This document shows positions 1 to 34,234 of a DNA stretch of 34,234 nt, piece after piece. The DNA comes from Singulisphaera sp. GP187 (GTDB lineage: Bacteria; Planctomycetota; Planctomycetia; Gemmatales; Gemmataceae), in contig CAMDQN010000071.1 of NCBI GenBank assembly GCA_945905925.1, positions 1 through 34,234 of the forward strand, read 5' to 3'. Under the pieces are notes generated by a model. The model was given only the letters and a program-made list of their open reading frames with translations. It did not search any database and was not told the DNA's origin. Every line of letters starts with the position of its first letter. Position 1 is the stretch's first letter. The translations under genes and the position numbers were made by a program.

Positions 1-1
1 C

Positions 2-205
2 GATCACACGCTCCCTGACGGTCGCGGCTCCGCTACGAATTTTCTGAAAGCGCTCCAGAAGGCGCAAACCAAGAAGGAAACGCGCAGCATCGCGGTGGCG
101 GCATCTCCGGTTGGCAATCGGGTTTGGCAGGGCGTGAGAGAAGTATCAATTTACGCTCGCCACAACGACAAACAGGGGCCGAGGCCCCTGTTCGGCAAGG
201 AGTGA
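2..205 (+). CDS. C-terminal end of an unidentified protein (partial)
   Basis: This frame stays open from the window edge for 67 codons and stops with TGA at 203-205. The other two forward frames both stop within the first 50 bases. The first 45 or so codons mostly end in G or C, like the neighbouring genes, which supports coding. The visible residues include ALQKAQTKKETRSIAVAAS and end in RPLFGKE. I do not recognise the family. The last dozen codons overlap a strong hairpin at 171-192, so the true end could be affected by it. The gene converges with the lipoprotein gene that follows. The start lies outside the window. Confidence 0.45.
   Translation, partial: DHTLPDGRGSATNFLKALQKAQTKKETRSIAVAASPVGNRVWQGVREVSIYARHNDKQGPRPLFGKE
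171..192 (-). terminator. Probable intrinsic terminator of the lipoprotein gene
   Basis: Bases 171-180 and 183-192 are perfect reverse complements (AACAGGGGCC and GGCCCCTGTT). Read on the minus strand the stem ends in CCTGTT and runs on into TGTCGTTG, a moderately T-rich tail. It lies 26 bases past the stop codon of the minus-strand lipoprotein gene, which is where a terminator is expected. The central two-base loop would have to open by at least one pair. It may act in both directions because the genes converge. Confidence 0.5.
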
Positions 206-218
206 ACAGAAAGAATTC

Positions 219-851
219 CTACCAGTGGCGGCCGTGGTGGTAGGGGTGCGGGTGGTGGTAGTAGGGCCGCGGACCGACCACGATAACCGGCGTCGGGCGC
301 ACGTAAACCGGTCCCGAATCGTAAACGATCGGTGCCGGTTCGCGGACCACCACGCGCGCCGGCCGGACCACTGGGCGAGCCGTCTGCATCTCCGCTATCA
401 CCCGCGCCGACACACCCGCTCGCTTCAATTCACTCAGGTCCGACGTGGTGAGGTCGAAGGTGCTGCCGGTCCTGCGAATCTGGTTGATGATGACCGTGTC
501 GTCTTGCCCTTCTTGTGCGAGCCGGATTACGTCGAACACGCCCAGTCGCTGTTGCTGCGCCTGGGCGTCCGCGAGCGCCGCGGCCTGTGCAATGTCGCGG
601 TCGCGCTTCTCTTCCTTGTCCACACCGTTGCCGAGGAGAGCGCCGCCCGCAGTTCCCGCCAACCCGCCGATCACGGCCCCCGCACCCGGGCGGCCGGTCG
701 CGGCACCCACGGCGGTACCCAGCGCGGTGCCGACCACGGCACCACCGACCGCGCCCTTTTCCGTGTTGTTCATGCTCGCGCAGCCGGAACCGAGTCCCGC
801 GCACGCGACGAACACGAACATTCCCAGGCGTCGAATTTTATTGTGGCGCAT
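219..851 (-). CDS. Glycine-zipper lipoprotein
   Basis: This is a 210-residue exported protein, probably a lipoprotein. Residues 1-23 form a basic then hydrophobic signal, followed by Cys24 in LGSGC. That lipobox is imperfect, with Gly at -3. Residues about 33-75 are a glycine-zipper segment rich in Gly and Ala (GGAVVGTALGTAVGAATG), as in outer-membrane-associated Rick_17kDa or OmpA-like glycine-zipper proteins. A charged Gln/Ala-rich stretch follows, then a small domain around 105-160 (VIRLAQEGQDDTVIINQIRR), and a Pro/His/Tyr-rich tail (YYHHPHPYHHGRHW). The start is supported by AGAGGA just upstream and by a good promoter at 884-912. The molecular role is unknown, and an envelope structural role is inferred. 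Confidence 0.75.
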   Translation of the reverse strand: MRHNKIRRLGMFVFVACAGLGSGCASMNNTEKGAVGGAVVGTALGTAVGAATGRPGAGAVIGGLAGTAGGALLGNGVDKEEKRDRDIAQAAALADAQAQQQRLGVFDVIRLAQEGQDDTVIINQIRRTGSTFDLTTSDLSELKRAGVSARVIAEMQTARPVVRPARVVVREPAPIVYDSGPVYVRPTPVIVVGPRPYYHHPHPYHHGRHW

Positions 852-1182
852 CTGATCCTCTCGCTATTCCGACCCGTTTTGGGGTTATGCCGAGTTCGCG
901 CGCCCCGGTCAATCGCAGTCGTCCACGTCAGATTAACGACTCGCCCGGCATGACTTGCACCGCACACGGGGGTGGGTCAGATGTCCGGTTGTTCCCGCGA
1001 CCCGCACCGTCGGCGCGCACCGTCCAGATTGCCCAATTTCGCCCGTCGCGGTTTGGCTTACGCGTGTTGACTTCCCGTGCCCGGCTCACACACCAACTAT
1101 CGGCATTGCTCGAACCGCACATGCGTGCGCGTGTCGTTAAGATGAACGGACCGATTCGCATGAGTTCCCCGAAGGACGCGAC
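852..1182. other. Intergenic region between divergent genes
   Basis: These 331 bases separate the lipoprotein gene (minus strand) from the RNase Z-like gene (plus strand). The left part holds the lipoprotein promoter at 884-912. Near the right end is a 14-codon open frame (1142-1186, MNGPIRMSSPKDAT) whose TGA overlaps the ATG of the next gene as ATGA. I found no convincing promoter for the plus-strand gene and no sign of another gene. Confidence 0.5.
884..912 (-). promoter_or_regulatory. Sigma70-like promoter for the lipoprotein gene
   Basis: Read on the minus strand, TTGACC (907-912) is followed by exactly 17 bases and then CATAAC (884-889). These match the -35 and -10 consensus at 5/6 and 4/6. 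Transcription would start near 877, leaving a leader of about 25 bases with AGAGGA before the ATG at 851. Confidence 0.5.
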
Positions 1183-2037
1183 ATGACCGCTGACCGGCCG
1201 GTAGACAACGCCCCATATCACACGCACCTCCACGGCGGGTTGACCGTCGAGGGGTGGTCGCGCGCCGCAGTGCAGAGCTACTGGCGGATTCCCGAACTGA
1301 AGATCGGTTTCGATCTCGGCGCGCAGCCGTGGGACTTCATGGGCACCCCGACGTGGTTCGTTTCGCACACGCACCTCGACCACATCGCGGCATTGCCGGT
1401 GTACGTCGCGCGCCGGCGCATGATGAAGATGGAACCGCCCACAGTGTACGTCCCGGCCGAATCGCTCGAAGATGTGAAGAAGTTGATGCAGATCATGCAC
1501 CGGCTCGACCGCGGCCGACAACTCGCGCACATCAAGCCACTGACCGCCGGCGACGAGATCGAACTGAGCCGCGAACACGTCGTCACGGTGTTCGACACGG
1601 TCCACACGATCCCGAGTCGCGGGTTCGTGGTGTGGGAGCGGCGCAACAAGTTAAAGGAGGAATATGTCGGCTTGCCGGGCGACAAGATCCGCGATCTGAA
1701 ACTGAGCGGCACTGCAATCACGCGCGAGGTGCGCATCCCTTTGGTTGCGTACACCGGGGACACGTCGCCGGCGGGCCTGGACGCGTGCCCGGCGTGCTTC
1801 GAGACGAAGATCCTCATTACCGAAATGAGCTTCGTGCGCGCCGCGCACCGGCGCGACAAGATTCACAAGTTCGGTCACATGCACCTGGACGACTTCATCG
1901 AACGCGCGCCGCGATTCAAGAACGAGTTGATCGTCGCGGCGCACTTCAGCACGCGGTATCATCCGAACGAGGTGCGGAAATTGCTCGACAACAAGCTACC
2001 GCCCGAATTGAAGGCGAAGATGAAGTTCTGGGTGTAA
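1183..2037 (+). CDS. RNase Z-like MBL-fold metallo-hydrolase
   Basis: This 284-residue protein of the metallo-beta-lactamase fold most resembles ribonuclease Z, which trims the 3' end of precursor tRNA. The zinc-binding set is complete: HTHLDH at 62-67, His141 in VHTIPSRGF, Asp193 in YTGDTS and His254 in AAHFSTRY. The last motif is typical of the RNase Z group. The length is close to that of short (ElaC-type) RNase Z, but I could not locate a clear flexible-arm exosite, so a related hydrolase with another substrate is possible. The start is supported by GAAGGA six bases upstream of the ATG. The gene after it is separated by an inverted repeat. Confidence 0.78.
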   Translation: MTADRPVDNAPYHTHLHGGLTVEGWSRAAVQSYWRIPELKIGFDLGAQPWDFMGTPTWFVSHTHLDHIAALPVYVARRRMMKMEPPTVYVPAESLEDVKKLMQIMHRLDRGRQLAHIKPLTAGDEIELSREHVVTVFDTVHTIPSRGFVVWERRNKLKEEYVGLPGDKIRDLKLSGTAITREVRIPLVAYTGDTSPAGLDACPACFETKILITEMSFVRAAHRRDKIHKFGHMHLDDFIERAPRFKNELIVAAHFSTRYHPNEVRKLLDNKLPPELKAKMKFWV

Positions 2038-2149
2038 GTGGGTGCCACTTGCCGAGCGGCACCCTTTTTCGCGCGTCGCTGCGCCGTGAGAAGGTTCGTA
2101 TCGGTCCAACGGAGGTTATCGCCGTGCCGCTCGGCAAGCGGCACCTACT
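2037..2149. repeat. Inverted repeat element, 26-base arms
   Basis: Arms 2037-2062 and 2124-2149 pair over 26 positions with one mismatch and one G-T wobble. The core reads CTTGCCGAGCGGCAC on the left and GTGCCGCTCGGCAAG on the right. The 61-base loop has no gene. It sits directly after the RNase Z-like stop codon and ends 22 bases before the next start, leaving the GGAGGA ribosome binding site free. It may act as a transcript-end or processing hairpin. No transposase is linked to it. Confidence 0.75.
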
Positions 2150-2171
2150 CCAAAATCGCGGAGGAACGCCG

Positions 2172-2648
2172 ATGCTCCCGCTTCTCGTGTTACTCGTCAC
2201 TGCGGACCCCGGCGGTTGGGACACGCTGTTCCCTTCGCTCGGTAACTTCGGCCGCAAGGTCGAGGCGCCGAAAGTGGAGAAAGGCGAGAAGCCCACGACC
2301 TACAGCCAGAGCGTGGAATACGAATGGATGGGCGGGCGGTTCGAGGTGCTGACAATCACGCTCGCCCGCGACCCGAAGTTCAAGGAGAAGTATTCCGCTG
2401 AGGCGATGAAGAAGGAGAAGGTCGAGAAAGTTGATGTGAACAAGAAGACCGCGTACCTGTGGGATCGCATGAAGGCGGAGAAACTCGACGAGGTAAACCG
2501 CCTGCTCGTCGTGGTTCTGGCCGACGATACGATTCTGATGATCGAGCAGCGTGGCGCCGGGTTGGAACTCGATGAGGTCGCAAAGAAACTCGACTTCGGC
2601 AAGGTGCTGAAGGCGTTCGAATCGCCCCCACCCGCGAAGCCGAAGTGA
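2172..2648 (+). CDS. Small exported protein of unknown function
   Basis: This is a 158-residue protein. Residues 1-11 (MLPLLVLLVTA) look like a very short signal or membrane segment. The rest is soluble, rich in Lys and Glu, with a mixed alpha/beta pattern (YEWMGGRFEVLTITLARD, LLVVVLADDTILMIEQRG). I recognise no family. The start is fixed by GGAGGA upstream of ATG 2172; the longer open frame to the left runs antisense-like through the previous gene and is rejected. Its stop TGA overlaps the GTG start of the permease gene by four bases (GTGA), so the two are probably translated together and may work together. Confidence 0.65.
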   Translation: MLPLLVLLVTADPGGWDTLFPSLGNFGRKVEAPKVEKGEKPTTYSQSVEYEWMGGRFEVLTITLARDPKFKEKYSAEAMKKEKVEKVDVNKKTAYLWDRMKAEKLDEVNRLLVVVLADDTILMIEQRGAGLELDEVAKKLDFGKVLKAFESPPPAKPK

Positions 2649-3781
2649 GTTACTCCCTTTCCACCATCTGGTACGAGCGGCAGCGGTTCCTGCCGGCCAT
2701 CCTCGCGGTCGCGTTCAGCGCCGTGCTGGTCGCGGTGCAGTCCGGTCTCGTGCTCGGTTTACTCTCGATGCTCTCGATGCCGGTGGACCGCGCGCCGGCC
2801 GACGTGTGGGTGGGGTACCCGGCCGTGCGCAGCGTTGATTTCGGCCGACCCATTCCCGATAGGTGGGTGTCCCGGCTCGCGGCGCAACCGGAGGTCGAAC
2901 GCGCCGAAGGCGCGATCATCGGGTTCGCATCGTGGACGCGCAAAGGCGAAGCGCCCGCGAACACCACGACGGAAGTCTGCACCGTCGTCGGGACGCGACT
3001 CGACCCGCACTCGCTCGCCGCGATGGAAGTGGTTCGCAACGACCGCGATCTGCTCGCACGCCTCGCGCAGCCGCTGACGGTCGCGGTGGACGAGTCCGAA
3101 CGGGGCCGACTCGGGGTCCGCGGCATCGGCGACACGGCCGAAATTCTAGGCGTTCGCGTGCGAATAGTGGGGTTAGTGAAGGGCTGTCGTGCGCTCGGCG
3201 GGCCATACCTGTTCTGCTCGCTCGAAACCGCGCGTGTGCTGCTCCACTACCAACACGATGAAGTGACGTACCTCGTGGCAAAGTGCAAGGACCCGGCGGA
3301 CGCGCCCGCAGTCGCCCGGCGCATGAACGGCTACGCGCAACTGAGCGCGTTCACGTCGGACGAGTTCTCCGCTCGCTCGCGGATGCACTGGTTAACGACC
3401 ACGAAAGCGGGCATCGCAATCGGGTTCACCGCGTTGCTCGGGTTGCTCGTCGGTGCTGTCGTTACGAGTCAAACGCTATTCGCCGCGACCGCCGCGAGCC
3501 AGCGCGAGTTTGCCACGCTCCGCGCGATGGGCATTCCCAAATGGCGGCTGAAGATGTCGGTGCTGGTGCAGTCGTTTTGGGTGGGGTTGTTCGGCATTGC
3601 ACTAGCGACACCGTTCACGTTCGCGCTGGCGGAGGGGGCGACCGCGATGGGCACGGGCGTGCGACTCCACCCGCTGCTTCTGGGTGGAACCGCGGTGGTC
3701 ACGATGAGTATGGCGGTCGGGTCGGGATTGGCTGCGCTGCGGTCGTTCCAGAAAGTGGACCCGGCGCACAACATCCGATGA
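2645..3781 (+). CDS. FtsX/MacB-like ABC transporter permease
   Basis: This is a 378-residue inner-membrane permease. One membrane helix lies near the N-terminus (about 17-43), followed by a periplasmic domain (about 45-250) and three C-terminal helices (about 255-285, 305-330 and 340-365), the layout of FtsX-domain permeases (MacB, DevC, LolC). The segment SQREFATLRAMGIPKWRL just after helix 2 is the characteristic FtsX-domain signature. The start is GTG, overlapping the previous stop as GTGA. No ATPase gene lies beside it, so its partner must be encoded elsewhere. It ends only two bases from the convergent enolase-superfamily gene. Confidence 0.8.
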   Translation: MSYSLSTIWYERQRFLPAILAVAFSAVLVAVQSGLVLGLLSMLSMPVDRAPADVWVGYPAVRSVDFGRPIPDRWVSRLAAQPEVERAEGAIIGFASWTRKGEAPANTTTEVCTVVGTRLDPHSLAAMEVVRNDRDLLARLAQPLTVAVDESERGRLGVRGIGDTAEILGVRVRIVGLVKGCRALGGPYLFCSLETARVLLHYQHDEVTYLVAKCKDPADAPAVARRMNGYAQLSAFTSDEFSARSRMHWLTTTKAGIAIGFTALLGLLVGAVVTSQTLFAATAASQREFATLRAMGIPKWRLKMSVLVQSFWVGLFGIALATPFTFALAEGATAMGTGVRLHPLLLGGTAVVTMSMAVGSGLAALRSFQKVDPAHNIR

Positions 3782-3783
3782 AC

Positions 3784-4890
3784 TTAGCGCACATCGACAG
3801 CCGGCATGCCGAACTCGTTCAGCTTCGGCACGATCCCCAGCCCCGGCATGAGGGGAGCCGCAAGCCGACCGTTCCTACGCTGTGGCGCGCCGTCCGCGAT
3901 TGCGCGCGTTACGTAGCTGTTGAAGTCCGTTGAGCTAAACAGGTATTCGGTCGGTGTGCTGTGCGCGAGGTGCGCGATCGCGGCCGTGACGATGTCGCCG
4001 CCCCAACTGTCTTCGAGCGTCATGCCGATGCCGAGCGACACGCACAGGTCACGAAGTTGCTTGGTCCGCGTGAGACCGCCGAGTTTGCTGATCTTGAGGT
4101 TCACTACATCCATCGCGCCGTCCGCGTGACCGCGCATCAACACATCGATTCCGTCAATAACCTCATCAAGAACAAATGGATGATCTGTAGCCCTGCGAAG
4201 CGCAAGACATTCTTCGTATGTGAGACACGGTTGTTCGATATAGACATCGATATCGCGCACCGCGCGCACGACACGAACCGCTTCGTGCTGAAGCCAGCCG
4301 GTGTTCGCGTCCGCGACGAGCCGGTCACCCGACTTCAGCACCGCGGACACCGCCTTGATACGCTGAATGTCCGTATCAGGGTCGCCGCCGACCTTCAGTT
4401 GAAATCGGCGGTAGCCTTCGGCACGGTAGCCCGCGACCTTCGCGGCCATCTCGTCGGGCGATTCCTGTGAGATGGCGCGATAGAGATGGAAGTCATCGCC
4501 GTAGCGCCCGCCGAGTAGCACGCACACGGGCAACCCGCTCACTTTTCCGAGAATGTCCCAACACGCGACATCAACCGCGGATTTCACATACGGGTGACCC
4601 TTCAGTGCCGCATCCATGACGCGATTCAACTTCCCCAACTGCGTCGGGTCTTCGCCCAACAATTTCGGCGCGAGTTCCTTCAACCCGGCTCGCACGCCCG
4701 CAGCGTAAGCGGGCAAGTACGCGGGTCCGAGCGGGCACACTTCGCCGTAGCCGGTGACGCCGGAGTCCGTCTCCACCGCGACAACGGTGCTATCGAACAC
4801 CGCGACCGACTTCCCGCCCGACCACTTGTAACTGCCCTCGTGCAGCGGCAGATCGACCTGCCACGCGGCGATTCGGGTGATACGCATCGC
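3784..4890 (-). CDS. Enolase-superfamily enzyme, cis-3-hydroxyproline dehydratase-like
   Basis: This is a 368-residue member of the mandelate racemase/muconate lactonizing branch. An N-terminal capping domain is followed by the barrel. Metal ligands are Asp193 (VADANTGW), Glu218 (IEQP) and Asp241 (LDEV). Candidate catalytic lysines are Lys165 (FQLKVGG) and Lys265/Lys268 (LKISKLGG). The sequence reminds me most of the cis-3-hydroxy-L-proline dehydratase and betaine epimerase group, but this substrate assignment is inference; a muconate cycloisomerase-like or sugar-acid role is not excluded. I chose ATG 4890 because GGAG lies five bases upstream and the family begins at MRITRI; the longer frame reads through an inverted repeat. 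It is last in the five-gene minus-strand run. Confidence 0.75.
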
Positions 4891-4911
4891 ATCTCCAAGT
4901 TTTGCCGCGAC

Positions 4912-4966
4912 CCGTAGTCCAGGGGAGCGTGCCACCCATTCGGCGCGCCCCTTCCGCGGACTACGG
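4912..4966. repeat. Short inverted repeat between DUF1501 and dehydratase genes
   Basis: CCGTAGTCC at 4912-4920 and GGACTACGG at 4958-4966 are perfect reverse complements around a 37-base GC-rich loop with further weak pairing (AGGGG and CCCCT). It lies between the DUF1501 stop and the dehydratase start on the minus strand, so it could reduce or process the transcript at that junction. Confidence 0.5.
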
Positions 4967-4979
4967 ATAGCCTCTAAAC

Positions 4980-6434
4980 CTATTTGATGAGTTCGGCAAT
5001 CACATGCCCATGTACATCTGTGAGTCGCCGGTCTATTCCGTTGTGCCGCACGGTGAGCTTCGTGTGATCGATGCCGAGCAGGTGCAAGATCGTGGCGTGT
5101 ACGTCGTATACTTCCGTCGGGTTCTTGCGGTCCGCCGGCTTATATCCGAACGCGTCACTTGGGCCGTGTGTGTACCCGCCCTTGATGCCGCCGCCCGCGA
5201 GCCAATTCGTGAAGCAGTATGGGTTGTGGTCGCGACCCTTGCCGCCCTGCGACGAGGGCATCCGCCCGAATTCCGTCGTCCACAGAATGATGGTATCTTC
5301 GAGTAAGCCGAGGCGCTTCAGGTCCGCAATGAGAGCCGCGGCGCCGCGGGCCATACCATACGCGAGCGGACCGTGATCGCGTTTCACGTCTTCGTGTGAA
5401 TCCCAATTGCGCCGTGGGAACCCGTTGTCGTTGCCGCTCCAGATTTGCACGAACCTGACGCCGCGTTCGAGCAACCGGCGCGCAACGAGACACTTCCGGG
5501 CGAAGTAGTCGGTCTCCTCGACCGGGTTGATTTCCTTGTCGAACGTGCCTTTCCCGTGATCGAGACCGTATAGCTTTAGCGTCTCCTTCGTCTCCTTCGA
5601 GAGGTCGAGTGCTTCGGGCGCCGCGAGTTGCATCTTCGCGGCCAGTTCGTAGCTCTTGATGCGCGCGTCTAATCGCTCGTCACCGGGTCGCGAAGTCGCG
5701 TGTTCGCGGTTGAGTTGCGTGAGCAGGTCGATCCCGGCTTTGTCGGAATCGCGTGTGATGAACTTCGCGCGATCATCGGGGAAAAGGTCTTCGATGGGCG
5801 TCTTCGTACCTGGATAGATTGCAGCGCCCTGATGTTGAGCCGGCAGGAACGCGCTATCCCAATTCTTCGTGCCGTTAGAGGCCAACCCGCGGTGATCCGG
5901 TAGCACCACAAACGTCGGGAGGTTTTGGTTCGCGCTGCCGAGTCCGTAACTCGCCCAGCAACCCATACCGGGGAACCCGGGCCGGTTGAAGCCGGTAGTT
6001 TGGAGCAGTGTGCCCTGGCTGTGTACGCCGGTCTTGCCGATCATGTTGTGAATAAACGCGATTTCATCAACGACATCACCGAGCGGCGATACAACTTCTC
6101 CGAGTTGCTTTCCACACTTGCCATACGGTTTGAAATCCCACAGCGGTTTGAGCCACGGGCCGAGGCCGTTCTGGAACGCCTCCACCTTCTCGCCGAAGTC
6201 TGCTTCCTTGCCGTGTTGCTTCACTAACTCAGGCTTGAAGTCGAACAGATCGACGTGCGACGCGCCGCCGGCCATGAACAGTTGCACCACGCGCTTGGCT
6301 TTCGGCTTGTGGTGCAAACCGCCGTCGGCGCGCCTGGCCGCGTCCGCGAGGAGTCGGTCCGCGCCGAGCAGTGACGCGAGCGCGATGCTGCCTAACCCGC
6401 CGCCGGAGTGGATGAGAAAGTCCCGCCGGTTCAT
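4980..6434 (-). CDS. DUF1501 protein with Tat signal
   Basis: This is a 484-residue DUF1501 protein, a family with a fold related to alkaline phosphatase and sulfatase that is greatly expanded in planctomycetes and has no proven reaction. It starts [20 protein letters not shown], a twin-arginine export signal, so it is probably folded before export. Typical segments are [50 protein letters not shown] and a C-terminal [20 protein letters not shown]. It starts nine bases after the stop of the cytochrome/DUF1553 gene, with GAGG before the ATG. This adjacent pairing is the usual planctomycete arrangement and suggests the two exported proteins act together. Confidence 0.88.
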
Positions 6435-6443
6435 CTCTGATCC

Positions 6444-9425
6444 TCAATCCACGAAGACGAATTCGTTCAGGTTCAGCACGACGCGGCACGCGTTCGCGAG
6501 GCCGTGTTCCTTCGCGTAGACCGCGAGCGCGTCGCGTTCTTTCGCGGTGGGGTCGCGCCCCAAAGCCAACCGCACCGCGGTTGTCATCCGCTCCGCGTCC
6601 GTGGTGCCGAACTTTTCCACGCGTTCAGCGAAGTGCTTCGCCATCGTCACCGCGAGTTTGTTGTTCAGCATTGCGAGCGCCTGCTGTGGCGTGAGCGTTT
6701 CGTTCCGCTTTTCGACCGCGAGCGATGGGTCGGCGCAGTCGAGCGCGGCCATAAATGGCTGTTGCTTCGACCGTACCACGAACCGATAAATCGCGCGCCG
6801 GTGTGACTTCACATCTTCTGGGTCGTGGAGGTGATATTGGTAGTGCGGCGAGTGCTCCGGTTTCTCGACGATGAAGTCGCGGAAACTCGGCCCGCCGGCG
6901 GTGAGGTCGAGCTTCCCCGCGACTGCGAGAATGGAGTCGCGAACCGCTTCCGCTTCGAGCTTGCGGCGGTTCTGGCGCCACACGAAGCGGTTGTCTTCGT
7001 CGATCTTCGCGTTTGCTTCGTTTGATGTAGAAACCTGCTTATATGTCGTGCTCGTTACGATCAACTTGTGGAGTTTCTTGATGGATTGATGTTCTCGCAG
7101 TTCACTCGCGAGGTAATCGAGCAGTTCCGGGTGGGTGGGGAACTGGCCCATCTTGCCGAAGTCGTTGGGCGAGTCAACGATTCCGCGGCCGAAGTGGTAT
7201 TGCCACACGCGATTCGCCATCACGCGCCACGTGAGCGGGTTGTTTGCGTCGGTCAGCCACCTCGCGAGCGCTGCGCGCCGGTCGCCCTCCGTGTGGTTCG
7301 GCGGAAGGCTGAACGTGCCGTTGATACCGGGAATGGAAGAGATCGCGCCGGGCGCCACTTCCTTGCCCGGCTTCGTGACATCGCCGCGCGGGAGAATGTG
7401 AATGCTTCGCGGTTTTCCGGTCGCTCCGGTGCCGGCGAACGCCCCGCCGCCTGTGTGAATCGTGCCGACGTAGGCGGTGCGTTTCGAGCCGGCGAACTTC
7501 GCGAGTTCCGCGTCGGTTTTCGTTATTTCGGCGCGAAGTTCAGCGAGTTCGGCGACGCCCTTCTCGCCGATCGCGGCTTTGACGATCGCGTCGCGACGCT
7601 CGGTGAGTTTCGCGAGTTCGGGTGCCGCAAGTTTTGGGCCGCCTGGCGCGAGGCCGTCGGTGAGATTCGACTTCCGCCACCGCGGACCGGCTTCGATGCT
7701 ATCGAGCGCGGTTGCAGCCTTGCCCTTCGCGATGTTCTTTCCGTCCGCGTCGAATGCTTCGAGTTCAGCGATCGCGAGCATGTAGTCGTTTTGGCGAGGC
7801 GCAAGTTTGGTCGCGGTCGCGCGAATATAGCGAGCGGATTTGTTATCGGCTTTTGCGGTGTACGCCGCCGTACCCGGTTTCGGGAAGTCCTTTCTTGTCT
7901 CGTCCGCGATTAACACCACGCCGGTCTTGAAGGTTACATCGTCGCTTAACTCGATCTTGAACCGCAGCGGGAACCCGAACCCTGCACCGATGTTGTTGAA
8001 GTCGTCGTGACACGGCTTGATAACAACGTGATCTAATTTGATGCTGGCGCCGAGATCAACTTGCACCCACTTCTCGACATCTTGCTTCGCGCCGAGTTGC
8101 GAGTGATAGCCGAACTCCGGTGGCTTGGGCGAGTTCGCAGGTTTCGCTGCTTCCGCGAGTTGCTGTTCGATTCGCGTGAGTTCGTCGTTGGATCGCTTGC
8201 GGGCGTCCCCTTCGATCGCGGTAATCAGTCGCGTTGTGATCTTTTTCTTCTGTTCGAGTTCGGCTCGCTTCGCGCCAATGATGGGGTCCGCGTCATAGGT
8301 CTTGTCGGTGCGGTCGATCGCGGAAAACACCGCCTGAAGACGGTAGTAGTCTTCCTGCGCGATCGGGTCGAACTTGTGATTGTGGCACTGCGCACAGTGG
8401 ACCGTGAGGCCCATGAACGTGCCGATCGTGTTCGCCACGAAGTCGTCGCGGTCGAGGTGACGCGCGACCTTGCCATCAATCTTCGATTCGGGGACTTCGG
8501 CGTGGCCGATGAAATCCCACGGACCGGCCGCGAGGAACCCGAGCGCTTCGATTCCGCCTACCGTCCCGGGATATACCACGTCGCCCGCGATCTGTTCCGT
8601 AATGAACCGGTTGTAGGGTTTGTCTTCGTTCAATGAGCGGATGACGTAGTCACGGTACGGCCACGCGTTAGGTCGCGGTTGGTCCTTGTCGTAACCATGC
8701 GTTTCGCCGAAGTGAACGAGATCGAGCCAGTGCCGCGCCCAGCGCTCGCCGTAGCGCGGGGACGCGAGCAACTTATCAACGAGCGCCTCGTAAGCCTTTG
8801 GGTTCTTATCCGCGACAAACGCTTCCACCTCTTCCGGCGTGGGCGGCAGTCCGATCAGGTCGAAGTAGAGACGCCGAATCAGCGTGCGCCGGCTAGCCTC
8901 AGGCGATGGTGTCAGTCCCTTCTCTTTCAGCTTCGCCTGCACGAAGGCATCGATCGCGCTCACCTTCGGCTCGCGGCTAACGGGAACTACTGGCTTCTTC
9001 AGCGGCTTGAAGCTCCACCAGTCGGCGGGGTTCACTTTGATAGCGTCGTCTGGCCCTTTCGCGCCTTCGTCGATCCACGTTTGAAGTGTCGCGATCTCTG
9101 CCGCAGTCAAACGCTGCTTCTTTGGTGGCATCCGCACGTCGGGGTCGTCGTGCGCCACGACCACGATGAGTCGGCTGTCAGCCGATTTCCCCGGCACGAT
9201 CACTTTCCCGAAGTCGCCGCCTTTGAGCACGTTCGCTCGGCGGTCGAGGCGCAGACCGCTCTTCGCCTTCTCCGCGCCGTGGCAGGAGATGCAGTGCTTC
9301 GCGAAGATCGGCTTCACGTCGCGCTCGAAGTCCACTGGCTTCGGCGGATCAGCGGCCGGCATCGGCGCGGGAACCGCGAGCAGTGCGAAAACGAGCGTGA
9401 CGGGTACGGCGCAGCGGAAGAGCAT
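6444..9425 (-). CDS. Planctomycete cytochrome c/DUF1549/DUF1553 protein
   Basis: This is a 993-residue exported protein. Residues 1-25 are a Sec signal. The planctomycete cytochrome c-like domain follows, with one haem motif CISCH at 45-49 and the usual HGAEKAKSGLRLDRR. DUF1549 comes next (about 140-390), including GERWARHWLDLVHFGETHG and a second CxxCH, CAQCHNHKFDP, near 343. Residues about 450-590 look like an inserted discoidin (F5/8 C) carbohydrate-binding module (VQVDLGASIKLDHVVIKP). DUF1553 follows (about 690-980) with LTWRVMANRVWQYHFGRGIV. The reaction is unknown; haem binding and polysaccharide contact are inferred. GGAG precedes the ATG. Confidence 0.9.
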   Translation of the reverse strand: MLFRCAVPVTLVFALLAVPAPMPAADPPKPVDFERDVKPIFAKHCISCHGAEKAKSGLRLDRRANVLKGGDFGKVIVPGKSADSRLIVVVAHDDPDVRMPPKKQRLTAAEIATLQTWIDEGAKGPDDAIKVNPADWWSFKPLKKPVVPVSREPKVSAIDAFVQAKLKEKGLTPSPEASRRTLIRRLYFDLIGLPPTPEEVEAFVADKNPKAYEALVDKLLASPRYGERWARHWLDLVHFGETHGYDKDQPRPNAWPYRDYVIRSLNEDKPYNRFITEQIAGDVVYPGTVGGIEALGFLAAGPWDFIGHAEVPESKIDGKVARHLDRDDFVANTIGTFMGLTVHCAQCHNHKFDPIAQEDYYRLQAVFSAIDRTDKTYDADPIIGAKRAELEQKKKITTRLITAIEGDARKRSNDELTRIEQQLAEAAKPANSPKPPEFGYHSQLGAKQDVEKWVQVDLGASIKLDHVVIKPCHDDFNNIGAGFGFPLRFKIELSDDVTFKTGVVLIADETRKDFPKPGTAAYTAKADNKSARYIRATATKLAPRQNDYMLAIAELEAFDADGKNIAKGKAATALDSIEAGPRWRKSNLTDGLAPGGPKLAAPELAKLTERRDAIVKAAIGEKGVAELAELRAEITKTDAELAKFAGSKRTAYVGTIHTGGGAFAGTGATGKPRSIHILPRGDVTKPGKEVAPGAISSIPGINGTFSLPPNHTEGDRRAALARWLTDANNPLTWRVMANRVWQYHFGRGIVDSPNDFGKMGQFPTHPELLDYLASELREHQSIKKLHKLIVTSTTYKQVSTSNEANAKIDEDNRFVWRQNRRKLEAEAVRDSILAVAGKLDLTAGGPSFRDFIVEKPEHSPHYQYHLHDPEDVKSHRRAIYRFVVRSKQQPFMAALDCADPSLAVEKRNETLTPQQALAMLNNKLAVTMAKHFAERVEKFGTTDAERMTTAVRLALGRDPTAKERDALAVYAKEHGLANACRVVLNLNEFVFVD

Positions 9426-9479
9426 CGGCGGGACTCCGGCGGGATGTGTCTAGCGTACCCGAAGTTCACCGCGTTGCCA

Positions 9480-10325
9480 TCACGCGAGGCCGAGAAGTGG
9501 AAGCGAGTCGCGCGCGATCATCGCTTCAATCTTCGCTTCATCGAGGCGCGGTAGCGCGGTGCCGTCGAGCATCCGGTTTAAGGTGCGGAGGCCGTCGAGC
9601 GTGGCGTTCACCGTCGTGAACGGGTAGTCAGTGCCGAACAACACCTTGTCCCACACCCCATATTCCTGAACCAGCATCAAGCTGTGATAGAACTGGAACG
9701 GCCGGTAGTGCAACGCGCTGATGTCCGCGTACACGTTCGGGTGCTTGCGGATCACCACCACGCACTCGCCCTCGTAGGGGTGGCCGAGGTGGGCGAGGAT
9801 GATCTTCACGTCCGGGTGCCGGACCGCGACCGGTTCGATGTGCCGCGGCAGCGTGCATTCGAGCGGCGCCTGACTCATGAACGTCGTGCCGGTGTGCAGC
9901 AACACCGGGAGCCGGTGCTTCGCGGCGTAGTTCCAGAGCGGTTCGAGGCGCTCGTCGTCCGGCTTGAACCCGGCGTACATCGGCAGCAACTTGATCCCGC
10001 GAAGGCCGAGTGTTTCGTGCCCGTCGCGCAGTTCCTTCTCCCAGCCCGGTTGCGTGGGATCGACCGACAGGAAGCCGATGAGCGTGTCCGGGTGCGCCGC
10101 GACGTAGTTCGCGATGAGCGCATCATCGACCCAGATGCCGGAGAGCTTCGCCTTGCCGCCGAACACGACAGTTCGCACCGGGACGCGGCACGCGGCGCGG
10201 TAGTCCTCGTAGCGCACCGTGAGGTCCACTTCGAGGCCGGCCCGCGCGCGTTTCGCCTGTTCGCGGAAGTCCGCGGTGAAGTCGCGCGGGTATTCCCAGA
10301 AGTGACTGTGAACGTCGATTACCAC
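9480..10325 (-). CDS. Amidohydrolase-2 family metal-dependent hydrolase
   Basis: This is a 281-residue TIM-barrel enzyme of the amidohydrolase-2 type (the family of ACMSD and related decarboxylases and lactonases). Metal-site motifs are VHSH at 5-8, LLHTGT in the middle, ILAHLGHPYEGE, and the closing acid LFGTDYPFT. No signal peptide is seen, so it is cytoplasmic. The start is GTG, supported by AGGAGG seven bases upstream inside the end of the MFS gene; only three bases separate that stop from this start, so translation is probably coupled. With the MFS importer before it and the dehydratase after it, a role in breakdown of an imported organic acid or lactone is likely, but the substrate is not readable. 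Confidence 0.82.
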   Translation of the reverse strand: MVIDVHSHFWEYPRDFTADFREQAKRARAGLEVDLTVRYEDYRAACRVPVRTVVFGGKAKLSGIWVDDALIANYVAAHPDTLIGFLSVDPTQPGWEKELRDGHETLGLRGIKLLPMYAGFKPDDERLEPLWNYAAKHRLPVLLHTGTTFMSQAPLECTLPRHIEPVAVRHPDVKIILAHLGHPYEGECVVVIRKHPNVYADISALHYRPFQFYHSLMLVQEYGVWDKVLFGTDYPFTTVNATLDGLRTLNRMLDGTALPRLDEAKIEAMIARDSLPLLGLA

Positions 10326-10328
10326 CCC

Positions 10329-11663
10329 TCATCCTCCTGCGGTGGTGTGCGGTTCCGGGAGTGGCGTGAAGCGGTACAGCCACCACGCGACCGCGTTGCA
10401 CACCAGCACACCCACGTACACGTCAAACATCGGATCCCATCCAACGCGCCCGGTCAGGCCGAACACTTGCTCTTGCCGGTCGGTGAACCAACCCACGAAC
10501 CGCTGCGACGCCATCGCGCCGAGTACGCCGAGACCATTCATGAGACCGAAGATGGTCGCGGTGTGGCGCCCGCACTGCGGGATAGCACACGACCACCAGT
10601 TCGGTAGCGTCACGTGCATCGCGCAGAACGACGCACCCCACAGTGTGGCGAGAGCGAGCGAGTCGTCCTGACGTATGCCGAAGAACAGGCACCCGGCCGC
10701 GGTGAGGTAACAGATCACGCCGAGATAGCGCCGCGCGCGAACCGGGTTCGCGGACTTCGAGAGTTGGTCCGCGAGCCACCCGCCGAACAGCATCCCGACC
10801 GCGGAGCCGGCCATCACCAGCGACGTGAGGTTTCCGGCTTCGACGTTCTCGATGCCGCGCGCCGCGTGTAGGTACTTCTGGAACCACGAGTAAAAGAAGT
10901 ACGTGTAGAACGCGCCGAACACCATGATGAGGCTGAGCACGAGCACGCCGCGATTCGTGAGCACCGCGCCCCACGGCACTGGGCCAGGGTGTTCCTTCTG
11001 CGATTCGGTCTCGTTCTTGGTGTGAATGCGCGCGAGTTCGGCTTCGTTCACGCCGCGGTGGGTGGCCGGGTCGTTGCGGAACCAGAACCAGAAGCCGACC
11101 GCCCACGCGACCCCGATGAAGCCGTACACGAAGAACGCGAGCCGCCAACCCGCGAGGCTGATGAGGTACGCGGTCGCGGCGGGCGCGGCGACCGCGCCCA
11201 TCTGCGAGGACGCGAGCATCACGCCCTGAATGCGCCCACGCTCGTGTGGCGGGAACCACCGCGCCATGACCTTCGCGGCGTTCGGGAACGCACCGGCTTC
11301 CGCCGCGCCGAACAGGAACCGCACGAGCAGCAACGAGAGCAACCCGGTCGCGGCGCCGGTGAGTGCGGTGAACACCGACCACGCGAGCACGATCGACGTG
11401 AGCACGGATCGCGGCCCAGTCCGGTCGCCGAACCAACCCGCGGGCACCGCAAACAGCCCGTAGGCGAGCGTGAACGACATGAGCACGTAGCTCATCTCGG
11501 AGTTACTGAGGCCGAGTTCCTTCTGGATGGGAACGACCGCTTGGCCCATGCAAATGCGGTCGAGGTAGAGGATCCCGGACAGCCCGCACAGCCACGCCGC
11601 GACGACGAACCGCGCCCGCGTCGGCGTGAGGTCGGGATCGGGTTCCGGTTCGGGTGACGACAT
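10329..11663 (-). CDS. MFS transporter, anion:cation symporter type
   Basis: This is a 444-residue inner-membrane transporter with about 12 helices. The N-terminal part (LYLDRICMGQAVVPIQKELG, then GWFGDRTGPR between helices 2 and 3) is typical of the ACS family, which imports hexuronates, glucarate, galactonate and similar organic anions with protons. ATG 11663 was chosen because the 73 residues upstream in the longer frame are low-complexity and lie over the divergent promoter region of the plus-strand DUF1501 gene. It heads the five-gene minus-strand run. I see no strong ribosome binding site, and the start is therefore less certain than the family. Confidence 0.85.
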   Translation of the reverse strand: MSSPEPEPDPDLTPTRARFVVAAWLCGLSGILYLDRICMGQAVVPIQKELGLSNSEMSYVLMSFTLAYGLFAVPAGWFGDRTGPRSVLTSIVLAWSVFTALTGAATGLLSLLLVRFLFGAAEAGAFPNAAKVMARWFPPHERGRIQGVMLASSQMGAVAAPAATAYLISLAGWRLAFFVYGFIGVAWAVGFWFWFRNDPATHRGVNEAELARIHTKNETESQKEHPGPVPWGAVLTNRGVLVLSLIMVFGAFYTYFFYSWFQKYLHAARGIENVEAGNLTSLVMAGSAVGMLFGGWLADQLSKSANPVRARRYLGVICYLTAAGCLFFGIRQDDSLALATLWGASFCAMHVTLPNWWSCAIPQCGRHTATIFGLMNGLGVLGAMASQRFVGWFTDRQEQVFGLTGRVGWDPMFDVYVGVLVCNAVAWWLYRFTPLPEPHTTAGG

Positions 11664-11767
11664 GGCAGCGTCGTGGGAAAGGGCGAGATTCGCCCCAGTG
11701 TAACGAAGATGTGGTGGGGAAAGGTGTGGAAATGTGTGGAGAGGTGGTTCGACGTTCCGATTTCTTC

Positions 11768-11796
11768 TTGAAGATCGCGTGGAGTGCGGGTACTCT
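11768..11796 (+). promoter_or_regulatory. Weak promoter candidate for the DUF1501 pair
   Basis: TTGAAG at 11768-11773 and TACTCT at 11791-11796 are separated by 17 bases. The match to consensus is only 4/6 and 3/6. It lies about 60 bases before ATG 11858, within the 194-base gap between the divergent MFS and DUF1501 genes. No clear promoter for the MFS side was found. Confidence 0.2.
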
Positions 11797-11857
11797 CCAC
11801 TCAACTGCTGAAATCGCCCAGGCCCGCCTCGGAACCTTCCCCCCGGCAGACTCTCCC

Positions 11858-13282
11858 ATGCTCCGGGTTCTCGGACACCCATCCACCGCGTGCGACGGCA
11901 TCAGCCGCCGCGAGTTGTTGCGCGCCGGGTCGCTAGCGTCACTGGCGACGCTAACAGGGGGTTTACGCTCCCCGCTCGCCGACGCGAAGGAGACCCCTTC
12001 GCTCGCGAAAGGCGCACACGCAAAGTCGGTGCTCCTCATCGACCTGTTCGGCGGGCCGTCGCACATCGACACGTTCGACATGAAACCGGACGCGCCCGAT
12101 GGCATTCGCGGCGAGTTCAAAACCATCCCCACCGTGCTGCCGGGTATTCGCGTGTGCGAACACCTTCCGCTGCTCGCGCGGCGGTTGGATAAACTCGCGG
12201 TGGTGCGCAGCGTCACGCACAAGTACAACTCGCACAACCCGTATGGCGTGATGACCGGCTACGATGGCGGTCACGACCAAACCGACTACTTCGCGCGGCC
12301 CACGAACCACCCAAGCGTGCCGAGCGTGTGCCAGTTCTTCGGCGTGGGTCGCGGAACGGAACTGCCCGGCTACGTGATGCTCCCCGCGTCACCCGGTTAC
12401 ACACAGGGGTTGCGCCGCGCCGGCCCTTACGGCGGCTACCTGGGTCCGAAGTTCGACCCGGTGTTCAGCACCGCCGACGCGCACGCGGGCACCGAAATCG
12501 CGTCGATTGGAACGGACTTCTACAACCCCAACATCACGCCACGCGGCGAACCGAAACTGCCGAAGATCAACGGCGGTCTCACCCTCGACGCGCTCAACAC
12601 GCGGCGCACGCTGGTTCAGCAACTTGATGCGAGGGCATCGCAGTACGACGTGCGTCACCACGAAACCCGGCGCGACGCGGCGTTCGACCTACTGTGTTCG
12701 CCGAAAGCGAAGGTCGCGTTCGACTTGTCGCAGGAGCCACACAAGCTCCGCGACCGCTACGGCAACGACCTGTTCGGTCAGAGCGTGCTGCTCGCGCGGC
12801 GTTTGGTGGAAGCCGGCGTCACGTTCGTTTCGATTCACACCGAAGCGAAACCCAACGGCCACTGGGACACGCACGAAAACAACTTCAACATGCTGAAGGG
12901 GCTGCTCCTGCCGTTCCTCGACCGCGCGCTATCCGCGTTGCTCGACGACCTGAGCGAACGCGGGCTGCTCGAAGAGACACTGGTCGTGGTGACGGGCGAC
13001 ATGGGCCGCACGCCGCGAGTAAATGGCAAGGCGGGCCGCGACCACTGGCCGCAGTGCGGGTTCTGCCTGTTCGCTGGCGGCGGCACCAAGCCGGGCGTCG
13101 TCCACGGCAGCACGGACAAGATCGCGGCGTTCCCGAGCGATCACCCGGTTACCGCCGGCGACCTCGTCAGCACCGTGTACGAACTAGTCGGCGTGGACCC
13201 CGAGGGCACAGTGCCCGACCACACCAACCGACCCACCCACATTTCCCACGGCGGGAAACCGATCCGCGGGATCCTTCGGTAG
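11858..13282 (+). CDS. DUF1501 protein with Tat signal
   Basis: This is a 474-residue DUF1501 protein. The N-terminus holds a twin-arginine signal, GISRRELLRAGSLASLATL, at about 13-31. Conserved segments are DLFGGPSHIDTFDMKPDAP, a central YFARPTNHPSVPSV, VVVTGDMGRTPRVNGKAGRD and a C-terminal ELVGVDPEGTVPDHTNRP. ATG 11858 was chosen because it puts the Tat motif close to the N-terminus, although no strong ribosome binding site precedes it. Unlike the gene at 4980-6434 it has no cytochrome/DUF1553 partner beside it. A second DUF1501 gene follows after an 87-base gap that is almost filled by an inverted repeat. Confidence 0.87.
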   Translation: MLRVLGHPSTACDGISRRELLRAGSLASLATLTGGLRSPLADAKETPSLAKGAHAKSVLLIDLFGGPSHIDTFDMKPDAPDGIRGEFKTIPTVLPGIRVCEHLPLLARRLDKLAVVRSVTHKYNSHNPYGVMTGYDGGHDQTDYFARPTNHPSVPSVCQFFGVGRGTELPGYVMLPASPGYTQGLRRAGPYGGYLGPKFDPVFSTADAHAGTEIASIGTDFYNPNITPRGEPKLPKINGGLTLDALNTRRTLVQQLDARASQYDVRHHETRRDAAFDLLCSPKAKVAFDLSQEPHKLRDRYGNDLFGQSVLLARRLVEAGVTFVSIHTEAKPNGHWDTHENNFNMLKGLLLPFLDRALSALLDDLSERGLLEETLVVVTGDMGRTPRVNGKAGRDHWPQCGFCLFAGGGTKPGVVHGSTDKIAAFPSDHPVTAGDLVSTVYELVGVDPEGTVPDHTNRPTHISHGGKPIRGILR

Positions 13283-13357
13283 TCTGAGGTCCGCAAGTCG
13301 CAAGTCGAAGACCTCGACTGCCTGCGACTTGCGACTTGCAGACTTGCAGACCTGAGA
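13281..13357. repeat. Inverted repeat with iterated GACTTGC unit
   Basis: GCAAGTCGCAAGTCG at 13293-13307 and CGACTTGCGACTTGC at 13325-13339 are perfect 15-base reverse complements around a 17-base loop. Further out, 13281-13297 pairs with the stretch ending near 13357 at about 15 of 17 positions. The right side carries one extra copy of the GACTTGC unit (13326-13347). The element fills the gap between the two DUF1501 genes and ends just before GGAG of the second one. Confidence 0.75.
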
Positions 13358-13369
13358 CTTGGAGAAGCT

Positions 13370-14764
13370 ATGCTGCGTTTCGGTGATTCGGCCCGGCTCG
13401 GGCGCCGTGACTTCCTTCGTGTCGGCTCGCTCGCGCTCGGCGGCATGTCGCTACCCTGGCTCATCCCCACCGCGAACGCGGGCACGAAGCTCTCCGAAGC
13501 CGGCAAGCCGGTCACGGACAAGTCTGTCGTGTTCCTGTTCTGCCACGGCGGGCCGAGTCAGTTCGAGACGTTCGACCCGAAGATGACCGCGCCCGCGGAA
13601 GTGCGCAGCGCGACCGGCGAAATCAAGACCGCGATTCCTGGCGTCACGTTCGGAAGCACGTTTCCGAAGCTCGCGGCGCGCGCTGACAAACTCTGTATCG
13701 TCCGGTCATTCGTGCCGGGCGACGCGAACCACGACATCAAGACCATCGTCGGGAAGGACTCGTTCGGCGCGAACATCGGCAGCGCCTACGCGAGCGCTGC
13801 GGGTGGCAACAACCCGTCCAACGGCATGCCCACGAATTGTGTGCTGTTCCCGCGAGCGGTCGATCCGGCGGCCGGACCGGAGCAAGGCGGGTTCGGGAAG
13901 TTCATCTCAACTGGCCCGTTCCCCGCGAACACCGCCCCATTCCAGCCTGACGGAACCGGGAACGCCAAGAACGACATGAAGCTAAACCTGCCGATGTCGC
14001 GGCTCGAAGACCGTCGCGCGTTGCTCGACAGTTTCGACCAGCTCAAGAGGGGCTTCGAGGCCGAAGGCGCGTCGGTGGACGCGGCCCGGCAGAAAGCGTT
14101 CAGCATCCTGCTCGGCGGTGTCGGCGAAGCGTTCGACATTAGCAAGGAAGACGTGAAGACGGTCGAGAAGTACGACACCGCGAAGCTCTACGACGTGACG
14201 AAGATCGACAAGAAATGGAACAACTGGAAGCACTACACCGACAACGCGAAGACGCTCGGCAAGCTGATGCTGCTCGCCCGGCGGTTGTGCGAACGCGGGG
14301 CCGGGTTCGTCACGGTCACGACGAACTTCGTGTGGGACATGCACGCGGACAACAACAACGCGCACATGACCGAGGGCATGTCGTACATGGCTCCGCCGCT
14401 GGACCACGCGGTGAGTGCGTTCCTCGACGACCTCCGCGACCGCGGTCTCGAAGACAAGGTGATGCTCGTCGTGTGTGGCGAAATGGGCCGCACGCCGCGC
14501 ATCAACGGTAAGGGTGGGCGCGACCACTGGGGCAACCTCGGGCCGCTCATGTTGGCCGGCGGCGGATTGCCCGAGGGCGTGGTGATTGGCAAGTCGTCCG
14601 CGAACGGTGGCGACCCCGCGACCGAGCCGGTTCGCGTCCCGAACCTGATTGGGACCATCATGCACGGGCTGTTTGACGTTGGCAAACTCCGTGTGACGCG
14701 GGGCGTGAGCCGCGAGTTGCTCACGATGTCCGAGTACACGCCTATTCGCGGACTGAATGGGTGA
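13370..14764 (+). CDS. DUF1501 protein with Tat signal
   Basis: This 464-residue DUF1501 protein is the third in the window. The twin-arginine signal GRRDFLRVGSLALGGM lies at about 11-26. Conserved segments are FLFCHGGPSQFETFDPKM, FVPGDANHDIKTIVG and VVCGEMGRTPRINGKGGRD. The MGRTPR-N-KGRDH stretch is shared with the previous gene. GGAG precedes ATG 13370 by about five bases. It is probably cotranscribed with the previous gene but not identical in the N-terminal half, so the pair is old rather than a fresh duplication. It ends ten bases from the convergent beta-RFAP synthase gene. Confidence 0.87.
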   Translation: MLRFGDSARLGRRDFLRVGSLALGGMSLPWLIPTANAGTKLSEAGKPVTDKSVVFLFCHGGPSQFETFDPKMTAPAEVRSATGEIKTAIPGVTFGSTFPKLAARADKLCIVRSFVPGDANHDIKTIVGKDSFGANIGSAYASAAGGNNPSNGMPTNCVLFPRAVDPAAGPEQGGFGKFISTGPFPANTAPFQPDGTGNAKNDMKLNLPMSRLEDRRALLDSFDQLKRGFEAEGASVDAARQKAFSILLGGVGEAFDISKEDVKTVEKYDTAKLYDVTKIDKKWNNWKHYTDNAKTLGKLMLLARRLCERGAGFVTVTTNFVWDMHADNNNAHMTEGMSYMAPPLDHAVSAFLDDLRDRGLEDKVMLVVCGEMGRTPRINGKGGRDHWGNLGPLMLAGGGLPEGVVIGKSSANGGDPATEPVRVPNLIGTIMHGLFDVGKLRVTRGVSRELLTMSEYTPIRGLNG

Positions 14765-14774
14765 AAACTTCTGT

Positions 14775-15713
14775 TCAACTCCGTTCAACGCGGTGCCCGG
14801 GCGAGACGCGGGTGACGAAGCAGGGTACGCGACTGCGGAACCGCTGCACAAGTGACAGCGCGGCGTCACTGTCCGGCGCGACCGCGAACACGGTCGGCCC
14901 CCACGAACTTTGCCCGACCCCGCGAACGCCGCACGTGCGCACCTCGTCGATCAGCGCCGCGATCTCCGGTGAGGCGTATGCGCCGCCTTGCGCCGCGCTA
15001 AAGGGTTCGCCGGCCTTTTGGTTGAACTCGTGGACCGCGGCGCCGAACGCGTCGATGTCACCGCTCTGCGCGGCCGGAACGATGGCACTTTCCGTAAGGT
15101 GCCGGAGCGAGTCAGGGTCGCCGCCTGACGCAGTGGCGAAAGCCCGCCGTTCGTGGTGACTGTGCCAGCCTGCCGCGACCGGTAGCGTGAACAGCACGAC
15201 CCGCCACGCGTCGGGGAGCGCGACGCGGGCGAGCAGTGGCGAGACTTCTTCCTGCGGCAACTTCCCGGCATCGACGAGCAACCCGCCCCAGTCGAAGCCG
15301 TGAACGCCGATCGCGGAGCGCTCGCCGCGCCCGACACGCGCCGCGAGTTCCGCCGACGGCAGCTCCCCTTCCCCGCTCGCGACCGCCAGCGCCTTCGCGA
15401 CCGCCAACCCGAGTTGCGTGCCGACACCCAGTCCGGTGTGTTCCGGCGGACACCGCTCAACGAGTATCTGAAACGGTCGGCGGCGGTCTTCGGGCAGCGC
15501 CAGAACGAATCGCGTTGCGAAGACCTGCGCGCGGCTCGCGAGCAATCCCTCGAACTGCCACGAGTCCGCGGGCTTGACGGTGACGACGACGCCGGGGTGT
15601 TCGACCATCAGGCCCACGCCGCCAAACGCGCGCGCCCCGAGTTCTGTTTCGCCCGCCTTCGGTACGCGGAACAGACCGAAGTGCACCCGGCTCGGTGCGA
15701 CGACGCGAATCAT
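14775..15713 (-). CDS. mptG: Beta-ribofuranosylaminobenzene 5'-phosphate synthase family protein
   Basis: This is a 312-residue GHMP-kinase-superfamily protein. The N-terminus MIRVVAPSRVHFGLF and the glycine motif HTGLGVGTQLGLAVAKALA (about 107-125) are typical of beta-RFAP synthase, which joins PRPP and p-aminobenzoate with loss of CO2 and pyrophosphate in the first committed step of H4MPT synthesis. GRGERSAIGVHGFDWGG and the C-terminal GVRGVGQSSWGPTVFAV fit the same family. GGAGG lies seven bases before ATG 15713. The gene follows DUF447 and PabB on the same strand, but an inverted repeat element fills the gap before it. Other GHMP kinases are less likely given this context. Confidence 0.82.
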   Translation of the reverse strand: MIRVVAPSRVHFGLFRVPKAGETELGARAFGGVGLMVEHPGVVVTVKPADSWQFEGLLASRAQVFATRFVLALPEDRRRPFQILVERCPPEHTGLGVGTQLGLAVAKALAVASGEGELPSAELAARVGRGERSAIGVHGFDWGGLLVDAGKLPQEEVSPLLARVALPDAWRVVLFTLPVAAGWHSHHERRAFATASGGDPDSLRHLTESAIVPAAQSGDIDAFGAAVHEFNQKAGEPFSAAQGGAYASPEIAALIDEVRTCGVRGVGQSSWGPTVFAVAPDSDAALSLVQRFRSRVPCFVTRVSPGHRVERS

Positions 15714-15734
15714 CGTGTCGCCTCCGCACTTCTT

Positions 15735-15863
15735 TCCCTCTCCCCTTGCGGGAGAGGGTGTCGAGTCTTCGAGACGGGTGAGGGGTTGCGCCTTCTGGCT
15801 AACGTTTCACCCCTCACCCGGTCGGCGAAGCGCCGACCACCCTCTCCCGTAAGGGGAGAGGGA
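15735..15863. repeat. Nested inverted repeat, CCCTCTCCCC family
   Basis: Outer arms 15735-15760 and 15838-15863 pair over 26 positions with one G-T wobble. Inside them CGGGTGAGGGGT (15775-15786) pairs perfectly with ACCCCTCACCCG (15809-15820), and GTCGGCG/CGCCGAC (15821-15837) forms a third small hairpin. The transcript could fold into a branched structure. It occupies nearly all of the gap between DUF447 and beta-RFAP synthase, leaving the GGAGG of the latter intact. A partial relative lies at 22605-22632. Confidence 0.8.
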
Positions 15864-15879
15864 CAAGATCGTCGCGCGC

Positions 15880-16449
15880 TCATCGGTTCGCCTCCGCTTC
15901 GCGCAGTTTGGCTTCGAGTAAATCCATCGCGGCATGTTCCGCCGGGCCGCCGGTCTTGCCGACGATGACGCGAAGTTTCGCGAACTCGACCGCAACCTCA
16001 CCGAGCGGAAGAATGTGCAAGCGTGTTGCGAGGATAGCCGCTTCGACGACGGCGTGCTTCGCACGATTGAAGCCGAAGAAGTCCCGCGTGCGTCCGGTGT
16101 GAACCACTTCGAGTTCAATGCTCACGCGCTCACCGCTCGTATCGACGGCCTTCACGACGAACTCGAAGTGCCGACACGAATCGACCAACACGAACCCGCG
16201 AACGCGTTCGGCCGGATGGGTCGGCGGCATTTCCCCGACCACGCCGATCGCGGCCTTCGCCAATAATAGCGCGTCGTCGGTCACGTGAAGCACGCCCTCT
16301 GGATGGCGGAGCAAGTTCTGGTAGGTGTGCGAAGTCGGGAACGGCCTGAGCGTGAACCGCGAAAAGTCCGCCGACACGCACGGTCCCATCGGGGCGAGGT
16401 GCGGCGAGCCATCGGCGTCCGTCGTGGTAACTAGCGCTTCGAGTATCAT
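15880..16449 (-). CDS. DUF447 family protein
   Basis: This is a 189-residue DUF447 protein. The family has a split-barrel fold like FMN-binding flavin reductases, and it recurs with H4MPT biosynthesis genes in archaea and methylotrophic bacteria (from memory). The N-terminus MILEALVTTTDADGSPHLAPMG and LRPFPTSHTYQNLLRHPEGVLHV match the family, as does FFGFNRAKHAVVEAAILATRL. The ATG at 16449 overlaps the TGA of PabB as ATGA, which fixes the start and argues for coupled translation; the longer frame reads antisense-like through PabB. The reaction is unknown. A reductive or flavin-linked step in H4MPT synthesis is inferred. Confidence 0.8.
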   Translation of the reverse strand: MILEALVTTTDADGSPHLAPMGPCVSADFSRFTLRPFPTSHTYQNLLRHPEGVLHVTDDALLLAKAAIGVVGEMPPTHPAERVRGFVLVDSCRHFEFVVKAVDTSGERVSIELEVVHTGRTRDFFGFNRAKHAVVEAAILATRLHILPLGEVAVEFAKLRVIVGKTGGPAEHAAMDLLEAKLREAEANR

Positions 16450-17882
16450 GTCGGGTTCAGTGCTCGGAGCAAACCGGCGGCTTTGTGAAGCGTCTCTTCG
16501 TATTCGCGGGCTGGGTCGCTGTCGGCCACGACGCCGCCGCCGACGGGGAACTGCACCCACCCGCGGCCCGCGGTGAACGTGCGGATCAGGATATTCGTGT
16601 CCATCGCGCCGTCGAACCCGATCCACCCGAGACACCCGCAGTATGGACCGCGTGCGGTCGGTTCCAGTTCCGCGATGATCTCCATCGCGCGCACCTTCGG
16701 CGCGCCGGTCACACTGCCACCGGGGAACGCCGCAGCAAGCAAGTCCAACGGTCCGAGGCCAGCACGCAGTTTGCCGCGAACTTCCGAGACGAGGTGATGC
16801 ACGAAGCGGAAGGTTTCAACTTCGCACACTCGCGGCACTGTCACGGAACCGTATTCGCAAACCTTCCCGATGTCGTTGCGGAGCAGATCCACGATCATCA
16901 CGTTTTCGGCGCGGTCCTTCGGACTGGTGGTGAGGTCGCGGATCAGCGCCGCGTCTTCTTCGGACGTCTTGCCGCGCGGGCGCGTGCCCTTGATCGGTCG
17001 CGTTTCGACTTCGCCATCGGGGTGAACACGCAAGAAGCGTTCCGGCGACGCACTGAGAATCTGGAAGTCACCGAGGTCGAAGTACCCCGCGAACGGTGCC
17101 GGGTTGAGCTGCCGAAGCCGCCCATAAAGCTCCAGCGGGTGTTCGCGGAGCGGCGCGAGGAGCCGCTGGGAGATGTTCACCTGGAAGCAGTCGCCGGCAT
17201 GGACGTACTCGACCGCCCTTCGCACTGCGGCTTCGTACTGCTCGCGGCTGAAGTTACTCGTCACACCGGGGAAACCGGGCAGCGGGTATTGCGGCGCGAG
17301 TGTTGGCGAGCGGTCTTGAGGGGAGTGGAGGGTATAAGCCACCTGTTGAGATCTCAGCAACTCCAATGTTTCATGCAACCGGTTCTTGGCTCGCTCGGAT
17401 TGTTTCGGCCACTCGGCACCCATTTCACCAGTTGAAACCAGCCACGCCCGGCGTTCCTGATGATCGAACGATACGACCCAGTCGTAGCACCCGAGGACAA
17501 GGTCTTGAACCGCGAACTCGTCACGTCGGGCGGCCGGTATCCTCTCGAACAGGCGCCCGAGTCCGTAACTGAACAGTCCAGCATACCCGCCTTGAAATGG
17601 TGGTAGGCGGGGCAGAGCGGCGATGCGACGCGGGGACAGCTCCATCTGTCGCCGACCAGCAAAGTCAGACGCTATGCCGAAAGGATCGGCACTCACATAC
17701 GAATACCTTCCCCTGTCGGTGTGCTTCTCGGCGGAGTCGAGGAACAGGAGGTGTGGGAGGTGCGCCAGTTTCCGTGCCACCGCCCAGGGGTCGGGCGCGG
17801 GCACTAACTCGACCGCCAGCGGGCCGCCCGCTGGCGTCGGCACTGGGCGCGCGTCGAACTGAAGTGGCGCGCCGGTGTCCAT
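16446..17882 (-). CDS. pabB: Aminodeoxychorismate synthase component I
   Basis: This is a 478-residue chorismate-utilising enzyme. An N-terminal Anth_synt_I domain is followed by the chorismate-binding domain (about 215-470). The motif PIKGTRPRG carries the lysine that distinguishes PabB from anthranilate synthase TrpE, which has Ala there. DLLRNDIGKV and GGSVTGAPKVRAMEII are further family motifs. It turns chorismate and ammonia into 4-amino-4-deoxychorismate, the precursor of p-aminobenzoate for folate and H4MPT. ATG 17882 was chosen because the longer frame runs into the terminator at 17904-17929. No PabA or PabC gene is seen here. Its place beside beta-RFAP synthase, a p-aminobenzoate user, suggests dedication to H4MPT. 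Confidence 0.88.
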   Translation of the reverse strand: MDTGAPLQFDARPVPTPAGGPLAVELVPAPDPWAVARKLAHLPHLLFLDSAEKHTDRGRYSYVSADPFGIASDFAGRRQMELSPRRIAALPRLPPFQGGYAGLFSYGLGRLFERIPAARRDEFAVQDLVLGCYDWVVSFDHQERRAWLVSTGEMGAEWPKQSERAKNRLHETLELLRSQQVAYTLHSPQDRSPTLAPQYPLPGFPGVTSNFSREQYEAAVRRAVEYVHAGDCFQVNISQRLLAPLREHPLELYGRLRQLNPAPFAGYFDLGDFQILSASPERFLRVHPDGEVETRPIKGTRPRGKTSEEDAALIRDLTTSPKDRAENVMIVDLLRNDIGKVCEYGSVTVPRVCEVETFRFVHHLVSEVRGKLRAGLGPLDLLAAAFPGGSVTGAPKVRAMEIIAELEPTARGPYCGCLGWIGFDGAMDTNILIRTFTAGRGWVQFPVGGGVVADSDPAREYEETLHKAAGLLRALNPT

Positions 17883-17903
17883 GATTGAAGTATACGGCGC
17901 GCG

Positions 17904-17929
17904 AAAACCCACCTGTTGCGACAGGTGGG
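17904..17929 (-). terminator. Intrinsic terminator after the thioredoxin gene
   Basis: CCCACCTGT (17908-17916) and ACAGGTGGG (17921-17929) form a perfect nine-base stem with a TGCG loop. Read on the minus strand it is followed by TTTTC (17904-17907 and beyond). It lies 37 bases past the stop of the thioredoxin gene and 21 bases before the PabB start, so PabB may be partly separated from it or rely on readthrough. Confidence 0.65.
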
Positions 17930-17966
17930 CTTGCGGGTTGCTGGTTGGTGGAAAGGGCAGGTGAGT

Positions 17967-19121
17967 TTAGCCCTTCGCCTTGATCGCTACTTTTACGAGG
18001 TCGTCGATGGCCTTGTCCAGTTCCTCGTCCTTGGGCGAACCGACCCACTTGTGTTTGATAACGCCAGTGTGGTCGATCACGTACAGCGTCGGGAACGCGC
18101 GCACGCGGTACTTCTTCATCACCGGGTTCTCCTGGCCGTCCTGCCACCAGTGCGTCCACGGCATCTTCTCGTTTTCAAGAAACTTCTGAAGCGTCTCCTT
18201 CTTGTTGTCCACACTCACGCTGATCAACTCGAATGGCTTGTCCTTCATGCTCTCTACCAGTTTGCGCTCGTGCGGAATCATTCGCACGCATGGCCCGCAC
18301 CACGTCGCCCAGATGTCGAGCAGCACAACCTTACCCTTGGAACCGGAGAGATTCACCTTCTTGCCGTCGAGCAGGAGCGATTCGACTTCCGGGGCCGACT
18401 TGCCGATCGCCAGCGAGGTAATCGCCTTCAAGTTCTCGATCTGCTTGGCGGCGAGTTCGGCGATGGTGGGGCTTTTCGGATCGGCGCCGACCTTCGCGGT
18501 CGGGGCTTCCTTCGCGGCCTTCTCCAAGAGGTCGATCGCGCCCTTTGCAAGCAACTCGGCCTTCGCGTCGTCCTCTTCTTCCTCGACATCCCGGACGGTC
18601 TTCACCGCGAGGAGGTAACCCGCGACGGCTTTCGTGTCCTTGTCCGGGTTGTTCTCGGCAACTGCCTTTAGAAGCCGGTCGCTCGCCTCACCAAGACTCG
18701 CGGCTGGGAGGAGCAGATTCTTCACCTTCGGGTTGGCCGCGTGGTGTTCCGCGATCAGTTTCAGCGCCTTCGTGACGTCGTCACTGGTCGCGCGCGCCTT
18801 GCCGCACGTTTCCACGATGAACGCGGTCGCGTCGAGCGCAACGTCGTCCTTCGGGTCCGTTTCGATAATGTCGAGAACCTTGCTCGCGGTGAGGAGCACG
18901 AGTTCCTTGATCTCGGCTTGAATGGCGCGTTGGTCGGCGGGCGATTCGGCCCTCGCGAGCGATGCCTTCAGTTCCTTGTGCTCCTCGTCGAACTTTTTCT
19001 TGCGCGCGGCGAGCTTCTCCGCCCGCTCGCTCTTCGGCGCGTCGGCCGGTTTCTTGTCTTCGGCGTAGACGAACCACAAACCCAACGACAGGGATAGCGC
19101 GGCGGCACAGAGCAGGCGCAT
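17967..19121 (-). CDS. TlpA-like thioredoxin-domain protein
   Basis: This is a 384-residue exported protein. Residues 1-21 are a Sec signal (MRLLCAAALSLSLGLWFVYA). A long Lys/Glu/Ala-rich helical region follows (about 22-240), with helical repeats that may resemble HEAT or TPR but match none that I can name. The C-terminal third (about 255-380) is a thioredoxin domain with DIWATWCGPCVRMIPHE; WCGPC is the redox pair and RAFPTLYVI holds the cis-proline. It is probably a periplasmic disulfide reductase of the TlpA/ResA type. GAGG precedes the ATG. It sits between the dihydropteroate-synthase-like gene and PabB, with no obvious link to H4MPT. Confidence 0.83.
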   Translation of the reverse strand: MRLLCAAALSLSLGLWFVYAEDKKPADAPKSERAEKLAARKKKFDEEHKELKASLARAESPADQRAIQAEIKELVLLTASKVLDIIETDPKDDVALDATAFIVETCGKARATSDDVTKALKLIAEHHAANPKVKNLLLPAASLGEASDRLLKAVAENNPDKDTKAVAGYLLAVKTVRDVEEEEDDAKAELLAKGAIDLLEKAAKEAPTAKVGADPKSPTIAELAAKQIENLKAITSLAIGKSAPEVESLLLDGKKVNLSGSKGKVVLLDIWATWCGPCVRMIPHERKLVESMKDKPFELISVSVDNKKETLQKFLENEKMPWTHWWQDGQENPVMKKYRVRAFPTLYVIDHTGVIKHKWVGSPKDEELDKAIDDLVKVAIKAKG

Positions 19122-19204
19122 CGGGGCGTCCTCGGGTGAAAGGAGAGTTTCAACACGGCCCGCGTGAGCCGTTCCGGTATTCGTCCAGTTTACGCTGTGG
19201 GAGT

Positions 19205-19339
19205 GAAACAGGAAGAGTATTCACCGCAGGAGGGACGCGGAGAAGACAACAGAGCGTTGATCTGTCCTCACTCTTTCTCTGTCTTGCGTCTTCTCTCTGC
19301 ATCCTCCGCATTCTCCGCGGTGAATACTTTTCCTGTTTC
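19205..19339. repeat. Inverted repeat overlapping the end of the DHPS-like gene
   Basis: Arms 19205-19227 (GAAACAGGAAGAGTATTCAC...) and 19317-19339 pair over 23 bases with one G-T wobble. The interior has further complementary tracts (AGGAGGGACGCGGAGAAG against CTTCTCTCTGCATCCTCC). The right arm and part of the interior are translated as the last 23 or so residues of the upstream gene. Confidence 0.75.
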
Positions 19340-20716
19340 GCCGCGGTGGCTCGTTTCCGGCACGGTCAGGAAGCCCCAGCGCAGCGCCTGATCCTGCGTG
19401 TACGCCTTGCTGAGCGTCAGCGCCGTCACCGCCTTCGCGAACTCGTAGCCGAGGTAGAACGAGTGCGCCGCGTCGAGCTTCGGGTCGGTCGCCGCGAGCT
19501 GCGCGAACAGCGCGAACGGGTCCGTGCCGCGAAGATAGATGCTGCCGTTGAGGACGTGTAGTTCGCCGCGCTCCGCGAAGACCCGGTAGTTGCGATCCGT
19601 CACGCGACGCGCGAGATCCTGCAACGCCTCTTCACCGAGTTCATGCACCTTCGGATCACGGAGCATCACCAAGCCCGGTTCGAGGCGCTTCGGCAGCACC
19701 TTCTCGCGAATTGCGTGGAACACCAACCGGCGCGCGAGGTCGAACTCCTTCACCGACGAGCGAGCCCAGTCGATCACTTCCGTCGTCAGCACGCTGCGCA
19801 CGCCGAGTTCCTGACAGAAGCCCGCGAGCAGCACGTTTACGCCCGCGGAGTCCGCGTCGGTTAGTTCGGTGAGATTGCCGACACCCATCATCAGTTCCAC
19901 GTCCGCGAACCGGTGGCGTGTCTCGATGTACCTCCCCAACGAAGCCGCGAACCCGAAGCCGATCGGTTCGAGGATCGGGTCGAGCCGGTGCGCAATGCCG
20001 ATGCCACGAAGAATATCGGCCGTGCGCGCGAGGCTATCGAGGTCGTTCGGTGTATCGGGGATCGCGACAACTTCGACGTGTGGGTGCAGTGCGTGCCACT
20101 GACGAGCGTGTTCGACGTTGGTGCCGTTGACGCTCAGCACGAGTTCCGCACCGGCCCCAAGCGCGGCGTCCACCTCTTCGGGATTGAAGCTGTCGATCGA
20201 AACGCGGAACCCGTCGGCGCGGAGCGCGCGAACGGTGTCGCCCACACCGCTCCACGCGGGTCCGGGGTCGCAGCCCAGATCAATTACATCCGCGCCGCTG
20301 TCGCGGTAGCGGCGAGCTTCAGTGAGGATCACGTCAAGCGACTTCTTCGCGGCGTGGTTCACCTCCGCGAGAATCTCGATGTCGAACTTCCCGTAATCGC
20401 GCGGTGGCGTGGCTGCTTGCTTGAAGAACTCCGGCAGGTCACGCAGGTCGATAGGGCCTCTTTCTGCAGGCGCGCCCACCGCGCGTGACACGTCTTCCAC
20501 TTCGCCGCGACAGAACCCAGGCAGAACCACGCGCTCGATGTCAGGCGGGAGTTGTGGCAGGTGGCGTGCGACCCAGTCGGTCGTCATCAGCGCGGCGACG
20601 GTGATCGGCAGAACGGCGACGTGCGGATCGAAACCGGCCTTTGGGGCAAGTTCGTCCACCACGCGCCGCAACGACGGTTCCGCGAGCTTCCCGGTGATGA
20701 ACAGAATGCGATTCAT
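19268..20716 (-). CDS. Dihydropteroate-synthase-like protein, DUF6513 type
   Basis: This is a 482-residue protein with an N-terminal domain MNRILFITGKLAEPSLRRVV (DUF6513) and a dihydropteroate-synthase-like barrel (about 110-330). The barrel shows FDIEILAEVNHAAKK, ADVIDLGCDPG, VSIDSFNPEEVDAA and LSVNGTNVEHA. This family replaces folate-type DHPS in H4MPT-making archaea and methylotrophs, so it probably joins the pterin to the RFAP-derived arylamine, though the step is inferred. Its ATG overlaps the GT2 stop as ATGA. The C-terminus after LTVPETSHRG reads ETGKVFTAENAEDAERRRKT and continues to the stop, and this tail is encoded by the inverted repeat at 19205-19339. The native end was probably near TVPETSHRG. 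Confidence 0.8.
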   Translation of the reverse strand: MNRILFITGKLAEPSLRRVVDELAPKAGFDPHVAVLPITVAALMTTDWVARHLPQLPPDIERVVLPGFCRGEVEDVSRAVGAPAERGPIDLRDLPEFFKQAATPPRDYGKFDIEILAEVNHAAKKSLDVILTEARRYRDSGADVIDLGCDPGPAWSGVGDTVRALRADGFRVSIDSFNPEEVDAALGAGAELVLSVNGTNVEHARQWHALHPHVEVVAIPDTPNDLDSLARTADILRGIGIAHRLDPILEPIGFGFAASLGRYIETRHRFADVELMMGVGNLTELTDADSAGVNVLLAGFCQELGVRSVLTTEVIDWARSSVKEFDLARRLVFHAIREKVLPKRLEPGLVMLRDPKVHELGEEALQDLARRVTDRNYRVFAERGELHVLNGSIYLRGTDPFALFAQLAATDPKLDAAHSFYLGYEFAKAVTALTLSKAYTQDQALRWGFLTVPETSHRGETGKVFTAENAEDAERRRKTEKE

Positions 20717-21567
20717 GACGCGGGAGTTGGAGAACCAGCGGGCGGCGCCCCGGCTTCTTGCGGGTTCACTTTCGGCGCGGAATCGAACGCGAACTTGGGG
20801 TCACGGAACACGGTTCGGCAGTCCGCAGTCACCGGGCTTATCGGCTCCGTTTTCGGCGTGAGCGGGATCTCGTCCATGATGCTCGTGAGGAATGTCGCCT
20901 TCGCCACCAGTTCCGCGTGGACGAAATCACCGTCGGACTGAATCGGGAACCGTTTCAGGAACGCGGTGCGATACAACTTGAACGCGCTGTTCACGTCGGC
21001 GAGCGGAACGCCGAACACCCAACCGGCGCGAGCCCGATACCACCATTCGGACCAGCCGTACCACGGCGACGACTCCACCATCGGCAAACCAGCGAAGACG
21101 CGCCAGAATAACTTCCACGCACCGCCCAGCCACTTCAGAAACGCCGGGCGCAACTGGCCCGCGCGCGCGCCGCTAATGAGGTCCGGTTGCTTCCCGAACA
21201 CTTCGTCTCGCAGTTCAATGCGCTCCAACATCGGGCGGATGTCAGTCGGTGTGTATTGGTTGTCGATGCCCGCGTACAGGAACAGCGGTTGCGTCGTTTC
21301 CGCCAGCGCCGTGCGGAGGCACGCGCCGAACCCGCGCTGAGTGTCGTGCGTTAACACTCGCAAGTGCGGCACACGCGGACCGAGTTTCTCCAGAGCCGCG
21401 GGTGTGCCGTCGGTGCTGCCGTCGTTCACAACGATGAGCTGAAAGGGGCGGTTCAGGTTATTCAGCAGAACGCCCCACGCGGGCAGCATCTTTTCGACCT
21501 GCGCGACCGCGTTGTGGGCCGGGATGACGACGGTCACGCCGTCGCGCGGGGCAATTGGTTTGGCCAT
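20713..21567 (-). CDS. Family 2 glycosyltransferase
   Basis: This is a 284-residue GT-A fold glycosyltransferase resembling dolichol-phosphate mannose synthase. Motifs are VTVVIPAHNAVAQVEKMLPA (nucleotide-sugar binding), VVNDGSTDGTPAALE and GFGACLRTALAE. The usual DxD-like stretch is replaced by YAGIDNQYTPTDI, which keeps Asp and Gln but is atypical. The middle holds FWRVFAGLPMVESSPWYGW, and no C-terminal membrane anchor is seen. ATG 21567 was chosen because family members begin just before the VTVVIPAHN strand; a TTG at 21624 would overlap the GT39 end. The stop overlaps the DHPS-like start. With GT39 and the ABC exporter it probably makes or modifies a lipid-linked sugar. Confidence 0.78.
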   Translation of the reverse strand: MAKPIAPRDGVTVVIPAHNAVAQVEKMLPAWGVLLNNLNRPFQLIVVNDGSTDGTPAALEKLGPRVPHLRVLTHDTQRGFGACLRTALAETTQPLFLYAGIDNQYTPTDIRPMLERIELRDEVFGKQPDLISGARAGQLRPAFLKWLGGAWKLFWRVFAGLPMVESSPWYGWSEWWYRARAGWVFGVPLADVNSAFKLYRTAFLKRFPIQSDGDFVHAELVAKATFLTSIMDEIPLTPKTEPISPVTADCRTVFRDPKFAFDSAPKVNPQEAGAPPAGSPTPAS

Positions 21568-21613
21568 TGGGAGAAGATGGTTCCGAGAGGGGCCGGCGGT
21601 GCTGGCCACGGCG

Positions 21614-23149
21614 TCACTCCACAATGCGGAGGCACACCAGCGGCCGATGAGGACGAACAGAAGTGAAGTCCGCGAGCACCGCGACCGGTACGAATTTCCG
21701 CCCGGTTATCAGTTCCGCGTCGACCACGCACTCCGGCGGCATCACGACCACGTGCGGGCCGTTTGCCGCGAGCGCGTCCTTCAGTTCGCCCCACTCCACC
21801 AGAGTATGCAGCGGCGAACCGAGATGGTAGGCGAGCAAGTGCGACTCGGTGCGGAACAGTAAAATGGTTCGCGGTTTCGGTGCGTGTTCGCGGATCGCCG
21901 CGGCGAACGACTGCTTCTCCTGGCGGGCCGTTTCCGCCGGCTCGACCACAAACCACATCACCGGCCACACCGCGAGCGCGCACGCGACCAACACGCCAAA
22001 CGCCCACTTCGCGCGCGTCGCGGATCGCGGGTTGGCGCGCGCAGTGAGCCACCGTTCGGCGGCGCATCCGAGCGCGATCGCGGCACCGGGGAACGCCGGG
22101 AGCAAATAATCCGCACGTTTGAACCGCGCCGCCGACAGCACCGCGACCATCACCACAAGCCACACCACACCGAAACGAAACAGCCGCGATTCCTTCCATA
22201 CTCCAGAGCGCAACCCAGACACCGCGAGCGGCACGAGGAGCAGCGTCCACGGCATGAACGCGAGCGCGAACCGCGGGCCGTAGTACCACCGTGGGTGCGA
22301 CGCGAGCGACTCCGACGTGCCCGCAAACCGTTCGACGTTGTGGTGCCAGAAGAACACGCGCACGAACTCGCCGTCGGTCGCGTGCTGTGCCCACACGAAC
22401 CACGGCAGCGCGACGAGCGCGACGACGAATACACCGAGAACCGTGGAGAGTAACGGAAGTCGCGGGCGATCGGATTTCGGTGACGCGAATCGTTCGACGA
22501 AAAGGAACGCGACCGCGGTGCTTCCGATTAGAGCCAACCCAACCGGACCTTTGAGCAACACCGCGAACCCCGCCGCGACCGCAGAGAGGACGAACCATTT
22601 TTCCCCCTCTCCCCTTGTGGGAGAGGGACAAGAACGGCGGCACCCGCGATAGAACGCGAGCAGCGCCACCGCGACCGCACACGTCAACGGCACGTCGATG
22701 CGAGCCGTGCGCCCGATCGCGACAAAATGGTTCGCGGTTGCGAGTGCAATCGCAGCGACGAGCGCACCGGTCGCGTAGCCTTCGCGCCTCAGGAAGCCGT
22801 AGACGAGCAGCACCGCGACGAGACCGCTCGCGGCGGCGGGGAATCGCGCCACCCACGGCGACACGTGCCCGCCGTTGAGCCACCCCATCGCCGCGACGAG
22901 CCAGTAGAAACCGGGCGGCTTCTGCAAATCGCGCTGGCCGTCGAAGAGGGTCGGTAAGCCCCATTCGCCGGTGTCGAGCATTCGTTGCGCGTTCTGCGCG
23001 GCGCGGGCCTCGTGACTGCTCACCAGATCGCGTGCGCCGAGTTGAAAGAAGAACAGCGCGAAGAGAAATGCGAGAACGAGCAGAGTTGGCCCGTTAGCCG
23101 CAAGCCGAAGGCGAGCGTGACCCGGGCGCGCACGACGCAGGGACAACAC
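21614..23149 (-). CDS. Family 39 glycosyltransferase (ArnT/PMT type)
   Basis: This is a 511-residue integral membrane protein with about 10-12 helices, of the PMT_2/ArnT type that transfers sugars from polyprenyl phosphate. SSHEARAAQNAQRMLDTGEW carries the family's acidic catalytic region after helix 1, followed by LQKPPGFYWL and GRTARIDVPLT. The start is GTG directly after the TAA of the ABC exporter gene, with GGAAGG upstream. Two insertions are odd: residues about 12-19 (ARLRLAAN) come from a repeat of the GTTAGCCGC family, and about 173-182 (CPSPTRGEGE) from the CCCTCTCCCC family. The second falls in a loop between membrane helices, so the protein may still work. The product is inferred to be a cell-surface glycolipid. 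Confidence 0.85.
   Translation of the reverse strand: MLSLRRARPGHARLRLAANGPTLLVLAFLFALFFFQLGARDLVSSHEARAAQNAQRMLDTGEWGLPTLFDGQRDLQKPPGFYWLVAAMGWLNGGHVSPWVARFPAAASGLVAVLLVYGFLRREGYATGALVAAIALATANHFVAIGRTARIDVPLTCAVAVALLAFYRGCRRSCPSPTRGEGEKWFVLSAVAAGFAVLLKGPVGLALIGSTAVAFLFVERFASPKSDRPRLPLLSTVLGVFVVALVALPWFVWAQHATDGEFVRVFFWHHNVERFAGTSESLASHPRWYYGPRFALAFMPWTLLLVPLAVSGLRSGVWKESRLFRFGVVWLVVMVAVLSAARFKRADYLLPAFPGAAIALGCAAERWLTARANPRSATRAKWAFGVLVACALAVWPVMWFVVEPAETARQEKQSFAAAIREHAPKPRTILLFRTESHLLAYHLGSPLHTLVEWGELKDALAANGPHVVVMPPECVVDAELITGRKFVPVAVLADFTSVRPHRPLVCLRIVE
22605..22632. repeat. Partial CCCTCTCCCC element inside the GT39 gene
   Basis: CCCTCTCCC (22605-22613) and GGGAGAGGG (22619-22627) form a nine-base stem with a five-base loop, followed by ACAAGA. 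The last part matches the end of the element at 15735-15863 (GAGAGGGACAAGA). Here it is translated in frame as SCPSPTRGEGE, on the minus strand. Confidence 0.7.
23093..23117. repeat. GTTAGCCGC element at the start of the GT39 gene
   Basis: The 25-base stretch starting GTTAGCCGCAAGCCG differs at one base from that at 31786-31810, and at one base from the reverse complement of 31833-31857. It is translated in GT39 as ARLRLAAN near the N-terminus, before the first membrane helix. Confidence 0.7.
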
Positions 23150-25180
23150 TTAGGCTGCCTTCCACAGTTGCACCGACTCGAACAGCCGGCGGTACGGTTC
23201 GCACCGCGCGAGCAACTCGGGGTGCGTGCCGATGTCGAGCACCTGCCCGGCTTCCATCATCACAACGCGGTCCGCGATCTCCGGCACCGTGTGGAGCTTG
23301 TGCGTGATCAGGAACGTGGTGCGGCCCTTCACGAACTCCTTGATCGCGGCATGAATGTCGGCCTCGCTCTGCTGATCGATCGCGCTCGTGAACTCGTCGA
23401 GAACCAGAATCTGCGGGTTGCGGAGGATGGCCCGCGCCAGCGCGATCTTCTGACGCTCGCCGCCCGAGAAGTTGTTCCCGGCCGTGCCCATCAAGGCGTC
23501 GTACCCGCCCTCTTTCTTCTCGATGCAGTCGTGCGCGCGGGCCTTCGTCGCGGCCTCAATCACCTCTTCGCGTGTCGCGCCGCGCTTCCCGTAGGCGATG
23601 TTCGCGAACACCGTGTCGTCGAACAACTGCGTGTCCTGTGTGACCACGCCGATTAGCTTGCGGAGCGACCGCAGATGTGCAGTGCGCAGATTCACGCCAT
23701 CGATGAGAACCGCGCCGGAATCGGGGTCGAAGAACCGCGGCAGCAGCGCGAGGAGCGTGGTCTTGCCGCACCCGTTGCCGCCGACCACGGCGACCGTTTC
23801 GCCGGCCTTCACGGTCAGGCTCACGTTGTCGAGCGTCGGTTGTTCGGCGGTCGGGTTGTACGCGAAGCACACGTGCCGGAACTCGATCTGTTTCTTTACT
23901 TCCTTGAGTCGCCGTCCGTCCGCGTTCCCGCGAATCGTCGGCTCGCGGTCGTACATCTCGAAGATGCGCGCCGAAGCCGCTTCCGCACCCTGAAGTTTCG
24001 TGTACACACTCGACAACTTCCGCACCGGGTCCGCGATGGCCGCGAGGAACACGTAGAACTGTAACAGCGTCTCGAAGCTCAACGGCTGTGAACACATGCG
24101 GAAAATGCCGATGTGTGTATTGCCGCTCAACACCAGGTACACCCCGGCCGCCAGCGCGAAGCCAACCGACAACACCACCAGCACCTCGATCGCGGGGTTG
24201 GTGAACGCGTCGATGTTCACGAGCCTGAGCGCCTTGCGGTAGAACTCGTAGTTCGCGGCCCGGAACCGGCGCCGCTCGTGCGACTCCCGCGTGAACCCCT
24301 TCACCGCACGGATGCCGCTGAACGTCTCGTTCAGAATCTTGTACATCGCCGACATCCGCTGCAGCGCCTTCTTCGCGGCCTTGCGCATGGCCTTGCTCAC
24401 GCGCGCCAACACGTACAGTGCGAGTGGGACGACGACGACGAACGCGAGCGTGAGTTGCCAGCAGATGAAGCACGCGGCCACGAAGCACGCGACCGCCTTG
24501 AGCGGTTCCGCGATCACGCGCCCGTACAGCACCTTCAAGCCGGCCCCGACCTGTTCGGTGTCGTTGGTGAACCGCGCCATGAGGTCGTTGGTGCCGGCCG
24601 CCTGGAGTTGCCGAACGTCTTGCCGCACGACGCGACGGAAGAACGAGTTGCGCAGGTCGAACAGCGTACGGTGCGTAACCCGACCAACGAGCGACTCGTG
24701 GAGGAACTCGAACACGCCCTTGATCATCACGCAGGTTAGCACCGCGCCGATGATCCACATGAACGTCTGAAACAGGTCCGTCGGCAAGTGTTGGAACACC
24801 TTCGCGCCGAGCCACCGGTAGCGGGACGCCCAACTCGCGTGGTAGTCCTGCGAGTCGGTTTCGCGTGCCAGGTCGGCCGAGTAATAACGAGTCGTCTTCT
24901 CGCGCTCTGGCGTGTCGGGTTTGGTCTTCTGGTCCACCAGCGCGAGGTTCAGTTTCGTGACTTCAGTCGCGTGCAGGTCGCGCTGTTTCTCGTGCTCCGC
25001 GATCTCCGTCTCGACCCATTGCTGTAGGTTCTGCTGGGTCTTGAGGAGTTTCAGTACGGGGAAGAGCGCGCCGAGGTTCACGCTCCACAGGACCGCGACG
25101 ACCATCGCGCAGAGGATCGATGTCGCCAGCCGGCGCCGGTACGGCCACGAGAACCACACGCTCCGCCGGAAGTTGCGCAT
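23150..25180 (-). CDS. ABC exporter, fused membrane and ATPase domains (MsbA-like)
   Basis: This is a 676-residue half-transporter. An N-terminal transmembrane domain with six helices (about 15-420) carries an unusually long charged coiled-coil-like segment after helix 1 (about 45-105, rich in Glu, Lys and Gln). The ATPase domain has Walker A GGNGCGKTT (467-475), Q-loop VVTQDTQLFDD, signature FSGGERQKIALARA (from 571), Walker B ILVLDEFTSAID and switch His in LITHKLHT. All catalytic residues are present. It probably flips a lipid or glycolipid, supported by the GT39 and GT2 genes following with no gap or little gap. A promoter lies upstream at 25231-25259. Confidence 0.88.
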   Translation of the reverse strand: MRNFRRSVWFSWPYRRRLATSILCAMVVAVLWSVNLGALFPVLKLLKTQQNLQQWVETEIAEHEKQRDLHATEVTKLNLALVDQKTKPDTPEREKTTRYYSADLARETDSQDYHASWASRYRWLGAKVFQHLPTDLFQTFMWIIGAVLTCVMIKGVFEFLHESLVGRVTHRTLFDLRNSFFRRVVRQDVRQLQAAGTNDLMARFTNDTEQVGAGLKVLYGRVIAEPLKAVACFVAACFICWQLTLAFVVVVPLALYVLARVSKAMRKAAKKALQRMSAMYKILNETFSGIRAVKGFTRESHERRRFRAANYEFYRKALRLVNIDAFTNPAIEVLVVLSVGFALAAGVYLVLSGNTHIGIFRMCSQPLSFETLLQFYVFLAAIADPVRKLSSVYTKLQGAEAASARIFEMYDREPTIRGNADGRRLKEVKKQIEFRHVCFAYNPTAEQPTLDNVSLTVKAGETVAVVGGNGCGKTTLLALLPRFFDPDSGAVLIDGVNLRTAHLRSLRKLIGVVTQDTQLFDDTVFANIAYGKRGATREEVIEAATKARAHDCIEKKEGGYDALMGTAGNNFSGGERQKIALARAILRNPQILVLDEFTSAIDQQSEADIHAAIKEFVKGRTTFLITHKLHTVPEIADRVVMMEAGQVLDIGTHPELLARCEPYRRLFESVQLWKAA

Positions 25181-25230
25181 CGCCCTCGTCTCTCCCGCAA
25201 ATCGCTGAAATACGCGCCACCGAGCGCGGT

Positions 25231-25259
25231 GTTATAACCTTCCCTCTCGAGCGGAACAA
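25231..25259 (-). promoter_or_regulatory. Promoter for the ABC exporter gene run
   Basis: Read on the minus strand, TTGTTC (25254-25259), 17 bases, then TATAAC (25231-25236). The -10 matches 5/6 and the -35 3/6. Transcription would start near 25224, about 45 bases before ATG 25180. It may drive the exporter, GT39, GT2 and the DHPS-like gene, which are contiguous or overlapping. Confidence 0.45.
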
Positions 25260-25321
25260 GCCGGCTTGCCCCAACACCCGCACCCCCCGAAGATGGCCCC
25301 ATCGCGCTCACGGGGACGCAT

Positions 25322-26365
25322 GTGGATCACGACCGGTTGTGTTCTTGGCTTGGACTGTCGCCCGGTGCGTGGCCACCGGACCACTACGCGCTGCTCGGAC
25401 TCGCGCGCGGCACCGGCGACTTTGCCGACATCGAGGCTCGCGTCCTCGACCGCATGGAATGGCTTCGACAACACCAACTCCTCCACCCCGACGCCGTGAC
25501 CGCCGGCATGAACCGGCTCGCGCAGGCGCTCGTGTGCCTCACGGACCCAGTCGCCCGCGCCGCCTACGACCGCGGACTCGGCATCGCGCCAGCCCCGTTC
25601 GAGTTAGTCGAGGATGAACCGCTCGCCGACGACATTTGGCAACAAGACACGAGCGACGTGCCGACCGAAGTGCCTTTCGAGCCGGGGTTGCGACCGCCCG
25701 GCAAAGCCCCGAACCTGCCTTACGAAGTGGTCGAGGAACCGGACTCGCTACCCTACGCGGTCGTGCCGGACAACGAACTCGCGGAGGAATTGCCAGCCGC
25801 GTTCGAGGTCGTTCCCGACTCGCCCAAGCCGGGATCGCGCCCGCCCCGGCGCCCGGCACCGGCTCCACCCCCAATCCCGATCAAACTGCGGACGCTCTAC
25901 AAACGGCTCGCGGCACTGCGCCAGGCAATCCGTGCGTGGGAGCGTCTCCGGCCGGTGATGGGCAACCCGACCGAATTGCTCGCGACCCCGATCGCGGTGC
26001 TGCTGTTCCTCCGCGCGTTGACGGAAGCACGCGACGCGATTCCACGTGTCGCCTTTCTCTTGGGCACACCGCGCGCGCCGGGTGGGACGGTCACCGCGCT
26101 GGTGCGCCTTCCGCACGCGCTCGACATGGTACGCGAGCTCCAGCCCGTCCAGCGCCAGGCGGTCGCGGTCGACTGGCGCCGCGGATACGATGCGCTGCGA
26201 TACGAGCGCGATCGCTTGAGGGCACGGGCGCTCGCGAACCGTTCCCGACGCCGCGCGCGAACGGGGACGAAGGTACTCAACGCGTTCCGTCGCACGCCGG
26301 AGTTGGCGCTCATCGCGGTCGCGATCACGATGCTGTTCGCCGCTCTGATTCGCCGCAACTCCTGA
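25322..26365 (+). CDS. J-domain-like protein with C-terminal membrane anchor
   Basis: This is a 347-residue protein. Residues 20-90 resemble a DnaJ J-domain: HYALLGLARGTGDF at the start, LLHPDAVTAGMNRLAQAL with an HPD in the middle, and LTDPVARAAYDRGLG at the end. The part after HPD is shorter than in a standard J-domain, so binding of a DnaK partner is uncertain. A long Pro/Glu-rich linker follows (about 95-185), then a basic helical region, and a single hydrophobic helix near the end (ELALIAVAITMLFAAL) with RRNS outside. The start is GTG at 25322; the ATG two bases earlier is in another frame. It is divergent from the ABC exporter, and I cannot name its partner. Confidence 0.6.
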   Translation: MDHDRLCSWLGLSPGAWPPDHYALLGLARGTGDFADIEARVLDRMEWLRQHQLLHPDAVTAGMNRLAQALVCLTDPVARAAYDRGLGIAPAPFELVEDEPLADDIWQQDTSDVPTEVPFEPGLRPPGKAPNLPYEVVEEPDSLPYAVVPDNELAEELPAAFEVVPDSPKPGSRPPRRPAPAPPPIPIKLRTLYKRLAALRQAIRAWERLRPVMGNPTELLATPIAVLLFLRALTEARDAIPRVAFLLGTPRAPGGTVTALVRLPHALDMVRELQPVQRQAVAVDWRRGYDALRYERDRLRARALANRSRRRARTGTKVLNAFRRTPELALIAVAITMLFAALIRRNS

Positions 26366-26377
26366 CGTCCTATCCCC

Positions 26378-26406
26378 TTGACGCGACTCGGCGAGCCGTC
26401 TAGACT
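26378..26406 (+). promoter_or_regulatory. Strong sigma70-like promoter for the HU gene
   Basis: TTGACG (26378-26383), exactly 17 bases, then TAGACT (26401-26406): 5/6 and 4/6 matches. Transcription would start near 26413. This leaves almost no leader for an ATG at 26421 but about 46 bases, including GAGGGA, for a GTG at 26460, so it decides the start of the HU gene. Confidence 0.6.
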
Positions 26407-26459
26407 TAGGACGTTCCCGGATGACGAAATCGGGCCGACTCAACCGAGGGACCACGCTC

Positions 26460-26921
26460 GTGACCAAAAAAGAAATCGTCAAGACGATCTGCGACCGCGC
26501 GAACAAAGAAAAACTCATTCCAAAACACAACCTCACGCAACTCGCCACGAAAGAAATCGTGCAGTGGACCTTCGAGGCGATCATCGCCACGCTGGTCAAC
26601 GAGGGGCGCATCGAACTGCGCAACTTCGGCGTGTTCGAGGTAAAACGGCGAAAGCCGCGGAAGGCGCGGAACCCGCGCACAGGGGCGCCGGTAAATGTCG
26701 AGTCGAAGTTCGTGGTAACGTTCCAGCCCGGCATGAAAATGGAAGACGACGTGCGGAAGCACGGTCGCTTGCCCGAACCAAAAAAGAAGAAACCGCGCAA
26801 GACGAAAGCCAAACCTGGCGACGCGGCGCCGTTGGCCAACGGCACCGCGCCGGCCGGGGTCGCGAGTGCGACGAAGGTCGCACCTGAACCTGTCACCTCC
26901 GACGCGCCGGCCGCGACCTGA
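26460..26921 (+). CDS. HU/IHF-family DNA-binding protein with basic tail
   Basis: This is a 153-residue protein. Residues 1-100 form an HU fold: [36 protein letters not shown], and RNPRTGAPV on the DNA-binding arm. The basic Pro/Ala tail ([16 protein letters not shown] and on) resembles the histone H1-like tails of some compacted nucleoids. Planctomycete nucleoids are known to be condensed, so a role in compaction is plausible but inferred. GTG 26460 was chosen because the promoter at 26378-26406 is too close to the ATG at 26421 and the HU domain begins here. Confidence 0.82.
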
Positions 26922-26943
26922 TCCGCGCGACGAGCAATGAATT

Positions 26944-26977
26944 GCGAACCACCGGGGTGAAAGCCCCGGCAGCTCGC
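26944..26977. repeat. GC-rich hairpin after the HU gene
   Basis: CCGGGG (26952-26957) and CCCCGG (26964-26969) pair around TGAAAG, with a second outer pair GCGA (26944-26947) and TCGC (26974-26977). It lies 22 bases past the HU stop codon. There is no T-run, so it may be a repeat or transcript-stabilising hairpin rather than a factor-independent terminator. Confidence 0.4.
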
Positions 26978-27270
26978 GTTTCGGAAGGAGCTTGAGTACT
27001 GACGCCCGCAATACGGCGATGGCGACACGTTACTCTCGCGTTCCCCCTCGGCGCCAGTGGCGATCGCGGCGTTGTTTTTGACCCGAATGCAGGCCATCGA
27101 CAAGCGGTTGCGGTTGACGCTCAATCGTGAAAGGTGTGCGCTGCTGCAGGTGAGTTGGCGTTCGCGCCGCTGTGGGGTCACTCGCTGTCGACTGGCTTGA
27201 AGAAGTGAAACCGGTCGTGCGCGGAACTGAAATCCGTCGAAGTCGTCAAGGAAGAGGAGTAACGCGCCCG

Positions 27271-27309
27271 CTTGCCTCCGGCTCGTGTTAGCCGCGAACC
27301 GGAGACAAG
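27271..27309. repeat. Inverted repeat after TypA
   Basis: CTTGCCTCCGGCTCG (27271-27285) pairs with CGAACCGGAGACAAG (27295-27309) at 13 of 15 positions around a nine-base loop. It includes GTTAGCCGCGAACC, a looser relative of the GTTAGCCGC element. It begins 12 bases past the TypA stop on the minus strand and could end or process its transcript. Confidence 0.45.
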
Positions 27310-27320
27310 GTCCTCGCGAG

Positions 27321-29150
27321 TCACGACGAGTTGCGCGAAAGGCGCTTGCGCTCGCCTTCCTTCAGATACAGTTTTCGCATTCGCACTGCAGCCGGCGTGA
27401 TTTCCACCAGTTCGTCGTCCTCGATGAACTCCAGCGCCATCTCCATCGAAAACACCGTCGGCGGCTTCAGCACAGCGGCCTTGTCGCTGCCAGACGCGCG
27501 CATGTTGGTCAGCGGCTTCGGCCGGGTCACGTTCACCACCATGTCGTTGTCGCGACCGTGTTCGCCGACAATCTGCCCCTCGTACACAGCATCCTGCGGG
27601 GCGATGAACAAGTTGCCCGACAGATCCTCGGCCGAGTACGCGGTCACCTTCCCGGTGTCCTTCGAGATGAACACGCCGGTGGCGCGCCCGGCCTGCGTGC
27701 CCTTCAGCGGCCGGTAGGAGAGGAAGTTATGGTGCATGATCGCGGTGCCCTGTGTACCGGTCAGCATTCGCGTGCGCAAGCCGATCAGCGACCGAGCCGG
27801 GATGTGGAACTCGACCTGCGTACTCCCGCGATGACTCTCCATCCGCTGGAACTCGCCCTGCCGTTCCAGCACAAGGCGCATCACCGTGTTCTGGTGCTCG
27901 TTCGGCACTTCCACGACGAGGTGTTCGTAAGGCTCGTGCTTGTGGCCGTCGATCTCCTTGATGATGACCTGCGGCTTGCCGACGGCGACCTCGCCGCCCT
28001 CGCGGCGGATCGTTTCGAGGAGCACGCCGAGGTGCAACAGCCCGCGCCCGCTGACGATGAACTCGCTCTCGCGGGCGCCCGGCTTGACGCGCAGCGCGAC
28101 GTTGTGCTGAAGTTCGCGGTCGAGCCGGTCGCGTAACTCGCGGCTCGTCAGCGGCTTGCCCTCTTTGCCCGCGAACGGGCTGTCGTTCACGCGGAACACC
28201 ATGTCGAGCGTCGGTTCGTCGATGGTCAGCGGCGGCAGCGCCCGCGGCTTGTCGAACTCGCAGATGGTGTCGCCGATGTCCGCGTCGTCGATGCCGACGA
28301 TGGCGCACACGTCGCCGGCGCGAATCTCTTCGACTTCCCGCTTCGCGAGCCGGTCGAACTCCAGCACCTGCACGACAGTGTCCATGAACACGGACCCGTC
28401 CTTCTGCTTCACCACCGCCACCTTCTGGTTCTTCCGGATCTTGCCGGCGAACACCTTGCCGATGGCGATCTTGCCGACGAACTCGCTGTACTGGAGCGCG
28501 GCCACCTGCATCTGGAGCGGGGCATTTTCATCCACGTCCGGGGCGGGCACCTTGTTCAGAATCGCGTCGAACAGCGGGCTGAGGTCGCGCGGTTCCACCT
28601 CAAGATCGGTGGTTGCGATGCCGGCGCGCCCGCTCGCGTAGATGACCGGGAAAACGGCGGTCTCGTCGTCGGCGCCGAGTTCGATGAACAGGTCGAACAT
28701 GAGCGCGTGAACGTCCGCGATGCGCGCGTCCGGGCGGTCGATCTTGTTGATGATTACGATCGGCTGCAATCCTGAGGCGAACGCTTTCTTGAGCACGAAC
28801 CGCGTCTGCGGGAGCGGGCCTTCGGCTGCGTCCACGAGGACGAACGCCCCGTCGGCCATTTTGAGGATACGCTCGACCTCGCCACCGAAGTCGGCGTGGC
28901 CCGGCGTGTCGATGAGATTCACCTTCACGTCGCCAATACGGATGCCGCAGTTCTTCGCGAGAATCGTAATGCCACGCTCGCGTTCCTGGTCGTTGGAGTC
29001 CATGATGAGGCCGTGCTGGCCCCCGACCAGTTTGTCCAGTTCCTCCGTGCGGAACTGGCCGGACTGCCTGAGCATCTGGTCAACAAGGGTAGTTTTGCCG
29101 TGGTCAACGTGTGCGATCACCGCGACGTTTCGAATGTCAGTCCGCTTCAT
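27321..29150 (-). CDS. typA: Ribosome-associated GTPase TypA/BipA
   Basis: This is a 609-residue translation factor-like GTPase that binds the ribosome and aids 50S assembly and stress growth. The G1 loop is AHVDHGKT (13-20), switch-region ERERGITI, G3 DTPGHADFGGE and G4 NKIDRPDAR. The EF-Tu domain II-like region and the C-terminal TypA-specific domain (HIPARSLIGLRTRMLTGTQG, then NMRASGSDKAAVLKPP) are full length. Nothing is truncated. The start MKRTDIRNVAVIAHVDHGK is standard for the family, although the ribosome binding site is weak. Confidence 0.95.
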   Translation of the reverse strand: MKRTDIRNVAVIAHVDHGKTTLVDQMLRQSGQFRTEELDKLVGGQHGLIMDSNDQERERGITILAKNCGIRIGDVKVNLIDTPGHADFGGEVERILKMADGAFVLVDAAEGPLPQTRFVLKKAFASGLQPIVIINKIDRPDARIADVHALMFDLFIELGADDETAVFPVIYASGRAGIATTDLEVEPRDLSPLFDAILNKVPAPDVDENAPLQMQVAALQYSEFVGKIAIGKVFAGKIRKNQKVAVVKQKDGSVFMDTVVQVLEFDRLAKREVEEIRAGDVCAIVGIDDADIGDTICEFDKPRALPPLTIDEPTLDMVFRVNDSPFAGKEGKPLTSRELRDRLDRELQHNVALRVKPGARESEFIVSGRGLLHLGVLLETIRREGGEVAVGKPQVIIKEIDGHKHEPYEHLVVEVPNEHQNTVMRLVLERQGEFQRMESHRGSTQVEFHIPARSLIGLRTRMLTGTQGTAIMHHNFLSYRPLKGTQAGRATGVFISKDTGKVTAYSAEDLSGNLFIAPQDAVYEGQIVGEHGRDNDMVVNVTRPKPLTNMRASGSDKAAVLKPPTVFSMEMALEFIEDDELVEITPAAVRMRKLYLKEGERKRLSRNSS

Positions 29151-29328
29151 GGATGGCTTCGTCTTTTCCGGGCTGGTGGAGTCAAGCGCTCCCTGTAATG
29201 TAGAAGTTACGAGGGTCGCGCGGAAGGGCAGATGACGTGTGGATTCGGTGAACGACTTTCAAAGCGGGTTAACGGCAGCCCCAAAGGGGGCGGCGTCCGT
29301 GCGAAAGTCGATGCGTCGGAGATGTGCG

Positions 29329-29832
29329 ATGCTGCTGTACCTGATCCGGCACGCCAAGGCGGTGGAACTCGGTTCACCCGGCGCAGCACGCGACTTCGAC
29401 CGCTCTCTCACCCCTCACGGTCACGCCCAAACACTTGCAGTCGCCGAGGCGTTCGCCCGGCTCAAAATCACCATCGACACAGTGGTTGCGAGTCCGCTCG
29501 TTCGCGCGCATCAGACCGCGGTTGGACTGCTGAGTGTGTGGCAACCCGGCGCACGGCCAATCACCTACAACGCGCTAGCTCCAGAGCGTCTGAAGCCGGC
29601 GAAGTTCTCGGAGTTCTTGGCCGAGGTGCCGGGTGACTGCGTCGCGGCGGTCGGCCACATGCCCGATCTCGGCGCCTACGCCGAGTGGCTCCTCGGCGCT
29701 CCAAACGGCAGCATCCAACTGGCGAAGTGCGCCGCCGCTTGCATCGAGTTCAAGGGCGACCCGAGCAAGGCCGGTGGCAAACTGCACTGGCTCGTCACGC
29801 CCAAATGGGTCCTTGAAGTGAAGGGTTCTTGA
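29329..29832 (+). CDS. sixA: SixA-like phosphohistidine phosphatase
   Basis: This is a 167-residue histidine phosphatase. Motifs are LIRHAKA (Arg7 and catalytic His8), then VVASPLVRAHQTA and VGHMPDLGAYAEWLLG with the second histidine. SixA removes phosphate from phosphohistidine, for example in phosphotransfer proteins. The compact size and single domain fit SixA rather than phosphoglycerate mutase. ATG 29329 was chosen because GGAG lies seven bases upstream and because the RHAK motif must sit near the N-terminus. The stop codon is inside the left arm of a 45-base-pair inverted repeat that separates it from the next, convergent gene. Confidence 0.85.
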   Translation: MLLYLIRHAKAVELGSPGAARDFDRSLTPHGHAQTLAVAEAFARLKITIDTVVASPLVRAHQTAVGLLSVWQPGARPITYNALAPERLKPAKFSEFLAEVPGDCVAAVGHMPDLGAYAEWLLGAPNGSIQLAKCAAACIEFKGDPSKAGGKLHWLVTPKWVLEVKGS

Positions 29833-29929
29833 AGAGAAGGGGAGAAAGGGTGAAGGGGAGATAAGACGACAGCACATTGGCTTGGTCTTGTCTCCCCTTC
29901 ACCCTTTCTCCCCTTCTCTTCAAGAACCC
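29823..29929. repeat. 45-base-pair inverted repeat between convergent genes
   Basis: The 39-base arm 29823-29861 is the exact reverse complement of 29891-29929. After one G-T wobble the inner AAGAC (29863-29867) also pairs with GTCTT (29885-29889), leaving a 17-base loop. The arm starts in the sixA stop region and ends seven bases before the next convergent stop. A bidirectional terminator or long RNA stem is the simplest role. Its purine-rich arm does not resemble a tRNA or transposon end. Confidence 0.85.
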
Positions 29930-29936
29930 CTTACTC

Positions 29937-30857
29937 TTACTTCCCCGCAGCCCACCGCTTCCACGCGGCTTCGAGCATCGCCAGGTCTTTATCCTTCCAC
30001 CCGGCGGCGTCCAGCCCTTGCGGGATTGTCGGCGCCGCGTTGTTCTCGCCCGGCTTCAACCCGTCGAGGAACATGGGGAACTTCGGTGCGGCGGCAGTGC
30101 TATAGGCGAGGTACTCCGCGAAGCTCGTCGCGAGTACGTCGCCGTTGGTGACCTTCGCGTCGCCCCAGATGTCTGCCAGGACCGGTGGCCTTCCACCCTT
30201 CGGCCCGAGTAGCGCGGTCCGCACCTGTGCCCGGTATGCCGTGTAACGCTTCGATGTGGTGCCCTCGGCCCGTGCCGCGGTGGCGCGGCCGAACCCGTCG
30301 CGCAGCCACTCGGGGACGTTCTGCGTGCCGGTTCCCTTCGCCTTGAGGTGTTCGCCGGCCAAGCGCGCCGCGGTGTTCGCGTACTGGTCCGCGTCGGTCA
30401 GTTTGCCCGGCGCGTCGGCCGGATCGACGATGAACGCCGGTTCGGCGCGAAGGTCAGCGTGAACGCCTTCGGGCGGGATCTGGAACGCCCGCCGCATCAG
30501 CGCCTTGTACTCCGCGTTGTCGTTCATGAAGTACACGACGAGTTTGCCCCTCCACGGCGTTTCCTTCTCCTCGTACTTGAGCGTTTTGCGTGCGAGCGCG
30601 GTCGTCTTCTCCAGAACCTCGCCCAGCGCCTTTGCTTTCTCCTCGGACAGCGATCCCACGACGAGGTAGTTGGTCGTCTCCACGACTGATGGCTTGTCGA
30701 TGTTGGCTTTCTTCAGGTTCGCGACGGCGGCAGCCTTCGCCTTCGTCACCAGTTCTTTGTCCTGTGCGGGCGCGGAAACCGGCGCGATGATCGCGAGAGT
30801 GAAGGCAACCGCAACGAACAACGCGACCACGACGACAGAGCGAACGCGGAGCAACAT
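29937..30857 (-). CDS. Exported degenerate metallopeptidase-like protein
   Basis: This 306-residue protein has a Sec signal (residues 1-32). An N-terminal helical/beta region (LVVGSLSEEKAKALGEVLEK) is followed by WRGKLVVYFMNDNAEYKALM and, near 170-195, ARLAGEHLKAKG...VPEWLRDGFGRATA. That spacing resembles gluzincin peptidases with HExxH then PxWLxEG, but here the zinc-binding HExxH is absent (AGEHL) and Glu is Asp in LRDGFG, so it is probably not an active peptidase. The family match is a guess from pattern. ATG 30857 was chosen because GGAG lies seven bases upstream. It follows dapB but has its own promoter at 30897-30902. Confidence 0.5.
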   Translation of the reverse strand: MLLRVRSVVVVALFVAVAFTLAIIAPVSAPAQDKELVTKAKAAAVANLKKANIDKPSVVETTNYLVVGSLSEEKAKALGEVLEKTTALARKTLKYEEKETPWRGKLVVYFMNDNAEYKALMRRAFQIPPEGVHADLRAEPAFIVDPADAPGKLTDADQYANTAARLAGEHLKAKGTGTQNVPEWLRDGFGRATAARAEGTTSKRYTAYRAQVRTALLGPKGGRPPVLADIWGDAKVTNGDVLATSFAEYLAYSTAAAPKFPMFLDGLKPGENNAAPTIPQGLDAAGWKDKDLAMLEAAWKRWAAGK

Positions 30858-30896
30858 GGCGGGTCTCCGGTGAAGAGGCAACAGTACAGATCGCTG

Positions 30897-30902
30897 ATTA
30901 TA
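30897..30902 (-). promoter_or_regulatory. TATAAT -10 element upstream of the exported protein
   Basis: TATAAT (minus strand, 30897-30902) is a perfect -10. No good -35 is visible at 16-18 bases. Transcription would start near 30890 and leave a leader of about 33 bases with GGAG before ATG 30857. It lies in the short gap after dapB. Confidence 0.4.
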
Positions 30903-30914
30903 GGCGAACGCGAG

Positions 30915-31706
30915 TCACAACCCCAGCACGTCGTTCATCGAGTAGCGCCCGGCGGGGCGGTTCGCCATCCATTTCGCGGCCAGGAGCGCGCCCTTCGCGT
31001 AACTGTCGCGGTTGTGGCCCTTGTGAACCAGTTCCAGCGTTTCGCCGATCGTGGTGAAGATGATCGTGTGTTCGCCGACGTTGTCGCCGCCGCGGACCGC
31101 GTGGACCCCGATCTCGGTATCCGTGCGCTCGCCGACGATCCCCTCGCGGCCGTGAACGAAATCGCCGCCCTGCACCGCCTGAATGATCTCCGCGAACCGC
31201 ATCGCGGTGCCGCTCGGGGAGTCCTTCTTGAATCGGTGGTGCCGCTCCACGATCTCCGCGTCGAAGCCCTTCCCTTTGAGCGATTCCGCGGCGAGCTTTA
31301 CCAGTTTGAACAGGAGGTTCACGACGAGGCTCATGTTCGGGGCGAACAGCACCGCCGTCATGTGTGCGGCAGTTTCGATCTCCGCTTTCTGCGCGCCGGT
31401 GTGCCCGGTGGTCGCAACGACCAGGGGAATCTGCCGGTCCACGCACGTCTGGAGAACGGCCATCGTGCCGAGCGGTGCGGAGAAGTCGATTAGTGTGTCC
31501 ACACGGAGTCCGAGCGGAATCTCTGAGCGGATCGGCACGCCGACGTTCCCGATGCCGGCCACCTCGCCCGCGTCCTTGCCCTGGAGCGGGTTGGTGGCCG
31601 CGTCGATGGCCGCGACGAGGACCAACTGTGGGTCTTCCTTCGCCAGCGCGACGAGCCGCTGACCCATCCGCCCGCACGCGCCGTTGATCGCGATGTGAAT
31701 CTTCAT
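30915..31706 (-). CDS. dapB: 4-hydroxy-tetrahydrodipicolinate reductase
   Basis: This 263-residue cytoplasmic enzyme reduces 4-hydroxy-tetrahydrodipicolinate with NAD(P)H in lysine and meso-diaminopimelate synthesis. The nucleotide-binding GACGRMG is at 9-15, LIDFSAP near 72-78, VVATTGHTG near 97-104, and the substrate-binding EIVERHHRFKKDSPSGTAMR covers 151-170 with His156, His157 and Lys161. Length and motifs are standard. ATG 31706 follows a weak GGAA. Threonine synthase upstream on the same strand is another aspartate-family gene, although a 246-base gap with a repeat separates them. Confidence 0.95.
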   Translation of the reverse strand: MKIHIAINGACGRMGQRLVALAKEDPQLVLVAAIDAATNPLQGKDAGEVAGIGNVGVPIRSEIPLGLRVDTLIDFSAPLGTMAVLQTCVDRQIPLVVATTGHTGAQKAEIETAAHMTAVLFAPNMSLVVNLLFKLVKLAAESLKGKGFDAEIVERHHRFKKDSPSGTAMRFAEIIQAVQGGDFVHGREGIVGERTDTEIGVHAVRGGDNVGEHTIIFTTIGETLELVHKGHNRDSYAKGALLAAKWMANRPAGRYSMNDVLGL

Positions 31707-31785
31707 GTGAGTTCCAGGGAGGATAGAGATTGGCCAGAAAAACGCACAACGGGCAAAAAAGAAAGCAGAAGAGTGAATTCGACGA

Positions 31786-31857
31786 GTTAGCCGCGAGCCG
31801 AAGGCGAGCGCCAGCGACGCGCCGAGGTTGCGCGATCGCCTTCGGCTTGCGGCTAAC
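31786..31857. repeat. Inverted repeat, GTTAGCCGC family
   Basis: The 25-base arms 31786-31810 and 31833-31857 pair at 23 of 25 with one further G-T pair. Around them is a second, looser shell of pairing (GGGCAAAAAAGAAAGCAGAAG at 31751-31771 against the run near 31896-31916). It sits in the gap between dapB and thrC; a single arm recurs in GT39 at 23093-23117. Confidence 0.75.
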
Positions 31858-31952
31858 TCATCGATCTCTTCTTGTCTTGCCCTTTGTTTCAGTCCTCTGC
31901 TTTCCTTTGTGCCCTTGGTACTTTTTGATAGCCAATCTGTCTTTCGTATTCG

Positions 31953-33347
31953 TCACGCATTCTGTTCGATCGCCTTGACGATTGCGGCGAGGTCGTTCGG
32001 TACTGGCACGGCTCGGTTCGCGAATGCCACCGACTTCACGCCGCGTTTGCCAATCTTCGCGTCGAACGTGGCCTGGTCCGCAGAGTGGTACGCGACCGTT
32101 TCGTCTGAATCTTTCAAAACGTGCCCCGTCAAAATACAGACCACGCGCTCGTCCTTGTCGATCACGCCTTCCCGCACGAGCATCCGCAACCCGGCGACAC
32201 TCGCGGCACTGGCCGGTTCGCAGCCCAGACCGCCGGCGCCGATCTTCGCCTTCGCGTCGAGAATCTCCACATCGGGAACCGAGCGCACCACACCGTTGCA
32301 GCGATCAAGCGAGCGAAGCGCCTTCGGCAGGTTCACTGGGCGGTTGATCTCGATTGCGCTCGCGAGCGTGTCCGCCTTGCGACTGGTCGCGTCCAGCGCC
32401 GCGTAGTAGCCATCGATCTTCGACTGGTCGAATTGCCCGCCAGCCCAGCGCAGGTTGTGTTTTTCGTGAAGCTCGTAAAAGGTGTTCGCCCCGGCCGCGT
32501 TGATGACCGCAAGTCGCGGCACACGCGCGATCAGCCCGAGGTCGAGCAGTTCGCTGAATGCCTTCGCGAAACTCGACACGTTACCGAGGTTCCCGCCCGG
32601 CACCACCACCCAGTCCGGCACCTCCCACCGCAATGCCTCCAGCACGCGATACATGATCGACTTCTGCCCTTCGAGCCGAAACGGGTTCACACTGTTCACG
32701 AGGTAGATGCCGAGTTGCTGGCTCACCTCCCGCACGCGGCGCAGCGCGTCGTCGAAGTCGCCGTTAATCTGCAACGTGAGCGCGCCGTGTTCGAGCGCCT
32801 GCGACAGCTTCCCGTAACTGATCTTCCCGCTACCGATGAAGATGATGCCTCGCATCGATTGCATCGCGGCGCAGTAGATCGCGAGACTGGCGCTGGTGTT
32901 CCCGGTACTGGCGCACGCGGCCCGCGTCGCGCCGGTCATGCGCGCGTGCGTGAACGCCGCACTCATACCGTTGTCCTTGAAACTGCCGCTCGGGTTCATG
33001 CCTTCGTACTGAAGGAACAACCGCCCGGGGTTCAACCCCGCGTAAGTCGCGACCGCGTCGGCCCGCTGACACAGCGTCTGGCCCTCGCCAATCGTGACAA
33101 TGGCGGAGTCCGGGGCGAACGGGAAAAGTTCGCGGAACCGCCACACGCCGGAGAAGTCCAGCGGATTCGTACGGTTCGCCCACTTGCCCTCGAAGTGTTT
33201 CAACGACTTCGGAACCGGGAGCCGGTTCCAGTCATAAGCGACATCGAGCAGCCCGCCACAGCGCGGGCACCGGAACGTTGTGTCCGCGAGGCTAGTGGTG
33301 CCGCCACACTTTGGGTTGATGCACTTCTGGAAAACGAGGTCGGTCAT
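31953..33347 (-). CDS. thrC: Threonine synthase
   Basis: This 464-residue PLP enzyme converts O-phosphohomoserine to threonine. A zinc-ribbon-like head has Cys9, Cys14, Cys27 and Cys30 (CINPKC and CPRC), which is common in some threonine synthases. The PLP lysine is Lys124 in GSFKDNG, and the phosphate-binding stretch is [16 protein letters not shown]. The C-terminal half shows [19 protein letters not shown]. Length is typical. It begins at ATG 33347, one base after a small hairpin at 33349-33365 that could cover the ribosome binding region. Confidence 0.93.
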
Positions 33348-33348
33348 G

Positions 33349-33365
33349 CCTGCTAACGTAGCAGG
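33349..33365 (-). promoter_or_regulatory. Hairpin at the thrC translation start
   Basis: CCTGCT (33349-33354) and AGCAGG (33360-33365) are perfect reverse complements with an AACGT loop. It ends one base before the thrC start codon and would sequester the region where a ribosome binding site should lie. No leader peptide or terminator was found with it, so regulation is only suggested. Confidence 0.35.
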
Positions 33366-33374
33366 TCTGCTCGC

Positions 33375-33540
33375 TCACTTCACCCCGAACGCGTCCTTCA
33401 CCTTTGCCGCGTCCTTGACCTTACCACTCTTCACGAGCGATTCGACTTCATCCGACGAGCCGACGCCCGTGGCCGTGACCGTGTAACCGGGAGCGGCTCC
33501 GGAAATCAGGCTGAGAACGTATGTGGAGAGAAATACGACG
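33375..33540 (-). pseudogene. Gene remnant or fragment
   Basis: The minus-strand frame that stops at TGA 33375-33377 is open for about 55 codons and its codons are strongly GC3-biased, like real genes here. It reads STYVLSLISGAAPGYTVTAT, then VGSSDEVESLVKSGKVKDAA and KVKDAFGVK. There is no ATG or other good start. It is probably the end of a gene whose beginning has been lost or interrupted. The family is not recognisable. It is in the gap between thrC and the FHA gene. Confidence 0.3.
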
Positions 33541-33617
33541 CACCTCCGAATTGGCGGAACAACCCGGAGAATACCGCGACCGGGTAACGGTTCCCCACTG
33601 CACTCACGGGCGTGGCG

Positions 33618-33626
33618 TGGTATAAA
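33618..33626 (+). promoter_or_regulatory. Extended -10 promoter for the FHA gene
   Basis: TGG followed by TATAAA (33618-33626) is an extended -10 element; no good -35 is found. Transcription would start near 33633, giving a leader of about 19 bases with GGAG before ATG 33652. Confidence 0.5.
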
Positions 33627-33651
33627 CAGATGATCTCACCGGAGTCAGCCC

Positions 33652-34059
33652 ATGCCCGCGCACCTGCTCTCACTCGCCGACGGCCCCAGCATCCTTCTCG
33701 ACAAGCCAATTCTGCTGTTCGGGCGCCATGAGGAATGCGACGTGCAGTTGAACTCGAAGAAGGTGTCGCGCCGCCATTGCGTGCTTGCGCAGGTGAACGA
33801 TTACCTCGTGATTCGCGACCTCGGCAGTACGAACGGCGTGCGCATCAACGGCGAGCGGGTCACGGAGAGGCAATTGCGGCCCGGCGACGAAATGCAAATC
33901 GGGAACTTCAAGTACCAGGTGTGCGGCGACCTGCTCGGTCGCTCGGAGGAACACGCATCGGCGGGCGAATACCAGGACATCTCACCCGCGAAACCCGGGG
34001 CCACCGAAGGCCTTCCCCCCAACGCCGACAAGGACACCGGCGAGGAAGCACCCGTTTAA
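33652..34059 (+). CDS. FHA-domain protein
   Basis: This 135-residue protein is a single FHA domain that binds phosphothreonine. Motifs are GRHEECDVQL (Arg25), SRRHCVL (39-45), RDLGSTNGVRING (55-67) and LRPGDEMQIG. A Pro/Glu/Asp-rich tail follows (about 95-135). It is cytoplasmic and has no second domain, so it is an adaptor in a Ser/Thr kinase pathway. No kinase is next to it in this window. GGAG lies seven bases before the ATG, and an extended -10 promoter is just upstream. Confidence 0.88.
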   Translation: MPAHLLSLADGPSILLDKPILLFGRHEECDVQLNSKKVSRRHCVLAQVNDYLVIRDLGSTNGVRINGERVTERQLRPGDEMQIGNFKYQVCGDLLGRSEEHASAGEYQDISPAKPGATEGLPPNADKDTGEEAPV

Positions 34060-34173
34060 CAGAGGGGGAAGAAGGGGTGATAAGACCAACCCTTTCAACT
34101 TTGGTTTTCTTGACGTATCTTGTCATCTGGTAACTGGTTGACCACAGTTTGTTATTCTCAGAGTCACGCACGG

Positions 34174-34234
34174 ATGCGGCTCCCTCCAACGCACAAGCCG
34201 TCCAAATCACGCGTCCAACTGGCCGATCTGTTGG
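34174..34234 (+). CDS. Possible start of a gene, cut by the window end
   Basis: The frame from ATG 34174 is open to the window end for 20 codons (MRLPPTHKPSKSRVQLADLL). The preceding bases (GAGTCACGCACGG) hold only a weak ribosome binding site. The preceding 114 bases hold no other obvious gene. Too little is visible to name a family. Confidence 0.3.
   Translation, partial: MRLPPTHKPSKSRVQLADLL

What the first reader, a model, noticed from the sequence alone, without database searches (positions are those of the whole stretch)
14775..20716. Tetrahydromethanopterin synthesis cluster in a planctomycete, with pABA synthesis included
Seen: a DHPS-like DUF6513 protein, PabB (Lys in PIKGT), DUF447 and a beta-RFAP synthase lie on one strand, and PabB and DUF447 share an ATGA overlap. 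Known: beta-RFAP synthase uses p-aminobenzoate, whose precursor PabB makes; planctomycetes can carry H4MPT-linked C1 genes. Inferred: PabB is dedicated to H4MPT and not folate. A TlpA-like thioredoxin interrupts the cluster, which is odd.
Basis: partly seen in the sequence, partly recalled or inferred. Interest (0 to 1): 0.6.

Follow-up and report, generated by a model that had tools for sequence, protein, structure and literature searches.

The report
Gemmata-type tetrahydromethanopterin synthesis cluster
A planctomycete bacterium carries a known kind of gene cluster for making a methanogen-style one-carbon coenzyme, including the gene for its building block p-aminobenzoate, which the cell most likely also uses for ordinary folate; the open point of interest is an uncharacterised flavin protein (DUF447) that tracks this pathway closely.

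Summary
In detail: a DHPS-like DUF6513 protein, a TlpA-like thioredoxin, PabB (PIKGT), DUF447 and a divergent beta-RFAP synthase lie on the minus strand, and pabB and DUF447 share an ATGA overlap. The genome also has fae, a fae homologue and an mch locus, so an H4MPT biosynthesis cluster is the right reading. The claim that PabB is dedicated to H4MPT is not supported: one pabB and one trpE were found here, the 22 Mch-positive planctomycete genomes sampled have two chorismate-binding matches each, and a Mch-negative genome keeps a PabB of the same clade. Canonical folP is in 17 of 19 genus genomes but not in this assembly, where the block around it is missing too (gap or loss). TlpA is a lineage-conserved neighbour (17 of 79 family loci). 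In 22 of 34 named loci that hold PabB, pabA lies next to it. pabB among H4MPT genes is already in print. The most interesting element is DUF447: FMN-bound in solved homologues, over its cut-off in exactly the 22 Mch-positive of 148 planctomycete genomes, and overlapping the RFAP synthase gene in 39 of 41 family loci. It is a candidate missing reductase.

The parts
14775..15713 (-). divergent beta-RFAP synthase (MptG-like): pABA + PRPP to RFAP
   Evidence: GHMP domains; BetaRFA-P_synth 116 bits and TIGR00144 96 bits, both under the cut-offs; solved ForT/RFAP-synthase chains, E 1.8e-5; 34-39% identity to four RFAP-synthase-family proteins of other H4MPT loci
15735..15863 (.). small inverted-repeat element between DUF447 and RFAP synthase; separates two genes that overlap in most relatives
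   Evidence: 26-nt arms, 96% complementary; DUF447-to-RFAPS gap 166 here, -4 in 39 of 41 family loci
15880..16449 (-). DUF447 flavoprotein, candidate reductase of H4MPT biosynthesis
   Evidence: DUF447_N/C; 41% identical to 3b5m and the fold of DUF447-type structures 2iml, 2nr4, 2ptf, which are described as flavin-bound; ATGA overlap with pabB
16446..17912 (-). PabB, aminodeoxychorismate synthase component I (GTG start given; exact start uncertain)
   Evidence: TIGR00553 348 bits over cut-off; PIKGT; only pabB found in the genome
17967..19121 (-). TlpA/ResA-like thioredoxin with a signal-peptide-like N-terminus (by reading); conserved neighbour, probably no role in the pathway
   Evidence: Redoxin/AhpC-TSA; within 600 bases of PabB in 17 of 79 family loci
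19205..19339 (.). small inverted-repeat element at the 3' end of the DHPS-like gene; supplies its last codons and stop
   Evidence: 23-nt arms, 96% complementary; the closest relative's protein lacks the C-terminal tail
19268..20716 (-). DUF6513 DHPS-like protein, proposed to join the pterin pyrophosphate to RFAP
   Evidence: DUF6513 + Pterin_bind; TIGR00284 188 bits, under its cut-off of 257; predicted fold (pLDDT 90) matches DHPS first
20713..21567 (-). family 2 glycosyltransferase upstream (ORF listed to 21624), stop overlapping the DHPS-like ATG; conserved neighbour, not a pathway gene
   Evidence: Glycos_transf_2; junction; also upstream of the DHPS-like gene in other genera, e.g. L085, L086, L088, L098

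Best explanation
This is a planctomycete tetrahydromethanopterin (H4MPT) biosynthesis operon of a Gemmata-type bacterium. PabB (with a PabA/TrpG amidotransferase encoded elsewhere) makes aminodeoxychorismate, which becomes pABA. The RFAP-synthase-like GHMP protein joins pABA to PRPP. The DUF6513 DHPS-like protein joins the product to the pterin pyrophosphate. DUF447, an FMN-type flavoprotein, does a reduction in the same pathway. The single PabB supplies pABA for both H4MPT and folate, so it is encoded with one of its consumers and not dedicated to it. The coenzyme serves Fae/Mch-linked formaldehyde handling. Shown: gene content, order, conservation, co-occurrence, one pabB found. Inferred: each catalytic step, the double use of pABA, expression as one operon. 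The confidence is for the H4MPT cluster with a shared pabB; the single steps are less sure.
For: fae in 91 of 95 and DUF447 in 83 of 95 family genomes; mch in 21 of 21 family genomes sampled, the own one included. Own mch locus: mch-RimK/MptN-like-CitG-PTPS. Within 600 bases on one strand: DUF6513-PabB in 28 and PabB-DUF447 in 39 of 79 family loci, DUF447-RFAPS in 41 of 42 of them with DUF447. DUF447 over cut-off in exactly the 22 Mch-positive of 148 planctomycete genomes. The same gene kinds lie in annotated H4MPT loci of Azoarcus and Azospirillum brasilense, and pabB lies in those of Azospirillum oryzae and Ca. Thiodictyon. Named planctomycetes: Singulisphaera and Aquisphaera have mch, fhc, DUF6513, DUF447 and RFAPS in one locus; Bythopirellula has DUF6513-PabB-PabA-DUF447-RFAPS. 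One pabB.
Against: The RFAP-synthase-like and DUF6513 proteins score under their NCBIfam cut-offs. In a five-row alignment an Asp of two proteobacterial members is Arg here; if it is D19 of the Methanothermobacter enzyme, D19A there was inactive and D19N partly active (PMC6787355, passages). The DUF6513 protein lacks the SRK and RVHD motifs of FolP. No canonical folP was found in this assembly, so the folate half of the shared-pABA claim rests on relatives. By the script's rule 41 of 80 named DUF6513 loci show no PabB nearby. RFAPS was not found beside DUF447 in 7 of 21 loci of the phylum sample, at 1.5 kb flanks. For G216, a Mch-positive genome, the place read is TrpE-type and its second match was not listed. 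H. volcanii has DUF447 and mch matches though PMC8305020 (passages) says methanopterin-specific enzymes are absent from haloarchaea.
Confidence: 0.82

Rival explanations
1. PabB is functionally dedicated to H4MPT; folate is imported or its pABA comes from another enzyme, and this genome has truly lost folP.
For: pabB overlaps DUF447 by ATGA here and in 15 of 39 family loci. PabBs of 36 rows labelled H4MPT-positive form one group with only one Mch-negative planctomycete. No canonical folP in this assembly; the folP block of the closest relative has only a 218-base match at 69% and a 30-base match here.
Against: One pabB here, and two chorismate-binding matches in 22 of 22 Mch-positive genomes. 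17 of 19 genus genomes, the closest relative included, have canonical folP and so should need pABA for folate. G208 keeps this PabB type without mch. The missing block includes both flanks, which fits an assembly gap (96.6% complete, 251 contigs).
Confidence: 0.1
2. The DUF6513 protein is the methanofuran enzyme MfnF and the cluster makes methylofuran.
For: It is followed by DUF447 and MfnB in Azoarcus and Azospirillum brasilense.
Against: In Azoarcus the MfnF match is a separate hydantoinase-like protein (TIGR03123 over cut-off, NF040623 under it), while the DUF6513 protein matches TIGR00284, as here.
Confidence: 0.03
3. DUF447 is the planctomycete replacement of AfpA/DmrB, the last-step dihydromethanopterin reductase.
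For: No match over 34 bits to the AfpA model in 148 planctomycete genomes, 22 of them Mch-positive, while an AfpA-like Azoarcus protein scores 84. PMC5020050 (section 0, part 1 of 3 read) says Afp is not recognised in planctomycetes. DUF447 is flavin-bound in solved homologues.
Against: DUF447 lies in one gene run with the AfpA-like flavoprotein in Azoarcus, and all 4 archaeal controls have DUF447, so it is not simply a substitute.
Confidence: 0.1

Closest known systems
Proteobacterial 'archaeal-like' H4MPT/methylofuran gene clusters (Azoarcus, Azospirillum, Ca. Thiodictyon here; Methylorubrum extorquens in the literature)
   Same: Between them RFAP synthase, DUF6513, DUF447, mch, fae and, in two of those looked at, pabB; DUF6513 and DUF447 overlap in Azoarcus and A. 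brasilense
   Different: There DUF447 is followed by MfnB, and in Azoarcus and Paraburkholderia a flavoprotein precedes DUF6513 (in Paraburkholderia other genes part DUF6513 and DUF447). Here DUF447 overlaps pabB and is followed by RFAP synthase, and no AfpA-like protein was found
Planctomycete H4MPT gene sets (Singulisphaera, Aquisphaera, Bythopirellula, Limnoglobus and MAGs)
   Same: DUF6513, DUF447 and RFAPS together; Limnoglobus roseus has DUF6513-PabB-DUF447-RFAPS without TlpA
   Different: Singulisphaera and Aquisphaera have mch and fhc beside it and no PabB there; Bythopirellula and others add pabA; TlpA next to PabB is seen in a subset of the family
Folate pABA synthesis (PabAB) and canonical DHPS (FolP)
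   Same: PabB family and DHPS fold
   Different: The DUF6513 protein lacks the SRK and RVHD motifs and has extra N- and C-terminal parts

Membership tests
Aminodeoxychorismate synthase component I (PabB) | score over the curated cut-off of TIGR00553 | tested here: met
   348 of 328.4 bits
Aminodeoxychorismate synthase component I (PabB) | Lys in PIKGT (Ala in anthranilate synthase; rule recalled) | tested here: met
   Lys here, Ala in the other gene
beta-RFAP synthase | score over the NF040726 or TIGR00144 cut-off | tested here: not met
   116 of 328 and 96 of 113.5 bits
beta-RFAP synthase | whole-length similarity to RFAP-synthase-type proteins | tested here: met
   solved ForT/RFAP-synthase chains, residues 2-280, E 1.8e-5; alignment
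beta-RFAP synthase | D19 and R26 of the Methanothermobacter enzyme (PMC6787355) | tested here: inconclusive
   an Arg aligns in the R26 region and an Asp of two proteobacterial members is Arg here, on five rows without the archaeal enzyme
Canonical dihydropteroate synthase | SRK and RVHD motifs (recalled; found in three FolPs of relatives) | tested here: not met
   absent in the 13 DUF6513 proteins aligned in full; in 45 the residues G278, G280, N281 and E284 are invariant at that place
DUF6513 / TIGR00284 DHPS-like protein | DUF6513 and Pterin_bind domains over cut-off; DHPS-like fold | tested here: met
DUF6513 / TIGR00284 DHPS-like protein | score over the TIGR00284 cut-off | tested here: not met
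   188 of 256.65 bits
DUF447 | DUF447_N and DUF447_C over cut-off; fold of the solved DUF447 structures | tested here: met
H4MPT-linked C1 pathway | fae and mch in the genome | tested here: met
H4MPT-linked C1 pathway | mtdB and fhcABCD in the genome | not tested
Dedicated H4MPT pabB | a second pabB for folate in the same genome | tested here: not met
   one pabB, one trpE in an assembly 96.6% complete

The most novel reading that the evidence does not exclude
DUF447 is the unidentified FMN reductase of H4MPT biosynthesis that acts on the RFAP synthase product (or its pterin conjugate) and opens the ribofuranose to the ribitol chain found in H4MPT (chemistry of the coenzyme recalled). It would be shared by archaea, proteobacteria and planctomycetes.
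Probability: 0.25. Interest if true: 0.65.

Novelty: new member of a known kind. Interest (0 to 1): 0.3.

Why it matters
The cluster is a further example of H4MPT genes in planctomycetes, which are in print (PMC5020050), as is pabB among H4MPT genes of methylotrophs (PMC3615186). What it adds is a clean comparative case: pABA supply (pabB, in many relatives pabA too) is part of the planctomycete H4MPT operon and yet the only pabB found in the cell. It also singles out DUF447, a family with four solved entries, three described as flavin-bound, and no role given in the titles and abstract starts that a search for its name listed, as an H4MPT enzyme. A 2011 paper on Methanothermobacter still lists an estimated seven unknown proteins of methanopterin synthesis (PMC3087415, passages). 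Assigning DUF447 would fill one.

Tried and rejected
DUF6513 = MfnF: rejected, MfnF matches a different protein. DUF447 = plain substitute for AfpA: weakened, both lie in one gene run in Azoarcus. PabB phylogeny as proof of dedication: the split of H4MPT-positive and -negative PabBs is also what taxonomy could give, supports between the two halves are moderate (94 and 93, SH-aLRT alone), and G208 breaks it. The tree used 88 rows: 16 family PabBs (15 of the 79 fetched around PabB, plus the own one), 20 further H4MPT-positive rows, 43 Mch-negative rows picked from the higher-scoring places, 6 TrpE and 3 proteobacterial. Of the 16 family rows 7 were tested for mch and the others are labelled positive from fae.

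One Bradyrhizobium plasmid region with pabB was looked at: it holds biotin and pantothenate genes and a PabA-type gene and no H4MPT gene in 21 kb, so not every plasmid pabB like this one is H4MPT-linked. The Cupriavidus record had no annotation in the region and was not used. folP gap or loss: not resolved. Two of five FolP loci were read on the wrong strand and are not counted.

Papers, search listings only unless said: DUF447, 7 papers; MJ0301 with dihydropteroate: none. Passages or parts were read of PMC8141765, PMC5020050, PMC6193120, PMC3615186, PMC2474590, PMC3087415, PMC8305020 and PMC6787355. Two papers that matter, PMC1065231 and PMC1151760, are not held. That orf19/orf20 of methylotrophs are DUF6513/DUF447 is inferred from the Azoarcus order and the order quoted in PMC3615186, not read.
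Full report
What is there. The window is contig C71 of a 6.47 Mb, 251-contig genome, 96.6% complete. Records of loci in the same genus or family are titled Gemmata, Gemmataceae or Planctomycetia. On the minus strand, in order of transcription, lie a family 2 glycosyltransferase, a DUF6513/Pterin_bind protein, a TlpA-like thioredoxin, PabB, DUF447 and a GHMP-type RFAP-synthase-like protein. The DHPS-like ATG overlaps the glycosyltransferase stop, and the DUF447 ATG overlaps the PabB stop.

H4MPT genes elsewhere in the genome. fae (C16) and a fae homologue (C248) are present, mch is on C164, and after mch lie a RimK/MptN-like ligase, a CitG-like protein and a PTPS protein. mtdB and fhc were not searched in this genome.

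How many pabB genes. Chorismate_bind finds two places in the genome. One is the window's PabB; the other has PLAGT and sits beside a TrpB-like gene, so it is trpE. Across 95 family genomes 90 have one or two matches to PabB and five have three; one of the five, G086, has two of PabB-type score and is 7% contaminated, and the third matches of the others were not examined. In 11 of the 95 no match over about 305 bits, the TrpE range, was seen, so not every assembly shows a PabB. Across 148 planctomycete genomes the 22 Mch-positive ones have exactly two matches each. The first refutation, a single pabB, is met, so the dedicated-PabB claim falls.

Is folate made? Canonical folP is found in 17 of 19 genomes of the genus but not in this one or in G020. 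The two Pterin_bind matches here are the window's DUF6513 protein and one in a 1217-residue frame, MetH-like by length. A 3.7 kb stretch around folP of the closest relative finds only a 218-base match at 69% and a 30-base match; the former reads as a glutathione-peroxidase-like gene in another setting. Both flanks are missing with folP, so an assembly gap and a deletion remain possible.

Evolution of PabB. In a tree of 88 rows, 36 PabBs labelled H4MPT-positive group with one Mch-negative planctomycete, G208 of the same class, while the other 42 Mch-negative ones lie elsewhere. H4MPT-bearing lineages thus share a PabB lineage, but G208 suggests that it can live without H4MPT. Of the 22 Mch-positive genomes of the phylum sample 21 have a row in this group (one a fragment); for G216 the place read is TrpE-type.

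Order in relatives. Of 79 fetched family loci around PabB, 28 have the DUF6513 gene within 600 bases upstream, 17 have TlpA next to PabB, 8 have DUF6513-TlpA-PabB, 39 have DUF447 after PabB, and 41 of 42 with DUF447 have RFAP synthase beside it (contig ends lower these counts). DUF447 overlaps RFAP synthase by ATGA in 39 of 41 measurable loci, and PabB overlaps DUF447 in 15 of 39. In the window the DUF447-RFAPS overlap is broken by a small inverted-repeat element. Around DUF447 itself RFAPS follows in 30 of 30 family loci but was found in only 14 of 21 loci of the phylum sample. The tightest link is thus DUF447 with RFAP synthase, and TlpA looks like a passenger of one lineage. Bythopirellula polymerisocia has DUF6513-PabB-PabA-DUF447-RFAPS. 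Six named loci hold fhc matches and five hold mch.

DUF447. Over its cut-off it occurs in exactly the 22 genomes with mch among 148; one more, G187, has a match under the cut-off. The 22 fall in eight family codes and are related, so these are not 148 independent cases, but within family f48, where four members were sampled, only the Mch-positive one has DUF447. It also occurs in all 4 archaeal controls, including Sulfolobus acidocaldarius, which has no mch match, and Haloferax volcanii. The predicted structure (pLDDT 97) matches a Rhodopirellula baltica structure (Z 26) and three archaeal entries described as bound to FMN or riboflavin 5'-phosphate, then flavin reductases. No AfpA-model match over 34 bits was seen in the 148 genomes, where the AfpA-like Azoarcus protein scores 84. 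The last-step reductase is thus not identified in planctomycetes, and DUF447 is the flavin-type protein that goes with the pathway. Because it shares a gene run with the AfpA-like protein in Azoarcus, I favour an earlier reduction, the opening of the ribose of RFAP; that H4MPT carries an open ribitol chain is recalled. No call tests an activity.

DUF6513. The predicted fold (pLDDT 90) matches DHPS first, with TM-scores by target length of about 0.58-0.71 at 17-21% identity; a methyltransferase at rank 24 is not far behind in E-value. The SRK and RVHD motifs of FolP are replaced by an invariant GxGN stretch and LT-V. It works like a DHPS in outline; its proposed substrate, RFAP in place of pABA, is inferred from context.

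Known or new. PMC5020050 (section 0, part 1 of 3 read) reviews H4MPT genes in planctomycetes and says Afp is not recognised there. PMC3615186 (one passage read) calls pabB commonly associated with H4MPT biosynthesis in methylotrophs. PMC8141765 (passages read) says that all genes of the M. [quoted passage not shown] The cluster is therefore a new member of a known kind; the DUF447 proposal is the part worth a test.

Noticed in passing
19205-19339 and 15735-15863: Two roughly 130-base inverted-repeat elements sit in this operon; one supplies the tail and stop of the DHPS-like gene, the other separates DUF447 from RFAP synthase, which overlap in most relatives.
   Followed up: partly
22596-22639, inside the ORF 21614-23149: A palindrome like that at 15727-15874 (84% and 83% over 32 and 35 bases) lies inside a coding frame and encodes an SPTRGEGEKW-like insert.
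   Followed up: no
L311 10844-11515 and 21 other named loci: A PabA-type glutamine amidotransferase lies next to pabB in H4MPT loci of Bythopirellula and other planctomycetes, but was found in 0 of 79 family loci of the window's kind.
   Followed up: yes
29817-29935: A 51-base inverted repeat with 94% complementary arms and a 17-base loop lies just past the 3' end of the minus-strand ORF 29937-30881.
   Followed up: no
genome G000: No canonical folP in the assembly, unlike 17 of 19 genus genomes; the block around it is missing too.
   Followed up: partly
L188 (Paraburkholderia plasmid): DUF6513 and DUF447 are parted by a transposase and a set of carbon-fixation genes (RuBisCO, phosphoribulokinase, CbbX) in an H4MPT locus.
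   Followed up: no
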